From a virus, in the IMG/VR virus record IMGVR_UViG_3300005663_000028, positions 1-64,000 of that record: DNA of 64,000 bases; one strand, given 5' to 3'. The notes under the pieces were generated by a model. That model made no database searches and was not told the DNA's origin. It saw only the letters and a program-made list of their open reading frames with translations. Shown here in pieces: positions 1-64,000 of this stretch (positions are counted from its first letter, which is position 1; every line of letters begins with the position of its first letter). A program made the position numbers and the translations under genes.

Positions 1-138
1 TTTGTGTAGTCCAACAGTTCCAAATCTCCTCTCAATTCCCTCTGGATTTCCTGTACTTTGGGCAACAACTTTTTCGCACACCAATCCATCCGCGATATCT
101 CGGACACATTGGGATAAACTTAGTCCAATCAGCTTCAT
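1..138 (-). CDS. Small phage protein, N-terminal part only
   Basis: Begins at an ATG (138-136) preceded by GGAAGGA and reads leftward off the window edge, so only 46 residues are visible. They start MKLIGLSLSQCVRDIADG and show no catalytic motif or membrane segment. The leader (GGACACTTGTTTTTGGAAGG) closely matches that of the next gene upstream (GGACACTTGTCTTTGAAGGG), so the two are probably regulated or duplicated together. Function unknown. Confidence 0.6.
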   Translation of the reverse strand, partial: MKLIGLSLSQCVRDIADGLVCEKVVAQSTGNPEGIERRFGTVGLHK

Positions 139-180
139 ATTACTGTTCCTTCCAAAAACAAGTGTCCAATTACGGATAAT

Positions 181-513
181 TTAGGCATGCCCCAATAGGC
201 CGAATCTATCGTAATATGCTGGTTTAGCGAGATACCTACTACTTCTTCTTAAATCCCACCATAACAACACATTGCCTACGTTTATCACCCCTAAAAGCAA
301 GAAAAGCCACCATGTCAACAACACAAACAGACCAATAATCACCACTTCTAGAGCCAGTGACCCCAAATACATAAGTTCACTCACCCACCTACAGACACGG
401 TCGGTCCTAGACGCTTTGACCATCCGTATACTTCCCGCTGACCACCACTCAGGTTCTGGTTTGCCTTCAAATGGCCATTTCGGCGATTGTGTGTGAGGGT
501 TGATATTTGTCAT
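181..513 (-). CDS. Small membrane protein, unknown function
   Basis: 110 residues from ATG 513-511. I preferred this start over an upstream GTG because GAAGGG lies seven bases before it. The middle of the protein (about residues 47-85) is two near-continuous hydrophobic stretches rich in L, V, W and F, so it probably crosses the inner membrane twice with a charged N-terminal arm. It lies in a leftward run of small membrane proteins. No homologue recognised. Confidence 0.6.
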   Translation of the reverse strand: MTNINPHTQSPKWPFEGKPEPEWWSAGSIRMVKASRTDRVCRWVSELMYLGSLALEVVIIGLFVLLTWWLFLLLGVINVGNVLLWWDLRRSSRYLAKPAYYDRFGLLGHA

Positions 514-560
514 TTCGTACACCCTTCAAAGACAAGTGTCCGGCTACAGACATATTGTTT

Positions 561-731
561 CTACAACGTAGCAATCCAGTTTAGGACCATAAAGGTTAGT
601 CCCCACAGGATGGCTCCGGTAGAAAAACAATTGATACTTTTCTTGGCGACTCGGTTGGTGAAATTGCTTATGAGGGCACAGATCAGAAACATTATCCACC
701 CAATTACAAACGCTGCGCCATAGTTGACCAT
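561..731 (-). CDS. Two-helix membrane microprotein
   Basis: 56 residues starting MVNYGAAFVIGWIMFL. An AAGGAG ribosome site lies eight bases before the ATG. Two hydrophobic segments (about residues 4-22 and 40-56) flank a short basic loop (NRVAKK), a typical helical-hairpin membrane protein. Same orientation and spacing as its neighbours. Function unknown. Confidence 0.6.
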   Translation of the reverse strand: MVNYGAAFVIGWIMFLICALISNFTNRVAKKSINCFSTGAILWGLTFMVLNWIATL

Positions 732-755
732 TTTTAGCACTCCTTCAGTATCCGA

Positions 756-1082
756 TTATGGACCAAATGGTAGGTTCGTAGCCTGATTGTGCTCGACGGC
801 TTTATTAACCAGTCGATTGAAGTTGTTGGATAGCCACTCAAAGTGAGGACATTCCGTTTTTTCGGCCAGTACCTCAGCAAGACCGGAAAGTAGACGCATA
901 ACCCCGACGGAGTCGATGGCCGCTCTTACCTGAACCTCACAAGCCTTCCTTCTCCAGTCGGTTCCTATTTCACCACAAGACACAGGTAGGGTCTCCTGTG
1001 CCATTTCCTTGAACATGTCCGATATGTCTTGGTAGAATTCTTGACCACCAGGATCATTCTCTTCAATACCCATATTGTTCAT
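756..1082 (-). CDS. Hypothetical soluble protein
   Basis: 108 residues from ATG 1082-1080, with GGAAGGGG about eight bases upstream. An in-frame TTG at 1100 overlaps the ribosome site and was rejected. The acidic N-terminus is followed by predicted helices (about residues 25-100) and a basic/hydrophobic C-terminus ending in NLPFGP. It has three cysteines but no zinc pattern. It may start a small operon with the two membrane proteins downstream. Function unknown. Confidence 0.6.
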   Translation of the reverse strand: MNNMGIEENDPGGQEFYQDISDMFKEMAQETLPVSCGEIGTDWRRKACEVQVRAAIDSVGVMRLLSGLAEVLAEKTECPHFEWLSNNFNRLVNKAVEHNQATNLPFGP

Positions 1083-1627
1083 TTTTCGTACCCCTTCCAA
1101 ATCTTATACTTAGCAGGGACTTACTATCGCCTATTGCCTATCCCTGCCACTTTTCACCACCAGTCCCCATTACCTCCCACACACACGATAAAACATATAT
1201 AGGGGGTAAACGAGACTGGGATTGGATGCGACTTTGCAGCCGCGAAAGCGGTGTTTTTGACCCGATAAGACGTGTTTTTGTGCCACTAACCCTTATACCC
1301 AACATACACCCCACAAGCTTTTGGCAGGCGCCCCAAGTCCGAGCGCGATTTTTGTCCGGAATCTGTGTTTAAGATGCTTAGAATCCCCTTTTGTTACTAA
1401 CAACACCCTACACAGAACACTAAACCCCCAGGGGTGCAATTTTGGGTGACTTGCTCATAAACCCCACTGACGGTACTTAGAATCCACTTTTAGTACCAAT
1501 TACTCCTTATAACAACACAAACACACCCTACAAGGGTAATGAGGGTGCTATTTTTAGGGGTGCTTTTGGCAGGTGCCCGTTAGAGACAAACACCAAGAAT
1601 GTTTGATGGACCAAACATCCCTGAATA
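1083..1627. other. Non-coding stretch with imperfect direct repeats
   Basis: No convincing gene. The word GCTTTTGGCAGGYGCCC occurs at 1317-1333 and 1562-1578. CTTAGAATCC occurs at 1377-1386 and 1476-1485, each followed by similar pyrimidine-rich text ending in ACACCCTACA. The second copy lies in the inverted repeat GGTACT...AGTACC (1473-1498). The stretch probably carries control sites for the leftward genes, but no clear -10/-35 pair was found. Confidence 0.4.
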
Positions 1628-1747
1628 CTATTCATAAATGAGTATCATACAGGAACAGAAGACCAGGAAATATGATACCATAAATATCACAAGGAAAACA
1701 AAGGGATGTAGGAACATCCAGTCAGCCATGCGTTTGTAAATCTTCAT
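1628..1747 (-). CDS. Single-pass membrane microprotein
   Basis: 39 residues starting MKIYKRMADWMFLHP. The ATG follows GGGAG by six bases. After a basic N-terminus the rest (about 12-38) is one hydrophobic helix containing two cysteines (CSC). It lies downstream of the 48-residue basic protein in the same orientation. Found by reading the complementary strand directly. Function unknown. Confidence 0.5.
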   Translation of the reverse strand: MKIYKRMADWMFLHPFVFLVIFMVSYFLVFCSCMILIYE

Positions 1748-1791
1748 TCTGAGTCTCCCAAAGACACTTGCATGAGAATGCAAACGTTCTC

Positions 1792-1938
1792 TTACCCCTT
1801 CCCTGTTCTCCAGGTTCGTAGATTTCTGACCATTCTCTTAAAGTCAGCCGTTCTTGCTGAACAGTCGAGAATACCAATCAGACGATATGCCATTTCGTTG
1901 GCGGTGAGTTCTTTGATCTTTTTTACTTTCTTTGCCAT
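1792..1938 (-). CDS. Small basic protein, unknown
   Basis: 48 residues starting MAKKVKKIKELTANEM, with AAGGGG eight bases before the ATG. The chain is strongly basic (clusters KKVKKIK and RMVRNLRTWRTGKG) with a short predicted helix between, which would suit nucleic-acid or ribosome contact. No domain recognised. The gap to the next gene downstream is 44 bases. Confidence 0.55.
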   Translation of the reverse strand: MAKKVKKIKELTANEMAYRLIGILDCSARTADFKRMVRNLRTWRTGKG

Positions 1939-2026
1939 GTCAATGACCCCTTAATTTGCTGGACTAGTCCTAAAACCCCGAAAGTCTTTGGAAAAACCCC
2001 GGATAGTTTATGGGAAGGGTGATTAG

Positions 2027-2197
2027 TTAGTTAGGGGTGATAACTACCACATTGGCGACGGTATCAAGAGATAGTTTGACTCTGACGCACATACGTCTCA
2101 TCCCGAACGATTCTGGCGTTTGGTCGCGATCCTCAAGTACTACATCGAGCGACGGATTAAACGTATTGAGCTTTTTTATCAATTCTTGTACTGTCAT
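2027..2197 (-). CDS. Small conserved-looking phage protein
   Basis: 56 residues from ATG 2197-2195 with GGAGAAAG upstream. The upstream in-frame TTG overlaps that ribosome site. The N-terminus MTVQELIKKLNTFNPSLDVV resembles a widespread type of small phage protein (a helix, an NP..DV turn, then short beta strands ending in VVVITPN). I know no established function for that type. Confidence 0.65.
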   Translation of the reverse strand: MTVQELIKKLNTFNPSLDVVLEDRDQTPESFGMRRMCVRVKLSLDTVANVVVITPN

Positions 2198-2214
2198 TTC
2201 TTTCTCCAAGGTTG

Positions 2215-2310
2215 TTAGTTGAAGATGGCCGATAACAAATAATAACCCATAACAAATCCTACTATGAGTAGAATAATACTCTCGACAACAAGAGGAGTGT
2301 GTCTACTCAT
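2215..2310 (-). CDS. Membrane microprotein, 31 residues
   Basis: Starts ATG 2310-2308 behind GGAAGGGAAG and ends 17 bases before the next gene. Residues about 8-30 form one hydrophobic helix with a GYY turn near its end. Short, but the ribosome site and the tight spacing support it. Function unknown. Confidence 0.5.
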   Translation of the reverse strand: MSRHTPLVVESIILLIVGFVMGYYLLSAIFN

Positions 2311-3832
2311 TTTTCTTCCCTTCCAAAAGACGACGACCCGTGGTACATGATTCTAGACTGTGACACCCAGTAGGGCTTTTGTCAAATATAAATCGCTTAC
2401 CTTTGACTTGGACAAGCTTACTGGGGGTAGAACCCCCGTTCGTCCCCTTTCGATTCCGCGCGCAGGTAGAGACGCATTTTCACCCTTTAGGATATATTAT
2501 AACTCCACTACGTCGGTTAGCTAGACCAACAAGGTAGTTAATCCCAGAGCCGCAATCCCCAATACTGGCAATAGATGCCGACGTTAGCGTCTCACCCCTA
2601 TACCATACAGAGCCGTCGGATGTGACTAGAAATAATACATTTCTCCTTCAGCTAAACCACAGTCCAGAATCACATACCACAACAAAAAAAGAGACCGGAC
2701 GGGCAGGCTTCGGCACGATTTATTAACCCATCCTTCATTCACGGGATCATTCTTCCGCCCCGTATAGGCTTGCCACAGCATTACCCGTCGACAGAGAGTT
2801 AAGGGTCGACGCCGCTCTAGGCCACATTCCCGCCCGATCTCAAAAATTGGCAAGCTAACCCACCAAACTTGCCACACGAATAAGGCACTTTGCAGTGCGA
2901 CACCCTCCGAAGAGAATGTCTTACCCGCATTCCCGGCCCATTAGGCCCTAACCGCTGCTTTTTTATGGACTACGCCCTAGCAGATAAATCTAGCTATCTG
3001 TTAATCCAGGACGGTTTCTTGAGTCCTTAACTTAACGACCAATCAAAGCCGAAACAGTCTCGCTAGACGAGATATATCTGTTTCTAAACTCCGTTTGTCG
3101 TGTCGCGCCGTTCAGCTACAAAAAAATCGCGACTACGAATACTGCCCGTATTCGCGCCACGACCTATAATGCCATTCCGACATGCGAAGAATTGTTCCAC
3201 CTATCAAACTTTCGGACCGAATATACCGCCAGCAACAGGACATTAGACCGGAAAGAAAGAATTGACAGTTTAGCAATTACTAGACATGCCCTTGGAAAAT
3301 TGCCTATCACGCGACAATAAAAAACCTACACTACTACGACCAGACGGCTTACCATAACGTACATCTGATAGTGAACACGACCTACCCTTTTCTGTCTTGC
3401 TATCCGGGGCTGTACCGGAACCGTGCGCCACAAACTAGGAATCGTGCCGATAATACGTTACTTGACCCGCCCGCGCAATTATAGCGTAGACTAAGTCCGC
3501 ATTTCGGACTTTACGTTCTGTCGCCTCTAAGACTGGCGTTCGACCGATAACTGTTTGCCCCGCCTGGAACCGGACGGACGCACGTCCTGCGCGACCATCG
3601 GACTGTATGACGGCAATTATCAGACTACTACCCAACCCCGTCCGGGGATACCCGACGCTTATCGGACTTCCCGCTGTGATTGGTTATGGGACGTGCTGAC
3701 GATATATTTTTCGCCTATAACGATAAAGTGCTACTTTACCAAACACGTCTGATTCTGACTAATAAGCCAGAATACCCATCGAGACGCGCCCCGCCATCGA
3801 GGCGCGCGTGCGACAGATACTCCATATCGGAC
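2311..3832. other. Gene-poor non-coding stretch of about 1.5 kb
   Basis: I find no open frame with a ribosome site on either strand, and the few longer frames lack any protein-like signal. Visible structure: a C5/G5 hairpin (CTGGGGGTAGAACCCCCG, about 2431-2448), a short inverted repeat CAGATA...TATCTG near 2981-3000, the first few CCGATAA words (about 3447, 3544 and 3659), and a GC-rich hairpin CGCGCC...GGCGCG at about 3785-3806 just past the stop of the next gene. It is more GC-rich than the rest of the window. Confidence 0.4.
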
Positions 3833-4156
3833 CTACTTGCCCAGTTTCTTGAGCGCCATACGGGTAGCGCCAATACCGTTCCGACGTCCGAGAATCGACT
3901 CGGCAATGACGGCGGCACTATCGGACCCAAAGCCCAGATCGCGCGGTGGAGTGTACCGACTTTTCGTGCCCTCCTCGATCTGACGCTCATACGTTTCCCA
4001 CGTTAACTTGAGCGCGGCTTGAGCATCGTCGAGACTGTCGTACTTAGACGCGGCATTCATAATGGCCGCATTTTGAGCGTAGACAGCGGCATTAGCCTTA
4101 AATTCGGTAGACCCAAATCCCGTTGACGTTCCGGTAGTCTGTGCGGTTTGTGACAT
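3833..4156 (-). CDS. Hypothetical alanine-rich protein
   Basis: 107 residues from ATG 4156-4154 with GGAGAAAAG upstream. The N-terminus is Ser/Thr/Gly-rich and probably disordered. Residues about 18-60 are alanine-rich helix, and the C-terminus is basic (RRNGIGATRMALKKLGK). The abundance of Q, A and T residues is reminiscent of a small structural or DNA-associated protein, but there is no recognisable domain. Its leader carries a series of hairpins. Confidence 0.6.
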   Translation of the reverse strand: MSQTAQTTGTSTGFGSTEFKANAAVYAQNAAIMNAASKYDSLDDAQAALKLTWETYERQIEEGTKSRYTPPRDLGFGSDSAAVIAESILGRRNGIGATRMALKKLGK

Positions 4157-4272
4157 TGACTTTTCTCCAATGTTAGACCGTCCCCAGACGAGACTACACC
4201 GTCCCGACCAGGGACGGACAAGTAGAATCTTATCGGAACTCATATTCGGACTTACATTGCGTAAGCCACCTG

Positions 4273-4375
4273 TTATCGGTCCCTTGCGGGACTTCGGTAT
4301 GTCCGCTTTTTTTGGGACGTTCTGAAACGTCCCTTTTCTGTAGGATGTTTTTTATTCCTACATAATACTATACCC
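4273..4375 (-). promoter_or_regulatory. Hairpin-rich leader of the 3833-4156 gene
   Basis: Three hairpins follow one another: TGTAGGA/TCCTACA (4339-4362), GGGACGTT/AACGTCCC (4314-4333) and GTCCC/GGGAC (4279-4292). A possible -10 on the minus strand lies just upstream of them (TATAGTATTAT, about 4364-4375), so they would be the first structures in a leftward transcript. The second hairpin is followed by T4 on the plus strand, so it might also stop rightward transcription. Confidence 0.4.
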
Positions 4376-4978
4376 CTAGTTATACAACCTGTCAAGGCGC
4401 GCCCGGAAATAGATTTTCGCCGTTTTTGGGCTTGAATCCACGATGTTATCGTCCAATTACCGATAATCTGCGATTGTAACAACGTCCGGATTTTTCGCTC
4501 ATTTATCGATCGTCTTCCTATAATATCTTCGTTATTCGCTCAAAATCCATTGTTTTATCGGAAAGTCCTATATTATAGGTTACGCGAGACCTATAACGTG
4601 CCATTTTGGGTCTGATAACCATGAAAAATGCGATATTATTGGTTAATACCTATAAGTCATGGTCCTATAACTCGAAAAGGTCGAAATTTTGGCTAAAAAT
4701 CGACACATTCTCGGACAGAGTAAACTATTATTGGCCTCGTCCGATAAAAACCCACGGCCCAACGTCCTATAATGAGAACCCTAGATTCCCCCTCTCGGGG
4801 CACCGCCCAACGTCCGATAATTAGCCAGACCCAAAAGGTCCGATAAAGTTGGACCAACGTGCGTCCGATAATGATTTGCGGAAAGAGGCCGATAACGTCC
4901 CTTTGTGCGAAAAAAAATAGGACCGAAGGTTGTGCATTCCCACGGTCCCGTAACCTATTGTACTCAACACGTCCGATA
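4376..4978. other. Non-coding stretch rich in CCGATAA-type words
   Basis: No convincing gene on either strand. It contains at least seven exact CCGATAA/TTATCGG words and several TCCTATAA or CCTATAAC variants, with spacing down to about 25 bases around 4741-4895. This is the densest purely non-coding part of the word array, so any function of the word here cannot be explained by protein coding. Confidence 0.5.
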
Positions 4979-5596
4979 TTACGGATCGTCGCGCCATCGG
5001 TCCGATAAACCGCCGAACCTATACTTGTCCGATAACTTGTCGAGAACCTTATCGGTCCAGAACATGTCGAATGGATTATCGGTCTCTTCCAGTGTCACTT
5101 CAAGACCGTTGATTCCGATAACACGAAATGGCCGACACCTGCCGTCCGATAATAGCCAGTCCAGCAGATGTTCGCCGATGTTCCGATAATTGTGGTAAAT
5201 ATAGTCGCCGATTATCGGTCGTTTGTGTTTTATCGTTAGTCCGATATCCGCACAGTGCCGAAGTCTCGCCAACGCCCGATAATACTTGAATGGAATCTCG
5301 ATCGTCGTTTGCGCCTTATCGGTCACATTCTCGCCATCGCCCTGCGCACGTCCGATTTTCGGACCATCATCTTCCTTGTCGGTCGTTGTGTTGGATTCGA
5401 TCGCCGCGACTCGGTCCAATAATCCGTCGATTTGCGACAAGTGCGCGCCGTGTTGTTCTGTCATTTTTTCCAGTATCGCTTGATGGCCCGATAACTGCTG
5501 GACAATCTTATCGGTCATTGCGTTTGCCGCGTCCGATAATCTCAGAACTGATTTTTCGAGATAATCAATTCTCTCTTCAATTGTTCTTTCACACAT
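4979..5596 (-). CDS. Coiled-coil protein with a C-terminal domain shared with a neighbour
   Basis: 205 residues from ATG 5596-5594, preceded by GGAGCGATAAT. Residues 1-75 have a heptad-like helical pattern (a likely coiled coil), followed by an acidic linker. The last 60 residues (WLLSDGR ... NPFDMFWTDK ... LSDRWRDDP) resemble the C-terminus of the protein at 5832-6158, which has NPNGAHWTDK and LSD at matching places. Many LSD and TDK tripeptides are direct translations of the CCGATAA word. Function unknown. Confidence 0.65.
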   Translation of the reverse strand: MCERTIEERIDYLEKSVLRLSDAANAMTDKIVQQLSGHQAILEKMTEQHGAHLSQIDGLLDRVAAIESNTTTDKEDDGPKIGRAQGDGENVTDKAQTTIEIPFKYYRALARLRHCADIGLTIKHKRPIIGDYIYHNYRNIGEHLLDWLLSDGRCRPFRVIGINGLEVTLEETDNPFDMFWTDKVLDKLSDKYRFGGLSDRWRDDP

Positions 5597-5610
5597 ATTA
5601 TCGCTCCTTG

Positions 5611-5793
5611 TTATCTGTCCGATATTGTCCACTCTATCGTACCGACAGCACAGTCCGATAATGGTAGATGGTCTTGGCCGTGGTCCGGTAATCTACGTCG
5701 CAGGAGTTTGTCTATTATCGGTCTTTCCCATAGCGTGCCCCATGAGGTTCCGATAACCTGTAAATCCTCGTATGTTAGGTGATAGCGTGGCAT
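5611..5793 (-). CDS. Hypothetical 60-residue protein
   Basis: Starts at ATG 5793-5791 with GGGGGGCGATAAT before it, the same ribosome-site type (GGNGCGATAA) as its neighbours. An upstream in-frame start would overlap the previous gene and lacks such a site. No domain seen. PLSDC and the end TISDR contain the translated word. It lies between two paralogous genes, 15 bases before the start of the next. Confidence 0.5.
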   Translation of the reverse strand: MPRYHLTYEDLQVIGTSWGTLWERPIIDKLLRRRLPDHGQDHLPLSDCAVGTIEWTISDR

Positions 5794-5831
5794 ATTATCG
5801 CCCCCCTGTTTTCCCGTGGCGCTCGCGCCAC

Positions 5832-6158
5832 TTATAAGTTGTTGTTCCACTTGTCCCACAAATGCGACAGACCCGCGTCGTCCGATAACTGCTGGGTGAT
5901 CTTATCGGTCCAGTGCGCGCCATTCGGATTGTCGGATAGTCCCAATTTGACATAGTCGCCTTGTTGTTCGATAATCTCGAACATCGTGCCGTGCGATTTG
6001 GTTTGGTCTGATAACCACTTTTTTAGGTTATCGACCCATCGCCCGTAAACGAACGAGAGAACCGATTTGTTGTCCGATAATCTGTTCATCTGGACTAGCG
6101 AAATATAAAATCCCGCTGGAATTGTCAGTCCGATAATCACTACCTGTACTGTCGCCAT
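5832..6158 (-). CDS. Membrane-anchored protein with shared C-terminal domain
   Basis: 108 residues. GGGAGCGATAAC lies directly upstream of the ATG. Residues 3-23 are one hydrophobic segment and probably anchor the protein in the membrane. The remaining 80 residues are soluble and resemble the C-terminus of the protein at 4979-5596 (WLSD, NP....WTDK, QQLSD, L.D.W in the same order). The two may be membrane-bound and coiled-coil versions of one module. Function unknown. Confidence 0.65.
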   Translation of the reverse strand: MATVQVVIIGLTIPAGFYISLVQMNRLSDNKSVLSFVYGRWVDNLKKWLSDQTKSHGTMFEIIEQQGDYVKLGLSDNPNGAHWTDKITQQLSDDAGLSHLWDKWNNNL

Positions 6159-6232
6159 GTTATCGCTCCCTTTTTCGTGATTTTTCGTCTGATAAAAACG
6201 CGTTCATTTCACGTTATCGGCTTGTCCGATAA

Positions 6233-6607
6233 CTACTGCCCTGCGCTGCCCACCAAAACACCGCGCGTCAACCGCCGATTGCGCTCGCTTTCGACCACCG
6301 CCCGATAATTGACCTTCCCTACCGTATCCGACTCATCGACGTCCGAAAACATAAAGTTTCCGAGATAGCCGAATTCGTTGCCCAAGCGTCTGATAAGCGC
6401 TTTTTTCGCTGACTCCCGGTTTGCGCCGAATTCGCAGGCGCCATATAATGCGCTGTGAAACGGACCGACGACGACGCATAGGCAACCGCCGATAACCTTT
6501 TCGTACCGATACCGCACGGTCTTTGCTCGCGCCCGCTTATAGAACACCCCTTCGTCCGATAAGGGTTTGTTCCGTTTCGCTGTGTGTCCGATAACATGCC
6601 TGCCCAT
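6233..6607 (-). CDS. Hypothetical basic protein
   Basis: 124 residues. The ATG at 6607 was chosen because GGGAGCG lies six bases upstream. A second ATG ten bases inside opens another frame but is too far from that site. The chain is basic in its first half (HTAKRNKP, KRARAKTVRYRYEK) with a hydrophobic CLCVVV strand. No known motif. Confidence 0.5.
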   Translation of the reverse strand: MGRHVIGHTAKRNKPLSDEGVFYKRARAKTVRYRYEKVIGGCLCVVVGPFHSALYGACEFGANRESAKKALIRRLGNEFGYLGNFMFSDVDESDTVGKVNYRAVVESERNRRLTRGVLVGSAGQ

Positions 6608-6847
6608 GATACGCTCCCAAAAGTCCCAATAATTGTCTGCTGCCGTTTACACCGATTCTAGGCGCCCGATATTGGGAAGTCAAGGACCGATAAAAGAATT
6701 TTCACTTTTGGTCCTATCATATCCCGGCCCAAACAGAGGTCCGATCAGTTTCACTGGGTCTCAGGTCCGATAAAACACACCCGGAGTAAACCCGCGCGTT
6801 GAGGTCCGATAACTTGCAGTACGCCCGATAACCTTTGGCTCCGCGCA

Positions 6848-6876
6848 CAAAAAAGCGGCCCGATAATAGAGCCGCT
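6848..6876 (-). terminator. Rho-independent terminator, leftward
   Basis: On the minus strand AGCGGC and GCCGCT pair around an 11-base loop and are followed by six T. It lies 10 bases past the stop of the 6886-7236 gene. The loop contains one copy of the TTATCGG word. Confidence 0.7.
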
Positions 6877-6885
6877 TGTTGGGTT

Positions 6886-7236
6886 TCAACCGCTGAATAT
6901 GTCGGTCCATTGTGTGTCACAATTGACACAACATGCACGTTGGCGAACAACGCCATTATCGGTCCTTGGGGCACCGATGCCAACGACAACGTCCGATATA
7001 AAACACTCTGGACAGACATCGACATCGTCCACGTTATCGGCCCTAACGCTGTGATTGCGGAAGGTACGTCCGATAAGTCTCACACCTAGGTGTCCGCTAT
7101 CGTATCCACCTTGCCAAGCGATCGCGAGGCCAACGTCAACCGCCTCGATCGATTCGATAACACGTCGTGCCGACTCGGAGCACATACCTTGTCGCCTTGC
7201 CGTTGTCCCGTAGTCAAATGCTTCGTGTTCGTTCAT
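6886..7236 (-). CDS. Zinc-ribbon-like hypothetical protein
   Basis: 116 residues from the ATG at 7236-7234, with GGGAGCGTAGG upstream. The C-terminal half holds CPEC (about residue 76) and CVNC (about 104), a spacing that suits a four-cysteine zinc ribbon. The N-terminal half is a predicted helical segment with no motif. Transcription should end at the hairpin directly downstream. Function unknown; such proteins often bind nucleic acid or another protein. Confidence 0.6.
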   Translation of the reverse strand: MNEHEAFDYGTTARRQGMCSESARRVIESIEAVDVGLAIAWQGGYDSGHLGVRLIGRTFRNHSVRADNVDDVDVCPECFISDVVVGIGAPRTDNGVVRQRACCVNCDTQWTDIFSG

Positions 7237-7252
7237 AGCACACCTACGCTCC

Positions 7253-7543
7253 CTAAATGATTGGTCCTATAACCACGTCGTTTGCCCATTCGCGGAATCC
7301 ACCGCAACGTCTGATAACATCCATGTCCACCGGACGAATACTTGTGCCTAGTTCGCCGGTCAGCGAGTCGCGTCCGATAGCTACTATTTCTCCCGTAGAT
7401 AGCCTAATCGTCACAGACCCATCACCGTCCGATAACGTCAATGCCGCGAGTCGTCCATAGGACATGGCCATAACGTCCGAGAACATGGTGTATGTCAATT
7501 CTGGGAAAGGTCCGTTTTTCGGTATTGTGATTGTCGCGAGCAT
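7253..7543 (-). CDS. Hypothetical beta-rich protein
   Basis: 96 residues from ATG 7543-7541. A TTG three codons upstream touches the GAAAGG ribosome site and is less likely. The middle alternates short strands (LTLSDGDGSVTIRLSTGEIVAIG), like a small beta barrel. TLSD, MFSD and VVIGP are translated copies or variants of the CCGATAA word in different frames. Seventeen bases separate it from the next gene. Confidence 0.55.
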   Translation of the reverse strand: MLATITIPKNGPFPELTYTMFSDVMAMSYGRLAALTLSDGDGSVTIRLSTGEIVAIGRDSLTGELGTSIRPVDMDVIRRCGGFREWANDVVIGPII

Positions 7544-7570
7544 GATACACAACCTTTCTTGTTATCGGCC

Positions 7571-7765
7571 CTAGTCGGCCGAGCAATAATCATAGTAGTC
7601 ATGCGGACCATGGATTTCTAGTTCCGATATTCGCCCCGAATCTAGTTCATCGGCGGCATATTCTCGGGCTTTGGCAAGGTCCGAAAACGAACGCGTTTTG
7701 TACTTCCGCAAACGGGTCGGTGTTTTCAGGTGGCACACAACGTCGTATTTTTCGGTCGTTTGCAT
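7571..7765 (-). CDS. Hypothetical small protein
   Basis: 64 residues starting MQTTEKYDVVCHLKTP at ATG 7765-7763, behind AAAGGGAGA. It looks like a small beta-beta-alpha protein (strand, basic RLRKYKTRSF, helix with AREYAADEL, strand, acidic tail). This resembles small phage proteins that modify gene expression, but no family could be assigned. Confidence 0.5.
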   Translation of the reverse strand: MQTTEKYDVVCHLKTPTRLRKYKTRSFSDLAKAREYAADELDSGRISELEIHGPHDYYDYCSAD

Positions 7766-7779
7766 AATACAGTCTCCCT

Positions 7780-7866
7780 TTACAAAGAGTTGAGATCGGA
7801 AAGAATGTCCGAGAACCAAAACCATCCAACCGCCACCAACACGAGTCCGATAATAAGCACTGTCAT
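7780..7866 (-). CDS. Membrane microprotein, 28 residues
   Basis: Starts ATG 7866-7864 behind AGAAGGGATAGGG. The protein is almost entirely one membrane helix (residues 1-20), followed by DILSDLNSL. The stop lies 14 bases before the next gene. Very short, so moderately supported only. Confidence 0.4.
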   Translation of the reverse strand: MTVLIIGLVLVAVGWFWFSDILSDLNSL

Positions 7867-7870
7867 TGCC

Positions 7871-8134
7871 CTATCCCTTCTCGTCGAATGTTCCGTCACT
7901 CGCCTGTACCACGTCACCCGATGCACGATACCATCCATCGGCCCAATTGTCGAACGCGGTGTCACCGATCGGCGATGTCGTTGGCATTGTGTCGCCTGCG
8001 AGGTAGCCGAAGTATCCGGTTTTGAATTCAGGTCGCTTCCGATCGAATCGTGCGTAATGCTTCGCGTAATGTTTCGTCCAATTGAATCCGGCGTCGGCTA
8101 GTTTCTGTATTGCTTGTCCTGTCCCGTCGTTCAT
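7871..8134 (-). CDS. Hypothetical protein, 87 residues
   Basis: Starts ATG 8134-8132 behind AAGGGAGCAAG. It has a helical N-terminus (about 5-20), then an aromatic and basic stretch (FNWTKHYAKHYARFDRKRPEF), glycine-rich turns and a WADGWYRA segment. No domain recognised. It overlaps nothing and ends four bases before the microprotein gene. Confidence 0.5.
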   Translation of the reverse strand: MNDGTGQAIQKLADAGFNWTKHYAKHYARFDRKRPEFKTGYFGYLAGDTMPTTSPIGDTAFDNWADGWYRASGDVVQASDGTFDEKG

Positions 8135-8156
8135 GGCTTGCTCCCTTCGTCCGATA

Positions 8157-8291
8157 TTAGCCCCGATACTGCATCGAGAACGCTCCCTTGATACACCCGA
8201 TAACAATCACCGCTACGATACACAAGGCGAACCGAGTAAGGTCCGAAAACATCCATTCGCCCGCTTCCATGATCGCTTGTTCGATGTTCAT
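8157..8291 (-). CDS. Membrane microprotein, 44 residues
   Basis: Starts ATG 8291-8289 with CGGGAGC upstream. Residues about 18-34 form a hydrophobic helix after an acidic, amphipathic N-terminus (MNIEQAIMEAGEWMFSD). It is the first gene of the leftward arm and lies 35 bases downstream of a plausible -10. Function unknown. Confidence 0.5.
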   Translation of the reverse strand: MNIEQAIMEAGEWMFSDLTRFALCIVAVIVIGCIKGAFSMQYRG

Positions 8292-8326
8292 CGCTTTGCT
8301 CCCGTTGGCCACCGTCGGCCAATTGA

Positions 8327-8355
8327 ATTGTAGGATACGATCGGCGCGGATGCAA
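8327..8355 (-). promoter_or_regulatory. Candidate leftward promoter
   Basis: On the minus strand TTGCAT (8355-8350) and TACAAT (8332-8327) are separated by exactly 17 bases. It would start transcripts near 8320, just ahead of the 44-residue membrane protein and the leftward arm. The -35 matches the consensus weakly. Confidence 0.4.
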
Positions 8356-8440
8356 AAACATTGCCAAGAAAACTTTTGGTCCGATAACTCTGCCCTGGTC
8401 GGTGGTGCTCGCTCCCAGATAGGGGGAGTAGAGGTAACGT

Positions 8441-8706
8441 CACGTCACGAGGTAGGGTCACGAGGTAGGTAGGGTCACGAGGTAGGTAGGGTCACGAGGT
8501 AGGTAGGGTCACGAGGTAGGTAGGGTCACGAGGTAGGTAGGGTCACGAGGTAGGTAGGGTCACGAGGTAGGTAGGGTCACGAGGTAGGTAGGGTCACGAG
8601 GTAGGTAGGGTCACGAGGTAGGTAGGGTCACGAGGTAGGTAGGGTCACGAGGTAGGTAGGGTCACGAGGTAGGTAGGGTCACGAGGTAGGTAGGGTCACG
8701 AGGTAG
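8441..8706. repeat. Homogeneous 17-bp tandem repeat, about 15 copies
   Basis: The unit GGGTCACGAGGTAGGTA repeats head to tail about 15 times with no visible divergence. The first copies after 8441 are slightly shorter. Just past the array, 8733-8744 carries CCTACCTACC, the complement of part of the unit. No reading frame makes a protein-like product. The array lies between the leftward and rightward gene arms. Iterated units of this length occur at replication origins, but here that role is only a guess. Confidence 0.9.
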
Positions 8707-9126
8707 CACCTACTATATGTGGTGTGCCCATACCAACCTACCTACCACATGGATAGTCCGATAACTCCGCCGCTACGTCCGAAAGGGGTACGCCCGATAA
8801 ATAGGGGATTTGGAAGGCGTGGGGGCGTCCGATAAGCCGACGGGGTTCAGGCAAATCCGGCCCCCAAAACCCACCCCCTGCCAAAAACAATAATGTATAT
8901 TTCATATCTGCAAAAACCCCGTCTTTAAGAATTTCGCTACATTAACCACCTCTTCTCCCTCCTCTTCATGTTGAAACAAACTTCAACACCCTCCTTTCAG
9001 TAAACACCGGTACACTTTTACTGCATAACGTTCCACCTAGTCGAACGATCTACATAGGGGGTGTACCCCTTTTATAGACGCTATATCAATAGACTTATAG
9101 GACTGAAAAAAGATGCAAAAATAATC
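8707..9126. other. Divergent intergenic region
   Basis: No gene seen. It carries the last three CCGATAA words (to 8840), then an A/T-richer stretch with a pyrimidine-rich segment (about 8945-9000) and a small hairpin AGGGG/CCCCT followed by TTTT (about 9056-9072). This is where leftward and rightward transcription part. Confidence 0.5.
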
Positions 9127-9208
9127 TGAGACCATGCAACACAGGCCCCACTTACACGTATAATAGTATAGAGAGAAGATGTCGCAATGGTCTCATGAGC
9201 TTCGCACC
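9127..9208 (+). promoter_or_regulatory. Early-type promoter with leader element
   Basis: GCAACA (9136-9141), a 17-base spacer and TATAAT (9159-9164) form the promoter. The leader ends with GAGCTTCGCACC (9197-9208), shared with other early units. The unit is enclosed by a nine-base inverted repeat, TGAGACCAT (9127-9135) and ATGGTCTCA (9187-9195), which could be an operator or fold in RNA. Confidence 0.65.
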
Positions 9209-9225
9209 TTTTAGGAGACAACAGA

Positions 9226-9417
9226 ATGGACAAGACAGATTGGTCCGATCTCAACAAAATAGCAGACATAAGTGACGAGGAATCAAAAAGGTTGAATTCC
9301 CCAAGTGGTAGAAAATGTCCAGTGTGTACTAAAGAAATGACGACCGGAGATAACGAAGCTGCTGGTATCTGTAGTCGATGTTATGAAGAAGAAAATCTAG
9401 AACAGAAATTACGTTAA
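9226..9417 (+). CDS. Small zinc-ribbon protein
   Basis: 63 residues starting MDKTDWSDLNKIADIS behind TTAGGAGACAAC. CPVC (about residue 31) and CSRC (about 49) can hold one zinc ion. The rest is acidic and helical. It is the first gene of the rightward early cluster and is followed directly by the CACTTTTGTGTCT element. Function unknown. Confidence 0.65.
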   Translation: MDKTDWSDLNKIADISDEESKRLNSPSGRKCPVCTKEMTTGDNEAAGICSRCYEEENLEQKLR

Positions 9418-9420
9418 CCT

Positions 9421-9440
9421 CACTTTTGTGTCTCGCTAAC
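9421..9440 (+). repeat. CACTTTTGTGTCTNGCTAA junction element, copy 1
   Basis: CACTTTTGTGTCTCGCTAAC lies between the stop of the zinc-ribbon gene and the ribosome site of the next gene. Copies of the same 20 bases recur at 10279, 10944, 23760, 57877 and 61623. Confidence 0.8.
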
Positions 9441-9455
9441 CGAAAGGAATAAATA

Positions 9456-9914
9456 ATGGGAATGAGTAGTACTGCTATCTTATTTTGGGGTCTCTGTAGT
9501 GATGAGGAAGAGGAGCATTGGAAAAATATCGGCAGGGATGAAGAAGACCTCGATTACTACAATCCATTCGATGATAATGATGATGATGAGCCAGACGATG
9601 AGGATTGGGAGGAAATCTATGCCACCAAAAAAGGGTTGCATTACCCCTCAGAACCACGCAATGAGTATTGGGATGCAAAACGTAAGCTTGTCAAGGAATC
9701 GGGATGCGAAATTGGTACCCATTGTTCATTTGATTATGGAATGCCCTATATAGCAATTACAGAAAGTGAAATTCGGGCATACCAAGGATGTCCAGAAAAG
9801 ATAGAGACCCTTGAAGTGAAATCTGACTGGGAACAAAAATTACGTGAGTTTTGTGGGGTTATGGGTATTAAGTGGTCTGAGCCGAGGTGGTGGATTGTAA
9901 GTTTATATGGCTAA
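9456..9914 (+). CDS. Highly acidic protein, unknown
   Basis: 152 residues behind AAGGA. Residues 16-53 are dominated by D and E (for example EEEEH and DDNDDDEPDDEDWEE). The C-terminal 80 residues look folded, with four cysteines and a WWIVSLYG end. A dense acidic face in an early phage gene could mimic DNA and block a host DNA-binding protein, but nothing here proves it. It lies between two repeated leader elements. Confidence 0.65.
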   Translation: MGMSSTAILFWGLCSDEEEEHWKNIGRDEEDLDYYNPFDDNDDDEPDDEDWEEIYATKKGLHYPSEPRNEYWDAKRKLVKESGCEIGTHCSFDYGMPYIAITESEIRAYQGCPEKIETLEVKSDWEQKLREFCGVMGIKWSEPRWWIVSLYG

Positions 9915-9915
9915 A

Positions 9916-9950
9916 GGTATCGGGAGTACCCGATCCCATGAGCTTCGCAC
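9916..9950 (+). promoter_or_regulatory. Leader hairpin with GAGCTTCGCAC element
   Basis: ATCGGG (9919-9924) pairs with CCCGAT (9929-9934) around AGTA and is followed by GAGCTTCGCAC (9940-9950). The hairpin matches other early leaders, but the -10 position is poor here (TATATG at best), so this copy may act in RNA only or be a decayed promoter unit. Confidence 0.55.
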
Positions 9951-9971
9951 TTTTCTTTGGAAGATGATGAG

Positions 9972-10250
9972 ATGCATGAAATGCCGATACACGTACTCGA
10001 CCAACTTAAGGCTGGGTTCAAAGATCAGTTGCGCGTTTTTAGACAGGAGTTAGACCACAAACAATTGGCGGTGCTTGATGCAATTCAGAACAATCTTGGG
10101 TGTGTGGCAATTCGTAACGGCGCAGAAAAGGTGGCGTTTGACAATTTGATGGAGATCATGCAGAAGGATTACAACGTGGCACAGTTGATTTTTACTCTTG
10201 CGTACTTTGGATTTGAAGATTGTTTACGCTCTGTACTAGACGAAGAGTAG
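9972..10250 (+). CDS. Hypothetical helical protein
   Basis: 92 residues from ATG 9972. A TTG at 9957 is in frame but overlaps GGAAG, which serves the ATG well. The chain is almost entirely alpha-helical (HVLDQLKAGFKDQLRVFRQELDHKQ and later helices) with an acidic end. Preceded by the GAGCTTCGCAC leader. No family recognised. Confidence 0.55.
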   Translation: MHEMPIHVLDQLKAGFKDQLRVFRQELDHKQLAVLDAIQNNLGCVAIRNGAEKVAFDNLMEIMQKDYNVAQLIFTLAYFGFEDCLRSVLDEE

Positions 10251-10278
10251 CGAAACAAGTTCGCTCCCGTTTGACCCT

Positions 10279-10298
10279 CACTTTTGTGTCTCGCTAAC
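10279..10298 (+). repeat. CACTTTTGTGTCTNGCTAA junction element, copy 2
   Basis: Identical over 20 bases to the copy at 9421. It lies in the gap before the 46-residue gene and not within any gene. Confidence 0.8.
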
Positions 10299-10324
10299 TT
10301 AAGAAGAAAAAGGGAAAACAAAAC

Positions 10325-10465
10325 ATGAAAAACGGTACTTATTGTTACTTGTGGGTAGCTGGTATAATACTAACGGGACACAATGCTTTTAGTGTCCTGG
10401 ATACGCTGAAAGCCAAACTGGGCGAGATTCTACCCTACGGCCCAGAAGAAGGAGATAAATCATGA
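10325..10465 (+). CDS. Small protein with hydrophobic N-terminus
   Basis: 46 residues starting MKNGTYCYLWVAGIILTGHN. AAAAGGG lies upstream at a somewhat long distance. The N-terminal third is a short hydrophobic segment that may be membrane-bound or a signal anchor; the rest is soluble. Its stop overlaps the next start (ATGA), so the two genes are probably translated together. Confidence 0.5.
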   Translation: MKNGTYCYLWVAGIILTGHNAFSVLDTLKAKLGEILPYGPEEGDKS

Positions 10466-10962
10466 TACAAACAGTTTTAACTTTTGACAAAAGAGACGAA
10501 GCACAAATATGGAGTGCTGTTAAAAAGCTATTGGTTAATGAGAGGCATCTCAACGACGACGGAATAACTATTGTAGAACACGGGGCTCTTCAGTTAGAAA
10601 CAGCGATTCATCAATTGAAGGATAAGTTACCTGGGGTTAAATTCGACGTATCCAAACCAGAAGTTGTTTTTCAACAGCCAACGGTTTTTGTTGAAGTTGA
10701 GGGACCATCACATCTTTATCAATATGTGGTAAAAGAATTGAATAAAAGGTTGCCGGACAAAGAAGGGATATTGGTGTCGATTAAATCAAATCGCATAAAA
10801 GTGTCGGGACGATTTCCTCTTTTAACTATACAGGATTTAGTGCAATGTTTCAGAAATGTCAATGCTCACAAAAAGCTTCAAACACACATGCAAGACTTTA
10901 GGGATAAATCTATCACTGAGAGTAAATTGAGGGAGATGCTGAACACTTTTGTGTCTGGCTAA
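10462..10962 (+). CDS. Hypothetical protein ending in TFVSG
   Basis: 166 residues starting MIQTVLTFDKRDEAQIW behind GAAGAAGGAG. It looks like alternating helices and strands, with two regions of similar type (residues about 45-80 and 85-120). No motif recognised. The last codons (ACT TTT GTG TCT GGC TAA) are the CACTTTTGTGTCTNGCTAA element itself, so the element supplies the C-terminus and stop. Confidence 0.6.
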   Translation: MIQTVLTFDKRDEAQIWSAVKKLLVNERHLNDDGITIVEHGALQLETAIHQLKDKLPGVKFDVSKPEVVFQQPTVFVEVEGPSHLYQYVVKELNKRLPDKEGILVSIKSNRIKVSGRFPLLTIQDLVQCFRNVNAHKKLQTHMQDFRDKSITESKLREMLNTFVSG

Positions 10963-10963
10963 C
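10944..10963 (+). repeat. CACTTTTGTGTCTNGCTAA junction element, copy 3
   Basis: Same element, with GGC for CGC, overlapping the last codons and stop of the preceding gene. Confidence 0.8.
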
Positions 10964-10979
10964 TTCTAGGAGATTCGAT

Positions 10980-11345
10980 ATGTCTAAAGCAGAACAGCAA
11001 TTAATTGCTAAAGAAATGGGTTGGAAAATTTGTGATCGGGTTTTATGCGGTGGGTGTGACGATGTAACATTAGAACCATGTGGTATTTTTGTAAATGGCG
11101 AACTATTTGATCCATTCATGCACGAGCACGACCTTGTTCGACTTATGGAAAAGATGAGGAAGAAGGGGTGGATGTTCGGTATTGCGATTGGGAATTTAGG
11201 GTACAGAATGGCAGCAAGTACGATCAGAGACCCATTAACAGAGGGGCGTTCTGATTGGTGTAAAACTTTTGTGGACGCTGCTTCTTTTGCGATTATTGAG
11301 GGATTAAAGAAACGCAGTGAGAAAAAAGGAACCAAAAATGGATAA
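10980..11345 (+). CDS. Hypothetical protein with cysteine pair motif
   Basis: 121 residues behind AGGAG. A CGGC motif near residue 23 and two further cysteines (about 34 and 94) are visible, not enough for a clear zinc site. Predicted helix-strand mixture with basic C-terminus KKRSEKKGTKNG. Its stop overlaps the next start by eight bases. Confidence 0.55.
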   Translation: MSKAEQQLIAKEMGWKICDRVLCGGCDDVTLEPCGIFVNGELFDPFMHEHDLVRLMEKMRKKGWMFGIAIGNLGYRMAASTIRDPLTEGRSDWCKTFVDAASFAIIEGLKKRSEKKGTKNG

Positions 11346-11655
11346 ATCAGTAGCAATGGGAGTACACACTTTAGATCAGTCAATTGCTTATTTGTCGGAA
11401 CTAATCGGTGATGCTTCGACAATTGACAGTGAGGCTGTGTCTACTTTATTGGCTGCATTATTACCACTATTGAGAGCAATAGGGTTTACACCCTCTGAGG
11501 ATGAGGAAAGCAAGGAAGCTGTAGATTGGATTAAGCAACATTTGGATAATAGCGATAATTTTATTTACTTACTTTCGGCGTGTGCTTATTGTGGGTTGTT
11601 ATCTGCGATGTTAGCTAATGCTCAGGTTGGTGATGTGGAGCCAGATACAGAATGA
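11338..11655 (+). CDS. Hypothetical helical protein
   Basis: 105 residues from ATG 11338, overlapping the end of the previous gene. It is helical, with a hydrophobic leucine/alanine-rich core (VSTLLAALLPLLRAIGF) and a second helix SACAYCGLLSAMLANA near the end. These segments might contact a membrane but are more likely the core of a helical bundle. The next gene starts four bases before its stop is complete. Confidence 0.5.
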   Translation: MDKSVAMGVHTLDQSIAYLSELIGDASTIDSEAVSTLLAALLPLLRAIGFTPSEDEESKEAVDWIKQHLDNSDNFIYLLSACAYCGLLSAMLANAQVGDVEPDTE

Positions 11656-12266
11656 AGGCAGAACCAGGAGATAGGATTGGTATTACCAATCCAAAATTAG
11701 TAGGTTGGTATGGGAATACATATACTGTAATACCCCCTAAGATGTTGTTCCTCAGGGATGATGGCAAGTGGCTTGAACATGTTTTTGTTTCGCATAGGTA
11801 TGGTTGGACCATGATTAGACATGAAGACTATATGGTACTTTCAAGACCCCAGGACCGTTCGGTTTATTTGTACATTACTCCAGAAATGTATAGGGACATG
11901 TATCGATGGGCAAATGATGAAAAAGTGAAGCAGGTTGCTGATACAGTTGGACAAGTCTCTGACCAAGGAATTTGCCCTGATTGTAATGGTAGGGGTAAAA
12001 TAACAATGCTCAATTTTGATGTTGACTGTGATTGCGTGAAAAACGGAGCACGACAGAGTATCGAGAAGTTGGATAGGGTATTAAAAAAGGGGTTTGAAGG
12101 AACAGTTTGTAAAAACTGTTCATATGAGTTCTGTGAATGCGATGGAACATGTGATGAGGGTGATGGTCAATCATGTATTAGTTGTGAAGTTTGGACTTGT
12201 GGAGGTTGCTTAATAGATGGTATGTGCGGAAATTGTTTTTCCAAACTTCAGGGAGATGTTAACTGA
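11652..12266 (+). CDS. SH3-like plus zinc-module protein
   Basis: 204 residues. The N-terminal part (PGDRIGITNP...YGNTYTVI) looks like a small beta barrel. Residues about 107-130 carry CPDCNGRGKITML then DVDCDCVKN, a DnaJ-like CxxCxGxG zinc module that is nearly repeated at the end of the 57920-58723 protein. The last 60 residues are extremely cysteine-rich (CKNC, CECDGTC, CISC, CGGC, CGNC) and may bind two or three more metal ions. Function unknown; perhaps a protein-binding adaptor. Confidence 0.6.
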   Translation: MKAEPGDRIGITNPKLVGWYGNTYTVIPPKMLFLRDDGKWLEHVFVSHRYGWTMIRHEDYMVLSRPQDRSVYLYITPEMYRDMYRWANDEKVKQVADTVGQVSDQGICPDCNGRGKITMLNFDVDCDCVKNGARQSIEKLDRVLKKGFEGTVCKNCSYEFCECDGTCDEGDGQSCISCEVWTCGGCLIDGMCGNCFSKLQGDVN

Positions 12267-12300
12267 TAAATCAATTAACTGGGGAAAGAAGAGGTGTGTA

Positions 12301-12693
12301 ATGGGTCAGTGTGGGTGTTATGAAGGAAATCAAGCATATAGAATCAAGGCTCCCAACGGGTGGTATGTGATAGAGCTACTTCCAGGCTGCAATTATTGTG
12401 ATCATGGTCCTGGACTATCTATTTGTCACCCAGAAGCAATGGATCATCTAGAAGGAGGGGATATTCTTTGTTTACCAGAGCTTCCTTGGTGTGGTCCTGG
12501 AGAATTCAAGTTGGCTACATTCAAATGTGGGTTATCTCCTACAGAATCTGGAGAAGCGGCTGTGAAATGTTTTGTGTCCGAAGACTGTGAATGCAAAATA
12601 GACGAAGATTTAGCAGACATTCTTGGGGAAGATTTTTGGAAGGAGTATTTAGATAAGTCTCCTAGCTTAGTTGAGGTAAAAAATGAAGTTTAG
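12301..12693 (+). CDS. Cysteine-rich hypothetical protein
   Basis: 130 residues from ATG 12301, supported by AGAAGAGG upstream. A longer in-frame start at 12217 would lie inside the previous gene. Starts MGQCGCYEGNQAYRIKAPNG. About a dozen cysteines are scattered (CGC, CNYC, CECKI), suggesting metal binding. It overlaps the start of the next gene. No family recognised. Confidence 0.5.
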   Translation: MGQCGCYEGNQAYRIKAPNGWYVIELLPGCNYCDHGPGLSICHPEAMDHLEGGDILCLPELPWCGPGEFKLATFKCGLSPTESGEAAVKCFVSEDCECKIDEDLADILGEDFWKEYLDKSPSLVEVKNEV

Positions 12694-12928
12694 ACGATGG
12701 TGCCGAAATTGTAATTGTGAACAAGAAGTTGCTCCTATTATGGGGTACGAAGATTCCTGGAGAAAACTGTTTTGGCTTTTAGAGTTTCTTAGAACAGAGG
12801 AGACGATAGCAGAAGCTACGTTCGATGAATATATGGAACATCTTATGTTTTTTGGGAAACTGGCTTTTGATGCTGACGATGAAATAGAAAAGAGATTAAA
12901 AGAGGAGGAGGTTTCTGATAATGACTGA
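12683..12928 (+). CDS. Hypothetical protein, 81 residues
   Basis: Starts MKFRRWCRNCNCEQEV. A CRNCNC group sits at the N-terminus, followed by amphipathic helices with an acidic C-terminus (EKRLKEEEVSDND). One half of a zinc site may be formed with a partner. Overlaps both neighbouring genes by 8-11 bases, so coupled translation is likely. Confidence 0.5.
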   Translation: MKFRRWCRNCNCEQEVAPIMGYEDSWRKLFWLLEFLRTEETIAEATFDEYMEHLMFFGKLAFDADDEIEKRLKEEEVSDND

Positions 12929-13244
12929 TGGATTTTCTGACAGAGCCACTCCCAGTCCGGGAGAATACGATAAAATTACTTGTGGTGTTTGTGGTTCACT
13001 TATGGATGTTAAGAGAAACGTGATGAGTGCTACGGGAATGGCTGAAGCTATGTCTAAGAGACAACATTTACACGATGTTTTTTGGTGTTCTGATATTGAA
13101 GCAGATTGGCATATTCAAGCTAAGGCGATTCAGGAGTTGGCCAGAAAAACGCCTAGCCAAAAAACAGAAATTGCGCTATTGGTAGAGGCGTTGGATATTA
13201 TCAGAAATCGTTGTGCTACTAAAAAGGTGAGTAAATTTCAATGA
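12921..13244 (+). CDS. Hypothetical protein with CxxC
   Basis: 107 residues behind GAGGAGG. CGVC near residue 22 and a single cysteine (WCSD, about 56) are visible, after which the chain is helical (AIQELARKTP...VEALDIIRNRC). Overlaps the previous gene's end by eight bases. Function unknown. Confidence 0.5.
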   Translation: MTDGFSDRATPSPGEYDKITCGVCGSLMDVKRNVMSATGMAEAMSKRQHLHDVFWCSDIEADWHIQAKAIQELARKTPSQKTEIALLVEALDIIRNRCATKKVSKFQ

Positions 13245-13468
13245 TTTCATTAAGACGAATAGATACTAAATTTGGAGTGTCGCTTTATGGGGCTTTGGTT
13301 GGACACTTGGTGAATACTACTCGTGGATGGGTATACCTTTCTTCGGAATATAAACCGTTGATTTATGGCCGTAGTAGTGACTTGCTGAAAGATGAGCTTG
13401 TCGAGGTGAATGATATATTGGCGTTGCTTAACACTCCACAACTAAGGGGTTGTAATGAAGAAAATTAA
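13241..13468 (+). CDS. Hypothetical protein, 75 residues
   Basis: ATG overlaps the previous TGA (ATGA). Starts MISLRRIDTKFGVSLYGALVG; strand-rich with two possible helices at the end. No motif. It overlaps the next gene by 14 bases. Supported mainly by the coupled layout. Confidence 0.45.
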   Translation: MISLRRIDTKFGVSLYGALVGHLVNTTRGWVYLSSEYKPLIYGRSSDLLKDELVEVNDILALLNTPQLRGCNEEN

Positions 13469-13721
13469 TTGGCGACTTAATATTGCGTGTGATTTTTGGC
13501 GAGCCCAGGTTGGCAATGTTGTGCTTTCCTGTTATAGGGATCAGGGTAATGACTGGTTGGCATTTGTTGATTTTAACGGGTCCACGAAAGAGGGGGATTG
13601 TCATAAATCATTGGGTTCGGCGAGGCAAGAGGCTATTGATTTAGCTTGTGAATTGCTTCTTGAGTATCGTGAGGCTCTGGAAAAAGAGATGGATAATTTT
13701 GAGATGACAGGAGTTAATTAA
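13455..13721 (+). CDS. Hypothetical protein, 88 residues
   Basis: Starts MKKINWRLNIACDFWRAQVG with AAGGGG upstream. The order is three or four beta strands, a long helix (SARQEAIDLACELLLEYREALEKEM) and a short tail. The strand-helix build is typical of small phage accessory proteins such as dsRNA-binding-like folds, but I cannot assign one. Confidence 0.5.
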   Translation: MKKINWRLNIACDFWRAQVGNVVLSCYRDQGNDWLAFVDFNGSTKEGDCHKSLGSARQEAIDLACELLLEYREALEKEMDNFEMTGVN

Positions 13722-13722
13722 C

Positions 13723-13998
13723 ATGCAATATTGTTATATTTGTGCCCAAGAGATTCTCGCAAGTAATCTTCCACACAAATGTGATTCTGGTACTCCAGAA
13801 TCACGTAACTGCGTTGATTGTGTCTTAAGGGATATTGAAATTGTTCGCCTGAAAGGCGAACTTATGTGTTTTGAGGAAGTGGTAAAGAAGGTGTGTGATG
13901 TAGAATTAATACCCGCTGCGTGCAGTGCTGTTTGGAGAATGAAGTTGGAAAAGTTGAAGCCACTGGTTGATGAGCTTCGTAAACTTCTAGAGGAATAA
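13723..13998 (+). CDS. Small zinc-ribbon/helical protein
   Basis: 91 residues behind AGGAG. CYIC (residues 3-6), an HKC (about 19), and CVDC (about 31) are arranged like a four-ligand zinc ribbon. The remainder is a long helical segment. One base separates it from the next gene. Confidence 0.55.
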   Translation: MQYCYICAQEILASNLPHKCDSGTPESRNCVDCVLRDIEIVRLKGELMCFEEVVKKVCDVELIPAACSAVWRMKLEKLKPLVDELRKLLEE

Positions 13999-13999
13999 C

Positions 14000-14086
14000 A
14001 TGTTTTGGGTTATTTTGGTTGTTGGTCTTTTCGCTGCTGGTTATACTGGGTATGGGTTTTGGCAATTAAAGGATTTTGATAAATGA
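14000..14086 (+). CDS. Membrane microprotein, 28 residues
   Basis: Starts MFWVILVVGLFAAGYTGYGF. One transmembrane helix covers residues 2-21, with a short soluble end. AGAGGAA precedes the ATG, and its stop overlaps the next start (ATGA). Too short to assign a function. Confidence 0.5.
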   Translation: MFWVILVVGLFAAGYTGYGFWQLKDFDK

Positions 14087-14241
14087 GACGATTTTTGTGT
14101 TTTTTTGGTTTTCATGATCTTGTGAGAATTAAATCGTATGATATTTTTTGTAGGGTGCTTTATGACTGTCATGAAATTTGGGAATGTGAAAGATGCGGTG
14201 TTTGGTTGCCCACGAATTTTCCCGTAGATGATGGAGATTGA
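14083..14241 (+). CDS. DUF1660-like small zinc protein
   Basis: 52 residues. The layout MRRFLCFFGFHDLV, then C-x5-C, then CERCGVW resembles small prophage zinc proteins of the DUF1660 type (LC..FGxH..., later CxxCG). Probably one metal site. Assignment is by pattern only. It overlaps the previous stop and ends just before the ATP-grasp gene. Confidence 0.6.
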   Translation: MRRFLCFFGFHDLVRIKSYDIFCRVLYDCHEIWECERCGVWLPTNFPVDDGD

Positions 14242-14246
14242 TTGTT

Positions 14247-15002
14247 ATGGATAGATTAGATTGGAACAACAGAAATCGATTGTCGTGGTGGTTTCCTAAG
14301 ATACCAAAAGAGATATTAGTCCCAGAAACACGGATTTTTCCGAAATGCGTTTGGGCAGATTGTGGTGCAAACCATTTTGTTCTTATTGGTGTTTTGGATG
14401 GTAGGAAACCAGAAGCGTTTGATACTTTGTGTTGGCAACTAAAAGCGGCGGGAGACGAGCTTGGATATCCATTTTTTCTGAGAACTGATTATCTGAGTGG
14501 TAAACATGGATGGAACGATACCTGTTTCGTGACACACGCAATCGAAATTCCTTGTCACGTAGCTCGGTTGATTGAAGAAAGTATTGGGGCTGACATACTT
14601 GGGTTTCCACCAGATTGTTGGATAGCTAGAAAAATGATTTCTACTATCCCTTCGTTTTTTGCTTTTCATGGAGACATGCCCATCGTGAAGGAACGACGAT
14701 ACTTTGTGCAAGACAGCAAAGTGTTGTGTCACCACCCCTATTGGCCTTCAGAGGCTTTTGACTTTGTTCGTGTGTCTATTGATAGTTGGCCCACGCAATT
14801 GGACGAGATGAATTATCAAAGTTCAGGTGAAATTAGTTTGTTGTCTGATTTGAGTGCCAAGGTGGGCGGTGTAGTGGGTGGTGCATGGTCGATTGATTGG
14901 TTGTGGTCAGAGCCAGAACAACAGTGGTACTTGATAGATATGGCTGAGGCTGAAACAAGCTATCACTGGAAAAATTGTTTCAATTTTTCGGACGTTAAAT
15001 AA
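14247..15002 (+). CDS. ATP-grasp domain protein (R2K-like)
   Basis: 251 residues from ATG 14247, with GGAGA upstream. ATP-grasp enzymes join a carboxylate to an amine using ATP. Visible here are FFLRTDYLSGKHGW (about 72-85), matching the R...SxKxxW signature of R2K-clade phage ATP-grasp proteins, a basic strand ERRYFV (about 151-156), and GAWSIDWLW...WYLIDMAEA near the end, where acidic residues would hold magnesium. Substrate unknown. A second, better-matching member lies at 19756-20592. Confidence 0.6.
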   Translation: MDRLDWNNRNRLSWWFPKIPKEILVPETRIFPKCVWADCGANHFVLIGVLDGRKPEAFDTLCWQLKAAGDELGYPFFLRTDYLSGKHGWNDTCFVTHAIEIPCHVARLIEESIGADILGFPPDCWIARKMISTIPSFFAFHGDMPIVKERRYFVQDSKVLCHHPYWPSEAFDFVRVSIDSWPTQLDEMNYQSSGEISLLSDLSAKVGGVVGGAWSIDWLWSEPEQQWYLIDMAEAETSYHWKNCFNFSDVK

Positions 15003-15014
15003 TTTTATTTTTCT

Positions 15015-15087
15015 GGGATATTTTGAGTAGTTAGACGTATCACAAGGTATCAGGGAATTGGGCATCCCAATTCCTGGAGCTTCGCAC
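15015..15087 (+). promoter_or_regulatory. Early-type promoter with hairpin leader
   Basis: GGGATA (15015-15020), 17 bases, then a poor -10 TATCAC (15038-15043). The leader has a perfect nine-base stem, GGAATTGGG/CCCAATTCC (15054-15074), followed by GAGCTTCGCAC (15077-15087). Same build as the units at 28021, 57631 and 60667. Confidence 0.65.
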
Positions 15088-15105
15088 TTTTTTAGGAACG
15101 CAGAT

Positions 15106-15294
15106 ATGGACACTAAAGTAGATTATAAGACAGTAGAAGTACCAAGGTTTATTGCGTGGGATGATTTTAAGGTGCTCAGTGTTTTACGAAGTGAGTCTCA
15201 TGATGGTTGGAGGTTGGTTGGTGTTCAAAAGAGTATCTTAGGTCGCCAGATGTATATTTTTTCTAAGTCGCTTGGGCAGAAGGTGGTCGTATGA
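15106..15294 (+). CDS. Hypothetical protein, 62 residues
   Basis: Starts MDTKVDYKTVEVPRFI behind TTTAGGA and the repeated leader. It looks like a small beta-rich fold with a basic RLVGVQKSILGRQMYIF core. Overlaps the next start by four bases. No family recognised. Confidence 0.55.
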   Translation: MDTKVDYKTVEVPRFIAWDDFKVLSVLRSESHDGWRLVGVQKSILGRQMYIFSKSLGQKVVV

Positions 15295-15599
15295 ACAAAA
15301 TACAATTACACTGTATGTGTTGCGATCGTATTCTTGAAGGGGAGAAATGGGACGATAACCCGTTGACTATTAACCCCGTATATAATGGTCTAATTTTTCG
15401 ATCTAACGGTAACTTTGGATCAACTATTTTTGATCCCATGCCCATTGGTAATGAAGAGTTTCTTCAAGTTGTTATCTGTGATTTTTGTGTCATGCAGAGG
15501 GACGAGCGAGTAACGAGGGTTTATAACATAAAGACAACAAAAACTGCCGAGTCAGAATCTTTTGAGGTGGAGGAAAGGGAAGAAAATGATCAACACTGA
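15291..15599 (+). CDS. Zinc-binding hypothetical protein
   Basis: 102 residues. CMCC (about 8-11) near the N-terminus and CDFC (about 63-66) later could form one treble-clef or ribbon site around the strand-rich middle. The C-terminus is acidic and probably disordered. Overlaps the next gene by 14 bases. Confidence 0.55.
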   Translation: MNKIQLHCMCCDRILEGEKWDDNPLTINPVYNGLIFRSNGNFGSTIFDPMPIGNEEFLQVVICDFCVMQRDERVTRVYNIKTTKTAESESFEVEEREENDQH

Positions 15600-16242
15600 T
15601 AATCCAATAATTTCACTAGACCTGGAAACGGGTGGGTTGGAACCTGGGAAGCATTCGGTTTTGTCTATTGGCGCTGTTGTCGTACCTAATCCAGGAAACT
15701 TTGAAGATAAAAACATTACCTATGATGTTACAGAAGAGAACTCATTCTATGTTCAACTTGAGTGGCCTACTGTTGTTGTTGATCCTAGGGCTATGCAGAT
15801 TCATAAATTGAATATCGTAAGTCCACCCGGATACGGTGGCGATATGTTGAGTATGAGTCAGGACGGGACTGAGGGGCTCAAGCGATTTGGTAAATGGATT
15901 TCACGATTAGTTTTACACACCAATCAGTTGGTATATGCCCTTGGGGTTAATGTTGGTTCGTTTGATTTGAAAATGTTGCGTTCTCCATGGAATGATTTAA
16001 ATGGTCTTTTTTGGCCATTTCATTATCGGTCGATTGATTTAAATAGTCTGTTCTTTGCTTTAGCTAGTAGGCGAAATATGTCTTTCAGCGATGTAAAGAA
16101 AGAGATAACTGAAACTGCTTGGAAAAGAAGTGGTTTTTCTACTGACATGGAGCATCATGCCCTTGCTGATGCGTGGTCTAATGTGTATGTGTGGGAAGAA
16201 TGCCTTAAGCAGTTTGGTGGTGATTGTGAGGTAGCGTGTTAA
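15586..16242 (+). CDS. DEDDh-type 3'-5' exonuclease
   Basis: 218 residues from ATG 15586, with GGAGGAAAGGG upstream. RNase T/DnaQ-type exonucleases use four acidic residues and a histidine to trim 3' ends. Visible are ISLDLETGG (exo I, D12 and E14), VGSFDLKML (exo II region, about 128-136) and HHALADAW (exo III, H and D about 195-200). It also carries VDPRAMQIHKLN, typical of phage and RNase T-like members. Likely substrate is single-stranded DNA or RNA ends; which one is not clear. Confidence 0.8.
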   Translation: MINTDNPIISLDLETGGLEPGKHSVLSIGAVVVPNPGNFEDKNITYDVTEENSFYVQLEWPTVVVDPRAMQIHKLNIVSPPGYGGDMLSMSQDGTEGLKRFGKWISRLVLHTNQLVYALGVNVGSFDLKMLRSPWNDLNGLFWPFHYRSIDLNSLFFALASRRNMSFSDVKKEITETAWKRSGFSTDMEHHALADAWSNVYVWEECLKQFGGDCEVAC

Positions 16243-16243
16243 A

Positions 16244-16423
16244 ATGAAGAAGCATTGGTATTATGGTCATCCTGGGTTTTTCCGTGGCCTTGCCCTCTTG
16301 GTAGGGACAGTGATTATTGTCGTTCCGCTTTGGACCCTTCTCCAGTCTCCAGGCTGTAATTTCTATTTTGGATCACAGATTGTAGACATTCTGAACCAGG
16401 AGAGCCAAACTGATGGCAAATAA
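16244..16423 (+). CDS. Single-pass membrane protein, 59 residues
   Basis: Starts MKKHWYYGHPGFFRGLALLV two bases after the exonuclease stop. Residues about 14-33 form a transmembrane helix, and a 26-residue tail follows. Overlaps the next gene by 11 bases. It lacks obvious holin features such as multiple helices, but a role in the envelope is likely. Confidence 0.55.
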   Translation: MKKHWYYGHPGFFRGLALLVGTVIIVVPLWTLLQSPGCNFYFGSQIVDILNQESQTDGK

Positions 16424-16643
16424 AGGTCCGATTTATAAAGAAAAGGGCATAGTGGCTAATTCTGAATTACTAGCCCAGCTTCAAGTTGCTGTAAAAGAGC
16501 TTGAGGTACGTATGGTGGCTGATGTTCAGGTTTTCAGAGGGGGTCACGATGCTGGGTGGGGTGTTGGTAAGGCTCAACGTGGAATTGCTGTTGATGCTGT
16601 GATTTCGATTGCTCGGGTTATTAAGGGATTGAAAGGGTGGTAA
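16413..16643 (+). CDS. Hypothetical protein, 76 residues
   Basis: Starts MANKGPIYKEKGIVAN with GGAGAG upstream. Two predicted helices around a glycine-rich turn (RGGHDAGWGVGKAQRG) occupy most of the chain. No motif recognised. A strong hairpin directly after its stop separates it from the next gene. Confidence 0.5.
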   Translation: MANKGPIYKEKGIVANSELLAQLQVAVKELEVRMVADVQVFRGGHDAGWGVGKAQRGIAVDAVISIARVIKGLKGW

Positions 16644-16667
16644 GGGAACCACGTCCGTGTGGTTCCC
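16644..16667 (+). promoter_or_regulatory. Intergenic RNA hairpin
   Basis: GGGAACCAC and GTGGTTCCC form a nine-base perfect stem around GTCCGT. No T-run follows, so it is not an intrinsic terminator. It lies 18 bases before the next start and may protect or process the transcript, like the leader hairpins elsewhere. Confidence 0.55.
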
Positions 16668-16685
16668 GTAAAGAGGAGAATTAGT

Positions 16686-17120
16686 ATGGTAAATGTTGAG
16701 TTGAATCTTGGTCCGTTTAATGATTGCATAACTGGGCTTAGTGATAGAGGTGTTGCTGAATATCGACTACTTAAGAGAACTGCGTTTACCTACAATGCCA
16801 AAAGGGAGCCTATTCGAATCATCGATTCATCTGATGATATGGTTACGGTTCACTTACTCCGTCTAGGGTTGGCAAAAAAGAACGACACCCCAGACAACCG
16901 TCGGGAGTTAATTAGGGCGGTTGAATTAGATATATTGAAGATGGTTTATGAGGTTGCCAATGCTGCCGAAATTAGTTTAACAAGCTTGACTGTACTGGAT
17001 AGGGTTAAGATACCGATTAAATCTGCGACAATAGGTTGTGACGAGTTTGGTATACTTCGCATTATAGTAGAGGTTGGTATTTGTTCGTTTGAAGATGAGG
17101 CCGTGGTGGTCGGGAAGTGA
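16686..17120 (+). CDS. Hypothetical protein, 144 residues
   Basis: Starts MVNVELNLGPFNDCITGLSD with AGAGGAG upstream. Predicted alpha/beta fold: a strand, helices (NRRELIRAVELDILKMVYEV) and C-terminal strands (IIVEVGICSF). The extended N-terminus in the same frame has no ribosome site. It sits between two intergenic hairpins. Function unknown. Confidence 0.55.
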   Translation: MVNVELNLGPFNDCITGLSDRGVAEYRLLKRTAFTYNAKREPIRIIDSSDDMVTVHLLRLGLAKKNDTPDNRRELIRAVELDILKMVYEVANAAEISLTSLTVLDRVKIPIKSATIGCDEFGILRIIVEVGICSFEDEAVVVGK

Positions 17121-17125
17121 TATTA

Positions 17126-17146
17126 GTGTTTGCAACGTGCAAACAC
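17126..17146 (+). promoter_or_regulatory. Intergenic RNA hairpin
   Basis: GTGTTTGC and GCAAACAC form an eight-base perfect stem around AACGT, without a T-run. It precedes the lipoprotein gene by 33 bases and matches the general layout of the hairpin at 16644. Confidence 0.55.
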
Positions 17147-17179
17147 AGAGTGGTTTTTGAATAGAAGAGGAGAAGTATT

Positions 17180-17476
17180 ATGAAGAAGCAGTTTGTGACT
17201 CTGTTGGGTGTTGGTTTGATGTTGGTTGCTGTTGGCTGTACGAGCCGTACTCGTGTTACGTTTGGTCCCTTGAGTGTCGCTGGTCAGACACAGGCTTTTG
17301 AGACGGAACAGCCGTTTTCGTTTGACCTTAGTCCGAATAAGGTTGGCTTTACTGTCGGCTATGTCGGATGGTCGGTCGAGAGTATGTTTGGGAGTTGTGA
17401 AGAGGTGATTGGAGCTTCTCATGCTACTGGAGATACCGAGAAGGTGCTTGAAGCAGTTCCCGCTCTTAATGAATAA
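17180..17476 (+). CDS. Predicted lipoprotein
   Basis: 98 residues behind AGAGGAGAAG. The N-terminus is a lipoprotein signal: a basic start (MKKQ), a hydrophobic core and the lipobox LVAVGC, so cleavage would leave a lipid-modified cysteine at about residue 20. The mature part is about 79 residues, beta-rich, with GYVGWSVESMFGSCEEV. Phage lipoproteins often act in superinfection exclusion or as the outer spanin subunit. Neither role is shown here, and no partner spanin is next to it. Confidence 0.7.
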   Translation: MKKQFVTLLGVGLMLVAVGCTSRTRVTFGPLSVAGQTQAFETEQPFSFDLSPNKVGFTVGYVGWSVESMFGSCEEVIGASHATGDTEKVLEAVPALNE

Positions 17477-17487
17477 GGAGGTTGATT

Positions 17488-17757
17488 GTGAAGATAGATG
17501 ATGTGGTTAGGATTGACAAGTGTGAGATGTGTCCAGGTGTTGTGGGTAAGGTGGTTCCAGTCAAGGGGTTTAGGGAAGATACCGAGACGATGGTGAAATT
17601 AGGTTTTGGTCGAGGTAGGCCAGCGGCTGGTCGTCCTGAGTTTTTCAGTGTTGATGATCTTACGGTGGTAAATGTTCATATACTTGGAGATACGGAGAAT
17701 CCTGCATCTTCCGAGGATGTTGAGCAAACAGTTGAAAGTTTGCAGGACAAAGAATAA
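17488..17757 (+). CDS. Small SH3-like protein, GTG start
   Basis: 89 residues from GTG 17488. AAGGAGG six bases upstream favours it over a TTG two codons earlier. IDDVVRID..., GVVGKVV and FFSVDDLTVV form a KOW/SH3-like strand pattern as in small adaptor proteins. Two cysteines (CEMC) may bind metal. The C-terminus is acidic and probably disordered. The gap to the ATPase gene is 11 bases. Confidence 0.55.
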   Translation: MKIDDVVRIDKCEMCPGVVGKVVPVKGFREDTETMVKLGFGRGRPAAGRPEFFSVDDLTVVNVHILGDTENPASSEDVEQTVESLQDKE

Positions 17758-17768
17758 GGGGGATTGGG

Positions 17769-18977
17769 ATGAAGATTCTAGCTCTTGAGGTAGAAAATAT
17801 TAAGTTTCTTAAAGTGGTAAGTATTAAACCAGATGGTTCTTTGGTTATCATTGGTGGGGATAACGCCGCAGGAAAGTCGTGTGTTTTGGACTCCATTTGG
17901 TATGCCCTGGGTGGGGGTAAGAGTGCTCCTCCTAAACCAATAAGGACGGGACAGAAGAAGGCTAAGATCGTCCTTGATCTTGGTGATATTAAAGTAACTC
18001 GCACCTTTACCAAAGCTGGTACGAACCTTGTCGTTGAGAATAAGAAGGGTGTTAAGTTTGGTTCTCCACAGGCAATGCTAGATAAGCTTGTGGGGGAACT
18101 TACTTTTGATCCACTCGAATTTTCCAAGATGGATGCTAAGAAGCAGGCCGAAGTACTTAAACAACTAGTGGGCTTAGATTTCAATAAGCTCGATGTTCAG
18201 TACAAGAAGTTGTTTGAGGAACGAACGGCAATTAATCGAAGAGGTAAGGAGGTTAGGGCGAATTTAGATGCTCTTACTTTACACGAGGGGATGCCAGACA
18301 AAGAAGTGTCAGTGGTCGAGTTGAGTAAACAGTACACCAAGGCTACTGAAGATAATAGGTTTTTTACTCTTGGGCAAACTGACATTGCAGGCGATATTGC
18401 AGAAATCGATAAGTTAAAAGAGCGACTTACTGAATTAAAGAAGAATGTCAAGGAGAGACAAAAGAATCTTGAGGGTAAGAAGTTGATTGATACAAAATTG
18501 CTCCAAGAGAAGATGAATGGTGCCGAGAGTACCAACACAAAGATTCGGGAAAACCAGAAGCATGTTGTCGTCAAAAAAGATATAGACAAGTTGCTGAAAC
18601 AGTCTGGGTCTCTCACAAGTCAGTTAAATGAGATAGAGGCCACCAAAGAGAAAACATTGGCCAAGGCAAAGTTTCCAATTGAAGGATTGGCCATTGATGA
18701 CGACGGGGTTACTTTCGAGGGTATTCCGTTTACTCAGTGCTCATCTGCTCAGCAGATTAAGATATCTGTTGCTATGGGTTTAGCAATGAATCCAAAGCTA
18801 AGGGTTCTGCTGATTCGCGAGGGTTCTCTATTGGACACAAAGAGTCTACAGATGGTTTCCGAGATGGCAGAAAAGGCTGATGCTCAGATTTGGCTTGAGC
18901 GGGTTTCTAAGGGCAGTGAATGTCAAGTGATCATGGAAGATGGGTCTGTGGTGGAGGAAGAAGATGATGACGACTAA
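17769..18977 (+). CDS. SMC/Rad50-like ATPase
   Basis: 402 residues. Such ABC-type ATPases clamp DNA and usually act with a nuclease in recombination or repair. Visible are the N-terminal Walker A GDNAAGKS (30-37), a short coiled-coil centre (about 150-300) with many K/E heptads, SSAQQIKISVAMGLA as the signature-like motif (about 326-340), and LRVLLIREGSLLD, a weak Walker B. The arms are far shorter than in true Rad50. A partner nuclease may be the DEDDh exonuclease 1.5 kb upstream or the ERCC4 protein, but this is inference. Confidence 0.75.
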   Translation: MKILALEVENIKFLKVVSIKPDGSLVIIGGDNAAGKSCVLDSIWYALGGGKSAPPKPIRTGQKKAKIVLDLGDIKVTRTFTKAGTNLVVENKKGVKFGSPQAMLDKLVGELTFDPLEFSKMDAKKQAEVLKQLVGLDFNKLDVQYKKLFEERTAINRRGKEVRANLDALTLHEGMPDKEVSVVELSKQYTKATEDNRFFTLGQTDIAGDIAEIDKLKERLTELKKNVKERQKNLEGKKLIDTKLLQEKMNGAESTNTKIRENQKHVVVKKDIDKLLKQSGSLTSQLNEIEATKEKTLAKAKFPIEGLAIDDDGVTFEGIPFTQCSSAQQIKISVAMGLAMNPKLRVLLIREGSLLDTKSLQMVSEMAEKADAQIWLERVSKGSECQVIMEDGSVVEEEDDDD

Positions 18978-19737
18978 GGATGGGATGGAAGATTTGGGGA
19001 TGCTGCCGAATGGCTGTCACCTATATCGTCAACCGAATGGTGCTGGGGGTCAGACCTACTATAGCAATGAATGTGGTGTAATATCTATGGTTTGGGATAC
19101 CTGCATCGCTAATGAGTCCACCTTGCTTATGGCTATTCTTTTTGAAAAGCGCCGTAGGTGTGTAGAGTTTATGATTAAGAAGAAGGAGTTAACCCCAAAA
19201 GAAATGGGGCTGGCCGAATCCTTGGGGTGTGCTCATTTATTTGACGAAGGCAGTAAACTACCAAGGTCGACTCAAGAAATGCTCGATGATGACATCATCA
19301 AAGATATCACAAACGATATACCAGATAATGTTCTAGGAGATGATCATACCGATATTGTTGACGTCGCCTGTTCTGGTCAAATGCCCACACTATCAAATCG
19401 GGAACCTCCACCCTGTATGCTGAGAAACGATGGTATAGAGGGGTCGTTTTTATTGGATGATTACACTGAAAGTAATGCTGTTGATGATATTATAGAAGAC
19501 ATAAAAGGTCCACCAGATTTAGTATATGGTTCTGATGGTCCTCCTCGCCCATCTTTGTGGTGTATGCTTTTTCATCGCAGGAAATATTGGGACACATTAA
19601 AAACAAAATCTGTTCCCCATCCATCCCTAATATGGAGAAACATTGAGGAAACTGAACGTTATTGTCACAAGTGTGGTCGAGAATGGACGACAACGGCTAT
19701 AAGTAGACCATCACCGTGGGGTACGACCAAGGGTTGA
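18964..19737 (+). CDS. Hypothetical protein with C-terminal CxxC
   Basis: 257 residues from ATG 18964, using the GGAGG within the end of the ATPase gene (14-base overlap); an ATG one codon later is equally possible. The N-terminal 90 residues look folded, the middle (about 95-190) is acidic and low in hydrophobics (DDIIKDITNDIPDN), and the end has CHKCGREW. No domain recognised. Co-translation with the ATPase suggests a related job. Confidence 0.5.
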   Translation: MMTTKDGMEDLGMLPNGCHLYRQPNGAGGQTYYSNECGVISMVWDTCIANESTLLMAILFEKRRRCVEFMIKKKELTPKEMGLAESLGCAHLFDEGSKLPRSTQEMLDDDIIKDITNDIPDNVLGDDHTDIVDVACSGQMPTLSNREPPPCMLRNDGIEGSFLLDDYTESNAVDDIIEDIKGPPDLVYGSDGPPRPSLWCMLFHRRKYWDTLKTKSVPHPSLIWRNIEETERYCHKCGREWTTTAISRPSPWGTTKG

Positions 19738-19755
19738 TTTTGAGAAGATGATTAC

Positions 19756-20592
19756 ATGAAGCCAACATGGGTAATCCAAACAAATATGGAGGGTGTTGAC
19801 ACCAAATCTATGATAGCTGAAGTTGAGCGTCAGGGGATGGAAGTTGATCGAGTTGAATACGATTATGCAGCACCCCTTAGTTCTTTAGAGAAGTGGTTGA
19901 TCGCAGAAGGAGTTGTTCGTGACGAAGATGCGTCGGACGCTTGTGTTTTATGCTATGGTGACGTTGATTTTGTGAAAATGATCAAAAGGCGTGCATCGTT
20001 TATTCCCGGTACGTGGTGTAATTTTGAAAATATGAAATGCAGCACCTACTTTGCATATTTGGGCAGGCACTTACTGAACCGAGAATATGCCATGATGCCC
20101 CTGGGCGATCTAATGAGGAGATGGAACAATCTTACAGAGTATCCTCCCAATACATCACTATTCATTAGACCAGACAGTGGTGCTAAGCCATTTACTGGAT
20201 ACGTGGTAAAACCAGATAAACACCACAAAATCGAATCGTTGATTAAAACGATTGGTCCAGAAGTTTTAGTTGTTGTCTCCCCTGAAAAACAAATAGATGC
20301 TGAGTGGAGATTCGTCATATGTAACAAGAAGGTAATTACTGGATGTCGCTACTTACCAGATGAATCCGTTTACTTTCCCCAAACATCTTTCCGTCTTGCT
20401 CAAGAAATCGCTCAAAATGAATGGCAACCAGATATTTGCTACACCGTTGACATAGCAGAATCTGGAGGTGAAAAGTATTTACTGGAAATTAATAGTTTCA
20501 GTTGCGCCGGGTTGTATCTATGCGATATGGAGTCTATTATTCGACATGCCAGCAAAGCCGCTATTGATGAATGGAGAGAATATTTTGGATAA
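19756..20592 (+). CDS. ATP-grasp enzyme, R2K clade (DUF4343-like)
   Basis: 278 residues. ATP-grasp proteins form amide-type bonds with ATP and magnesium. The match is good: LFIRPDSGAKPFTG (about 136-149), VVSPEKQIDAEWRFVI (about 175-190), VITGCRY and then VDIAES...YLLEINSFSCAGLY (about 235-260) follow the R2K_3 order. The acceptor is unknown; published suggestions for this clade include peptide ligation in phage-host conflict. An SD-like AGAAGATG lies upstream. Confidence 0.75.
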   Translation: MKPTWVIQTNMEGVDTKSMIAEVERQGMEVDRVEYDYAAPLSSLEKWLIAEGVVRDEDASDACVLCYGDVDFVKMIKRRASFIPGTWCNFENMKCSTYFAYLGRHLLNREYAMMPLGDLMRRWNNLTEYPPNTSLFIRPDSGAKPFTGYVVKPDKHHKIESLIKTIGPEVLVVVSPEKQIDAEWRFVICNKKVITGCRYLPDESVYFPQTSFRLAQEIAQNEWQPDICYTVDIAESGGEKYLLEINSFSCAGLYLCDMESIIRHASKAAIDEWREYFG

Positions 20593-21130
20593 ATTTCCTG
20601 ATAAAAAATACAATGTAATATATGCTGACCCACCATGGAACGGATTGGGGTGGAATAATGGTAGTGGTGAAAAATGCCCCGCTAAGCACTATGAGGTTCA
20701 GGACATAGAGTGGATAAAATCACTTCCAGTGAATACTATTTCTGGTGATCCTTGTTTTTTGTTCTTGTGGGTAACATTCCCTAATTTACAACAGGGACTT
20801 GAAGTAATAGAATCTTGGGGTTTTAGGTATTCTACTTGCGCCTTTAACTGGGTAAAGCGAAACAAAAAAAGTGATAGCTATTTTATTGGTTGTGGAAATT
20901 ATACAAGGGCCAATTCTGAGCTTTGTTTGCTTGGTACCAAAGGTAAGTGTCAAAAGGCAAGGAAGAGTAGGAGTGTTAGGCAGATTTGTGATGCTCGCAT
21001 TTCTAAACATTCAGCTAAGCCCCCAGAAATTAGAGACAGAATCATACAGTTGTGTGGAGATATTCCCCGTATAGAACTGTTCGCTAGAGAAAAAACTACT
21101 GGTTGGGATGTTTGGGGCAATGAAGTCTAA
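20585..21130 (+). CDS. MT-A70-like adenine-N6 methyltransferase
   Basis: 181 residues from TTG 20585, which has GGAGAG six bases upstream; an ATG at 20567 lacks a ribosome site. MT-A70 proteins transfer a methyl group to adenine N6. VIYADPPWNG (about 11-20) is the DPPW catalytic motif, and WGFRY, FNWVK and NSELCLLGTKG follow as in the family, ending near RIELFAREKTTGWDVWGNE. It probably methylates phage DNA against host restriction. Overlaps the ATP-grasp gene by eight bases. Confidence 0.85.
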   Translation: MDKFPDKKYNVIYADPPWNGLGWNNGSGEKCPAKHYEVQDIEWIKSLPVNTISGDPCFLFLWVTFPNLQQGLEVIESWGFRYSTCAFNWVKRNKKSDSYFIGCGNYTRANSELCLLGTKGKCQKARKSRSVRQICDARISKHSAKPPEIRDRIIQLCGDIPRIELFAREKTTGWDVWGNEV

Positions 21131-21380
21131 AGAAATTTTCACCCTTGACCATGAATTCGATAGGTGGTGTGACCAACTCTTGGCTGAAAAGAAGATCGAT
21201 TCACTTGCCTATTTAAGAATAATGCATGGGTGTGGTCCTGTATGGGAGGCTTGTCGTCAGAAGTGTGCCGATCTTTGCATGCAAAACGACCAGAAAGGAA
21301 CAGCCATGCAGATAATGACGAATATAGATGGATCGATTGATGAATCATGGATGAAATCGCATGAGGATAGTAAGGAGTAA
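21120..21380 (+). CDS. Hypothetical helical protein
   Basis: 86 residues from ATG 21120, overlapping the methyltransferase end; an ATG at 21108 is also in frame. Helical throughout, with four cysteines (for example ACRQKCADLC) that might bind metal. Four bases separate it from the DUF4406 gene. Function unknown. Confidence 0.45.
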   Translation: MKSKEIFTLDHEFDRWCDQLLAEKKIDSLAYLRIMHGCGPVWEACRQKCADLCMQNDQKGTAMQIMTNIDGSIDESWMKSHEDSKE

Positions 21381-21384
21381 ATAG

Positions 21385-21831
21385 ATGTTTTGGAAAAAGA
21401 AATATGATTTCTATCTGGCTGGAAAAATGCGTGGCTGTCCTAATCTCAATAAGGATATGTTTACACTTGTTGCTAGATTATTGAGGGAAAAAGGATTTAC
21501 CGTGTGGTCTCCATCGGAACACGATAGTTATCTAAAGTTGTCATTTGCTCAATGTATGACGGCGGACCTCAATGCGATAATTAATAAGTGCAGGAAAATT
21601 GCCCTGCTTCCAAATTGGAGAGATTCACAAGGCGCTAATGTGGAAGCTTTGTGTGCTTTTGCGACAGGAAAAGAAAGTGTTGAAGTTGTTTTGAATACAG
21701 ATAATACTGATATAGAGTTGATGCCGTTTGACCTTAATGTCTACCATTATCCATATAGAGAAGGAAAGGTCAGTTCGTTCAATCCACATAAATGTGAGTT
21801 ACACAGTTTTACTGAGACACAAACTCAATAA
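21385..21831 (+). CDS. DUF4406-like nucleoside deoxyribosyltransferase fold
   Basis: 148 residues. The chain follows the DUF4406 pattern: YLAGKMRGCPNLNKDMF (about 10-26), TADLNAIINKCRKIALLPNW (about 59-78) and SQGANVEALCAFATG (about 80-94). The fold is shared with nucleoside 2-deoxyribosyltransferases and TIR-like proteins that cleave N-glycosidic bonds; activity is unproven. The glutamate in VEAL would be the catalytic candidate. The last 50 residues are outside the family core. Confidence 0.75.
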   Translation: MFWKKKYDFYLAGKMRGCPNLNKDMFTLVARLLREKGFTVWSPSEHDSYLKLSFAQCMTADLNAIINKCRKIALLPNWRDSQGANVEALCAFATGKESVEVVLNTDNTDIELMPFDLNVYHYPYREGKVSSFNPHKCELHSFTETQTQ

Positions 21832-21943
21832 TTGGGGTGATTAGTAATTCATGCAAATAGTGGAGACGTTGCTTGTTGCCGACTCCCACACATAAGATTG
21901 TCGACATGAGTATCCCGATGATGATCCAATGTTTCTTTTTCAT
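21809..21943 (-). CDS. Membrane microprotein, 44 residues
   Basis: Starts MKKKHWIIIGILMSTILCVG two bases after the stop of the YiiX-like gene. A basic start and one hydrophobic helix (about 5-22) resemble a signal anchor. The ribosome site is weak (AGAGAAAG). It overlaps the end of the opposing DUF4406 gene by 23 bases. Its final codons (GTG TCT CAG TAA) are similar to the CACTTTTGTGTCT element. Confidence 0.4.
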   Translation of the reverse strand: MKKKHWIIIGILMSTILCVGVGNKQRLHYLHELLITPIIEFVSQ

Positions 21944-21945
21944 GT

Positions 21946-22536
21946 TTAATCGCTTTCTCTGGAATCCCACACAACCTCAAGTGTTTTTGTGTTAACGATA
22001 TCGTCTGCAACAACTGTGTATCGTCCGAATCGTCTATTGCCTTTAATGACACCTGGATAACAATGGCTGACAAGTTCTGTACAACTAAATCGGAGCGTAT
22101 CATTGAATTCAAAAGCAAAGTCATAATCACTACCTATTGCAGCTTTCGCCCGTTTGATAGCCTCACCACTTCTCCATTTTTCGCTTCTTAGTACGATGAC
22201 GTGGTCGGTTTTCATAAAATCAATTAAATCATCCACAACTACTCCGTCGCTTATTGCGTGAATTACCATATGATCTTGTCCACCTATCTCTCCAACATAG
22301 ATTCCCCCATGATTAAACCATCCTGGAATTAAGGCTCGGTCTAGGTATCCCTCGAATCTCCTAATTAATATATCCCCAGGCTGGATCAATTTTTCTACGG
22401 CCCTATAGTGTTTTCCCTTTAGTTGAAAAGTCCTGGCGTTTACGGTTATCCAAAATGGTCGTAGCAATCCATGCCACCGAATATCCCCTATAAATCCGAA
22501 GACAGCTTTTTGTATCTTATATCTGAATCTCGTCAT
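21946..22536 (-). CDS. YiiX-like permuted NlpC/P60 peptidase
   Basis: 196 residues behind GAAGG. YiiX-like proteins are permuted papain-fold cysteine peptidases or amidases, often acting on peptidoglycan or lipids. Visible are QPGDILIRR (about 51-59), WFNHGGIYVG with the catalytic histidine (about 72-81), MVIHAISDGV, and a C-terminal FSCTELVSH (about 148-156) with the catalytic cysteine. The order His then Cys is the permuted arrangement. It could help break down the cell wall at lysis or entry. No signal peptide is seen. Confidence 0.8.
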   Translation of the reverse strand: MTRFRYKIQKAVFGFIGDIRWHGLLRPFWITVNARTFQLKGKHYRAVEKLIQPGDILIRRFEGYLDRALIPGWFNHGGIYVGEIGGQDHMVIHAISDGVVVDDLIDFMKTDHVIVLRSEKWRSGEAIKRAKAAIGSDYDFAFEFNDTLRFSCTELVSHCYPGVIKGNRRFGRYTVVADDIVNTKTLEVVWDSRESD

Positions 22537-22557
22537 TTGATTTTACCTTCTTTCTTA

Positions 22558-22986
22558 TTATCTTATACATCCTGAATAGTCGGTAGCCAGACCCTCCCAT
22601 TTATCGGGGTCCGTGTCTGCCCTGCGATGACAATCTTTACAGAGATACAGTAAAAGGAAGGGTTGGGTGTGATTTGGGTGATGACCCTCAATACGGTCTT
22701 CTGAACAACACACCTCACATTCTTCTAAGGGGGTAAGTTTGCCAGATTTTATAGCCCGACGAACAAGTGATCTGGCATGGTCTTTTTCTGGGAATTTTTC
22801 TTTATCTTTGCGGGTGTTTATTGCATTGGTAGTTGTCGGTTCACATCGCCGGTTTTCATTAGTTAAGGCCGAGGAGCATTTGCGAGAACAGGCATGTTGT
22901 TGGCCGAGTTTTATGGTTTCATTAATACGTTTTTGTGGTTTATCGAATGACTGTTTACACGAAGCGCATTTGACCCTATTTGTCAT
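22558..22986 (-). CDS. HNH endonuclease-like protein
   Basis: 142 residues from ATG 22986, whose ribosome site AAGGGG lies in the end of the previous gene. Two zinc knuckles are visible: CASCKQSF plus CSRKC at the N-terminus, and CEVCCSEDRIEGHHPNHTQP...YLCKDCHRRAD at the C-terminus. The second has the HNH layout (HH, N, H with two CxxC). It may be a mobile nicking enzyme or a DNA-end nuclease. The HNH core is short. Confidence 0.7.
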   Translation of the reverse strand: MTNRVKCASCKQSFDKPQKRINETIKLGQQHACSRKCSSALTNENRRCEPTTTNAINTRKDKEKFPEKDHARSLVRRAIKSGKLTPLEECEVCCSEDRIEGHHPNHTQPFLLLYLCKDCHRRADTDPDKWEGLATDYSGCIR

Positions 22987-23281
22987 TTTCGACTTCACCC
23001 CTTATCTCTTCGACACAATCAGCAGCAAGCCCCCATAAATCATTTTTTCTTTTTTGAATAATTTCGAGGTCGAAACTGCGTCGTATCTTTTGGAAACCTA
23101 GTTCCATATTAAGGGACAATAGCTCATTTTGTTCAGTAGTTGTTTTTGGCACAAACATGGTTACGAATAAGGTGTTTTGAAAATAGACATCTTTAAGTAT
23201 CCATCCCTCTGGAGTGTTAGCCCACAATAGATTTGTGAAAAGCTGTATAAGTTCTAACGATGACGAATTAGACACTTGCAT
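22976..23281 (-). CDS. Hypothetical protein, 101 residues
   Basis: Starts ATG 23281-23279 with GTGGGAAAA upstream. The chain runs helix, strands (DVYFQNTLFVTMFVPK), helix (LEIIQKRKNDLWGLAADCVEEI) and an acidic end. It overlaps both neighbours by a few bases. No family recognised. Confidence 0.5.
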   Translation of the reverse strand: MQVSNSSSLELIQLFTNLLWANTPEGWILKDVYFQNTLFVTMFVPKTTTEQNELLSLNMELGFQKIRRSFDLEIIQKRKNDLWGLAADCVEEIRGEVENDK

Positions 23282-23657
23282 CACTATTTTCCCACTTGTC
23301 CAACCACTCGCTTGGGTGATTGTCGTAATGTTGTATTAAATATGTTAGATACATCAAACTGTCGCTAACGAAAGGGGTTAAGCTTTGTCCCAATGAGTGT
23401 ATTTCTACTAAAGTAAACCATCCCACACCCATTGTGGTATAATGATTCGGTCTTAATTCCCCTTGCCACTGGTCACAAATAGAAACTATGGTACGATATT
23501 GGCTTGTCTGCAAGTTACAAAGTTGCCTAAGCCGATTACCGCACACCCCTACATCTTTTCTTAACTTGCCTGGGAATGTCCATGTTCTGTCAGAAGTTTG
23601 TTGAACCAACAGAAACCGATCACTGTTGCGTAGTATTATCCAGGCCATTTCTATCAT
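23268..23657 (-). CDS. Nudix-like protein with degenerate Nudix box
   Basis: 129 residues behind AAGGGAG. AWIILRNSDRFLLVQQ, then WTFPGK matches the start of a Nudix fold, whose enzymes hydrolyse nucleoside diphosphates linked to another group. The following segment (LRKDVGVCGNRLRQL) lacks the usual glutamates of the GX5EX7REUXEE box, so catalysis is doubtful. It may bind a ligand instead. First gene after a GTGTATAAT promoter and hairpin leader. Confidence 0.65.
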   Translation of the reverse strand: MIEMAWIILRNSDRFLLVQQTSDRTWTFPGKLRKDVGVCGNRLRQLCNLQTSQYRTIVSICDQWQGELRPNHYTTMGVGWFTLVEIHSLGQSLTPFVSDSLMYLTYLIQHYDNHPSEWLDKWENSDASV

Positions 23658-23659
23658 CG

Positions 23660-23698
23660 GTACTCCCTTCTATATCAAGGGATTCCGATACTATTATA
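23660..23698 (-). promoter_or_regulatory. GTGTATAAT-type promoter and hairpin leader
   Basis: On the minus strand GGTGTATAAT (TATAAT at 23698-23693) has no clear -35. The leader forms nested stems, CCCTT/AAGGG inside TATCGG/CCGATGATA, directly before the Nudix-like start. Confidence 0.55.
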
Positions 23699-23724
23699 CA
23701 CCAGTCGCGGGTGTCACTCTAAGA

Positions 23725-24285
23725 TCATCTGTTATCGCCGTCACCCCGTAATGACCCATCACTTTTGCGTCTTGCTAATTTATCAAGATTTGCGGTGTAT
23801 ACTTCTTCTAGGGTAAAACCGAGTCTATCGGCGAGTTCTCCAATACTCGCTATGATTGTAGACAAATATGGTTTTAATGCTTGCCAATTACCGATTATTG
23901 CTTCTTCATAGTAAATGTTTTCGAGACACTCAGCAATAAGGTTTGCTTGACGGTTCATGAGTAATACTAAGCGAAAGTCGTTTAGTTTTTTAACTCGTTG
24001 AATTATAAAAACCCCTCTCATTTCATACATTGTTTTTAGGTCTATTTTTGTATCACAACAAATATTGGCTAGATACCAGCAGCAGTCTCCGAGTTCTTTC
24101 TTTATACCATTGGATCGTTCAGAGGTCATTGTCCCACCGTCATCTCGGAGAAGTTTCTTGTATTTTTCAGCTACCTCTCCACATTCACCAACAAGACCAA
24201 GTGCTGGGTATATAATTTGGCTACCCTCTATGTCCAGATAGATAGCTGTGCTTCTTGCTCTGTCTTGATATTCAGATAGGTCCAT
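23725..24285 (-). CDS. MazG-like nucleotide pyrophosphohydrolase
   Basis: 186 residues from ATG 24285-24283 behind TGGAGAAG. MazG-type enzymes split nucleoside triphosphates to monophosphates and pyrophosphate, and phage members can alter host alarmone or dNTP pools. YPALGLVGECGEVAEKYKKLLRD (helix with E, E, E, K) and IKKELGDCCWYLANIC (E..D) are the metal-binding motifs. Residues past about 100 are an additional helical part. Its start lies inside the upstream HNH gene (58-base overlap). Confidence 0.85.
   Translation of the reverse strand: MDLSEYQDRARSTAIYLDIEGSQIIYPALGLVGECGEVAEKYKKLLRDDGGTMTSERSNGIKKELGDCCWYLANICCDTKIDLKTMYEMRGVFIIQRVKKLNDFRLVLLMNRQANLIAECLENIYYEEAIIGNWQALKPYLSTIIASIGELADRLGFTLEEVYTANLDKLARRKSDGSLRGDGDNR
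23760..23779 (+). repeat. CACTTTTGTGTCTNGCTAA junction element, copy 4
   Basis: CACTTTTGCGTCTTGCTAAT, read on the plus strand inside the 3' end of the leftward MazG gene. One base differs in the core. No plus-strand gene follows, unlike other copies. Confidence 0.6.
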
Positions 24286-24875
24286 TGTTCTTCTCCATTT
24301 TCTTCCGTTATATGACGCTGAACATGTTTCCATATTTTTCTAGTAGATATATATGAAATTGTAGATTGATCAACACCGAATATCGCGGCGATTTCTTTTT
24401 GGGACAACTTTCTTCCAGGATGACCATTTTTACCAGATTGCAGTAATTGTAAAACCAATTTTATTTTATCATCAGTTAATTTCGACATTCTATTTTTTTC
24501 GCCGCACGCATGTAGTCTGGAAAAGGTATTGTGTTGTATTGCATCTTGAGCATTTTCTGATTTTGTTCCCCATCGCAAATTGGTTAATTGATTATTTTGT
24601 CTATTGCGATCTTTGTGGCAACATTCCATTCCATCTAGACAATCACCCACGAATGATTCAAGCACCAATCTGTGAAGTTTGAGTGTTTTTTTATGTCCAT
24701 TTTTGCATAACGTTATTTGTAAATAACCGAAACGGTTTATTTGAGGTTTGAGAATTCTATCGGTGTTAGTTTTGGAACTATTTAGGATTCTTTTGATCCG
24801 TCCTAGATTAGATATACAATACACTCCCTCATAATTTTTGACATCTTTCCACAATTCAATCATCATTATTTCCAT
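24228..24875 (-). CDS. NUMOD4-HNH homing endonuclease
   Basis: 215 residues. Free-standing homing nucleases of this type cut intronless or empty alleles and spread by repair. Domains in order: NUMOD4 (WKDVKNYEGVYCISNLGRIKR, about 9-29), an HNH_3-type core (LHRLVLESFVGD then CCHKDRNRQNNQLTNLRWGT, about 68-104) and a C-terminal helix-turn-helix (LSQKEIAAIFGVDQSTISYI, about 158-177). It overlaps the end of the ClpP-like gene and the start of the MazG gene. A decayed relative lies at 25572-25652. Confidence 0.85.
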   Translation of the reverse strand: MEIMMIELWKDVKNYEGVYCISNLGRIKRILNSSKTNTDRILKPQINRFGYLQITLCKNGHKKTLKLHRLVLESFVGDCLDGMECCHKDRNRQNNQLTNLRWGTKSENAQDAIQHNTFSRLHACGEKNRMSKLTDDKIKLVLQLLQSGKNGHPGRKLSQKEIAAIFGVDQSTISYISTRKIWKHVQRHITEENGEEQWTYLNIKTEQEAQLSIWT

Positions 24876-25572
24876 TCATTTCTTCTTCTGTGGTAATATT
24901 TTTTCCCAGTCTCATACCAGACTGCCACTTTACGTTTTGTGTATCTGTAGCATAATACTTATAAGGGTCTTCAAGACTTTCGAGAACCCAATCGGCCAAT
25001 CCTTGATCGACACTTTCTTCTGCGGTAAAGATGGTGTCATGAGAACACATGTCTTCGATTTTCTTCAGGGTGATGCGTTTTTTCATTGCTTTCATTCTGC
25101 TGCGGTAGATTTCATACATTTTTTTTCTCATTTTGGTCGCGTATTTAGCCCACGCCTCAACACTTTTGCACGTACCTGAAAGTCCCTCACAACCGTCATG
25201 AATCATAAATGTGCAATGTGGCGATACGATTCGAGAATCGCAAGCCTGGATAATGATTGATCCCATGCTCATTGCTGCGCCCCAGCAGATACCGTAGACA
25301 TGAGAGGTAGATGCTCTGATAGCGTCATACATCATCATTCCTGAATACCAGTCTCCCCCTAAGTTATTCATATGAACAATAATCGGCTTAGATGAAACAA
25401 GGTCACAGTGGATTATAGATTTAGTGAAAAATTCTGCCATTTGACAATCTGTACCAGATTCACCCTCTCCGCTTGCCATCTCTGCATCGTGAGAACCGAC
25501 ATAAACCAATCTTTTTGAGGGTAAATATGAATAATCAAACCATCTATCAACATCATCTTTGTTATACGGCAT
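24856..25572 (-). CDS. ClpP-like serine protease
   Basis: 238 residues behind AGGAGA. The S14 fold is clear: IIVHMNNLGGDWYSGMMMYDAI (about 64-85), GICWGAAMSMGSII with the nucleophile S102, and FMIHDG with the catalytic H125; an acidic third residue should follow near 170-180. Phage ClpP-like proteins often serve as head maturation proteases, but a prohead protease is already encoded at 37459-38919, so this may be a cytosolic protease. The C-terminal tail is acidic. Confidence 0.85.
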   Translation of the reverse strand: MPYNKDDVDRWFDYSYLPSKRLVYVGSHDAEMASGEGESGTDCQMAEFFTKSIIHCDLVSSKPIIVHMNNLGGDWYSGMMMYDAIRASTSHVYGICWGAAMSMGSIIIQACDSRIVSPHCTFMIHDGCEGLSGTCKSVEAWAKYATKMRKKMYEIYRSRMKAMKKRITLKKIEDMCSHDTIFTAEESVDQGLADWVLESLEDPYKYYATDTQNVKWQSGMRLGKNITTEEEMNGNNDD

Positions 25573-25652
25573 TAAATATGTCTCCTAACTTGTCCATTGT
25601 CAGATATTTGATATAACCCTTTGTAATTTTTGATATTTTTCCAACATTCCAT
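25572..25652 (-). pseudogene. Truncated NUMOD4 homing-endonuclease remnant
   Basis: A 26-residue frame, MECWKNIKNYKGLYQISDNG then QVRRHI, is a NUMOD4 N-terminus that stops in the start of the ClpP-like gene. The DNA of this stretch also matches the start of the intact HNH gene at 24875. It is therefore probably the leftover of a second endonuclease gene whose nuclease part has been deleted. Confidence 0.65.
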
Positions 25653-25679
25653 AACTACTTCATATCATCCTTTACATAA

Positions 25680-26030
25680 TTACTCATTTGATATCTCACT
25701 TTCTACAATGCGACGTAGTTTTTCAACAACCATATGAAAATAAGAGTAATAAAGATAAATATAATCCTGACGAGTCCATGCGAATCCGTCCATTATTGTT
25801 GGTTGGCTTTTGATCAAATCAGCCCATTGTGGTAGTTCTTTACACAAAGAAGTCTGAATTTTTACCTGATTAGTATATGTAGTTATGTCAAAAACAATCA
25901 CTTGCCCTTTAGTTCTTTTGATTCGCCCAAGAAGTCCCCCAGGACAATTTTTAGCTTTTATGGTAGACGCACATTGTCCAATTGATAATTGAGCACGCCA
26001 TTGAGATAGTAGTTCTTTTGTTTTAATCAT
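25680..26030 (-). CDS. Hypothetical protein, 116 residues
   Basis: Starts MIKTKELLSQWRAQLSIG with GAGGAA five bases upstream. Residues about 28-55 (CPGGLLGRIKRTKGQVIVFD) look like a basic strand pair. The end is helical and aromatic (QDYIYLYYSYFHMVVEKLRRI). No family recognised. Starts inside the stop region of the gene upstream (eight-base overlap). Confidence 0.5.
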   Translation of the reverse strand: MIKTKELLSQWRAQLSIGQCASTIKAKNCPGGLLGRIKRTKGQVIVFDITTYTNQVKIQTSLCKELPQWADLIKSQPTIMDGFAWTRQDYIYLYYSYFHMVVEKLRRIVESEISNE

Positions 26031-26331
26031 TGGATTCCTCAAATGGATTTTTTACAACATCACCCTTTTTGTACGTATGTCCCGTTTTATATAGAATACC
26101 TTCGACAGACAGGAGTGATGGATTGTCAATAAAGATTGCTACTCTAGAATCGCATTTTTCAAACAGGTCTATAATATGGTCCATCATTAGTAGAGCGATC
26201 TGTATTTTGGATTGTGGGTTGTTTGTTAAATTGGGATTGTGCCTAATAGCCATACAAACTGTATTTACCAAATCTAGAATTGTTTCAGTATCTAGGTTGG
26301 TAATTTGTTCGAATGTTTCTGGTTCAATCAT
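26023..26331 (-). CDS. Hypothetical protein, 102 residues
   Basis: From ATG 26331-26329, with AAGAAGAT upstream. The N-terminal two-thirds are helices (FEQITNLDTETILDLVNTVCMAI), followed by short strands and a basic KKGDVVKNPF turn. It overlaps both neighbours by eight bases. No motif recognised. Confidence 0.5.
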   Translation of the reverse strand: MIEPETFEQITNLDTETILDLVNTVCMAIRHNPNLTNNPQSKIQIALLMMDHIIDLFEKCDSRVAIFIDNPSLLSVEGILYKTGHTYKKGDVVKNPFEESND

Positions 26332-27133
26332 CTGATTTATTATCTTCTTTGTCCAAGTTCTTAAAATGGGCTTTGGCCTCATCAACCCGACTCATAAGAT
26401 CATCTCTTTTATCTGCTACATCATTTGGGGTAAAACCACAAAAAGTAAGTTCCCAGAATATACTGGTGATGAAACAATATAGTGTAGGTTCGATTGTTAG
26501 CGTGAAGCCAGTGCGTTTGAAATCACGGTCCGGTTCTACATATGGGGGGAAGAATTCGATTTGGGGCGAGACACGAATAGGGAGGTGGGCAAGGTTGTTT
26601 AATGGAGAAAACTCTATTCCATATCCCGAGTCTTTTATGCAGCGATCATCATCTTCGCACACATGAGAGTCAATAAGGTTGTCTGAGTCAAATTCTGCGA
26701 CATGGCAGTGTGGGCCAATTCCATGGAATGACATAAGGTTGCGCATAGTAGCGACTTTGGGGTCATCCCAATAATCTTTGTCGTCAGGAAAACCTAGTCG
26801 TTTGCATGCCTTGCTCAGTTTTTTAGGGGTTGTTCTTTTTACCGTGAGGGTGTCGTAATCCAAGCTCCAGTAAAGCTGTAGATATTCAACGTCGTCTATA
26901 TCATCTGGGTCGCGATCTAATTGAATCTGGTCCCAGAATGCTTCGAATTCAGGCATACCAAAAGTTCGAGCTATACCGGGAACAATTAGTTCCATACGAT
27001 AAACTAGGAAGAATAGGTCGTATAGGGTAAAATCATCTGCAACTTTAGATACCTCCCATTGTAAATCTGATGGCATGAAGTCTTTGTAGTAATCTTTTGT
27101 TAGATGAATGCCGTCGCTCGTTTTATCACTCAT
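26324..27133 (-). CDS. Hypothetical protein, 269 residues
   Basis: From ATG 27133-27131 behind GAGGGA. The chain is acidic and aromatic-rich, with helices in the N-terminal half (YDLFFLVYRMELIVPGIART, about 38-57) and strand-rich C-terminal half (FTLTIEPTLYCFITSIFWEL). Two close segments HCHVAEF and HVCEDDDRC may bind metal. No family recognised. Probably co-translated with the zinc-ribbon protein upstream (eight-base overlap). Confidence 0.55.
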   Translation of the reverse strand: MSDKTSDGIHLTKDYYKDFMPSDLQWEVSKVADDFTLYDLFFLVYRMELIVPGIARTFGMPEFEAFWDQIQLDRDPDDIDDVEYLQLYWSLDYDTLTVKRTTPKKLSKACKRLGFPDDKDYWDDPKVATMRNLMSFHGIGPHCHVAEFDSDNLIDSHVCEDDDRCIKDSGYGIEFSPLNNLAHLPIRVSPQIEFFPPYVEPDRDFKRTGFTLTIEPTLYCFITSIFWELTFCGFTPNDVADKRDDLMSRVDEAKAHFKNLDKEDNKSDD

Positions 27134-27299
27134 AGAATTTACATCCCTCACAGTTGGGGCACTTGATTGTGCAATAAGGCTTTTGTTCATACGGAACAGA
27201 CATCCAGCCACACACACCACATACGCAACGCCAAAATGGTTTGCTTGTAGGGAAAGCTATTGATTGAAAAGGCTCCCATTCTAGGATTATTTTATTCAT
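27126..27299 (-). CDS. Small zinc-ribbon protein, 57 residues
   Basis: Starts MNKIILEWEPFQSIAFPTSK behind GGGGGT. Cysteines at 25, 27, 30 (CVCGVC) and 43, 47, 50, 53 (CTIKCPNCEGC) suit a zinc ribbon. It overlaps the methyltransferase stop and the next start. Found by reading the complementary strand; the coupled layout supports it. Confidence 0.6.
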   Translation of the reverse strand: MNKIILEWEPFQSIAFPTSKPFWRCVCGVCGWMSVPYEQKPYCTIKCPNCEGCKFYE

Positions 27300-28005
27300 A
27301 ATTTACCCCCAGGAATTCTGCTGTTTTCTGTATGGTCGGCTCACTCACTTCTATGCCAACACAATCTAACCCGAGTCTTTGACACACTATCGCTGTGGTC
27401 CCAGACCCAATAAACGGGTCCAACACACGACCCCCTGGGGGACAATGACCCATTACAATACGTTCTACCAAAGCTTCTGGTAACTGTGTTGGGCAATGTT
27501 TTCTTTTCTCTTTGTGGGTGCCGCAGATACGAGGGAACTCCCATGTGTTTTCAGGCATTTTACCTCCGGGAGCCGCTCTCTTGTCATTGTATACTGTTTG
27601 CCTAGCACTAGGCACCTTAATTTGTTCTGGTCGAACATAATCAGAACCTAGCCAATAGATGGGACGATAGCACAGGGCGTATTTTCCATTTCTTGTCTGA
27701 TCTTGCCCAAAAGTATAGTGCCACTGTAATCTTTGAATTAGTGGGATACCTAATTCTTCGATGGCGTTTTCGACCACCCTAGTCCATTTTTCGTTGAATG
27801 TCAGAAATATTGGACCATCGGTAATATCGGCCATTTTGCAGAGCCAGCAAAGAATATTGGCCTCATATTCCTCCACAGAAATCTTATCTGTGAACCCATC
27901 GTATTTTAAGCTTATGTTGTCTGGTGGGTCGCCAATGATTAAATCGACCTTCCCGATAGTGGCATGGCCGATTAGCTCGAATCTTCCATGTATTAGTTCA
28001 ATCAT
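27292..28005 (-). CDS. DNA methyltransferase, N6-adenine or N4-cytosine
   Basis: 237 residues from ATG 28005-28003 behind GGGGACA. The motif order is that of beta-class enzymes: catalytic DPPDN (26-30, a variant of DPPY) near the start and the cofactor loop DPFIGSGTT (about 194-202) near the end. LITFNEKW-like and CYRPIYWLGSDYV segments lie between. Such phage enzymes usually protect phage DNA from restriction. It is the first gene of the leftward early unit with the repeated promoter and leader. Confidence 0.85.
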   Translation of the reverse strand: MIELIHGRFELIGHATIGKVDLIIGDPPDNISLKYDGFTDKISVEEYEANILCWLCKMADITDGPIFLTFNEKWTRVVENAIEELGIPLIQRLQWHYTFGQDQTRNGKYALCYRPIYWLGSDYVRPEQIKVPSARQTVYNDKRAAPGGKMPENTWEFPRICGTHKEKRKHCPTQLPEALVERIVMGHCPPGGRVLDPFIGSGTTAIVCQRLGLDCVGIEVSEPTIQKTAEFLGVNYE

Positions 28006-28020
28006 TCTTGTCCCCAAAAA

Positions 28021-28088
28021 GGTGCGAAGCACATGGTATTAGTAGTATTCTCTAATACCATTATACGTCCCACAACCAATTTTGTTTC
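28021..28088 (-). promoter_or_regulatory. Early-type promoter with hairpin leader, leftward
   Basis: On the minus strand GAAACA (28088-28083), 17 bases, TATAAT (28065-28060) preceded by GGACG. The transcript should start with GGTATTAG, which pairs with CTAATACC (28042-28035), followed by GTGCTTCGCACC (28032-28021), itself a small stem. It drives the methyltransferase operon. Confidence 0.75.
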
Positions 28089-28183
28089 AAAAAAAACCAA
28101 AAAAATCAAAAAACTTGGAACATTTTTGCACAAACTCCCTCTCTATATATATGGAGGGGTATTTTTATCGGACGTTGAATATT

Positions 28184-28192
28184 GTGTATAAA
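28184..28192 (+). promoter_or_regulatory. GTGTATAA-type promoter
   Basis: GTGTATAAA, 16 bases before the first gene of the sigma-like/virion operon and without a recognisable -35. It belongs to the GTGTATAA class seen before virion genes. Confidence 0.5.
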
Positions 28193-28207
28193 TTCAGGGG
28201 TGATAAA

Positions 28208-28387
28208 ATGAAGAATGAGAAAACTAAAATTGAGTGTCGTTTGACGACTTGTGGGACAAAGGTAGTTAACGCCAAGGTTTTGGATGACTTGGTGGTTCCC
28301 GATCCTGATCCGGCTATTGGGAAACAAATCATCGCTGATGCTGTTGAAGAGGAAAAGGATGATGAGAATCAGCCAGAAGCTTCTTAA
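28208..28387 (+). CDS. Small hypothetical protein
   Basis: 59 residues starting MKNEKTKIECRLTTCGTKVV, with CAGGGGTG upstream; a longer in-frame start at 28082 covers the promoter and is unlikely. A strand-rich basic half with two cysteines is followed by an acidic, probably disordered tail. Its end overlaps the sigma-like gene start by 29 bases. Confidence 0.55.
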   Translation: MKNEKTKIECRLTTCGTKVVNAKVLDDLVVPDPDPAIGKQIIADAVEEEKDDENQPEAS

Positions 28388-28913
28388 CGAAGCGGAACCG
28401 ATTATTAAACGACTGGCTAAGTCGCGTAGCGCTAATGGTGCTTTTGCATACTACGAACGCGATGATGTTTTTCAGGAAGTTTGGTGCATGTGCTTAGAGG
28501 CTCTAGGTCGATATGATTCAGAAATAGGGCCTGTGGAAAATTATCTAGTTAGACATGTCACCAATCGCCTCAAGAACCTGAAAAGAGATAAGTATTTTCG
28601 TCCGGGTTCTGATCCCCCAACTTCTGGTCTAGCTCGCACCCGAATGAATTTAGTAAATGCATTGCCATTAGATGGCGGTGATATCGCAGAGCAAGGGGTG
28701 TTGTTATGTTCTGGTAAAATTAGCGTTGAGCCCATTGAACATAGTGTGTGTAATGAAACTTTATTGTGTATTATCAGGAAATTACCCGAAGAGTTACGGG
28801 GGCCATTCGAAGAATTAATTTGCAACAACAAGGTCAGTATTCAGTTAGTTGATGAGATAAGACAGAAGGTTGCTGAGATTTTGAGTGAGAGGGAATCTGA
28901 TGTCGAAAGATAA
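28359..28913 (+). CDS. Sigma-70 family-like transcription factor
   Basis: 184 residues from ATG 28359 behind GAGGAAAAGG; an ATG one codon later is possible. Region 2-like sequence is visible: RDDVFQEVWCMCLEALGRYDSEIG (about 34-57), then ENYLVRHVTNRLKNLKRDKYFRP, a basic DNA-facing helix. The C-terminal part is helical but shows no clear region 4. As a phage sigma-like factor it could direct RNA polymerase to late promoters, here the GTGTATAA class that precedes this operon and the virion genes. That link is inference. Confidence 0.7.
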   Translation: MMRISQKLLNEAEPIIKRLAKSRSANGAFAYYERDDVFQEVWCMCLEALGRYDSEIGPVENYLVRHVTNRLKNLKRDKYFRPGSDPPTSGLARTRMNLVNALPLDGGDIAEQGVLLCSGKISVEPIEHSVCNETLLCIIRKLPEELRGPFEELICNNKVSIQLVDEIRQKVAEILSERESDVER

Positions 28914-29811
28914 GAATCGAAAATTATCTGCTAATTCTAAAGCTCTCAGGGTCTTGGGTGAATGTATAGAGCAAGGTTTGACTGACAAAAGAACTCAGCA
29001 ACGACTCGTGCAGGAATGTGAATATGAATGGACTCTTAGTACGATTAGTCGTAGACGAAGAGCAATGGGTGTTGTTAAAAAACATGGTCAACAGGTAAAT
29101 ACCACAACGGCAGAGTCACCAATGATGGAAAATGTGCCGTATGGAATGGGTGATGCGGAAAAATCAAATTGGTTTAGAAATCAATTTAAGAAAACACATC
29201 TATACAAAACTATAAAAAAACAGTTTGAATCAGAAGAAGTGGATGTGTATTTAGAGGATTTTGGACTTTTATGTTGTCAATTTGAAGATATTGTTATTAG
29301 TGAATTTATGCAGATTGATGATTTTCTCAAGCATAGACTTCTTATTGACGGACAATTGATTCTAAAGCGTTCTATTCAAAAACAGGTTTCTGACATACAA
29401 GAGTGGTTTATTCTGAATCCTAAGATTAAGGGAGAGGACAAGGAAGCAATTCAATTTCGTCACGTACAACAAGGACAACTTGACCATAGATATAAAGACT
29501 TGAAGGTTGTTAACGATCGTTACGATGCTCTTGTTAAAGAACGTCAAAAGATTTACAATAGTTTGGCTGCAACAAGAAAGGATCGTTTAGCGGAATTACA
29601 AGGTGGTAAAGATACATTTTTTGAATTGGTTAAAGCAATACAGCATTCAGAAGAAGAAAGAAGTCGGCATGGACGTTTTGCGGAACTTACGAAGCTAGCA
29701 TCTGAAGAGATTAAGGGCGAGTTTCGTAAACACGTTGAGTTTCCCGACGGAAGTAAATCGCCAGTTATCATGGATTCTGAAACAGACTTTGGAGACGACG
29801 ATGATGAATAA
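28900..29811 (+). CDS. Possible small terminase subunit
   Basis: 303 residues from ATG 28900 behind GAGAGGGA. Residues about 10-60 resemble a helix-turn-helix (ALRVLGECIEQGLTDKRTQQ ... WTLSTISRRRRAMG), and the rest is helical with a long charged segment (about 200-265) and an acidic end. DNA-recognition domain, oligomerising helices and position upstream of the large terminase fit a small terminase, but no family match is obvious. Confidence 0.45.
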   Translation: MSKDKNRKLSANSKALRVLGECIEQGLTDKRTQQRLVQECEYEWTLSTISRRRRAMGVVKKHGQQVNTTTAESPMMENVPYGMGDAEKSNWFRNQFKKTHLYKTIKKQFESEEVDVYLEDFGLLCCQFEDIVISEFMQIDDFLKHRLLIDGQLILKRSIQKQVSDIQEWFILNPKIKGEDKEAIQFRHVQQGQLDHRYKDLKVVNDRYDALVKERQKIYNSLAATRKDRLAELQGGKDTFFELVKAIQHSEEERSRHGRFAELTKLASEEIKGEFRKHVEFPDGSKSPVIMDSETDFGDDDDE

Positions 29812-30883
29812 AACGGCACTTTACATTCCAAGACCTGGGGCTAGAGCCTCGATGGTACAACAGGGGTATGTTGATGCTTTAGAATATCTTGGTTGGACAG
29901 TATATCAGTGTGACCCCAAAAGTAAACTGGGGTGTCAAAGACTGATTGAGGAATATGGTGTTCGACTAATTATGACCCATTCTAGGTATGGAATAAGGCA
30001 ATTACCTATTCAGGTAATTAATGCTAACCAAGTAACGGTAGTTGTAGAAGTGCTACCCTTAAACACATCTAATTTAACGGTTGATAGTCCTTATGAATTG
30101 GCTCATGACGATGAACCTAATTTGATCAAAGAAATAGATAACGTAGTTATTCACACACACGTAGAATCACATTTGTGGTTAAAACTCATGAGTGGTTGGA
30201 ATGATATTCTTCATTTACTAATGGCGGCGAATTTAACTAAGGCCATGCCACCTACGTGTTCTGTTTTGACAGATGTTGCTATGGTAGCCAACTTTGAGCA
30301 TAGACAGGGTATTATGAAGCATTTGATAGAACCACTTTTTAAGAGGGTCGATTTACTTGGGTATTCCTATCAGGCGTTTGGTGATAATATATGGCAACGT
30401 GCTGGCTTGAACTGTAACGGACCCTTACCTTTGGATAGTGATAAGTTGGCCTATATTTATTCTTCTGCGAAGGTATGTCCAAATGTTCACACCGAAGCCC
30501 AAATTGGTTTACAAGCTTTTTTGAATGAGAGGTCGTTCACGATTCCGTTATGTGGCGGGCTACAGGTATCTGACAATCCTTTGGCTACTAAGTATCTGGG
30601 GTCATATTGTGCAGTAGCTACCAGTACAACCGATTTCATGAATAAGGTTATTAATCTTATTGAAAATCAGTCATCTCGTTATGATAAAATAAGGGCCGGG
30701 GTTAGGAATATCGCACAAAACCATACGTATTTTAATAGATTGGTGAAAATTTTTGAAAAAGCTGGTTTGCCAGACCACAAAGAGGAGGCATCTCAAAAGG
30801 GAACTAGATTAGCAATTAGACATTGTTGGGAAATTGATGCTAGGATTAGTGCAGAGGAAAGGGGAATACCTTATGAAAACTAA
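29801..30883 (+). CDS. CgeB-like glycosyltransferase
   Basis: 360 residues from ATG 29801 behind TTTGGAGACG; overlaps the previous gene by 11 bases. The C-terminal half has the pattern of family GT4/CgeB-type enzymes: AKVCPNVHTEAQIGLQAFLNERSFTIPLCGG with the acidic residue after the histidine, then GSYCAVATSTTDFMNKVINL and a helical end. Such enzymes transfer a sugar from a nucleotide-sugar. The following GDP-mannose dehydratase could supply the donor. Acceptor unknown. Confidence 0.65.
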   Translation: MMNKTALYIPRPGARASMVQQGYVDALEYLGWTVYQCDPKSKLGCQRLIEEYGVRLIMTHSRYGIRQLPIQVINANQVTVVVEVLPLNTSNLTVDSPYELAHDDEPNLIKEIDNVVIHTHVESHLWLKLMSGWNDILHLLMAANLTKAMPPTCSVLTDVAMVANFEHRQGIMKHLIEPLFKRVDLLGYSYQAFGDNIWQRAGLNCNGPLPLDSDKLAYIYSSAKVCPNVHTEAQIGLQAFLNERSFTIPLCGGLQVSDNPLATKYLGSYCAVATSTTDFMNKVINLIENQSSRYDKIRAGVRNIAQNHTYFNRLVKIFEKAGLPDHKEEASQKGTRLAIRHCWEIDARISAEERGIPYEN

Positions 30884-31220
30884 GCAACGAAACATGTTTC
30901 GTAGACTAAATGGTGTGACAATGCCAATTGGTCGAAAAAGAATTAGATGGAGCCGCAACTGGAAGTGTTTGTGCGGGAGTAGTAAAAAGTACAAGAAGTG
31001 TTGTATGATGGAAATTGATAGTCTTACTGCTTCTGATGGCAATGCTACTGTAATTCCGATCCCTGAAGATATTCAGCAGATGAGTATTGAATGGCTTGCA
31101 GAACAAAAACGGAAACGGGAAGAAGAAGCAAGACAGGAAAAGGTAGAGGAAGATAAGATGAAGCAAAAACGAGAATTAAAACTTTCGGAAGAAGATATGA
31201 AGAATATGGTGGGGGTATAG
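30873..31220 (+). CDS. SEC-C motif protein
   Basis: 115 residues from ATG 30873. WKCLCGSSKKYKKCC (about 30-44) is a SEC-C zinc motif (CxCGSxxxxxxCC), known from SecA's end and many small proteins that bind other proteins. The C-terminal half is a highly charged helix (KRKREEEARQEKVEEDK). It overlaps the glycosyltransferase gene by 11 bases, so it may act with it. Confidence 0.75.
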   Translation: MKTKQRNMFRRLNGVTMPIGRKRIRWSRNWKCLCGSSKKYKKCCMMEIDSLTASDGNATVIPIPEDIQQMSIEWLAEQKRKREEEARQEKVEEDKMKQKRELKLSEEDMKNMVGV

Positions 31221-31223
31221 AAA

Positions 31224-32234
31224 ATGAAGAATAAAACTAGTTTTATATTAGGATGCACCGGCCAGGACGGGTCGTACCTTTCAGAACTATTACTTGAAAA
31301 AGGGTATGAGGTATATGGATTGATTCGCAGGTCTTCGGTTGATACGACCGAGCGGATTGCTCACATCATACATCGTCCAAATTTTCATTTGGTAGAAGGG
31401 GATATTACAGATGCTTCGTGTATGTATCGATTGATCTCCGGCATTCAACCGACTGAGGTTTATAACCTAGCGGCGATGTCGCACGTAGGAGTATCATTTG
31501 ATCAGCCGATAACAACATGTCAGATAGATGCAGTTGGGCCACTCAATGTTCTTGAGGCTATTCGTCAGACGTCGCCTAAGAGTAAGTATTATCAAGCATC
31601 AACGTCAGAATTATTTGGGAATACTGATATAGCCCCACAATCAGAGCGAAGTGAAATGATACCAAATTCTCCATATGCTGTGGCGAAGTTGTATGCACAT
31701 CATCTCACTGGCCTTTATCGTCGTGCTTACGGCATCTTTGCTTGCGCGGGCATACTTTTCAACCATGAATCGCAGCGTCGTGGAGAAGCTTTTGTTACAC
31801 GCAAAATTACTAAGTATGTAGCATCGCTTCAGAAATGGATGGATTGCCATGAAGGGTTTCCGAGAAAAGATGTTGACGTCATCCCTTTGTTTTTGGGCAA
31901 CATAGAAGCAAAGAGAGACTGGTCTCATGCTATTGACATGGTTAATGGTATGTGGTTGATGATGCAACACGACGTAGCCGATGATTATGTTCTTGGCTCT
32001 GGAGAAACGCATTCTGTAAGGGAGTTTTTAGAAGTAGCTTTTAATACAATTGGTTTGGATTATAGGGATTATTTTGAAGTTGATCCTAAGTTTTTCCGGC
32101 CAGTTGATGTTAACTTATTACAAGCTGATCCAAGTAAAGCCAGGGAAGTTCTTGGTTGGAAACCTACAATTGGTTTTGGGGAAATGATAGATCAAATGGT
32201 ACAAAGTGATTATGGGGTGTTGATAAATGCCTAG
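31224..32234 (+). CDS. gmd: GDP-mannose 4,6-dehydratase
   Basis: 336 residues, near the usual length. The enzyme converts GDP-mannose to GDP-4-keto-6-deoxymannose, the precursor of fucose and rhamnose-type sugars. Visible are the NAD(P) loop GCTGQDGS (10-17), YNLAAMSHVGVSF, QASTSELFG with the catalytic T and E (about 123-131), and YAVAK (about 150-154). FNHESQRRGEAFVTRKIT is typical of the family. It lies between the sugar-transferase and packaging genes, so the phage probably makes a modified sugar for itself. Confidence 0.95.
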   Translation: MKNKTSFILGCTGQDGSYLSELLLEKGYEVYGLIRRSSVDTTERIAHIIHRPNFHLVEGDITDASCMYRLISGIQPTEVYNLAAMSHVGVSFDQPITTCQIDAVGPLNVLEAIRQTSPKSKYYQASTSELFGNTDIAPQSERSEMIPNSPYAVAKLYAHHLTGLYRRAYGIFACAGILFNHESQRRGEAFVTRKITKYVASLQKWMDCHEGFPRKDVDVIPLFLGNIEAKRDWSHAIDMVNGMWLMMQHDVADDYVLGSGETHSVREFLEVAFNTIGLDYRDYFEVDPKFFRPVDVNLLQADPSKAREVLGWKPTIGFGEMIDQMVQSDYGVLINA

Positions 32235-32733
32235 GCTTGTTTTACCCACCTATAAAGCGATTCGCGACACTCGCGAACAAAAGGGTTGGACCTTTGATGC
32301 TCACGTACCTGATCGTCGCCCACCTAGGTGCGAGGGTATGGTTGTAGAAACTCTTCAAACTGGCGATTATAGCTTGGTTGGTTATACGGACATTTTAGCC
32401 ATTGAACGAAAGGCAGATTTTTCGGAGCTTTGGGGAAATTATAGTGCTGCTAAGAGAAAGGCGTTTGAAGCTGAAATGGACCGAATGTCTCAAATTAAAC
32501 ATTCGTACATTATTATAGAATCATTGTTTACCCCCGATATTATGGAGTTATCTCCACCTCAGTTTGCTAAAGGTGTTCCTGGTAAGTCTATGGTGAGATG
32601 GTTGATGTTTTTAACAACTAAGTATGGGGTGAATATCATTCCGGCAGGAGCATGTGCTCGGAAGATTACCCAAATGATTATGGAAGAAGTTGTTCGTGTA
32701 GAAAAAGAAAGGTGGGTTCCTCTTGGTAGTTAA
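32227..32733 (+). CDS. ERCC4-type nuclease
   Basis: 168 residues; the start overlaps the dehydratase end by eight bases. The catalytic pattern is clear: RDTREQKG (13-20), GDYSL (46-50) and the GDX..IERKADF core (59-65) of XPF/Mus81-type nucleases that cut branched DNA. The domain makes up nearly the whole protein and there is no HhH dimer part, so a partner may be required. Directly before the terminase, it may resolve replication or recombination junctions before packaging. Confidence 0.85.
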   Translation: MPRLVLPTYKAIRDTREQKGWTFDAHVPDRRPPRCEGMVVETLQTGDYSLVGYTDILAIERKADFSELWGNYSAAKRKAFEAEMDRMSQIKHSYIIIESLFTPDIMELSPPQFAKGVPGKSMVRWLMFLTTKYGVNIIPAGACARKITQMIMEEVVRVEKERWVPLGS

Positions 32734-34837
32734 TGCTAAAATTAATGCTGAGTTAAACGACTTGCTTTACGGTGATGAGGGCAGGCTGGGTTATCTATTT
32801 CCCTATCGCGATAAGGTTCCTAAGATCAAGGACCATATTTTCACCGATATAAAACAGACAAAGGAAGCGCTGGACAGAATTGTTCTTGGCAAAATGCTCG
32901 ATGTTAACTATATTGGTTGGACAGCAAAAGCACTCCTTGGTCTTGACTTGCTTCCTATTCAGATAGCCACACTTCAGATTTTATGGAAGACTCCATTCCC
33001 TATGTTGATTGCTTGTCGTGGTGGTGGTAAAACCTTCTTACTTGCTGTTTATGCAGTTCTTCGCGCACTGCTTGATCCGGGAACTAAGGTTGTTATCGTT
33101 GGTGGTGGTTTGCGACAGGCCAAGTTAGTGTTCAACTACATAGAAACTCTTTGGAATCAATCTTCAATACTTCGGAACATTGTCGGTGGGGGCAAAAAGG
33201 CTGGACCGAGGCAAAACGTAGACCTTTGTTATTTTAAGTTGGGGGAGAGTATTATTTATGCACTCCCCACGGGCGACGGAACGAAAATTCGCGGGTTTCG
33301 TGCAAACGTAGTTATCGCCGATGAATTTGCAGCAATTCAGGAAGAAGTGTTTGATGTTGTTATTCGTGGTTTTGCGGCTACGGCGAAAACACCTATTGAG
33401 GAAGTGAAGAAAGCTGCTTTCGACAAGAAGTTGGCCCAACTAGACTTACCTGCTGATATTAAGAAAAAGTTAATTACTGACGACGGGAAAATGCATGGTA
33501 ACCAAATTATATATTCTGGTACTGCATATTATGCTTTCAACCACTTCTCTAGAAGACATGATATGTGGTGTGATATAATTAGGAGTAAGGGTAATCCAGG
33601 GCGTGTTGCAAAAATTTTTGATGGAGAAAACAATGTTCCAGATGATTTCAATTACAAGGATTATGCAGTAATTAGAATTCCACATACCCATTTACCGGAT
33701 CGTTTCCTGGATCATAGACAACTAGCTAACGCTAAAGCAACTCTTCCTAAAAATCTGTTCTTAATGGAATATGGTGCCGTGTTCATTAAGGATTCTGATG
33801 GATTTTTCCCACGTAGTTTAGTTGAGCAATGTACCGTTGGGCCGAATAAGCCTATCGAAACTCCGGATGGTCCAGTGACATTTTCTCCATTGATGAGGGG
33901 ACGACCTAAGCTAAAGTATGTTATGGGGATTGACCCCGCAGCCGAACGGGATAATCTTGCTATTACAATAACAGAAGTTTGGCCTAATCATTATCGAGTT
34001 GTATATTGTTGGGCTGTTAACAAAAAGGAGTTCTCTGATCGAAAAGAGAGGGGTTTAATTACCGACGATGACTACTATGCATACTGTTGTTCGCGAATTA
34101 GGGAACTTGTAAAGCTGTTCAATCCAGTAAGAATAGAAATGGATAGTCAGGGTGGTGGATATGCTGTTTCAGAAATGCTACGGAACAAAAAACTACTCGA
34201 TAAAGATAAGGGTGATTTCCCAATTTATGAAGTAGTAGACAAGGACGAACCTAAATCTACCGATGGTGAAACGGATGGTCGTCATATTTTACATCTAGTT
34301 AAGCAGAGTTCAGAGTACAACCAGGAAGCCAATATTTGTCTTCATAAAAGTATGGAAACTCAAACACTGCTATTTCCAGCATTTGATAGTGCAAATATGT
34401 ATTCTGCTCTTGAAGCTGAAAAGGCCGCAGGCGTTTCTTTTGATACATATGAAGAAAATGTATTCAATATTGAAGAGTTAAAGAACGAGCTTTGTACCAT
34501 TCAAATGAGTGAAACGGCTACGGGTAGAGAAAAATTCGATACCCCCACGGTTGTTCAAGCCGGAGCAGTAGAGGGTAGGGTTAGAAAGGGTAGGCTTCGA
34601 AAAGATCGTTATACCGCCCTTTTGCTGTCTCACAAATATATTTATGAAACAGATATAGCTCCAGACGATGGTATTGATTACAGTGACGTGGTGGGAAATA
34701 TTGAAAAACGCAGTAAACCGGGGAAAAATGAACCTTTATATAGGGGGCCTGGAGTTGGTAGAATGAGGAATTCCCAATATAGTAGAACTGGCGGGGTGTA
34801 CAAGGCCCTTAAGCGAGGAAATATCATTTCTGGTTAG
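32723..34837 (+). CDS. Terminase large subunit
   Basis: 704 residues from TTG 32723, preceded by AAAGGTGGG; there is no nearby ATG in frame. It packages DNA into the prohead by ATP hydrolysis and cuts it. Walker A is MLIACRGGGKTFLL (about 93-106) and Walker B VVIADEFAAI (about 194-203). The RNase H-like nuclease starts at YVMGIDPAAERDN (about 398-410), with a second acidic site at RIEMDSQG (about 469-476). The TTG start and the overlap with the ERCC4 gene suggest coupled translation. Confidence 0.95.
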   Translation: MVVNAKINAELNDLLYGDEGRLGYLFPYRDKVPKIKDHIFTDIKQTKEALDRIVLGKMLDVNYIGWTAKALLGLDLLPIQIATLQILWKTPFPMLIACRGGGKTFLLAVYAVLRALLDPGTKVVIVGGGLRQAKLVFNYIETLWNQSSILRNIVGGGKKAGPRQNVDLCYFKLGESIIYALPTGDGTKIRGFRANVVIADEFAAIQEEVFDVVIRGFAATAKTPIEEVKKAAFDKKLAQLDLPADIKKKLITDDGKMHGNQIIYSGTAYYAFNHFSRRHDMWCDIIRSKGNPGRVAKIFDGENNVPDDFNYKDYAVIRIPHTHLPDRFLDHRQLANAKATLPKNLFLMEYGAVFIKDSDGFFPRSLVEQCTVGPNKPIETPDGPVTFSPLMRGRPKLKYVMGIDPAAERDNLAITITEVWPNHYRVVYCWAVNKKEFSDRKERGLITDDDYYAYCCSRIRELVKLFNPVRIEMDSQGGGYAVSEMLRNKKLLDKDKGDFPIYEVVDKDEPKSTDGETDGRHILHLVKQSSEYNQEANICLHKSMETQTLLFPAFDSANMYSALEAEKAAGVSFDTYEENVFNIEELKNELCTIQMSETATGREKFDTPTVVQAGAVEGRVRKGRLRKDRYTALLLSHKYIYETDIAPDDGIDYSDVVGNIEKRSKPGKNEPLYRGPGVGRMRNSQYSRTGGVYKALKRGNIISG

Positions 34838-34838
34838 T

Positions 34839-34848
34839 GGTGTATAAT
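34839..34848 (+). promoter_or_regulatory. GTGTATAAT-type promoter before the portal
   Basis: GGTGTATAAT with no recognisable -35 sits two bases past the terminase stop and 50 bases before the portal start. Confidence 0.55.
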
Positions 34849-34898
34849 CAATAGAACTGTATTACGATTGTAATTGGATTAAACAAGAAGGAAATAAA

Positions 34899-37022
34899 AT
34901 GGCTGCGAAGAAATCTAGTTCCAACACTCCGAAGCAAGAGGTTATGTACACCAGGGGTGAACAGGCTTTATCTAAACACACTGTTTCAGAAGTATGTCAC
35001 ATAAATCGAGGTATTGCTGGTCGAAGTGTTGCGGCTGACATAAATCTCCGAGCAGGACATAATCGCCACGATTATGATGCACAAAGACCCAGCGATAGGC
35101 TCCCCACCGAACACGCAGAAATTATTCAGGCGTGTCAATCGGTTTACCGTAAGATTGGTATGGTGCGAAATATTATTGATCTAATGACAGATTTTGCTTC
35201 AGAGGGGTTGGAGTTACAACACACAGTAAAGTCACAAGAACAATTTTATCGTGTTTGGGCCGAAAAAGCTGATTTGCCTGGCCGACTTCATGATTTTATG
35301 AAATTGTTGATGCGAGACGGTAATGTTATTGTTCGACGTAAAAATGCACTTATAGCTCGACCCCTTATTAAAGAGATGACTAGAGGTGGGATTGGAGTTA
35401 TGGATACAATTACCGAAACCAATGTTACCGAGCAGCCAGAAAAGATTGGGAAAACGAAACTTAAAACGAAGAAAAATGAAATTCCGTGGAAATATACTTT
35501 TCTATCTCCAGTGGTTATTAAGAAAATAGGTGGTGAAGTAGGTCGGTTTTTTGGTTCAGACGCCTTAGGAATGGAAATTCCATCTTCTCTTGCCAACTCT
35601 ATAAATTCACCCAAGAGCAACGCTGAAAAAGATTTTGTCAAAAAGCTTCCTCCAGAAGTGGTTGCCGCTGCTAAAAAGGGTGGGAGACTGGTGGAGTTAG
35701 ATATGGATCGAATTTATGTTGATTATTATAAAAAGGATGACTGGGAGGATTGGGGCACACCATTTCTATACGGTGTTCTTGAAGACGTGATGTTTAAGGA
35801 GAAAATGCGGCTAGCTGATATGGCAGCGCTTGATGGTGTTATTAATGTTATTCGTTTGTGGAAACTAGGTAAGTCAGAGAAGGAGATTATGCCAGCACCT
35901 GCCATGATTGACAAACTCATCGGCATACTTCAAACAAATGCTGGCGGTGGGGTCATGGACCTTGTCTGGGATGATATGATTGATTTACAGGTTGAATATC
36001 CACCCACAGATAAAATTCTTGGACAAGAAAAATATATTGGTGTAAATTCGGATATTGTTCGTGGTCTTGGCATTCCAGATTCATTGGTTGGTGGTGCCGA
36101 CTTGGGAACACGTAATGCTCAATCCGCTTTTGTTCAATTGAAAACTCTTGTCGAAAGACTTGAATATGTGAGGGGCCGTGCTATTCGTTGGATGAAAGGT
36201 GAATTACGGCTCGTTGCAGACGCAATGGGGTTCAAGAAGATTCCAACTATTAATTTCGGCATCATGTCTTTGCGAGACGAAGCAGCAGAGAAGCAACTAA
36301 TGATCCAATTACTTGATCGTGGGATTGTTTCATCAGAGAAGACTTCAGAGGTATTTGGGACAAACTACATGATTGAACTTGAGAGAATGAAGACTGAACA
36401 AGGTATCCGAGACGATCATCCGGGTGTGCTAGAAAAAGCCGGTCCATATAATGCTCCGTTCTCTGTTATGGAGAAACAAACAGACCTTGCCATTCAAGTA
36501 CAGAAGGTAAAGCAGGGTTTGGATCGAAACAGTAAATTGCCCAGCAATACGAACGACAATGGTGGTGGAGATAATCCCTCGGGTAGTCAACCAAAGAATA
36601 GGGGTACAAATCCATCAGGCAGACCCCCATCTACGAAGGACACAAAACCGCGAGATCAGCGAACTCCAAAAACCCAGTCCGTATTACAAGTTATCGCGGA
36701 GGGGTTTATTGAACAGATTGATCGAATAACCGACGAACCATATCTGAAACAACAAGGGGCCAAGAACATGAGGTCTTTGACAAAACCCCAAAAAGCAGAG
36801 CTAGAAGGGGTAAAACGCACTATATTATCCGTCTTGCTACCTAATGACATAGTGACGAAGGAACTGGTGTCACAGAGGTTGGATAATATTTCGTCTGCCG
36901 GGTGTTTCGAGGTTTATTTCAATGATTTAATGGTAAAGTTTACTGCGTCAGTTCAGCACACCCCTACCACTAAAGAGCGTAGAGCGTTAATGGCCCTAAC
37001 ATGGGTTGATTTGGTTGGATAA
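34899..37022 (+). CDS. Portal protein
   Basis: 707 residues behind AAGAAGGAA. The portal ring is the DNA gate at the head vertex. Its place between terminase and protease, its length, and segments such as YRKIGMVRNIIDLMTDFASE (about 81-100), WGTPFLYGVLEDVMFKEKMR (about 287-306) and GIPDSLVGG...NAQSAFVQLKTLVE (about 389-415) match portals. Beyond about 555 a Pro/Gly/Asn-rich linker leads to an additional C-terminal domain (about 590-707). Confidence 0.85.
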   Translation: MAAKKSSSNTPKQEVMYTRGEQALSKHTVSEVCHINRGIAGRSVAADINLRAGHNRHDYDAQRPSDRLPTEHAEIIQACQSVYRKIGMVRNIIDLMTDFASEGLELQHTVKSQEQFYRVWAEKADLPGRLHDFMKLLMRDGNVIVRRKNALIARPLIKEMTRGGIGVMDTITETNVTEQPEKIGKTKLKTKKNEIPWKYTFLSPVVIKKIGGEVGRFFGSDALGMEIPSSLANSINSPKSNAEKDFVKKLPPEVVAAAKKGGRLVELDMDRIYVDYYKKDDWEDWGTPFLYGVLEDVMFKEKMRLADMAALDGVINVIRLWKLGKSEKEIMPAPAMIDKLIGILQTNAGGGVMDLVWDDMIDLQVEYPPTDKILGQEKYIGVNSDIVRGLGIPDSLVGGADLGTRNAQSAFVQLKTLVERLEYVRGRAIRWMKGELRLVADAMGFKKIPTINFGIMSLRDEAAEKQLMIQLLDRGIVSSEKTSEVFGTNYMIELERMKTEQGIRDDHPGVLEKAGPYNAPFSVMEKQTDLAIQVQKVKQGLDRNSKLPSNTNDNGGGDNPSGSQPKNRGTNPSGRPPSTKDTKPRDQRTPKTQSVLQVIAEGFIEQIDRITDEPYLKQQGAKNMRSLTKPQKAELEGVKRTILSVLLPNDIVTKELVSQRLDNISSAGCFEVYFNDLMVKFTASVQHTPTTKERRALMALTWVDLVG

Positions 37023-37049
37023 GAGTTTGAGAATAAAGGGAGGATAGTT

Positions 37050-37382
37050 ATGGCAATAGTAAATGTTTCATTAGACACGACCATTCGGCAGGTAATTCTT
37101 ACGATTAATGGCATATTGGTGTCTGCAAATGAGGTATCGATTAACAAATACGTATTTGACGATGGTGACGAAAGTATTTCTTTTTCGTATACCATTGAGA
37201 ATGTTGATGGTAGTGGAATGAGGGAAAGACGGCAATTTTCTCTTCCCTCACCAACAACCCCAGCTTCTGAGGCGGGTGCGGCAGTTGATGATAATGGATT
37301 GGTGTCGAAATCTGTGCTCGATCAGAAAAAGGCTGCGGCAGGTTTGGCTAAATTTTTAAAGCCAGACAAGAAAATTGAGTAG
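37050..37382 (+). CDS. Hypothetical virion-module protein
   Basis: 110 residues starting MAIVNVSLDTTIRQVILTIN behind AGGGAGG. It is beta-rich in the first half (strands to about 65) and helical/basic in the end (LDQKKAAAGLAKFLKPDKK). Lying between portal and protease, it might be a small head component, but no match was recognised. Confidence 0.55.
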   Translation: MAIVNVSLDTTIRQVILTINGILVSANEVSINKYVFDDGDESISFSYTIENVDGSGMRERRQFSLPSPTTPASEAGAAVDDNGLVSKSVLDQKKAAAGLAKFLKPDKKIE

Positions 37383-37429
37383 TGTACTAATGAATAGTCT
37401 TCAGTTTCGTGTGTTTTATATTGACAATT

Positions 37430-37438
37430 GTGTATAAC
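37430..37438 (+). promoter_or_regulatory. GTGTATAA-type promoter
   Basis: TGTGTATAAC, 20 bases before the protease/scaffold start. A TTGACA lies only six bases upstream, too close to serve as -35. Confidence 0.5.
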
Positions 37439-37458
37439 CAATACGACAGGAGGTATTC

Positions 37459-38919
37459 GTGCGAGTTTATCAATCCGAAAAAGATGCTGGTGTAGATTTT
37501 CAGTTAAATGAGGCTGGAAGCTTATCTGCATTTGTTACAGCTAAAGTTCAAATTCGGGATATTAAAGAGTATTTTGACGGTATGTCTGTCGCAGACCTTA
37601 TGGAGGCTACCCAAACTGTTCAATCTGTAGAGGAGCTTCTTGGTCAAGAACAGCCAGATTTGGCTTTGGTCGTTGCGATTCTGGTTAGTACTGGGTGGAA
37701 TAAGAATGATGATATTTTCACGCCAGACGAGGTGTGGAAAGCTAAATCGTCCCCCATGAACAAACCGATGAATGATAATCATGATGAAGAAAAAATTCTT
37801 GGACACATTGTTCAAAGCAGGGCGTTAGATAAATCCGGCAATGAAATTGTGTTGGCAGATAATGAGTCTCCTCCGGATGAATTTGACATTGAGGTAGCTG
37901 GGGTGCTATATAGGGCGTTTCCGAAACTGAGAGAACGAATTGATGAGATTATTGCTAAGGCTAAAAGTGGTGAAATGTTTGTGTCTATGGAGGCTTGGTT
38001 TCCGGATTTCGGATATGGTCTGATTGATCCAGCAACAGGAGAAACCAAACTAATAGAACGAACTGAAGAAACCGCTTTTTTAACTAAGCATCTAAGAATT
38101 TATGGTGGCTGTGGAGAGTATCAAGATTTTAAGATTGGAAGACACTTAAAGGATATTATTTTCGGGGCACAAGGGTTTGTTGATGAACCCGCTAATCCTG
38201 ATTCTGTGATAAAGAAGGTTGCGGCGAAGAAAAATGCCGCTTCAAGTGTGTTTGTTACTGCTGAATTAAGTGAACTACCGGAAGGGGGTGTAGAAGACGT
38301 GGATGAAAAAGAAATGAAAGAACTTCAAACGAAACTAGACGAGGCTCAGGCAAGTCTTGAAGGCAAAGAAAAGGAAGTTACTGACTTGCAGAAGGCTGCG
38401 GAGGATTTCAAGGCTAAGGACTACGAGGGGCAGATTGCTACTCTGACTGCTAAGGTCGAGGAATTAAATGCGGGCATTGCAAAGACGTCTGAGAAAACAG
38501 AGGTTGATAAGGTTGAACTTCAGAAACAGCTTACCGAAGTAACGGAACGGGCTGAGAAGAGTGATGCTGAATTAGACGAGATTCGTAAGACTGAAACGGC
38601 TCGTGAGCGATTTGCTAAACTTTCTGAGGTGAAGAAGATTACGGACGAAAAGGCGACCCTCGCTGACCTGCGTGGAATGTCTGAAGAGACGTTTGTTGCA
38701 GTTCTAAATTATGCTGGTCAAAGTAAGTCTGAAGGTACCGAAAAGACGGCACCAGAAGATAATGGAACTGAACAAGCGGAAGCTGTTTTGGGTAATGTGG
38801 ACGAAAAAGAAAAAGATGATGCTGATTTCAATGCAAATGAAACTGTTGTGGAATCAAATGTCAAAAGGTATGCGTCGTTGGCGGGTGTGCTAACTGGTCG
38901 CGCAGAAAAGAAAGATTAA
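37459..38919 (+). CDS. Prohead protease fused to scaffold
   Basis: 486 residues from GTG 37459, with AGGAGG six bases upstream. The N-terminal 270 residues look like a capsid maturation protease: NDNHDEEKILGHIVQSRALD (about 107-126) around a histidine and GEMFVSMEAWFPDFGY (about 175-190) with the SMEA-type serine segment. From about 280 the chain is a long coiled coil of K/E heptads, then an acidic disordered end, as in scaffolds. One gene would thus supply scaffold and its own protease. Confidence 0.8.
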   Translation: MRVYQSEKDAGVDFQLNEAGSLSAFVTAKVQIRDIKEYFDGMSVADLMEATQTVQSVEELLGQEQPDLALVVAILVSTGWNKNDDIFTPDEVWKAKSSPMNKPMNDNHDEEKILGHIVQSRALDKSGNEIVLADNESPPDEFDIEVAGVLYRAFPKLRERIDEIIAKAKSGEMFVSMEAWFPDFGYGLIDPATGETKLIERTEETAFLTKHLRIYGGCGEYQDFKIGRHLKDIIFGAQGFVDEPANPDSVIKKVAAKKNAASSVFVTAELSELPEGGVEDVDEKEMKELQTKLDEAQASLEGKEKEVTDLQKAAEDFKAKDYEGQIATLTAKVEELNAGIAKTSEKTEVDKVELQKQLTEVTERAEKSDAELDEIRKTETARERFAKLSEVKKITDEKATLADLRGMSEETFVAVLNYAGQSKSEGTEKTAPEDNGTEQAEAVLGNVDEKEKDDADFNANETVVESNVKRYASLAGVLTGRAEKKD

Positions 38920-38933
38920 GGGGGTGAACAAGG

Positions 38934-39422
38934 ATGGCTTTGAAACCAGATCGTGAGTATAATGAGATTACTGATATTGCGAACTTTTGGGATGAGGATG
39001 AGACTCGTGCTATCGAAAAGGGTGGCATGGCGAGTGTTGTGACCTCGTCTAGTGGTGCCGCTATGGGTACTAATTATACCGATGAGGCAAATGTTGTTGA
39101 TTATGATGATTCTGTTGGTTCTAGTACAGTTCCAAAGGGTATTCTGTTACAGAATGTGGCTTTGAAGATGAGTACGACAAGGGACTTTATCAATCATTAC
39201 ACACAAGAGATTCGTCCTGGCGATAAGTGTACACTAGTTCGGCATGGCTGGGTTGTTACTGACATGATTACTCCAGGTCAGACGCCTGCTATTGGTGGTA
39301 CGGCTTATTTGGGTCAGAGTGGCCTTTTGGCCACGGGTGCAGTGAGTAGCTCGGTAGCCGTTGGTCGTTTTGAGACGACAAAAGACGGAAATGGTTTTTG
39401 TAGGGTTTTTATCGATCTCTAA
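38934..39422 (+). CDS. Capsid decoration-like protein
   Basis: 162 residues behind AAGGGGG. Directly before the capsid gene; after a 60-residue helical/disordered start, the remaining 100 residues are strand-rich with GILLQNVALK, PGDKCTLVRHGWV and GGTAYLGQSGLLAT, like small beta-barrel head-decoration proteins (DUF2190-type). Assignment rests on position and build. Confidence 0.65.
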   Translation: MALKPDREYNEITDIANFWDEDETRAIEKGGMASVVTSSSGAAMGTNYTDEANVVDYDDSVGSSTVPKGILLQNVALKMSTTRDFINHYTQEIRPGDKCTLVRHGWVVTDMITPGQTPAIGGTAYLGQSGLLATGAVSSSVAVGRFETTKDGNGFCRVFIDL

Positions 39423-39437
39423 AGGAGGTGAAGAAGA

Positions 39438-40463
39438 ATGAAGCGTAATATTGTAAAACCAACTGATGACCAGATTGAACTTTTGAGAAAAACTGGTTCT
39501 AATGATAGGGATGAGCAAAAAGAGGCAATGAAGTCTTTGGCCGAGGCACTGGAAACTCCCCTGCGTTCGGCATTGCTTGATGGTGATATTTTGGGTGGAA
39601 TCTTCACCCCTGAACTTCTGGCACCAGATGCGACTCCTGAGTATCCATTGGATTTGTATCAGACTGCACAGGAAGGCGATTATGTGGCATACCAGTTGCC
39701 AAGTGAGGGTGCGCTACCACTGAGAACCGTGGTTAGTGATTCTCTGACGGTACAGACATATAGCGTTGGTAATGCTATTGACTGGCCACTGAGGTACGCT
39801 TTCACCGCACGGTGGAACATTGTTGCTCGTGCGATGGCAGTTCTTGAGGCTGGATTCGTCAAAAAGATGAATACGGATGGGTGGCGTGTAATCATTGCTG
39901 GTGGTGCAGGTCGAACAGATTACAACGGTGGTTCGCCACTGGTGTATGACAGTGCGGCTGTTATTGGTCAGTTTACGAAACGTCTTATATCTCTGATGAA
40001 AACGACAATGACTCGCCTGGGCGGTGGAAACACTGCTTCTGGTAATCGGAGTACGTTGACTGATGTGTTTATCAGTCCAGAGGCTCTGGAAGACATTCGT
40101 GAATGGGATGCAGACCAAGTTGATGATGTGACTCGTCGGGAAATTTTTACTGCCAGTGATGGTGGTGGCCCAATGGCTCAAATCTATGGTGTCAATTTGC
40201 ACACATTGGATGAGCTTGGTGTTGGCCAGGAATTCCAGACGTTTTTCGCGACACTAGGTGTTAACATGGGTACTGACGATGAGGAAATCGTTGTCGGCTT
40301 AGACATGAATAAGAACGATTCTTTTGTCATGCCTGTTCGACGTCCTCTCACAATCTTCGATGATGAGAATCTGCACAGACGACAGCGCGCCGGATTTTAC
40401 GGGTGGGCGGAGCATGGCTTTGCGTCACTTGACGGGCGCCGGTGCCTCCTCGCGTCTTTCTAA
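39438..40463 (+). CDS. Major capsid protein
   Basis: 341 residues behind AAAGGAGG. The position after protease and decoration genes and the pattern of an HK97-fold capsid support it: N-terminal helical arm (about 1-40), TPELLAPDATPEYPLDLYQTA, strand/helix core with AIDWPLRYAFTARWNIVARA, FISPEALEDIREW (about 210-222) and a strand-rich P-domain-like end. A strong terminator follows. The N-terminal arm may be cut by the upstream protease. Confidence 0.85.
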   Translation: MKRNIVKPTDDQIELLRKTGSNDRDEQKEAMKSLAEALETPLRSALLDGDILGGIFTPELLAPDATPEYPLDLYQTAQEGDYVAYQLPSEGALPLRTVVSDSLTVQTYSVGNAIDWPLRYAFTARWNIVARAMAVLEAGFVKKMNTDGWRVIIAGGAGRTDYNGGSPLVYDSAAVIGQFTKRLISLMKTTMTRLGGGNTASGNRSTLTDVFISPEALEDIREWDADQVDDVTRREIFTASDGGGPMAQIYGVNLHTLDELGVGQEFQTFFATLGVNMGTDDEEIVVGLDMNKNDSFVMPVRRPLTIFDDENLHRRQRAGFYGWAEHGFASLDGRRCLLASF

Positions 40464-40502
40464 CCCCTTGTAAACAAAGGACTTACGTCTTTTGGTACTT
40501 AT

Positions 40503-40536
40503 GAGAGGGAAGGGTAAAACCTTCCCTCTCTTTTTT
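40503..40536 (+). terminator. Rho-independent terminator after the capsid gene
   Basis: GAGAGGGAAGG and CCTTCCCTCTC form an 11-base perfect stem around GTAAAA, followed by six T. It ends the capsid transcript 40 bases past the stop. Confidence 0.9.
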
Positions 40537-40582
40537 ATCTAAAAATTTTCACACAAAAGCTAGTTTTTTATCGACAATATTT

Positions 40583-40611
40583 GGGACAAAATTACAGGTT
40601 GTACGTATAAT
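40583..40611 (+). promoter_or_regulatory. Early-type promoter of the HNH-Mom-like gene
   Basis: GGGACA (40583-40588), exactly 17 bases, TATAAT (40606-40611) preceded by GTACG. The predicted transcript start (about 40617-40619) coincides with the GTG start codon, so the message would be leaderless or nearly so. Confidence 0.65.
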
Positions 40612-40616
40612 AGAGT

Positions 40617-42071
40617 GTGAGACCAGTAAAGATAAATGAGAGTTTGTTGCACGACTTATATGTTCATCTCGAATTGACGGCCAAGGAATGTGCTAAAATT
40701 CTAGGTGTCAGTGATACGTCTATCTGTCGTCGTCTAAAAAAGCTTGGAATACGAGTTAGACCTCCAATTAGGGGGTTGATGACAAATATTAGTGATGACC
40801 AAGTTATTGATCTGTACTGGAATAACAAACTTAGTATTTGTGAAACAGCAAAGAAATTAGGGGTTAGCGAGGGGTGTGTAAAAAAGCGATTAAACAAATC
40901 GGGGAAAGGAACCAGGACTGTTCGGGAGGGCGCAAGACTATGGAGAGGTAGCGATGAAATATTGGATGACCAATTAATACATTTATACGATGTATGTGGT
41001 TGGTCATGCGAAAAAATATCGGCTCACTTCAATAAGAGTTCCCAGTTTACCAGACATAGATTTATAGCAATGGGTAAGGAGCGGAGAAAGAACACTGGGA
41101 AAAATAATGGATCATGGAAAGGTGGAATAAACGATATTGGAAGTGCGGTACGTGGTTGTGCTACTTCATTACAGTGGAGAAAAGACGCATTTTCAAAGCA
41201 GCAATACAAAAGTGAAATTTCCAACCAACAAATTAGAGAATTAAATTGCCACCATATATATCCATTTCACGTTATTTTGCGATCCTCAATAACAAAACAT
41301 ACACCCTTGCCAGACGAATACAGAAGCTTGGCAATTGTCAACGACCCCAGATTCTACGATGGTCAAAACGGCTTGGTTGTATCAAAAGAGGAGCACGACA
41401 ATATCGAGATGGGTAAATTAGATCAAGCACACCCTTGGTGGAAAATTTGGCAAGCCTATCCATCGTTTGCAATTAATCGCAGTGATTTTAATGATATGGA
41501 TTTTGATTTATTTAACGATAAGGGAATGATACGTCCGACCGATTACAGTATTAATATTTCCCCCGTAGGGGACATAAAACACATAATTAGATACGAACAT
41601 TATTTAGGGACCATTCCTGGTTCCAAATTAATACTTGTAGCTAGACAGAAAAGTGTCATTGTCGGAATAGCTACGTTTGGCAAAGGCACCAACAGAAATA
41701 TACCTGATAATACTTGGGAGTTAACCCGTCTCTGTATTCCCTTTTATGTGGTAAGACCATTTGCCTGTGAGTTTTTGGACCGGTGCTATGGCTATATCAG
41801 AGAGAATTACCCCCAGATTAAGGAATTGGTGTCATTTGCAGATTCTTCTGTCGGACACAATGGTGGTATTTACCGAATGGCCAAATGGGCGAAAAACGGA
41901 CAAACACCCCCTAGCTATGCCTATTTTGATCCAGCAACGTTTAAATTGATGCACAAATCAGCTTGTAGAAGAATTAAGGGTGTTGATAAAACCGAACGGG
42001 AATTGGCAGACGAAAGAGGGTGGATTCGCATTCCTCTTACTCACAAGTATAAATATTCACTTATTCTGTAA
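40617..42071 (+). CDS. HTH-HNH protein with Mom/GNAT-like C-terminal domain
   Basis: 484 residues from GTG 40617. Two or three helix-turn-helix repeats come first (LTAKECAKILGVSDTSICRR; LSICETAKKLGVSEGCVKKR; a third near 120). An HNH-like nuclease follows (NCHHIYPFHVILRSSI then NGLVVSKEEHDNIE, about 209-265). From about 325 the chain resembles the GNAT-like Mom family of phage DNA modification: ILVARQKSVIVGIATFGKG, ELTRLCIPFYV, SFADSSVGHNGGIYRMAKW. The gene is an insert between capsid and connector genes with its own promoter. Domain boundaries are approximate. Confidence 0.7.
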   Translation: MRPVKINESLLHDLYVHLELTAKECAKILGVSDTSICRRLKKLGIRVRPPIRGLMTNISDDQVIDLYWNNKLSICETAKKLGVSEGCVKKRLNKSGKGTRTVREGARLWRGSDEILDDQLIHLYDVCGWSCEKISAHFNKSSQFTRHRFIAMGKERRKNTGKNNGSWKGGINDIGSAVRGCATSLQWRKDAFSKQQYKSEISNQQIRELNCHHIYPFHVILRSSITKHTPLPDEYRSLAIVNDPRFYDGQNGLVVSKEEHDNIEMGKLDQAHPWWKIWQAYPSFAINRSDFNDMDFDLFNDKGMIRPTDYSINISPVGDIKHIIRYEHYLGTIPGSKLILVARQKSVIVGIATFGKGTNRNIPDNTWELTRLCIPFYVVRPFACEFLDRCYGYIRENYPQIKELVSFADSSVGHNGGIYRMAKWAKNGQTPPSYAYFDPATFKLMHKSACRRIKGVDKTERELADERGWIRIPLTHKYKYSLIL

Positions 42072-42108
42072 CACTCTCACCAACCCAAAAAACTCATTTT
42101 CCACCCCT

Positions 42109-42118
42109 GGTGTATAAT
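42109..42118 (+). promoter_or_regulatory. GTGTATAAT-type promoter
   Basis: GGTGTATAAT lies between the endonuclease-like gene and the small HTH protein, with no -35 visible. It would restart virion-gene transcription after the insert. Confidence 0.55.
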
Positions 42119-42154
42119 CCAATAGCTAATGAAAGGTCTTTTTCTGGGGGTTCT

Positions 42155-42535
42155 ATGTCTTTATCTGATACACGAGCAATTGAATTATATGCCCAGAGAG
42201 ACAGTTGTGCTGACATAGCTGAGATAGACGGTTGCAGTCCTACATCGATGTACAATCGTCTAAAATCGCTTGGTGTGAAAATGCGGACCAGATCAGAAGC
42301 TAATCAGATTTTTCCTGATTTTATATTCGTGGCCCTCTATAACATGGGCCTTTCTGTATCACAAACGGGGCGACTTCTTGGAGTAGATGCTTCAACGGTT
42401 ACAAAGCGGCTACACTCGATCAACTACCCTTTGCGGTCTCGCTGCGTAGCATCTAAAATTCGTTATACAGAAAAAGAATTCAAAGAATACTTTATGACAC
42501 GAAATGTGTTGGATAAACTAGAACAGATGGTTTAG
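42155..42535 (+). CDS. Helix-turn-helix protein
   Basis: 126 residues from ATG 42155 with TGGGGG upstream. It carries two HTH repeats (CADIAEIDGCSPTSMYNRLK; LSVSQTGRLLGVDASTVTKR) like those at the start of the 40617-42071 protein, but no nuclease part. It could be a regulator or the DNA-binding remnant of a homing gene. Starts the connector operon. Confidence 0.6.
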   Translation: MSLSDTRAIELYAQRDSCADIAEIDGCSPTSMYNRLKSLGVKMRTRSEANQIFPDFIFVALYNMGLSVSQTGRLLGVDASTVTKRLHSINYPLRSRCVASKIRYTEKEFKEYFMTRNVLDKLEQMV

Positions 42536-42545
42536 GGGGTTTGAA

Positions 42546-42902
42546 ATGGCTTTAATAGGACAGTCTATCGCGGAATTTGATTTTTTCCCAGATGCGCCAC
42601 CAGCTATTGTCGGTGAGGGCGATTTGGTTACAGGACAAACTGTGAATATGGAATTGTGGGAAAGTGGTGTGGTTGTGTCCCTTACTGGTGCTAGCGGTTG
42701 TACGGAAATCAATAGCACAGGAAGGTATACTTGGTCTACCAGTGGTATTTCAACGTTAACAGCTAGTCGTCAACAATATCACTGGAGAATGTCGGATGGG
42801 ACCAATAGTGATGAAGGGGATTTTGTACTTGTTGCCCACGAGAGTCGTGACGGTGGCATGCCATCATTAAATAATAAGAGTTCGTACATTGTACAAAATT
42901 AG
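42546..42902 (+). CDS. Small virion protein with shared C-terminal module
   Basis: 118 residues starting MALIGQSIAEFDFFPDAPPA. Its part from about 30 to 100 (VNMELWESGVVVSLTG...GRYTWSTSGIS...YHWRMSDGTN) resembles the C-terminal modules of the fibre proteins at 42918-44405 and 45931-49845. It may be a free-standing copy of a shared docking or assembly domain. Confidence 0.6.
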   Translation: MALIGQSIAEFDFFPDAPPAIVGEGDLVTGQTVNMELWESGVVVSLTGASGCTEINSTGRYTWSTSGISTLTASRQQYHWRMSDGTNSDEGDFVLVAHESRDGGMPSLNNKSSYIVQN

Positions 42903-42917
42903 AACGAAGGGATAGAA

Positions 42918-44405
42918 ATGGCCGTAACTAATGCATTTGTTAACTTTGGTGCAGAATATGAATTTTTGAGCGCAGATGGTTCAATCTATAATTCCCTGAA
43001 AGTATTGGATGATTCTACGTTTTTGCTTTCATATGATGATGGATCGGATTCTCACAAAGGTAAATCCAGAATTGCTTCAGTTAGTGGTACAACTATCACT
43101 TATGGTTCTATTTATGAATATATTAGCACCCCTGGCATTGGTAACTATGTAGATACAGCAATACTTACCCCGTCTAAGTTTATTTTAGCATTTACTGATG
43201 AAACGGACTCAGGACACGGTACCTTAAGGGTGGGTAGTATTAGTGGCACTACAATCACTTTTGGATCAGAGACAGAATTTCTTAGCACAGGTAGGGCTGC
43301 ATATCTTTCCATTTCTGCATTAGATGATTCTAGTTTTGTTATTTCATATGCAGACTGGTCGGATGGTAGAAAAGGTAAAGTAATTATTGGAACTGTTAGT
43401 GGAACCACCATATCATTAGGTTCTGCAACAACATTTTATTCATCAAATGAAGCTATCAATACTCGTACAGCTTCTTTCAATGCATCAAAGTTCGTTCTTT
43501 GTTATAAACAAGGGAATGCTGGAGATTTGCAGGGAACTGCAAGGATCGGAACAGTTAGTGGTACGACCATCACATTAGGTTCAGAGGTTGATTTCACAAA
43601 TATAGCGAGTAGTTCATCGTTTAGTATTGATGTCGATATTTTAACTTCGTCACGATTTGTAGTTTGTTATCGAGACGAAAACGATTCAGAACATGGAACC
43701 TCTAGAATAGGAGCAGTTGATGGTACAACAATAACTTTTGGTTCAGAGGCGGAATTTTTGCCAAGTGGTGGGGCTTCTCAAACTATTGTTGAAAGAATTA
43801 ACAACATCAATTTTGCAGTTTTTTATCAGGACGAAGCAGATTCTAATCACGGGACCATCAAGATAGGTACAATCGAAGATACCGACATCACTTTTGGAGA
43901 TGAAACTGAATTTTTAAGTACAAATGGAGTTAATTACATAAGTTTTGGAACATTAAGTGTAGACAAGTTAGTTGTAGCATACACAGATGTTGCGGATTCT
44001 AACCATGGAACTGCTAAGATAGGTTTAGCTACTGTTGGGGTTGTCATTGGGAATGCGGTGACAGGAGAGGTGTTGAGAATTATTCACCGCCTTCATAAAA
44101 CACAAGATCATGATCCGCAGTTATTCAACACTTTTGATGTCTCGCCTTCTGGTGTTAATATCCAGGTATGGGATATAATTGATGGGGCAAATAATCTTGT
44201 TTCGACCCCAATCAGTGGCTGTTATCAAATTGGTAGTACTAACACTTGGGGTTGGTCCACGGCGAATTTACCATTTACCCAAAGTCTTCAAAAATACCAC
44301 TATTACTTTAGAATGATCTCAAATGAAAATGAGTCGCAGTATGGTGAGTTCTTCATAACAGTACCAGAACAAGGACATCGATCCTATACGGATTGGGAGG
44401 GTTAA
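42918..44405 (+). CDS. Seven-repeat beta-propeller fibre-like protein
   Basis: 495 residues behind AAGGGATAG. About seven repeats of 52 residues, each with a variant of SGTTITFGSETEFLS followed by a strand such as DDSSFVISYAD and NHGT, occupy residues 1-375, which suits a seven-bladed beta propeller. The last 110 residues (GVNIQVWDIIDG...WGWSTANLP...YYFRMIS) are the module shared with two other proteins. It probably faces outward on the virion and may bind a receptor or sugar. Confidence 0.7.
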   Translation: MAVTNAFVNFGAEYEFLSADGSIYNSLKVLDDSTFLLSYDDGSDSHKGKSRIASVSGTTITYGSIYEYISTPGIGNYVDTAILTPSKFILAFTDETDSGHGTLRVGSISGTTITFGSETEFLSTGRAAYLSISALDDSSFVISYADWSDGRKGKVIIGTVSGTTISLGSATTFYSSNEAINTRTASFNASKFVLCYKQGNAGDLQGTARIGTVSGTTITLGSEVDFTNIASSSSFSIDVDILTSSRFVVCYRDENDSEHGTSRIGAVDGTTITFGSEAEFLPSGGASQTIVERINNINFAVFYQDEADSNHGTIKIGTIEDTDITFGDETEFLSTNGVNYISFGTLSVDKLVVAYTDVADSNHGTAKIGLATVGVVIGNAVTGEVLRIIHRLHKTQDHDPQLFNTFDVSPSGVNIQVWDIIDGANNLVSTPISGCYQIGSTNTWGWSTANLPFTQSLQKYHYYFRMISNENESQYGEFFITVPEQGHRSYTDWEG

Positions 44406-44942
44406 ATGGCTTGGACAACTGATTTAGTTTTAATGACCAGGGCCTTGATCGGCGATATTTCAACTCCGCAAACTTATGTGGATGAATATATTCAAAGAGT
44501 GTTGATTACTGCTGCGTATCAAGTTGATGCTGAGTTTGTGTTTGATTACGCCTATGTTTACGATATAGGTGCTATAACCATAGTTCCCGATCCAGTAACG
44601 AATAATGATTTTACGTTTATAGCATTAATTCCCCTGAAGGCGGCTTGTATTCTTAATCAGGGGGAATATAGAGCAGCATTAGGACAGGGTATTAAAGTGC
44701 GAGATGGCGATAGTGCAATTGATACTAGTGTTAGTTTTAAGGGATACAGAGATATTTTGGAGTTGGGTCCATGTGCTGCATATGAAAAACTGCGTTGGTC
44801 GCTACTAGCATCGGGTGGTGTTGGTGGGTCTGGTGTTGGCAAAGCCGTTTTTGGACCTTACCGTGAATCCGGTGGTAATGCATTAAGTACAATATCGTGG
44901 TATTATGATCAATTTGTAATTGGTCGAAGAGATCGTTCATAA
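44406..44942 (+). CDS. Head-tail connector-like protein
   Basis: 178 residues; the ATG follows the previous stop directly. Residues about 1-50 look like the helical start of phage adaptor proteins (LVLMTRALIGD...TYVDEYIQRVLITAAYQVD), then strands and FIALIPLKAACILNQGEYRAA. The small size, helical build and place between capsid and tail genes suggest a gp6-type neck adaptor. Not proven. Confidence 0.5.
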   Translation: MAWTTDLVLMTRALIGDISTPQTYVDEYIQRVLITAAYQVDAEFVFDYAYVYDIGAITIVPDPVTNNDFTFIALIPLKAACILNQGEYRAALGQGIKVRDGDSAIDTSVSFKGYRDILELGPCAAYEKLRWSLLASGGVGGSGVGKAVFGPYRESGGNALSTISWYYDQFVIGRRDRS

Positions 44943-44972
44943 AGAGCGGAATATTAATTAGGGAGGTAGAGA

Positions 44973-45929
44973 ATGGCAACTTACTATGTAGATGGTGCAG
45001 TGGGTGCCGATGGAAACCTGGGCACCTCTGCGGGTGCGGGTAACGCTTGGGCTACTATCGATAAGGCGATGAACACAGTCGCCGCTGGGGACAAGGTGTG
45101 GGTGAAGGACTCCGCTGCGTACACGGAGAGTCCTACTATCGACACGGCCGGAACAAACGCTTCGCCAATCGTATTTGAGGGCTACGCCGTTGACACTGGG
45201 GATGGTGGACAAGTTGCTGTAACTGGTAAGATTGAGGATACTCTTGCTAGTGTTCCCGGCCATTACTGTTTTAAGAACTTCGATATCGACGGTTCTAACC
45301 GTTGCGTAAATCTTTCAGTGGGTTTTATTACCTTCCGCAATTGTGTTTTTCGGGACACCACGGGAGGTGGAGTGGTTACTACCGGCGGCAATTTTGTTTT
45401 TTACGAGTGTGAGTTTCTTGATTTACCAGGCGACGGCTTCAATAGTGTTGAAACTACCGGGCTAAACGTATTTATCAATTGCAAGTTCTACCGAATAAAT
45501 GGAAACGGTATTGATGCTTCTGCGAGTACCATTTGTTTCAATTGCGTGTTTTTCTCTTGCGGTACTAACGCGGTTATAGCCGGGGACGCTGCTAATGGTG
45601 TGCTAGTGGCCTTAAATTGTACAGTGGACGGGGACGGAAAAGATACGGTCAGTGGAATTACACGGTCTCCCGCTAATCCTGGAAGCCAAGTGGCGGTCAA
45701 CAACATTGTCTACGATTGTATTACAGGTATCGACTGCAACCACGGGGACCGCGATATTCTTGTTCACAACCTCGTGAATGCCTGTACAACAGCCTACGCC
45801 AATAGTGCCTCCGATCAAGAGGGTGGCGTTTCCAGTGCTCCTGACTTTGTAAATGAAGTTGCGGGTGCTGATTATTCACTGAATGATGGGTCTCCAGCTA
45901 TTGGAGCAGGCACAGACGCCGGAGGTTAA
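44973..45929 (+). CDS. Parallel beta-helix (pectin-lyase-fold) protein
   Basis: 318 residues starting MATYYVDGAVGADGNLGTSA behind GGGAGG, a DUF1565-type opening. Ladder-like repeats of 20-25 residues follow (FITFRNCVFRDTTG, FVFYECEFLDLPGD, VFINCKFYRINGN, ICFNCVFFSCG), then DYSLNDGSPAIGAG at the end, typical of right-handed beta helices that bind or cut polysaccharide. No clear catalytic triad. Its DNA is visibly richer in G and C than the neighbouring fibre genes, so recent transfer is possible. Confidence 0.75.
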   Translation: MATYYVDGAVGADGNLGTSAGAGNAWATIDKAMNTVAAGDKVWVKDSAAYTESPTIDTAGTNASPIVFEGYAVDTGDGGQVAVTGKIEDTLASVPGHYCFKNFDIDGSNRCVNLSVGFITFRNCVFRDTTGGGVVTTGGNFVFYECEFLDLPGDGFNSVETTGLNVFINCKFYRINGNGIDASASTICFNCVFFSCGTNAVIAGDAANGVLVALNCTVDGDGKDTVSGITRSPANPGSQVAVNNIVYDCITGIDCNHGDRDILVHNLVNACTTAYANSASDQEGGVSSAPDFVNEVAGADYSLNDGSPAIGAGTDAGG

Positions 45930-45930
45930 T

Positions 45931-48900
45931 ATGGATATCGGAGCTATTCAACGTAACGGTATGGATATTGGAGCAATCCAATCTACTGCCTCGCCATCGA
46001 CTTCTGGGATAACAGTTTCTGGCAATCTATATATTGAAGGAACTATTAAATCAACAGACAATATAACACTATATACATTTGGGCGAGATACTCGCTATTG
46101 TCTATATTCTGACAATGTAGTTTTTTATCATCCATGTAATAACCGCATAGAAGACACACAACAATTACTATGGAATGAAAATGCCGTTACACTTTCTGAA
46201 GGTATACTCGTCAGTGGGATTACCACAACTACAAGTGGTTTAACACACATGACTTACGATAATCAGAATGGTCGATACCAAACACTGGAGGGTACGACTA
46301 GTTTTGCTGTTGCATTTTGGACCAGATATTTCTTCAGGACTGGGCCGGATGCAAATATATTTATTGGAAGCTGCTCTAATTCCGAAGGAATGGACGTCAC
46401 AGATGGCTTGCACATACATGGTCAAAACGGCAAGCCGTACGTTCACATTAACGGAGATGAAGGTACCGGAGGAAGTTCCCTCAATCCAACACCGACAGAC
46501 GATGAGTGGCATTTTGTTGTTCTGTATACAGAAATATCCGGTGGTCAGTGGCACACATACGGAAGTATAGATGCTGGGGAATTAAATCACCTTACTTCTC
46601 AGGGCAGTATTTTTGCTCCAATGAGTGGGCAAAGATATTTTTTGATTCACATAGAAGATGTCAACGAGGCATCGCCTGCTCCTATAATAGATGAAGTGAT
46701 AGCCTGGACCGGATTGGCTTCGCCATTTACTGCCGATGAAATTCTTGGTTTAAGAGATCGGGTTTGGGTTCATGGTATTCCAATGGATGCAAATATGGAC
46801 CACCTTGACTCGACAAGTAACTTTGATTTGTTTGTTGAGGGATATACTAATTTCACAGCCTCTGGTGATATGTTTATAGAAAGTACTATACAAACAACTG
46901 CTTCTGGAGATATGTTTACGTTTGGAAGATCATCAGATGGTATGCTAAGACCAAATGATGTTGTCTTCTATCATCCTCTTAATGATAATCAAGAATACAC
47001 CGTCCAGAGTGTGTGGTCTGGAGATGCTAATTTTGTAAACGGACAGATAGGTGACGCATTAACAGCAGAATTAATGATAGGCCAATATGGAGATGCTATA
47101 GAATTTAGTGCTAGTAGCAACTTGTATACCTCAATTGAAAGAATAAGCGATAGTACTTTTGTTGTAGGTCACAGGGGGCTTGGTAGTTCTGGTGTGGCGA
47201 AGATAGGAACGGTTACTGGCCAAACGGCAGTGCTGCATGACGATGCTGTTTTTGCGGCAGCAATTGGTCTTAATGACATATCAAGTATCGAAGAAGATAG
47301 GTTTGTTGTTGTCTACGAAGATCGCGACTTACCTAACCATGGGTACGCAAAAGTTGGGTCTATTAGTGGTACAACCATAACATTTGGTGCGTCTGGTGCA
47401 TACATGTCTGATACAGGCAGCCTCGGAGCACCAATGTCTGTGTCTTTTTTAACCCCATCTTCGTTTGTGGTTGCTTATCAAGAGGGTTTGTCTCCAAACG
47501 ATGAAGTTGTCAAAATAGGAACTATGTCAGGTACAACCATAACATTTGGCTCTGGATACACATTTGCTCCGTCAGGAAATTCGTCATATGTAACCGTAGA
47601 CAGAATGTCTGATACAAAATTTGCAATTGCATATACCGACCAAAACGATGGAGCGAAGATAAAAGGTATAATAGGAACTGTTTCTTCTAGTGGGACAGTT
47701 GATTTTGGAGACGCAGCACAGTTTGCTACGAATGGTAGCAATATAGGTATGGCTATTCTAAATAGCGACCAAATAGTAGTTGGCTATAGACAGGGTTTTG
47801 CTAGTCTTGCTGGCGAATCTAAAATAGGGAGTGTGAGTGGAACTACTATTGGCGTAGGGGCTGCTTCACTGTTTTTGACTACTCAAGTATCCAGAGTAAC
47901 CATGAACAGAGTGAATGACACCGCTTTTCTGGTTACTTTTAGGGACGGAAGCAACGGTTTGAGTAAGCTAGGTACAGTTAGCGGTACTACGATAACATAC
48001 GGCGAAAGCTCTGAGTATTACGCAGTTGGTCCTACCCATATAGACTCAACAGTTTTAACAGAAAGTGTTTCTGTGGTAGGTTTTACTGCTAATGTTGGCA
48101 ATGGGCTGCTAACACTAAATCCACTCGACAATTCAAGTAATCTGTCTAGCTTAAGTGATGTTAACGAGTTTGTATATCCTGGCGTGTCTGGGAGCAGTCG
48201 TATCACAACCTGTCTGTGGGGGAACAATCCTACTTTGCAGCTATCTGCTGTAATCATAGAAAGAGGACAAAAAATAACACTTACATCCGATGAGGTGTCT
48301 TTAGGATCAGGTACCGTCTATTGGAATGGGGACAATATATCTTCGATGATGTCGGGGGTCAATGATGGGTTAAATCACTTATTGGTTTTAGATTTTGAAA
48401 ATACTTCTGGAAACGACTGGAGACTAAACACATCTGTTGATGGTGTTGGTTTTGTCGATCAAGGACTCCAGTCTAGCGGGTCTCAGTCCGTAGATGTCAC
48501 AGATACTTCTCCAGGTATTATAATCTCTGGGGTTAGTACATCACAATGGATAGACGAGGTTGTTGTCTGGGCTGGTGATAAAAATGTATTAACTCAATTC
48601 ACATCGACTGAACTTGATAGATTATATGCATTAGGACAATTTTTCGTTGAACCAATGCCTAATTATGATCAACGAATTCCCGTTTCGTCTGGCTCTAAAA
48701 GTCTTTTTATTGAGGGAAGTGTTTCTGCATTTATATCAAATTCGGCAGACCTATACATAAGTAGTTCAGAAGTCGATTCTAGTACAACATCTCTATATGT
48801 AAGAGGGAAAGAAAGTTTAACTGATTCGTCCACTCTGTCTATAGAAGGTCACGGCACAGAAACTCAGTCTGCCAGTCTATTCTTACATGGACTTGAAACA

Positions 48901-49845
48901 ATCAATGAAGATAAGACTCTATTCGTAGGTGGTCATGATACAGTCTTGGCGTCAGGCGAATTGTATGTTAATGGGCATATACCGACAATTGCTTCCGGGG
49001 AATTGTTCGTCAATGGACACAACACACCAATAGCATCTGGAGACATGTTTGTCGAGGGACTTGGTTTTCAAACTGCAACATGTAGTTTATATACAGCGGG
49101 ACCAATGAATATAGTAACAATATCCGGCAACTTGTATATTGCCGGTTGGGATACTTTTACTAGCTCTAGTGATCTGTTTGTTGAAGGACATACCCCATCA
49201 AACGGGAACTTCGATCTATTCACAACCTCTCATGAAATCGTCATAGCTTCGGGAGATATGTTCATCGGCGGATTAACCGATTCTCTGAATGATTCTGCAA
49301 CGTTGTTTATACATGGATGGGATAGCCTGGCGATATCTGGGGACATGGTAGTTACTGGACACGAACCGTTTGTTGCTTCTGAAGACTTATTCACCCTTGG
49401 CCTTACTTCATCTTCTGATTCAATTGGGCTATACACACAGGCGGGTTCGTTTGATTCTATGAATCTATTCATTGGTGGCGCAGCCGCTGGTGGATTAGCT
49501 CGGCCATTAGATTGGTTAATGAGGACATCGGATTATTCTCCGCAACTTATAGGAACAATGGATACAGTGGCGAGCGGTGTTAATATTCAGGTATGGGATA
49601 TCACCAATGGACAAAATGCATTAGTATCTATTACTAGTAGTGGTTGTTATTCCATTGGTGATACCGGTAGATGGGGGTGGTCAACTGCTAACTTATCAGG
49701 ACCACAAATAGACACAAGACAGTATTTCTATCGCATGACTTCTGATACAACCGAGGTATTTGACGGACAGTTTTTCATGAAAACTCCAGAAAAAGTAAAA
49801 TGGATTCATCCTGATGATCGTTCAAATTATTTGGTAATATTTTAG
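45931..49845 (+). CDS. Giant modular fibre protein
   Basis: 1304 residues from ATG 45931 behind GGAGG. Order: an N-terminal MDIGAIQ duplication, a LamG/concanavalin-like domain (about 84-280), a seven-repeat propeller with SGTTITFG-type blades (about 384-740), a second LamG-like part (about 741-903), about 14 repeats of 17-18 residues of the type SGDLFVEGHxxxx (about 920-1184) and the shared C-terminal module (about 1190-1304). LamG and propeller parts usually bind carbohydrate or protein. It probably projects from the head-tail region. Confidence 0.75.
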   Translation: MDIGAIQRNGMDIGAIQSTASPSTSGITVSGNLYIEGTIKSTDNITLYTFGRDTRYCLYSDNVVFYHPCNNRIEDTQQLLWNENAVTLSEGILVSGITTTTSGLTHMTYDNQNGRYQTLEGTTSFAVAFWTRYFFRTGPDANIFIGSCSNSEGMDVTDGLHIHGQNGKPYVHINGDEGTGGSSLNPTPTDDEWHFVVLYTEISGGQWHTYGSIDAGELNHLTSQGSIFAPMSGQRYFLIHIEDVNEASPAPIIDEVIAWTGLASPFTADEILGLRDRVWVHGIPMDANMDHLDSTSNFDLFVEGYTNFTASGDMFIESTIQTTASGDMFTFGRSSDGMLRPNDVVFYHPLNDNQEYTVQSVWSGDANFVNGQIGDALTAELMIGQYGDAIEFSASSNLYTSIERISDSTFVVGHRGLGSSGVAKIGTVTGQTAVLHDDAVFAAAIGLNDISSIEEDRFVVVYEDRDLPNHGYAKVGSISGTTITFGASGAYMSDTGSLGAPMSVSFLTPSSFVVAYQEGLSPNDEVVKIGTMSGTTITFGSGYTFAPSGNSSYVTVDRMSDTKFAIAYTDQNDGAKIKGIIGTVSSSGTVDFGDAAQFATNGSNIGMAILNSDQIVVGYRQGFASLAGESKIGSVSGTTIGVGAASLFLTTQVSRVTMNRVNDTAFLVTFRDGSNGLSKLGTVSGTTITYGESSEYYAVGPTHIDSTVLTESVSVVGFTANVGNGLLTLNPLDNSSNLSSLSDVNEFVYPGVSGSSRITTCLWGNNPTLQLSAVIIERGQKITLTSDEVSLGSGTVYWNGDNISSMMSGVNDGLNHLLVLDFENTSGNDWRLNTSVDGVGFVDQGLQSSGSQSVDVTDTSPGIIISGVSTSQWIDEVVVWAGDKNVLTQFTSTELDRLYALGQFFVEPMPNYDQRIPVSSGSKSLFIEGSVSAFISNSADLYISSSEVDSSTTSLYVRGKESLTDSSTLSIEGHGTETQSASLFLHGLETINEDKTLFVGGHDTVLASGELYVNGHIPTIASGELFVNGHNTPIASGDMFVEGLGFQTATCSLYTAGPMNIVTISGNLYIAGWDTFTSSSDLFVEGHTPSNGNFDLFTTSHEIVIASGDMFIGGLTDSLNDSATLFIHGWDSLAISGDMVVTGHEPFVASEDLFTLGLTSSSDSIGLYTQAGSFDSMNLFIGGAAAGGLARPLDWLMRTSDYSPQLIGTMDTVASGVNIQVWDITNGQNALVSITSSGCYSIGDTGRWGWSTANLSGPQIDTRQYFYRMTSDTTEVFDGQFFMKTPEKVKWIHPDDRSNYLVIF

Positions 49846-49874
49846 TGGCAAATACTATTCATAGGTGGTAAAAG

Positions 49875-52800
49875 GTGGCATTACGTACATACATTGAAGC
49901 TTCCGGATCATGGATGAATCCTTCTGGTCCTACAGACAATCAGTGGTTAGAGCACGATTTGTCTCAGTACGGTGTGCCATCAGGTGCTGTGGCAGAAATA
50001 GCTATATCTAATATTGGCCCTCTTTTTCCCCAACTCGGAGGGGTTAGAGCTACTTCTGGTTCTATTAATCGCTATGTTGATATTATGAAATCAGAACCGA
50101 CTCCCGGCGATACATTTGTTACCATGAATGTTCAGGTAGATGCAAGTGGTAGAATTGATTATTTTTCAGAATTATTCATTTTTATTAAATTTGATCTCCT
50201 GGGATACTGGCCTGGGTGTGAATATGTTGAAAGAATTGATACGTTCGATCCAGTTGCAACCGGAGCTTGGGAAGGGTATGCATTAGATCAATATGGAGTT
50301 AGTGATGGTCAAGTAGTTGACATTCTTATGACCAACAGCGAAGATGACTTTGCTAACAACATGGGTGTTAGAACTAGTGGTTCATTCAGAAGTGAGTTAT
50401 TCGATCTGTCTGAAGCTGAAGATGGTGGTTTTAATCCTCTTGCCATACCGGTTGTGTCTAGCGGAAGTAACTCTGCAATTGAGATTTATACTGAAGACCC
50501 AGCAAATACTGAATTTGGTTTACTTGGTTATTTTTCAGACCCACCAGGAACTTTTGTTGAAACCACTGTATTCTATCCAGAACCAAGTGCTTCTGGTAGT
50601 TGGTCATCACTAGACGTTGGATCGTCTGGCTTGCCAAATAATGGCGTAGCATGTTTAATTGTTGGTAGAGGTTTGAATAGTTATGCTCAGGTTGGTTTGC
50701 GAGAAACAGATTCAGCGATAAATAGATCGTTTGATCTAAGTTTCTCCGAAGAGTCTAGTGGTAGGTCTTATCTATCGATGGCTGTAAATATTGATTCCAG
50801 TGGATATATTGAACAATATTCAAATGTCTTTTCTCCCGATGAACCACAGTTTGTTTGTGTCGGGTATTGGACTGATTTTATTAACGATTTATTAGTACCC
50901 ATTAATAATTCGGCAAACTTATTTATAGAAGGACATCGTGTTGTTTTATATAAAGAAGTTACCAGTATAGACAAAAGTCCCTTAACAACCGGGAGTTGGC
51001 AAACTGTAGATTTATCTTCTGGCGGATGTTCTCCTAACTCTGTAGCTGAAATACTTGTTGGAAATAAAGATACTTCACTTGGTGCTTATCTAGGAGTAAG
51101 AGCTAGCGGTTCAAGTTTGGATAGACATCTTTATTTAAGAGATTCCCCGCCATCTACCGGTAATCGAGATATTTACACGTGGCATGTTGCACTTAATAAT
51201 GATTCTAAAGCAGAAGTTTTTAGTAGCGGTGTCGTTGCAGATAATGACGACGTAAGATGTTTTGGATATTGGACTGGATGTAATTATGTAGAACTTTATG
51301 ATACATTTCAGATAGATACTCAAGGTGGATGGGTTAATCATAATTTATTGACATATGGAGTTCCTGTCGGTAAAGTGGTAGAAATTGTAATTATGAACGA
51401 GAGTATTTCATCACCTTACAGTGGTGGAGTAAGACAGGTTGGTTCAACTCTAAATCGTTTAGTTGATCTAGTTGGTATTTTTGGAAATTCTTCATCTAAA
51501 GTAGATGCTATTCCGATGTTTGTTAATACAAGCGGGGAGAATAGCACCATTCAAGTATATGCAGAGAGTTCTGGGTCAATGAGTTTTGGGGTGGTTGGTT
51601 ATTGGCAAGACGAACCCGGATTGTTTACCGAATTAATTACTTCAATAACTCCTAAACCAACGACTGGCTTGTGGGAGCAATACGACTTATTCACAGATAA
51701 CAGTATACCATCTGGCGTAGTTGCACATATTGCATTAGGAAATTCTCTACATAGTAATAACAATATTCTTGGAGTTAGAGGAATTAATACAAATCTAATT
51801 CAGAGATTACAACTAATTAGAGCAACAAAGGATTCTGCATCATCCTATTATGGTGTAGATTTTTATACATCTCACGTAAACGTAACAGATGGATACGTAG
51901 AATTTTATCACTTCAGATCAGCATCTGATACACAATTCACTGCGTTAGGGTATTGGGATATATTTCAGCAGGGGGGGGGTATAGTGTCTAATATATCTTC
52001 GTCTGGCTATCTGTTTACAGAAGGAATCAGCTTTTCCTCTGCGTCCAGTGATTTATTCACTCAGGGACATAAATTAATTGATTCATCTGGCAATCTTTAT
52101 TCCAAAGGACACACACAATTTAGTGAACAACGTAGTCTGTATATAAATGGACTATCTCTATTTTCAACGTTAGGAAATTTGTTTATAACAGGCACTAAAC
52201 TGGTAACAGCTTCCAGCAACCTATATATTCAAGGTGGTGTGAGTTTGACGCTATATGCCTGTGGGCACGAAGTCGCCAATGAACAATTAGATTTATTCAC
52301 ACATGGTATTGTAACTTTTTCAGACTATCGTGACTTATTTGTTCATGGTTACGCGAATATATCTGGTTCTTGTGTTTTATACACCCATGGTTCGGGAATA
52401 ATAGATTATAGTGAGAATTTTGGCTTGTTTGTCAATGGGTTTGAACCAAAACCTAGTATTTCCTGTCCGATTCTTGATACTTCGGCAGCTATTCAGATTA
52501 AAACTTCTTTAATCACTACTTATCAAAACCATATAGATGCGTTAATTAATCAGCTTGGTAAAAATGTAAATTTGGAATTTGATCCAATTAGAGAGCCGTG
52601 CCCGAATTGCGAATACGATACAATCAGAAATAGATCGACAGGTATCTATATTCCAGATGGACCCCGACCATTTGCTAGGGGACGTAGATGTCCATATTGC
52701 AAGGGTAGAGGTTTTACGGAAACGGCAGTTACAAAGTGTATTAAGTGTTTGATTCAATGGAATCCAGAAGACGCTGAAAAATATGACATATCAGTGGAGA

Positions 52801-52988
52801 GAAAAAAAGGTATTGTACGATTTAAGACCTATTTAACAGAGGCGGATGATTTGCTCAGAGCAAGAACAGTCCTCTCTAATTATGATATTGCCGCACAAAT
52901 GCAATTAAGAGTCAAGTTGGTCGCTGGTCCAATTCCTGTTGGACTTCGAGAAGACAGGTACTGTATCAGTTTTTGGGAGTTGATTTAA
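49875..52988 (+). CDS. Six-repeat fibre fused to a connector-like zinc domain
   Basis: 1037 residues from GTG 49875 with AGGTGG upstream. Six tandem domains of about 105-118 residues (each with TGxW...L..YGVP.G.V.EI, GVR..GS..NR and ending F..LGYW) fill about 1-692. LF..GH-type repeats as in the previous protein follow (about 704-858). The C-terminus (about 880-1037) has CPNC, CPYCKGRGF and CIKC, then VRFKTYLTEADDLLRA, like small phage head-completion proteins. So a virion anchor seems to be fused to a long fibre. Confidence 0.7.
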   Translation: MALRTYIEASGSWMNPSGPTDNQWLEHDLSQYGVPSGAVAEIAISNIGPLFPQLGGVRATSGSINRYVDIMKSEPTPGDTFVTMNVQVDASGRIDYFSELFIFIKFDLLGYWPGCEYVERIDTFDPVATGAWEGYALDQYGVSDGQVVDILMTNSEDDFANNMGVRTSGSFRSELFDLSEAEDGGFNPLAIPVVSSGSNSAIEIYTEDPANTEFGLLGYFSDPPGTFVETTVFYPEPSASGSWSSLDVGSSGLPNNGVACLIVGRGLNSYAQVGLRETDSAINRSFDLSFSEESSGRSYLSMAVNIDSSGYIEQYSNVFSPDEPQFVCVGYWTDFINDLLVPINNSANLFIEGHRVVLYKEVTSIDKSPLTTGSWQTVDLSSGGCSPNSVAEILVGNKDTSLGAYLGVRASGSSLDRHLYLRDSPPSTGNRDIYTWHVALNNDSKAEVFSSGVVADNDDVRCFGYWTGCNYVELYDTFQIDTQGGWVNHNLLTYGVPVGKVVEIVIMNESISSPYSGGVRQVGSTLNRLVDLVGIFGNSSSKVDAIPMFVNTSGENSTIQVYAESSGSMSFGVVGYWQDEPGLFTELITSITPKPTTGLWEQYDLFTDNSIPSGVVAHIALGNSLHSNNNILGVRGINTNLIQRLQLIRATKDSASSYYGVDFYTSHVNVTDGYVEFYHFRSASDTQFTALGYWDIFQQGGGIVSNISSSGYLFTEGISFSSASSDLFTQGHKLIDSSGNLYSKGHTQFSEQRSLYINGLSLFSTLGNLFITGTKLVTASSNLYIQGGVSLTLYACGHEVANEQLDLFTHGIVTFSDYRDLFVHGYANISGSCVLYTHGSGIIDYSENFGLFVNGFEPKPSISCPILDTSAAIQIKTSLITTYQNHIDALINQLGKNVNLEFDPIREPCPNCEYDTIRNRSTGIYIPDGPRPFARGRRCPYCKGRGFTETAVTKCIKCLIQWNPEDAEKYDISVERKKGIVRFKTYLTEADDLLRARTVLSNYDIAAQMQLRVKLVAGPIPVGLREDRYCISFWELI

Positions 52989-53677
52989 TGACCGGTTCTG
53001 TGCAATTCAAACTAGAATTCACACCGAACACCATGAAGCAATTGCGCGACGGTGTTAAGAGGGAGGGGTCTAGAGTATGGGCAGGACGTGTAATGGCTAA
53101 TGCGTCTGTAATTAGCAGCGAAATTGGGTTTATGCTAGTTCATATTCTAAATAACACTCCTGTAGCTAGGGCTCTCCGAGGGAACGGTATGGATGATTTG
53201 CCTGCACATCTAGGACTGACCGATAGTATGGCTAATGGTTTGGTTGATGGAATGGGTGCATTGATACAAAAATCTGTTCGAATTTCAGGAAAAGGTACTT
53301 CGGTAAGAATCCAGGCTGTGAGCAGTGATTGGGACGAATATTTATCTTTACCTGGAGCCGAATACATATCTCACCCATCAAACGTTACTGTCCCAGTGGT
53401 TAAATGGCTTCTTGTTAATCCAAGCATTGATATAGGTCAGGCTGCGTATGACATTGTGTTTGTGGGAGAAGACAACAAGATCGATGCAAGAATACAAAAA
53501 GTGTCGCGAAGTGGTAGGGCGATTATGGTTTCATTGGACAGTTTGGGTGGCAGTGGTGGGTATGTTTTACCAAGTATTATATCAGGGCAGGCTGGTCAAA
53601 ACTTTATCGAATACGTTATGAGACAAAAGGGTGTTGCAACACAGGCCGCAATCATTTTGATGAAGAGGGTGAAATAG
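52988..53677 (+). CDS. Tail-completion or neck protein (HK97 gp10-like position)
   Basis: 229 residues from ATG 52988, sharing one base with the previous stop. The N-terminal part (FKLEFTPNTMKQLRDGVKRE) and the order anchor/neck gene, this gene, tail terminator-like gene, tail tube match HK97 gp10-type neck proteins. The C-terminal half is strand-rich. No catalytic motif. Assignment by position and size. Confidence 0.45.
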   Translation: MTGSVQFKLEFTPNTMKQLRDGVKREGSRVWAGRVMANASVISSEIGFMLVHILNNTPVARALRGNGMDDLPAHLGLTDSMANGLVDGMGALIQKSVRISGKGTSVRIQAVSSDWDEYLSLPGAEYISHPSNVTVPVVKWLLVNPSIDIGQAAYDIVFVGEDNKIDARIQKVSRSGRAIMVSLDSLGGSGGYVLPSIISGQAGQNFIEYVMRQKGVATQAAIILMKRVK

Positions 53678-53678
53678 T

Positions 53679-54614
53679 ATGTCTTTAACATTCAGGGGAA
53701 TAGACTCTGCGGGATTCGGCGGTTACGCTTTGACCGACCAATTGCTTTATAACCTGAAGTGGTGGGTTGACTGGAATTTACTCAACAATGGTGCTTACGG
53801 AATTTATGAATACGATTCAGCCAGTTGGTATGATGATGATGAATCTAAGTTACACCCAGTCTCCGACGAAAGGTATGTCGCTGGGCGAGTTTGGAATGGC
53901 GCGGGCCGTGAGTGGGTGTGGGAAAGTGGTGTGTCCCTGGGCGGTGGGGCGGTTGATCCATTTCGTGTTTCTGGTGTGTATATTGAGAGTGATTTTTATC
54001 CAATTTCTGAAACCGGCATCAACCAACACCATGTCGATTATCAACATGGTCGTATTATTTTCGACGAACCAAAAAGTTCAACAGACGATATCAGAGCCGA
54101 ATACACCCGGCGGTCAGTATACGTTGGATTCGCAGACGAACCTGATTTTCGGGTTTTAATGCTGGATGCAATAGAGGAATTTCTTACCGACTCTTCTACG
54201 TCTGGCACCCCTTCTAGGGAGCATCAAATCTGGCTACCCAGTATTTTTATTGAAGTTACAAGTACTGGGAAAGGACGGGGCTTAGAGCTTGGTGGGGGGC
54301 AAATAAAAGAAATATATGTTACTTTTCACATATTTGCTGATAATCCCCAAGATAGGAATTTATTAAAAGACTGGCTTGATTATCAAAGTAGGACTACATT
54401 TTGGATGGCCGATCTCAACGCGATTACCATGCCCTTTGATGTATATGGTGATATTGTGCCTGGGGTGACAAATTGGGTAAATATGGTAGCCACAAACCCC
54501 TGGAAGCGGTTGAGGGTTATGAACAGCATCGCAACAACACTTAATTCATTAAATTCTCAGTTATTTAGGGCTCGTGTTGTTTTTGAAATCGAGGTAGATT
54601 TTAAAGGAATTTAG
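53679..54614 (+). CDS. Tail terminator-like structural protein
   Basis: 311 residues. It starts one base after the preceding stop. The middle has strand-rich segments (PISETGINQHHVDYQHGRII; RAEYTRRSVYVGFADEP) and the end EIYVTFHIFADN...DWLDYQSRTTFW...RARVVFEIEVDF. Position directly before the tail tube supports a terminator or completion role, but it is longer than typical terminators. Confidence 0.45.
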   Translation: MSLTFRGIDSAGFGGYALTDQLLYNLKWWVDWNLLNNGAYGIYEYDSASWYDDDESKLHPVSDERYVAGRVWNGAGREWVWESGVSLGGGAVDPFRVSGVYIESDFYPISETGINQHHVDYQHGRIIFDEPKSSTDDIRAEYTRRSVYVGFADEPDFRVLMLDAIEEFLTDSSTSGTPSREHQIWLPSIFIEVTSTGKGRGLELGGGQIKEIYVTFHIFADNPQDRNLLKDWLDYQSRTTFWMADLNAITMPFDVYGDIVPGVTNWVNMVATNPWKRLRVMNSIATTLNSLNSQLFRARVVFEIEVDFKGI

Positions 54615-54634
54615 AGTCTGAATCGCATAGAGTT

Positions 54635-54644
54635 GGTGTATAAG
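54635..54644 (+). promoter_or_regulatory. GTGTATAAG-type promoter, upstream copy
   Basis: GGTGTATAAG, 21 bases before the LAGLIDADG gene. The 13 bases GGTGTATAAGATA are repeated exactly at 55482-55494, after that gene. Confidence 0.6.
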
Positions 54645-54664
54645 ATATACAAGGAGGTGTACTT

Positions 54665-55495
54665 ATGCAGGACAGAAAAACAAGATCAGATCAGTGGAAT
54701 CCAGAGGAAAAGGTAGTACAGGAAATAATTGGAAAATACGAGGAGAGAAAGTCTGCTAGACAATTGGGGTTTGAGTACGGTGTGGCCGATGTTACAATTA
54801 CATCATTGCTTGAAAGACGTGGTGTTTTTGTAAGGAACAGAAGCAACGCAAGAAGAACCAATCAGATTAAAGAAGACATATTTGATGTCATTACAGAAGA
54901 AAGTGCTTATTGGATAGGGTTTTTGCTGGCTGATGGGAACGTGTATCACCCTAAAAAACGATCTAAGCAGTTGAACCTAGGTTTAGCAGCAAGAGATTGG
55001 GAGCATTTAGAGAAATTCAAAAAATTCGTTGGGTCAAACAAGAAGTTATATTACAACAGCAATAATAATGGGGTTTTTATCAGCATATACTCAAACAGAA
55101 TTGTCGAGAAGTTGGAAGAATACGGCATTGTCCTCAGAAAAAGTAAGATAGCCAAAGTTCCAGAGTTACTGAAAAACAATAGACATTTTTGGAGGGGAGT
55201 GGTTGATGGGGATGGATGGGTAGGTATTTCGGGCAATGGGTATCCATTTCTAGGTTTGTGTGGTACATTAGATATTGTAAGTGGTTTTATGAATTTTGTA
55301 GGAAAGACTGTTTCTATTCGAACAAAACCTGGGTGTAGTGAATTAAAATATGGTTGTACAACTGCCAAGATTATTTCCGATAGATTATATGGGGATTGTA
55401 CCCTATTTTTACAAAGAAAATATGACAACTATTTACATATTCAAAATTGGATCACAAAATGCGTGCAAAATAGATCACTTCGGTGTATAAGATAG
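54665..55495 (+). CDS. LAGLIDADG homing endonuclease
   Basis: 276 residues behind AAGGAGG. An N-terminal HTH-like region (ARQLGFEYGVADVTITSLLE, about 36-55) precedes two LAGLIDADG helices: AYWIGFLLADGNV (about 80-92) and FWRGVVDGDGWVG (about 175-187), each with its acidic catalytic residue. Such proteins make a targeted double-strand break so that the gene is copied into empty alleles. It is free-standing between two virion genes, with a 13-base direct repeat of the promoter at both ends. Confidence 0.9.
   Translation: MQDRKTRSDQWNPEEKVVQEIIGKYEERKSARQLGFEYGVADVTITSLLERRGVFVRNRSNARRTNQIKEDIFDVITEESAYWIGFLLADGNVYHPKKRSKQLNLGLAARDWEHLEKFKKFVGSNKKLYYNSNNNGVFISIYSNRIVEKLEEYGIVLRKSKIAKVPELLKNNRHFWRGVVDGDGWVGISGNGYPFLGLCGTLDIVSGFMNFVGKTVSIRTKPGCSELKYGCTTAKIISDRLYGDCTLFLQRKYDNYLHIQNWITKCVQNRSLRCIR
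55482..55491 (+). promoter_or_regulatory. GTGTATAAG-type promoter, downstream copy
   Basis: GGTGTATAAG overlaps the last codons of the LAGLIDADG gene and lies 52 bases before the tail-tube gene. It keeps that gene under the same promoter class despite the insertion. Confidence 0.6.
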
Positions 55496-55543
55496 TGATG
55501 GTTAGCAACTTTGGGATAGTTAATAGAAAGGGAGATGATTTAG

Positions 55544-56662
55544 ATGCCAGGTACTCAATCTAGGCTGTATTACGCAATTCAGGCAGTGGGTTTTGCGCCG
55601 CACGATACGCTGTGTCCACTGGATGCAGCTAATGAACATCCGGGTTCTGGAACGCATCCGTCTGGGTTTATAACGGCACATGGTATGCAAAGTGTAAGTT
55701 TGAATACTACATTTAATCTTGACCCGCTGTTTCAGTTAGGTCAATTGGAACTTTATGAAAATGTCGAGGGTATTCCTGAGATTGAGATGACAGCACAAAA
55801 GGTGCTCGATGGTTATCCGTTGTTATATCACCTAGCTACTCCGGGAGCTTCGTCTGCTACGCTGGTTGGGCGATCTAGCGAAAGGTGTTTTGTTGGCCTA
55901 AATGTTTATCCAGACACATTTGATAATGCATCAGGAACTCCATTACAGTCTGTCGGCATGTCCGGAATGTATGTTTCGTCCCTGGGATATACCCTGAATG
56001 TCGAAGGAAGTTCTACAGAAGATGTTACCCTCGTTGGTAACGACAAAGAATGGACCGCCAGCGGTTTAGATCACTTTGTGCCAACTGAGTTTGATGGTGC
56101 CGATGTTCCACAGTCACTAGCCGCTTCTGGTGGTATTGCTCGTAGGGAAAACATCCTTATGGGTTCCGGCTGTTCTATGGACAGTTCGGCTGTAATTACC
56201 GGTACTAGTGGGAGTATTTTCCCAACAGATATTGATGGAATTAGTGCTGATGGCTGGAACCTTGAATCTGGCGATTCGTTTGCCGCCCACCTTCAAACCA
56301 TCAACGTTAATGTTGATCTTGGTCGTGAAGAGTTATTTGAACTTGGTCGAAGAGGGGCGTATTATCGGTTTGTTGCATTCCCAACCGAAGTTACCTGTTC
56401 AATTGAGATTACAACGTCTCAGGGTGATTTAGTAGACGCCATGGCTGATCCGGTTGGTGGAAGTAATCTCACTAATCAAAAGATTTTCTTCTGGGTCGAA
56501 GAGGGAACTCGAATAAATCTTGGGACCAAGAATAAACTGGCGTCGATCACTTATGGTGGGGGAGACACTGGCGGTGGGAACGTGCAAACAGTACTCAACT
56601 ATCAAAACTTTAACAGTTGTACTGTAACACATGTCTCAGACCCTGCCGGTCTATCTACCTAG
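55544..56662 (+). CDS. Major tail (tube) protein
   Basis: 372 residues behind AAAGGGAGA. Strand-rich throughout, with MQSVSLNTTFNLDPLFQLGQLELYENVEGIPEIEMTAQKVLDGYPLL (about 47-93) typical of tube subunits, and LQTINVNVDLGREELFELGRRGAYYRFVAFPTEVTCSIEITTS later, which looks like a second copy of the same kind of motif. Such two-lobe tube proteins build the tail channel. A terminator follows. Confidence 0.7.
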   Translation: MPGTQSRLYYAIQAVGFAPHDTLCPLDAANEHPGSGTHPSGFITAHGMQSVSLNTTFNLDPLFQLGQLELYENVEGIPEIEMTAQKVLDGYPLLYHLATPGASSATLVGRSSERCFVGLNVYPDTFDNASGTPLQSVGMSGMYVSSLGYTLNVEGSSTEDVTLVGNDKEWTASGLDHFVPTEFDGADVPQSLAASGGIARRENILMGSGCSMDSSAVITGTSGSIFPTDIDGISADGWNLESGDSFAAHLQTINVNVDLGREELFELGRRGAYYRFVAFPTEVTCSIEITTSQGDLVDAMADPVGGSNLTNQKIFFWVEEGTRINLGTKNKLASITYGGGDTGGGNVQTVLNYQNFNSCTVTHVSDPAGLST

Positions 56663-56687
56663 GATGCGACTATTGAATAATCAATGA

Positions 56688-56720
56688 ATCGGGGTGGTTT
56701 TCGGACCGCCTCGATTTTTT
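56688..56720 (+). terminator. Rho-independent terminator after the tail-tube gene
   Basis: ATCGGGGTGG and CCGCCTCGAT pair (with G-U pairs) around TTTTCGGA and are followed by eight T. It ends the virion transcript about 30 bases past the stop. Confidence 0.8.
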
Positions 56721-56731
56721 TTATTTTATAC

Positions 56732-56760
56732 GCAATAAAGACGTCGTTTGTGCGTATAAT
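56732..56760 (+). promoter_or_regulatory. Early-type promoter of the HNH gene
   Basis: GCAATA (56732-56737), 17 bases, TATAAT (56755-56760) preceded by GTGCG. It lies just past the terminator and 20 bases before the HNH gene. Confidence 0.6.
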
Positions 56761-56780
56761 GATATGGAGGTAATTCGGAC

Positions 56781-57599
56781 ATGAAAAAGGAAACTACACA
56801 ATACCGTATTGATAATCACCTATGTGTTCGGTGTGGAGAATTGGCTGTTCCCAATAGACGGTCGTGTAGTAAACATCTTGAAGTAAATAGACTTAAGGAG
56901 GAAAAGAAGCGGGAACGTAGAAAAAACAAAAATGTTTGTATTAGGTGCGGACAACGACCGCCTAGGCCCAACAAGGCACAGTGTGAGATTTGTGTTGAAG
57001 GAAGCAGGGGTCAGTATAACGAAACAAAGATGAATACCTACTATCAGCGTCGATCTGCCAGTTGTTGTGTTCGATGCGGTACGCCAACTAGTAGTTTTTC
57101 GGTTCACTGCAACGTTTGTAGCGAGTATATGAAAAAAAAAGACAATAAATACTATCACAGAATTAAAAACAGTGGAGTGTGTGTTCATTGTCGCAAATCT
57201 CAACCTATAGAAAACGAGATATTGTGTTCGGCCTGTAAAAAGAAAAGCAAAATTGCGGGCAAAGACAGTAGGATTAAACTAAAGTTTTCGGTATTTCAGC
57301 ATTATGGCGGAAAATGTCAGGTGTGTAAAGAAATAGACATGGATGTATTGGCTATAGACCATATTAATAATGACGGAGCAGAGCATCGCAAACAACTCAA
57401 GCTGCAAGGAACAACAATTTACAGGTGGTTGGCTAAGAATAATTTTCCATCTGGATTCCAGGTTTTATGCTACAACTGCAATATTAAAAAATACCTTAAA
57501 GAAGATACGTGCCCCCACCAAGACCAGTCCGATCACCAATCACCCCCTCCCAATCGTACCTTATCGGTCAAAACTCGTTACGCACTTCCAGAAGAATAA
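56781..57599 (+). CDS. HNH endonuclease with four zinc knuckles
   Basis: 272 residues behind TGGAGG. At least four repeats of CVRCGxxxxxx(8)CxxC type (near 14, 50, 95 and 130) form an array of zinc ribbons. The C-terminal part has CQVCKEIDM then LAIDHINNDGAEHRKQ and YRWLAKNN...FQVLCYNCN, a standard HNH core (about 183-240). Such proteins are common mobile nicking enzymes; the zinc array would read DNA. The last 30 residues are basic, proline-rich and probably disordered. Confidence 0.85.
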   Translation: MKKETTQYRIDNHLCVRCGELAVPNRRSCSKHLEVNRLKEEKKRERRKNKNVCIRCGQRPPRPNKAQCEICVEGSRGQYNETKMNTYYQRRSASCCVRCGTPTSSFSVHCNVCSEYMKKKDNKYYHRIKNSGVCVHCRKSQPIENEILCSACKKKSKIAGKDSRIKLKFSVFQHYGGKCQVCKEIDMDVLAIDHINNDGAEHRKQLKLQGTTIYRWLAKNNFPSGFQVLCYNCNIKKYLKEDTCPHQDQSDHQSPPPNRTLSVKTRYALPEE

Positions 57600-57630
57600 T
57601 TCTCGGACCATAAAATTTTTGTTTTTTGAT

Positions 57631-57696
57631 GGGACATTTGGGGGTGTGGGACGTACAATGGTATTGGGAAGTACCCAATACCGTGAGCTTCGCACC
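57631..57696 (+). promoter_or_regulatory. Early-type promoter with hairpin leader
   Basis: GGGACA (57631-57636), exactly 17 bases, TACAAT (57654-57659), then GGTATTGGG/CCCAATACC (57660-57682) as a nine-base stem with loop AAGTA, and GTGAGCTTCGCACC (57683-57696). This is the clearest copy of the unit. Confidence 0.8.
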
Positions 57697-57712
57697 TTTG
57701 AAGAGTAGAACG

Positions 57713-57895
57713 ATGACTAGAGCAAAAGGACAATGTTCCAAATGTAGTAGAATGACATCCGAGGAACGATTTCGTTTTTTTGAACTTCTTTGGAAGTGTG
57801 ACTTAATATTAGAGAAGAAACTGTGGCAAGGAATACTTTGCAAAAATTGTCATGAAGAATTAGTTCAAAAACTGATCACTTTTGTGTCTAGCTAA
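57713..57895 (+). CDS. Small zinc-ribbon protein ending in TFVSS
   Basis: 60 residues from ATG 57713. CSKC (about 8-11) and CKNC (about 43-46) can hold one zinc ion around a helical middle. Its last codons (ACT TTT GTG TCT AGC TAA) are the repeated junction element, as in the 10462-10962 gene. Preceded by the early promoter unit. Confidence 0.6.
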   Translation: MTRAKGQCSKCSRMTSEERFRFFELLWKCDLILEKKLWQGILCKNCHEELVQKLITFVSS

Positions 57896-57896
57896 G
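57877..57896 (+). repeat. CACTTTTGTGTCTNGCTAA junction element, copy 5
   Basis: CACTTTTGTGTCTAGCTAAG overlaps the end and stop of the zinc-ribbon gene and lies before the next ribosome site. Confidence 0.8.
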
Positions 57897-57919
57897 CTGT
57901 CACAACAAAGAGAACCTTA

Positions 57920-58723
57920 ATGACGTGTCCAATTAAATTCAAATATGAATACGAGAATCAATTTTACCCCAGACAACTGGGGAAGTGGAAGAATTATATT
58001 GACGATATTGCCCGTTCCTGTGGTATTCCAGAATCTATTTTGAACGCAGAACCAGACTATGCACGGAAAGAACGAGCGAAGGAGAGAGTAATGTTAACCT
58101 ATCCTAAAGTCACATACGTGAAAACTATTTATCGACCTCCAGTGTGCATAGAATTTAAGTCAGGCGATGAGTTTAATTTTACCGATAAGGATGCAGCCCT
58201 GTTAGCCGATATTGCGCGTGTCGTGAACTTTCAAAGGGTTTGTGAATTCGTAGCTGAACCGATTTATGCGGTTTGGGATGTTAATGTTTATTGGAAGTCG
58301 TGCGACGAATTTTGCATCAACAGTCGCCTTAGAAGTAATGGTGCTATCGTTGACACTACTCTGAGCGCCGAACAGGCACTACATCTATCAGACGAGTTAA
58401 ATAAAGTCTTGAATGCCCAAAGGGCCAAACTTGGGGATATCATTCGGATCAAAAGAAATAATTTTGATCCATCGTGGATGCAAAAGAATGAATACGAAGT
58501 AATTGGAAATTCGAATTGTTTTGCAGACGACGAAATAACGGTAAAAACACGCCGTGGTTCATATTATGTGGAGTCTGGTGATTATGATATAATCCGTCGG
58601 GCAAATGGGCTTGTTACTACCGGTAAAGAAAAGACGGTATGTCAAGACTGTAAAGGGACCGGGCGGATTACTATGTTGATTCGGGATGTTGACTGTGACT
58701 GTGTGAAAAACACAGTCACGTAA
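57920..58723 (+). CDS. Hypothetical protein with shared zinc module
   Basis: 267 residues behind AGAGAACC. The N-terminal 150 residues are of unknown fold. A small beta barrel (GDIIRIKRNN...YEVIGNS...YYVESGDYDII, about 173-230) is followed by CQDCKGTGRITMLIRD then VDCDCVKN, nearly identical in layout to the 11652-12266 protein. The pairing barrel plus DnaJ-like zinc module occurs in both. Function unknown. Confidence 0.6.
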   Translation: MTCPIKFKYEYENQFYPRQLGKWKNYIDDIARSCGIPESILNAEPDYARKERAKERVMLTYPKVTYVKTIYRPPVCIEFKSGDEFNFTDKDAALLADIARVVNFQRVCEFVAEPIYAVWDVNVYWKSCDEFCINSRLRSNGAIVDTTLSAEQALHLSDELNKVLNAQRAKLGDIIRIKRNNFDPSWMQKNEYEVIGNSNCFADDEITVKTRRGSYYVESGDYDIIRRANGLVTTGKEKTVCQDCKGTGRITMLIRDVDCDCVKNTVT

Positions 58724-58749
58724 AAGAAAAAAATTGGGATTGTAATGAA

Positions 58750-60675
58750 ATGAACATCAAACAACTAGAAAAAGCAAGTGCTACATATTATACTGGCAGT
58801 CCTATAATGACTGACGCCGAATTTGATGCGGCTATAGCCGAATTGCGTCAAAATGATCCAGATCACCCATTCTTGAAACGCATCGGCGCACCAACCCCCG
58901 GAACTGTTAAGGCTAAGCATCAAATTCCTATGGGTAGCTTAGCCAATGCAAACAACGAAAAAGAACTCAAAACGTGGATACTTAGATGTGAATTAGCCAT
59001 ACCACACTCTACTTCTGCCTTGTGTCTATCGCACAAACTGGACGGCTCTTCCCTAGAACTTATTTACGAGAACGGTTCATTTGTGCAGGCAATTACTCGT
59101 GGAGACGGGGAAGAGGGGGAGGATGTAACTAAAAATGTCCTACTTTCAAGAAATGTTCCTCTCTCGGTTAATCCATCAATAACTTCCGTTAGGTGTGAAT
59201 GTTTGATCCATAAGAAGGACTGGGCGGAACATTTCGGGGGAGATGCAAATCCGAGAAATTCTGCCGCTGGAACACTACGAAGACATGATGGTAAAAATGC
59301 TCAATATCTTCGCTTTTATGCATTTGATATGATGGTAAATGGTGATGTTCCAAACTCCGAGACCACCAGAATGTTGGTTTTAGCAAAATGGTTCAATGTT
59401 CCAAATAACTTGTTCGTATCCTCCAACGAAAAAGCATATTTACCAGAACATACACAATTGGGGTACACGATAAATTGGTGTAAAGAACAGGAAACAAAAA
59501 GAGACAACTTTCCGTATGAAATTGACGGTGTTGTTGTTAAAATAGACAACCGCGAAATATCAGAACAATTAGGAATTACGGACAATCGCCCAAAGGGACA
59601 AATCGCCGTCAAATTCGAGCCCCGTGGTGGCGAAACCATCCTAAACAATGTGGTGTGGCAAGTGGGTCATACGGGCGAGATAACCCCCGTGGGAAAGGTG
59701 AACCCAGTGGGCGTCGGTGGAGTCACAGTCCGCAGTGCTAACCTATACAACACGGACGAGATTGAGAGACTGGGGATACGCATTGGAGATACAGTAGAAG
59801 TAGTACGAGCCGGAGATGTAATTCCCAAGGTCACCAAACTCGTTTGTTCTAGTACAGATGGTGTCGAGATCAAACCTCCGAAGAAGTGCCCGGAGTGTGG
59901 AAGCAAGACAGAAAAAGATGGGGTTAGGCTTTATTGTCAAAATAGATGGTGTGGTGGTCGATCATTTGCCCGTGTTATGACATGGATTAAAAAGCGAAAT
60001 ATCCTACACATAGGAGAAGGTTTGGTTGAGTCTGCCGCAATAGACGAGACTCGTCAATTGTATGTTCTGTCTTATGCCGACTGGGCTAGGGTCAAGGTGG
60101 GTAATGGTGTGTGGGGTAAAAAAAGAGCAAGTAGTGTTGTGGCGGCTTTGGAGAAATCAAAGAATGTTACACTAGCTGATTTCTTGGGTTCCATCGGAAT
60201 ACCAGGAATTGGTAGAACGTTGACTCGTCAATTATGTGATAGTCTAGATGATAGACCCAATAGCCAATTAACGCTCAGCGATATGTTTCAGTTACTACCG
60301 TCACTAATAATGAAACAGGCGGGGTTTGGAGAATCTAGAGCCAATGATTTTTGTAATTGGTTGAAAGAATACAGAGAAGAAATTAGTGATCTGGCTTTGT
60401 TTATGAATTTTGAGGAGGAAGTAAAAATGGAAAGCGACAACAGGCAGTTTGATGGAGAAGTAATTTGTTTTACCGGTAAGTCTCCAAGGCCGCGTGTGGA
60501 GATGAGTCAATTGGCAGAATCCGCTGGTGCTTCAGTTAGTAGTTCTGTGAGTTCAAAAACAACTATCCTTGTCATAGCTGATGTTGAGAGTCAATCGAAA
60601 AAGGCGGTTAAGGCGAGAGAAATGGGAGTCAGGCTGATGTCCCCCGAAGATTTTTTGGATTTTTGTGGGATATAG
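58750..60675 (+). CDS. ligA: NAD-dependent DNA ligase
   Basis: 641 residues, close to the bacterial length. It seals nicks using NAD. Domains in order: Ia-type YYTGSPIMTDAEFD (about 13-26), the adenylation site KLDGSS with K96, RGDGEEGEDVT, an OB fold (WQVGHTGEITPVGKV), a zinc finger CPECGSK...YCQNRWC (about 378-399), HhH repeats (GSIGIPGIGRT) and a C-terminal BRCT (FDGEVICFTGKSPRPR to the end). Unusually complete for a phage enzyme. No strong ribosome site was seen, only GGGATTG. Confidence 0.95.
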   Translation: MNIKQLEKASATYYTGSPIMTDAEFDAAIAELRQNDPDHPFLKRIGAPTPGTVKAKHQIPMGSLANANNEKELKTWILRCELAIPHSTSALCLSHKLDGSSLELIYENGSFVQAITRGDGEEGEDVTKNVLLSRNVPLSVNPSITSVRCECLIHKKDWAEHFGGDANPRNSAAGTLRRHDGKNAQYLRFYAFDMMVNGDVPNSETTRMLVLAKWFNVPNNLFVSSNEKAYLPEHTQLGYTINWCKEQETKRDNFPYEIDGVVVKIDNREISEQLGITDNRPKGQIAVKFEPRGGETILNNVVWQVGHTGEITPVGKVNPVGVGGVTVRSANLYNTDEIERLGIRIGDTVEVVRAGDVIPKVTKLVCSSTDGVEIKPPKKCPECGSKTEKDGVRLYCQNRWCGGRSFARVMTWIKKRNILHIGEGLVESAAIDETRQLYVLSYADWARVKVGNGVWGKKRASSVVAALEKSKNVTLADFLGSIGIPGIGRTLTRQLCDSLDDRPNSQLTLSDMFQLLPSLIMKQAGFGESRANDFCNWLKEYREEISDLALFMNFEEEVKMESDNRQFDGEVICFTGKSPRPRVEMSQLAESAGASVSSSVSSKTTILVIADVESQSKKAVKAREMGVRLMSPEDFLDFCGI

Positions 60676-60730
60676 GGGTTGGTTAGACGTATAATAAGGT
60701 ATCGGGGGTACCCGATCCCGGAGCTTTCAC
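60667..60730 (+). promoter_or_regulatory. Early-type promoter with hairpin leader
   Basis: GGGATA (60667-60672) overlaps the ligase stop, then 17 bases and TATAAT (60690-60695), preceded by GACG. The leader has ATCGGG/CCCGAT (60701-60716) with loop GGTA and GGAGCTTTCAC (60720-60730). Confidence 0.75.
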
Positions 60731-60746
60731 ATTTTGGAGACCTAAG

Positions 60747-60932
60747 ATGGATGACGACATAAAAGGGTTCTTTGTTGGATTGGTAGTTGGGTTAATCATA
60801 ATGGCAATAACGATATCGTCTCCGTTCGTGGGTTGCAGATCAGACTTTCAGAAAGAAGCAATTGGGAATGGATGTGGAAAACTGAACTGCGATATAAACG
60901 GTGCGTGTGAATTTGAATGGAATTGCGAATAG
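60747..60932 (+). CDS. Membrane protein with cysteine-rich tail
   Basis: 61 residues. One hydrophobic helix (about 7-28) is followed by a 33-residue tail with five cysteines (GCR, CGKLNC, CEFEWNC). It could be a signal anchor with the tail outside the cell membrane and disulfide-bonded. Unknown function. First gene after the early promoter unit. Confidence 0.6.
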   Translation: MDDDIKGFFVGLVVGLIIMAITISSPFVGCRSDFQKEAIGNGCGKLNCDINGACEFEWNCE

Positions 60933-60942
60933 GAGAGATTAG

Positions 60943-61020
60943 ATGGGTTGTTGTACTCTTAGTTTTATCCTTGGTGTGCTTGTTATGGCCATTATAGCAG
61001 GAATGATTGTTCGTAAGTAA
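60943..61020 (+). CDS. Membrane microprotein, 25 residues
   Basis: MGCCTLSFILGVLVMAIIAG then MIVRK, behind AGGAGAG: one membrane helix with a basic end. Very short, but the ribosome site and spacing support it. Confidence 0.45.
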   Translation: MGCCTLSFILGVLVMAIIAGMIVRK

Positions 61021-61033
61021 CAGGAGGGACGGT

Positions 61034-61198
61034 ATGAGAAAAACAATGACACCAGAAGAAGTATCGCAAAAATGTTTTGAACAATTTTCCAATTTAACGA
61101 TAAATGTGTCTGATGAAGATAGATGGGAAGCTGCGGCAGAACTTCAGGCTACCCTTGAGGGTGTCTTGATGGAAAGAGATGAACTGAATAATGAGTAG
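61034..61198 (+). CDS. Hypothetical protein, 54 residues
   Basis: Starts MRKTMTPEEVSQKCFEQFSN behind AGGAGGG. Helical and acidic. Its end overlaps the next start by eight bases. No family recognised. Confidence 0.5.
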   Translation: MRKTMTPEEVSQKCFEQFSNLTINVSDEDRWEAAAELQATLEGVLMERDELNNE

Positions 61199-61286
61199 TA
61201 GCCGAAGAAAAACAGAAACTGTTACGGTAAGGTCTCCCGTTAAATGTCCTCATTGTGGGGAAAACTGTTTAAGGAGCATCGAATGA
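61191..61286 (+). CDS. Zinc microprotein, 31 residues
   Basis: Basic N-terminus (MSSSRRKTETVTVR), then CPHCGENC, one half of a zinc site. Starts inside the previous gene's end and its stop overlaps the next ATG. Supported by coupling only. Confidence 0.4.
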   Translation: MSSSRRKTETVTVRSPVKCPHCGENCLRSIE

Positions 61287-61597
61287 CAACAACAAGAGAT
61301 GGACACCAACTGTCAATTGGTGAGAAATACACGGTAGTATCATTTGTTGAGGATACTCAAGATATTGAGTCGACAACCGAGTGTATCTATTGGGGCAATT
61401 GGGTTCAAGACAATACTCATTGTTTAGGTGCCATGGGAAATAGTTGTTCTGGTTGGTTCCCACAGACCCTTAATATACATCGTTTTATCCCGATAGATGT
61501 CGATGAGAACTTTGAGCTTATAAAATGTGAGGTTGGAGAATTGGTAGTCAAACACCCATCTGTAATAGAGTCGGTTGTTGTAAGGCGACTTAAGTAA
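61283..61597 (+). CDS. Hypothetical beta-rich protein
   Basis: 104 residues from ATG 61283 behind AAGGAG. Strand pattern IGEKYTVVSFV, TECIYWGNWV, CSGWFPQTLNIHRFIPID, ELVVKHPSVIESVVVRRLK. It might be an SH3-like barrel, as in the two zinc-module proteins, but lacks the zinc part. Function unknown. Confidence 0.5.
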   Translation: MTTTRDGHQLSIGEKYTVVSFVEDTQDIESTTECIYWGNWVQDNTHCLGAMGNSCSGWFPQTLNIHRFIPIDVDENFELIKCEVGELVVKHPSVIESVVVRRLK

Positions 61598-61622
61598 TAT
61601 CTAGGGGGAGCCCAGAGCCCTC

Positions 61623-61642
61623 CACTTTTGTGTCTTGCTAAC
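61623..61642 (+). repeat. CACTTTTGTGTCTNGCTAA junction element, copy 6
   Basis: CACTTTTGTGTCTTGCTAAC between two small genes, outside any gene. An imperfect G/C-rich stem (GGGGGAGCCCAGAGCCCTCC) lies directly before it. Confidence 0.8.
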
Positions 61643-61657
61643 TCCAAAGGAGAAAAA

Positions 61658-61810
61658 ATGGACGACAATAAAAAAATCGAAATGATTTCAATTCCTATCA
61701 CTACATATAATCAACTGATTAAAGATCGGGAGTGGTTAGAAGCATTAGAGGCTGCTGGGGTGGATAACTGGGAGGGTTGTGATGTGGCCCGCGAATCTCT
61801 CGACAACTAA
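61658..61810 (+). CDS. Hypothetical protein, 50 residues
   Basis: From ATG 61658 behind AAAGGAG. Starts MDDNKKIEMISIPITTYNQL; the segment ITTYNQLIKDREWLEALEAAGVDNW resembles small phage helical proteins. It overlaps the next gene by 29 bases. No function known. Confidence 0.55.
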   Translation: MDDNKKIEMISIPITTYNQLIKDREWLEALEAAGVDNWEGCDVARESLDN

Positions 61811-61979
61811 GGTGTATCCCGATAACAGAACGGTTATCGTAAGAAACGTTGATCCAGAATGTGTCCCTGACTGGTTAGAATGGGGTTATTTGCTCTGTCG
61901 AATGGCTAATTTTGGTACTTTGACAATTGATCCATTGACGAAGAGACCAAAGAACTGTGGTATAGTGGTATTGAAATGA
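61782..61979 (+). CDS. Hypothetical protein, 65 residues
   Basis: From ATG 61782 behind GGAGGG; a GTG one codon upstream is an alternative. Strands TVIVRN and LTIDPLT surround a helix with a cysteine. No family recognised. Overlaps the phosphoribosyltransferase start by four bases. Confidence 0.45.
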   Translation: MWPANLSTTKVYPDNRTVIVRNVDPECVPDWLEWGYLLCRMANFGTLTIDPLTKRPKNCGIVVLK

Positions 61980-62551
61980 AAACACTAATAAGTGAACAAC
62001 AACTTCAGACCAGAATTACGGAAATGGCTCTTGAGATCGATTCGTATTACATGGCTCAGGAGTGGTATCGGAACACACAAGAGCCAGTGATTGTTGTTGG
62101 TGTATTAACAGGTGCTTTATTTTTCATGGCTGATTTGATTCGGAAATTATCCATTCGTATCGAACTTGATTTTATGAGGGTATCAACGTATCCAGGCAAG
62201 GCAACAGTAGCCCAGAAACCAAAAATTATTACTCCACCAGACAGATCATTGCGAGATGCTCATATATTATTGGTAGATGATATCCTGGATACCGGTAAGA
62301 CAATTAAGGTGGTAAAAAAATGGTTGTCATGGCCAGTTCCTGAAGATATATGGACTTGTGTATTACTACGTAAGCCGGATAAGAATTCTGAAGTAAAAGC
62401 AGATTTTGTGGGGTTTGATGTTCCTGATGAGTTTTTGATAGGATATGGATTGGATCACGACGGAAAATTTAGAGAAATGCCATACGTGGCATTTCTTTCA
62501 GAAGAGGAGATGAGTAATGAATCTTTCGCAAGCAAGAAAGAAGTTAGATGA
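61976..62551 (+). CDS. Hypoxanthine-guanine phosphoribosyltransferase-like
   Basis: 191 residues. Enzymes of this family join purine bases to PRPP to give nucleotides. The PRPP loop LLVDDILDTGKT is at 98-109, and VGVLTGALFFMADL (about 41-54), DFMRVSTYPG (about 65-74) and a C-terminal FVGFDVPDEFLIGYGLDHDG are typical of the hypoxanthine branch. It would salvage purines during infection. Starts inside the previous gene's end. Confidence 0.9.
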   Translation: MKTLISEQQLQTRITEMALEIDSYYMAQEWYRNTQEPVIVVGVLTGALFFMADLIRKLSIRIELDFMRVSTYPGKATVAQKPKIITPPDRSLRDAHILLVDDILDTGKTIKVVKKWLSWPVPEDIWTCVLLRKPDKNSEVKADFVGFDVPDEFLIGYGLDHDGKFREMPYVAFLSEEEMSNESFASKKEVR

Positions 62552-62825
62552 AATTAGTAAATCTACTGGAACTAAACACGTAAAGGTGTTGGTAAGTGAA
62601 CTGTGCAAAGTATTGCACTCAGTACTAAGTGCGATAGAACGTATTGAAAAATCTATGCATCCTTTGCAGACAATTACTTTTCCGAAACAGAACCCAGTGC
62701 CGCCAACTGAGACGGGTCTCCCTACAACAAACCCCATTGATCCACCGTTTACTCCAAGGCCATTTAGGTCTCCACCAATTAAAGACCCATTTGATGCAAG
62801 GCAGCTTGAGGGGGATTCAGAGTAG
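62517..62825 (+). CDS. Hypothetical protein with proline-rich tail
   Basis: 102 residues. Helical N-terminal half (ARKKLDEISKS ... SELCKVLHSVLSAIERIEKS), then a proline-rich, probably extended tail (PVPPTETGLPTTNPIDPPFT). It overlaps the phosphoribosyltransferase gene by 35 bases, and the ligase start overlaps its stop. No function known. Confidence 0.5.
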   Translation: MNLSQARKKLDEISKSTGTKHVKVLVSELCKVLHSVLSAIERIEKSMHPLQTITFPKQNPVPPTETGLPTTNPIDPPFTPRPFRSPPIKDPFDARQLEGDSE

Positions 62826-63793
62826 TGTTCAACACGCCGGAACATACATGTGATATTGTCGAGGTACGGCTAGAGCCGCATCCGAATGCCGATAAGCTAA
62901 GTTTGGTCCGGGTCGGCGATTATCAATGTGCGGTGAGAACAACCGATTGGTCCGATGGAGACCTTGCTGTTTTTATTCCTCCGGACAGTGTTGTGCCAGA
63001 CACCAAAGAGTTTGAGTTTTTAGGCAAACACCGTCGCATTAAGGCCCGCAAGCTACGGGGTGAGTGGTCGGTTGGTTTGTTAATTCCGGCACCTGTTGGG
63101 GCTGATCTTGGACAGGACTGTATGGAGATGTTGGGGATAGTTCATTATGAGCCGCAAGTACACGGGCATTTTTCGACGGGTGGAGACAATGTAACACCAC
63201 CAGAAGGATTTTTCCCAAAGTATGATGTATTAAATTTCCGCAAGTACTCCGATCTGTTTGGTGATGGGGAGGAAGTTGTTGTTACCGAAAAAATACACGG
63301 TGCGAATGCACGTTTTGTTTGTGTCAATGATACTATGTATTGCGGTTCTCGTAGCAACTGGAAAAGGATGGACCCCAATAATCTGTGGTGGAAAGTTTTG
63401 GAACGACATCCTGCACTGGAGGCATGGCTACGACACAATTATGGGTGGGGTATTTATGGAGAAGCTTTCGGGCAGGTTCAGAATTTGAAATACGGCGCTG
63501 TACCCGATAATGACATTTTCTTTGCAACTTTCGATATTCTTGATGGAAATAGGTGGATGGACTTTGACGAGGCCCGTAGTGTTGGGGCTCCTCTTCCTTG
63601 GGTTCCATTGGTTTATAGAGGGCCTTTTGATAAAGATAAGATTCTTGCGATGGCAGAAGGGGATAGTTTGTGGCCCGGAGCGAATCATCATCTTGAGGGC
63701 GTGGTCGTAAAACCAGTAAAGGAACGGACTGATCGTCGACTTGGAAGGGTGCAATTGAAGATAGTAGGAAATAAATATCTTTCCAAAAGCTAA
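62825..63793 (+). CDS. RNA ligase, DraRnl/Rnl5-like
   Basis: 322 residues from GTG 62825, with GAGGGGG upstream. An N-terminal OB-like domain (VRLEPHPNADKLSLVRVG, IKARKLRGEWSVGLLIP; about 10-100) is followed by the adenylyltransferase with motif I EKIHGAN (K156), CGSRSNW (motif Ia-like, about 174), WGIYGEAFG (motif III/IIIa) and LEGVVVKP (motif IV), then RVQLKIVGNKYL (motif V). OB first, transferase second is the order of the Deinococcus-type RNA ligase. It may repair host-cleaved RNA. Confidence 0.85.
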   Translation: MFNTPEHTCDIVEVRLEPHPNADKLSLVRVGDYQCAVRTTDWSDGDLAVFIPPDSVVPDTKEFEFLGKHRRIKARKLRGEWSVGLLIPAPVGADLGQDCMEMLGIVHYEPQVHGHFSTGGDNVTPPEGFFPKYDVLNFRKYSDLFGDGEEVVVTEKIHGANARFVCVNDTMYCGSRSNWKRMDPNNLWWKVLERHPALEAWLRHNYGWGIYGEAFGQVQNLKYGAVPDNDIFFATFDILDGNRWMDFDEARSVGAPLPWVPLVYRGPFDKDKILAMAEGDSLWPGANHHLEGVVVKPVKERTDRRLGRVQLKIVGNKYLSKS

Positions 63794-63796
63794 GGT

Positions 63797-63811
63797 ATCG
63801 GACAAGCCGAT
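63797..63811 (+). promoter_or_regulatory. Leader hairpin before the last gene
   Basis: ATCGG/CCGAT with loop ACAAG follows AAGGT, like the early leaders, but without a -10 sequence or the GAGCTTCGCAC segment. Confidence 0.45.
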
Positions 63812-63833
63812 CCCATGGAGGAGAAGCACAGAC

Positions 63834-63995
63834 ATGTGGTGTAGCAGAGAAAAAAGACAAAAACGGAAAAGAGCTATTCGCGAAAAAGCACTTAAGAACT
63901 TATCTTCGGAGCAATTTGGCGAACTAGCAGGTTATCTATATAAAGAGGGGTTGATAGGGTTAGACCTTAAGCCCATAAAACAAAGAAAGGAATAA
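63834..63995 (+). CDS. Small basic hypothetical protein
   Basis: 53 residues starting MWCSREKRQKRKRAIREKAL behind GGAGGAG. The N-terminus is strongly basic, then helical, with KPIKQRKE at the end. It could bind nucleic acid. The gene ends just inside the window edge. Confidence 0.5.
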   Translation: MWCSREKRQKRKRAIREKALKNLSSEQFGELAGYLYKEGLIGLDLKPIKQRKE

Positions 63996-64000
63996 ATAAT

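Follow-up and report, generated by a model that had tools for sequence, protein, structure and literature searches.

The word CCGATAA, densely repeated in one arm of the ~180-kb phage examined here, corresponds, on strong evidence from sequence comparison, to the XerC half-site in the dif of Planctomycetota and deltaproteobacteria. Arrays of this word recur in related and unrelated phages. The explanation that we favor, and regard as probable, is that each array forms a dense field of XerC-type half-sites around one candidate Xer core and serves phage recombination. We infer the biochemical role of the array and the host of the phage, whose presumed link to Planctomycetota or deltaproteobacteria is drawn from the dif arm. 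A phage word that had looked unexplained would then gain a specific identity that is common to unrelated phages, and the proteins predicted to bind it are Xer recombinases.

The window, by which we mean the entire 64-kb stretch analyzed from a 179,553-bp record, holds 66 copies of CCGATAA on its two strands, compared with 8.0 (maximum 15) in dinucleotide shuffles. Of these copies, 54 fall in the array (Table 1), and the remaining 174 kb of the record hold 22. When near-consensus sites are counted, defined as GTCCNATAA or one mismatch to GTCCGATAA in tested forms, the 5.4-kb array contains 76, compared with 1.5 (maximum 6) in first-order Markov resamplings. Its eight minus-strand ORFs carry 27 words versus 6.0 after synonymous codon shuffling (maximum 14 in 2000 shuffles), and therefore the enrichment is not due to codon usage. 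Word density is the same within and between these ORFs, with 27 words in 3,009 bp of ORF and 27 in the remainder. The exact counts bear out a first-pass annotation of this DNA, which reported about 54 words in 5.4 kb at an orientation ratio of about 39 to 15 and described the word as rare outside this arm; the enrichment also survives the dinucleotide and codon-preserving controls that it proposed. The flank preference that it described, GTCCGATAAY, is likewise apparent, with G at -2 in 44 of the 54 words, T at -1 in 29, and Y following in 38. Plus-strand words prefer GTCCGATAA, and minus-strand words prefer GACCGATAA.

Conservation in relatives had been named in advance as evidence that would support a binding function. 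At homologous positions, word columns are 87% identical versus 72% for other columns. The spacing between array words is also non-random, with class I peaks at 18, 24-27, 33-36, and 51 bp, the main spacings being 24-27 and 33-36 bp. Because these peaks fit a period of ~8.5 rather than 10.5, we make no claim for DNA helical phasing of the half-sites. Conservation of the words, their non-random spacing, and the fixed offsets of the arms in class II phages argue against the selfish short repeat that the earlier interpretation had also entertained.

The array word equals the C arm of chromosomal dif, for which the published examples include Myxococcales (ACGTCCGATAAT... and AGGTCCGATAAC...), Geobacter (GTCCCATAA), and Syntrophus (GTCCTATAA) (PMC2731167). 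Literature matches to the bare word are mostly primers, and this dif paper is the informative one. The first-pass annotation knew of no such word in a phage and listed uptake sequences, Chi/KOPS guides, centromeres, and initiator sites as candidate classes, omitting recombinase half-sites; the word was in fact known from these chromosomal C arms (PMC2731167). Its reading of the words as protein-binding sites stands, and can now be narrowed to what is probably the XerC arm of dif. Of 79 Planctomycetota genomes, 32 contain the pattern GTCCNATAA-N6-TTATGT (one site in 31 of them and two in the other), as do 13 of 59 genomes of a second phylum sampled, whereas a reversed control pattern is near zero in the same counts. 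Thirty of the 33 Planctomycetota sites have the GTCCGATAA form. Tolerance in class I arrays is greatest at position 5 of the word (G 178, T 49, C 41, A 13), and dif C arms likewise vary at this position, where G is commonest in both the arrays and Planctomycetota dif. This match is to the Planctomycetota dif as such. At the eight chromosomal dif loci read, no extra arms lie within 600 bp. A 2011 genome survey found that dif was not predictable in Planctomycetota (PMC3025954); our candidate consensus for many members of this group is ACGTCCGATAA-N6-TTATGTT.

Arrays were sought in IMG/VR with a probe of three GTCCGATAA within ~95 bp. Among the 63 matching stretches, 37 carry at least five words with distinct flanks and 23 carry at least eight, whereas a reversed-word control yields 2 of 11 and 0 of 11, respectively. 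Three copies of the E. coli-type dif arm GTGCGCATAA gave 0 matches in IMG/VR. Clusters of GTCCGATAA in bacterial genomes were considered as a widespread mobile element and rejected as such, as many of the matches checked are simple tandem repeats with periods of, for example, 12, 18, 21, and 41 bp.

The viral arrays are of two classes. Class I comprises the present phage and about a dozen relatives, in which an array of ~5 kb is strand biased and adjoins a point of transcription and GC-skew divergence; the words point toward it in every class I phage inspected. GC skew here also tracks gene direction. Class II comprises unrelated tailed phages in which a full dif-like core sits amid XerC arms at fixed offsets (-67<, -37<, -14>, 0>, 30/31<, 47>, 63>), and in their alignment the arm columns are 96% identical versus 52% for the remaining columns. 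There are about 10 half-sites per phage in class II and more than 50 in class I. A class II-like core with four arms is also present in a Phycisphaerales contig (L153). Deposited phages include no close DNA relatives of the present phage and only distant homologues of its recombinase and terminase. The occurrence of arrays in related and unrelated viruses points to an undescribed way to gather host recombinase on viral DNA.

Class I phages encode their own Xer with intact catalytic residues, and no recombinase gene was detected in class II phages. The single Xer gene, which in the present phage occupies 134577-135461 of the record on the minus strand, matches PF00589 (E 3e-39) and PF02899 (E 4e-11), and the tyrosine recombinase residues R, K, HxxR, H, and Y are invariant in eight phage Xer sequences. 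It represents a distinct clade, with 23 IMG/VR loci at 48% identity or more and none of the next above 31%. We rejected its assignment as an XerC or XerD orthologue. Its scores lie below the curated cut-offs (205 versus 335 bits for TIGR02224 and 214 versus 330 bits for TIGR02225), and it groups with neither planctomycete XerC nor XerD but in a separate clade with support of 100/100. As predicted, two relatives found by the recombinase alone (G023 and G024) both carry the array at the skew flip. Of 12 viruses that carry other Xer-like genes, none has the array.

Table 1. Features of the array region in the window.
Feature	Position	Strand	Remarks
Array, 54 exact CCGATAA/TTATCGG words	3447..8835	+	39 plus, 15 minus
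Full consensus of array word	3447..8835		[A/G][C/G]GTCCNATAA-Y, probable XerC half-site of dif (dif-arm match)
DNA block conserved across class I phages at 66-76% identity	2930..4655	.	No single reading frame conserved in its left part
Conserved small gene, left end of array	3833..4243	-	No Pfam match
Putative sigma-70-like promoter of the 3833-4243 gene	4367..4395	-	TTGACA-17-TATAGT, from sequence
Candidate class I core: C arm AAGTCCTATAT, 6-bp spacer TATAGG, D arm TTACGCGAGAC	4563..4590	+	Register conserved in relatives
ORF, 217 aa, 13 words inside	4979..5632	-	No confident family
Small ORFs without family, 13 more words	5832..8206	-	5832-6158, 6233-6607, 6886-7236, 7253-7552, 7571-7825, 7871-8206
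dif-like site ACGTCCGAGAA CATGGT GTATGTCAATT	7473..7500	+	Best dif-profile match in the 179.5-kb record
Tandem repeat, 17 bp x 15.1, AGGTAGGGTCACGAGGT	8450..8706	+	Right array edge, adjoins GC-skew sign change

In a dif-type site, the C arm is paired with an XerD arm across a 6-bp spacer. Such a spacer separates TTATGT from a preceding C arm in 11 cases, and no other spacer in the range 0-40 accounts for more than 5; these 11 occurrences provide class II with an XerD-type arm. In class I arrays, a canonical full dif (TTATGT arm, spacer 6) was sought and not found, and spacer 6 does not stand out when these arrays are averaged. Nine class I phages have a putative altered D arm, TTAYGCKAGTC, at spacer 6 that is a moderate match to XerD arms. 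The C arms at the candidate class I core keep a register among relatives of about -10<, 0>, +23>, ~+96>, and ~+186..219>, and the D arm of the copy in the window is by itself a weak match to bacterial XerD arms. Among 11-mers of the region, 0.5% score as high as TTATGCTAGTC against XerD arms, and 3-6% score as high as TTACGCGAGAC/TTACGCGAGTC. The dif-like site further to the right scores 20.4 bits against a six-sequence dif profile, and the next site in the whole record scores 14.5. Most array half-sites have no D arm, and there are no inverted C-C pairs at spacers 0-8.

It seems reasonable to propose that the 11-bp dif C arm (NNGTCCNATAA) of the presumed host group, either Planctomycetota or a deltaproteobacterial lineage, was multiplied without its partner D arm. 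Host XerC, common to both classes, would load cooperatively on the half-sites, and the loaded half-sites might build a nucleoprotein complex beside the core. There, XerC would act with host XerD on the D arm TTATGT... in class II, and with the phage Xer on the altered D arm in class I. The outcome could be genome dimer resolution, genome circularization, or recombination of the att type with host dif. On a far larger scale, the half-sites would parallel the accessory arms of lambda attP or of Tn4430 TnpI/IRS. That a core should need ~76 half-sites over 5 kb is not obvious, which counts against this explanation.

More tentatively, and with somewhat less than even confidence, we suggest that several phage lineages have made the XerC arm of host dif a mass binding field. 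This would be an extensive nucleoprotein structure, coated with recombinase, that would either sequester host XerC or drive a phage Xer reaction by means of a hybrid pair of host XerC and phage Xer. If true, phages would have a new route to use or disarm host chromosome dimer resolution, and a recombinase-coated field of half-sites would represent a form of regulation as yet undescribed for tyrosine recombinases. The arrays might also serve as host markers, the word indicating hosts with this dif type.

Several known systems share parts of this arrangement, and none that our literature search brought to light has Xer half-sites by the dozen. Relative to dif/XerCD, the arrays have the same 11-bp XerC arm, and class II phages also have the complete site of C arm, 6 bp, and D arm; however, chromosomal dif is one 28-bp site, whereas in the arrays C arms that lack a D arm number in the tens. 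IMEX phages (CTXphi, VGJphi, TLCphi) are likewise viruses with a dif-like site (attP) for host Xer proteins. As described, they are mainly filamentous with one or two dif-like sites, whereas here tailed phages have a core plus a half-site field, joined in class I by an Xer that the phage itself encodes. Tn4430 TnpI/IRS, ColE1 cer, and pSC101 psi also flank a tyrosine recombinase core with accessory sequence. The IRS accessory repeats are bound by the recombinase itself, but number two motifs rather than the about 10 to more than 50 half-sites seen here; cer and psi use PepA, ArgR, or ArcA, and no such accessory protein was identified here. In lambda attP, arm sites for the recombinase flank the core on each side at set distances, much like the class II register. 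However, these lambda sites are unlike the core in sequence and use another Int domain, whereas here a single word supplies both the arm and the core half-sites.

Among other explanations, an XerC sink is the least improbable, though we judge it unlikely. An array with no recombination role would titrate host XerC off dif and thereby block dimer resolution or the Xer-dependent integration of competitors. The 76 near-consensus half-sites vastly exceed the needs of recombination, most are without a D arm, and their density is the same within genes as between them, all as a sink would have it. Yet a sink needs neither arms at fixed offsets nor a full dif-like core, both of which class II has, and class I phages retain an intact Xer of their own.

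It is less likely still, indeed quite doubtful, that the words serve as operators for a phage or host protein, possibly Xer, that silences or organizes the leftward early genes, despite the position and direction of the class I words relative to the divergence point. The model here would be the stoperators of mycobacteriophage L5. These sites are numerous, short, asymmetric, and biased in strand; they are mainly intergenic, spread genome-wide, and bound by the immunity repressor. The L5 word is different, and the present words form a single 5-kb field that lies half within genes and shows no bias toward intergenic DNA. This reading would also leave to coincidence the exact agreement with the dif C arm and the TTATGT partner at 6 bp.

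An iteron-type origin or a centromere, to which a replication or partition protein of the phage would bind, is very improbable. In its favor, the arrays of all class I phages lie where GC skew changes sign, and the array of the present phage has a 17-bp tandem repeat nearby; but skew tracks gene direction here, and the dif-like cores would be left unexplained. The repeat, which the first-pass annotation correctly recognized, has 15 copies, lacks the CCGATAA word, is not seen in relatives, and is particular to this phage. With DnaA boxes of the TTATCCACA type, the array word has only TTATC in common. Chance or mutational bias, by which composition would yield the word without any protein to bind it, is almost certainly wrong. 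The array does differ in G+C content from the rest of the phage, but the dinucleotide, Markov, and codon-preserving controls refute this idea; the words are also conserved, and they recur in loci of 33-64% G+C.

Other identities were rejected. By inspection, GTCCGATAAY / RTTATCGGAC lacks the attC core RYYYAAC/GTTRRRY of integron attC/attI sites. An uptake sequence, Chi, or KOPS does not apply because the word, being confined to 5.4 kb, has no genome-wide over-representation.

The remaining features of the window concern the left end of the array. An Rfam search of the first 12 kb gave no match. The block that is conserved at the DNA level includes the first array words and the candidate class I core. 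A homologue of the conserved small gene was recognized by eye in one relative (L060), on the minus strand at about 7180-7490.

The first-pass annotation had reported about 54 copies of the word CCGATAA (TTATCGG on the opposite strand), and this hand count proved exact, with 54 copies at 3447-8835 (39 plus, 15 minus). We analyzed the 64-kb window together with the remainder of the 179,553-bp IMG/VR virus record that it begins, and only 22 further copies occur in the other 174 kb. That annotation had taken loss of the enrichment in codon- and dinucleotide-matched shuffles as grounds for refutation; the enrichment survives both dinucleotide and codon-preserving controls. Dinucleotide shuffles give a whole-window expectation of 8 words and a largest value of 15, and near-consensus sites number 76 within 5.4 kb versus 1.5 in Markov resamplings. 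Synonymous codon shuffling of eight array ORFs (2,000 trials) yields a mean of 6.0 words and never more than 14, versus 27 observed. Because word density is equal within and outside these ORFs, selection on the array words acts at the level of DNA rather than on protein or codon usage.

The word very probably represents the XerC half-site (C arm) of dif. Myxococcales dif sites are printed as ACGTCCGATAA TATGGA TTATGGTAACT and AGGTCCGATAA CATGCG TTATGTAAACT, and the corresponding arm is GTCCCATAA in Geobacter and GTCCTATAA in Syntrophus (PMC2731167, on dif in Proteobacteria). A match to published arms, picked from among 94 papers that contain the 9-mer, could alone be luck, and therefore the identification was tested in four independent ways, namely by variation, partner arm, host genomes, and architecture. 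The most tolerant position in the arrays of the window phage and its relatives (class I) is position 5 (G 178, T 49, C 41, A 13), which is also the variable position among the published dif arms. At viral loci outside class I, a TTATGT separated by exactly 6 bp from the C arm on its 5′ side was counted 11 times, and no other spacer from 0 to 40 reached more than five. The occurrences at spacers 20 (five) and 21 (two) probably represent these cores again, measured from the neighboring arm at -14.

Among bacteria, the pattern GTCCNATAA-N6-TTATGT is present in 32 of 79 Planctomycetota genomes, as a single site in 31 and as two in one (G114), and its reversed control has almost no match in the same genomes. 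GTCCGATAA is found in 30 of these 33 sites. The pattern also occurs in 13 of 59 genomes of the phylum that holds a 'Deltaproteobacteria' MAG. At the eight loci read, there are no extra C arms within 600 bp of the chromosomal dif. XerC/XerD-type genes number one or two in each of 15 planctomycete genomes, and ten proteins from five such genomes form pairs in which one member scores best as XerD and the other as XerC. Many Planctomycetota carry a single ACGTCCGATAA-N6-TTATGTT site (loci L365-L372 and the 79-genome set), which is a candidate chromosomal dif for this phylum. A 2011 survey found no dif predictable for Planctomycetota (PMC3025954).

A scan of IMG/VR for three GTCCGATAA within ~95 bp returned 63 stretches, 37 of which contain five or more words that differ in their flanks, and the reversed-word control returned 11, two of which reach that number. 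Two kinds of virus stand out among the array carriers. Class I phages are large (several records of 113-181 kb), and their arrays are strand-biased, degenerate, and ~3-6 kb long. A conserved block is common to the window and relatives G001, G003-G007, and others at 66-76% identity, and in alignments of the window with class I relatives the word columns are 87% identical versus 72% elsewhere. All class I records inspected have the array next to a sign change in GC skew, and the words are directed to that point. The G+C content of the array and conserved block is ~0.41-0.54 (window 3001-9000 and relatives' arrays) and that of the phage flanks ~0.30 to 0.55, as if the former were under a compositional pressure of their own.

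Class II comprises other tailed phages, whose clusters are smaller and consist of GTCCGATAA in both orientations and with hardly any variation; genes for terminase and a portal-like DUF4055 protein were identified in one of these phages. Here the core (C arm, 6-bp spacer, and XerD half-site, or D arm) sits among further C arms at offsets common to loci L118, L119, L125, L131, and L250: -67<, -37<, -14>, 0>, 30/31<, 47>, and 63>, usually with another at 77> (bp from the core C arm, with orientation). Locus L053 has the register with a 10-bp shift. The class II loci are diverged though related by descent, with arm columns 96% identical and other columns 52%.

Coordinates of dif-like sites and the recombinase gene of the window phage
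Feature	Position	Remarks
Candidate class I core	4563-4590	AAGTCCTATAT TATAGG TTACGCGAGAC
Second dif-like match	7473-7500	Best match in whole record of window phage
Phage Xer recombinase gene	record 134577-135461	Beyond window

At the site corresponding to the candidate class I core, a C arm followed by six bases and TTAYGCKAGTC, or a near form, is found in G001, G003, G004, G005, G006, G007, G012, and G024. Half-sites lie nearby in similar register, at -10<, +23>, about +96>, and as a pair ~25 bp apart near +186 to +219. The class I D arm is unlike the bacterial TTATGTWAA, and on the XerD profile the score of TTATGCTAGTC is equalled by 0.45% of the 11-mers of the region and that of the form in the window by 3.2%. 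We interpret this site as a candidate core whose D arm would have shifted to fit the phage Xer, which is the weakest link in our argument.

A search of 13 class I records found a single tyrosine recombinase gene of ~295-308 codons in nine of them and none in G003, G009, G010, and G011, which may be fragments. The phage Xer matches XerA/XerD structures, keeps all catalytic residues, scores 214 bits against the XerD model (cut-off 330) and 205 bits against the XerC model (cut-off 335), and forms its own clade, separate from planctomycete XerC and XerD. In IMG/VR, 23 loci have at least 48% identity to it, and the next has 31%. Two records found via the recombinase only, G023 (181 kb) and G024 (168 kb), carry an array at the skew change, as predicted beforehand. 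The exact word is absent in four shorter records of this clade (38-123 kb, possibly fragments), and no array was seen in the 12 viruses examined that carry other Xer-like genes. The window phage itself codes for PolIII alpha, DnaB-like and RecA-like proteins, and an NAD ligase. It also encodes a BrxL-like ATPase/protease, N6_N4_Mtase and MT-A70 DNA methylases, ThyX, and ribonucleotide reductase.

The C arm is the element common to both classes, and an Xer gene was detected in class I only. Most simply, host XerC would load onto the array in both. The second protein at the core would then be host XerD in class II and the phage Xer in class I. Inverted C-C pairs at spacers 0-8 were never found, which might reflect avoidance of accidental cores or a need of the protein for room. 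The preferred same-strand spacings in class I (18, 24-27, and 33-36 bp) would fit ordered binding. In our view the array most likely functions as a recombination locus, either for dimer resolution or for circularization of a large genome, and we consider the proposed mechanism overall to be moderately probable. Its main rival is that the array serves as a sink for XerC; roles in transcription control or as an origin are less likely.

Phages with dif-like sites (IMEX) are already known, as are accessory recombinase sites such as those of TnpI/IRS, attI, and lambda attP. To our knowledge, no field of tens of half-sites has been described, and a search of the open literature found no arrays of XerC binding sites. 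Because E. coli-type C arms give no triplets in IMG/VR, the phenomenon seems to be bound to hosts with a GTCCNATAA-type dif.

Several other features of the class I records deserve mention. Window 2930-3740 is conserved at the DNA level in all frames among class I phages and has no Rfam match; it is possibly a non-coding RNA or cis element. G011 carries a 23-bp tandem repeat (x 7.6; L278:1-174) that includes the word (CCGGTTATCGGACCTTGCCGCGT). An array of class I type and also a sequence resembling window 14588-14693 are present in CP070695 (L170/L280, ~92 kb), a MAG labelled Heimdallarchaeota; they probably belong to a virus within the assembly and are no evidence of an archaeal host. In six long class I records (the window record, G004, G006, G008, G011, and G012), contig ends lie at most about 5 kb from the array and may mark an assembly break, the ends of the genome, or starts of packaging. 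Besides an MgtC-family gene, the right end of the window record (L014:14453-15553, record 178453-179553) has another frame of bacterial appearance, and this end is probably a chimeric join. At record 177305, the initial ~80 bp of the window occur again.
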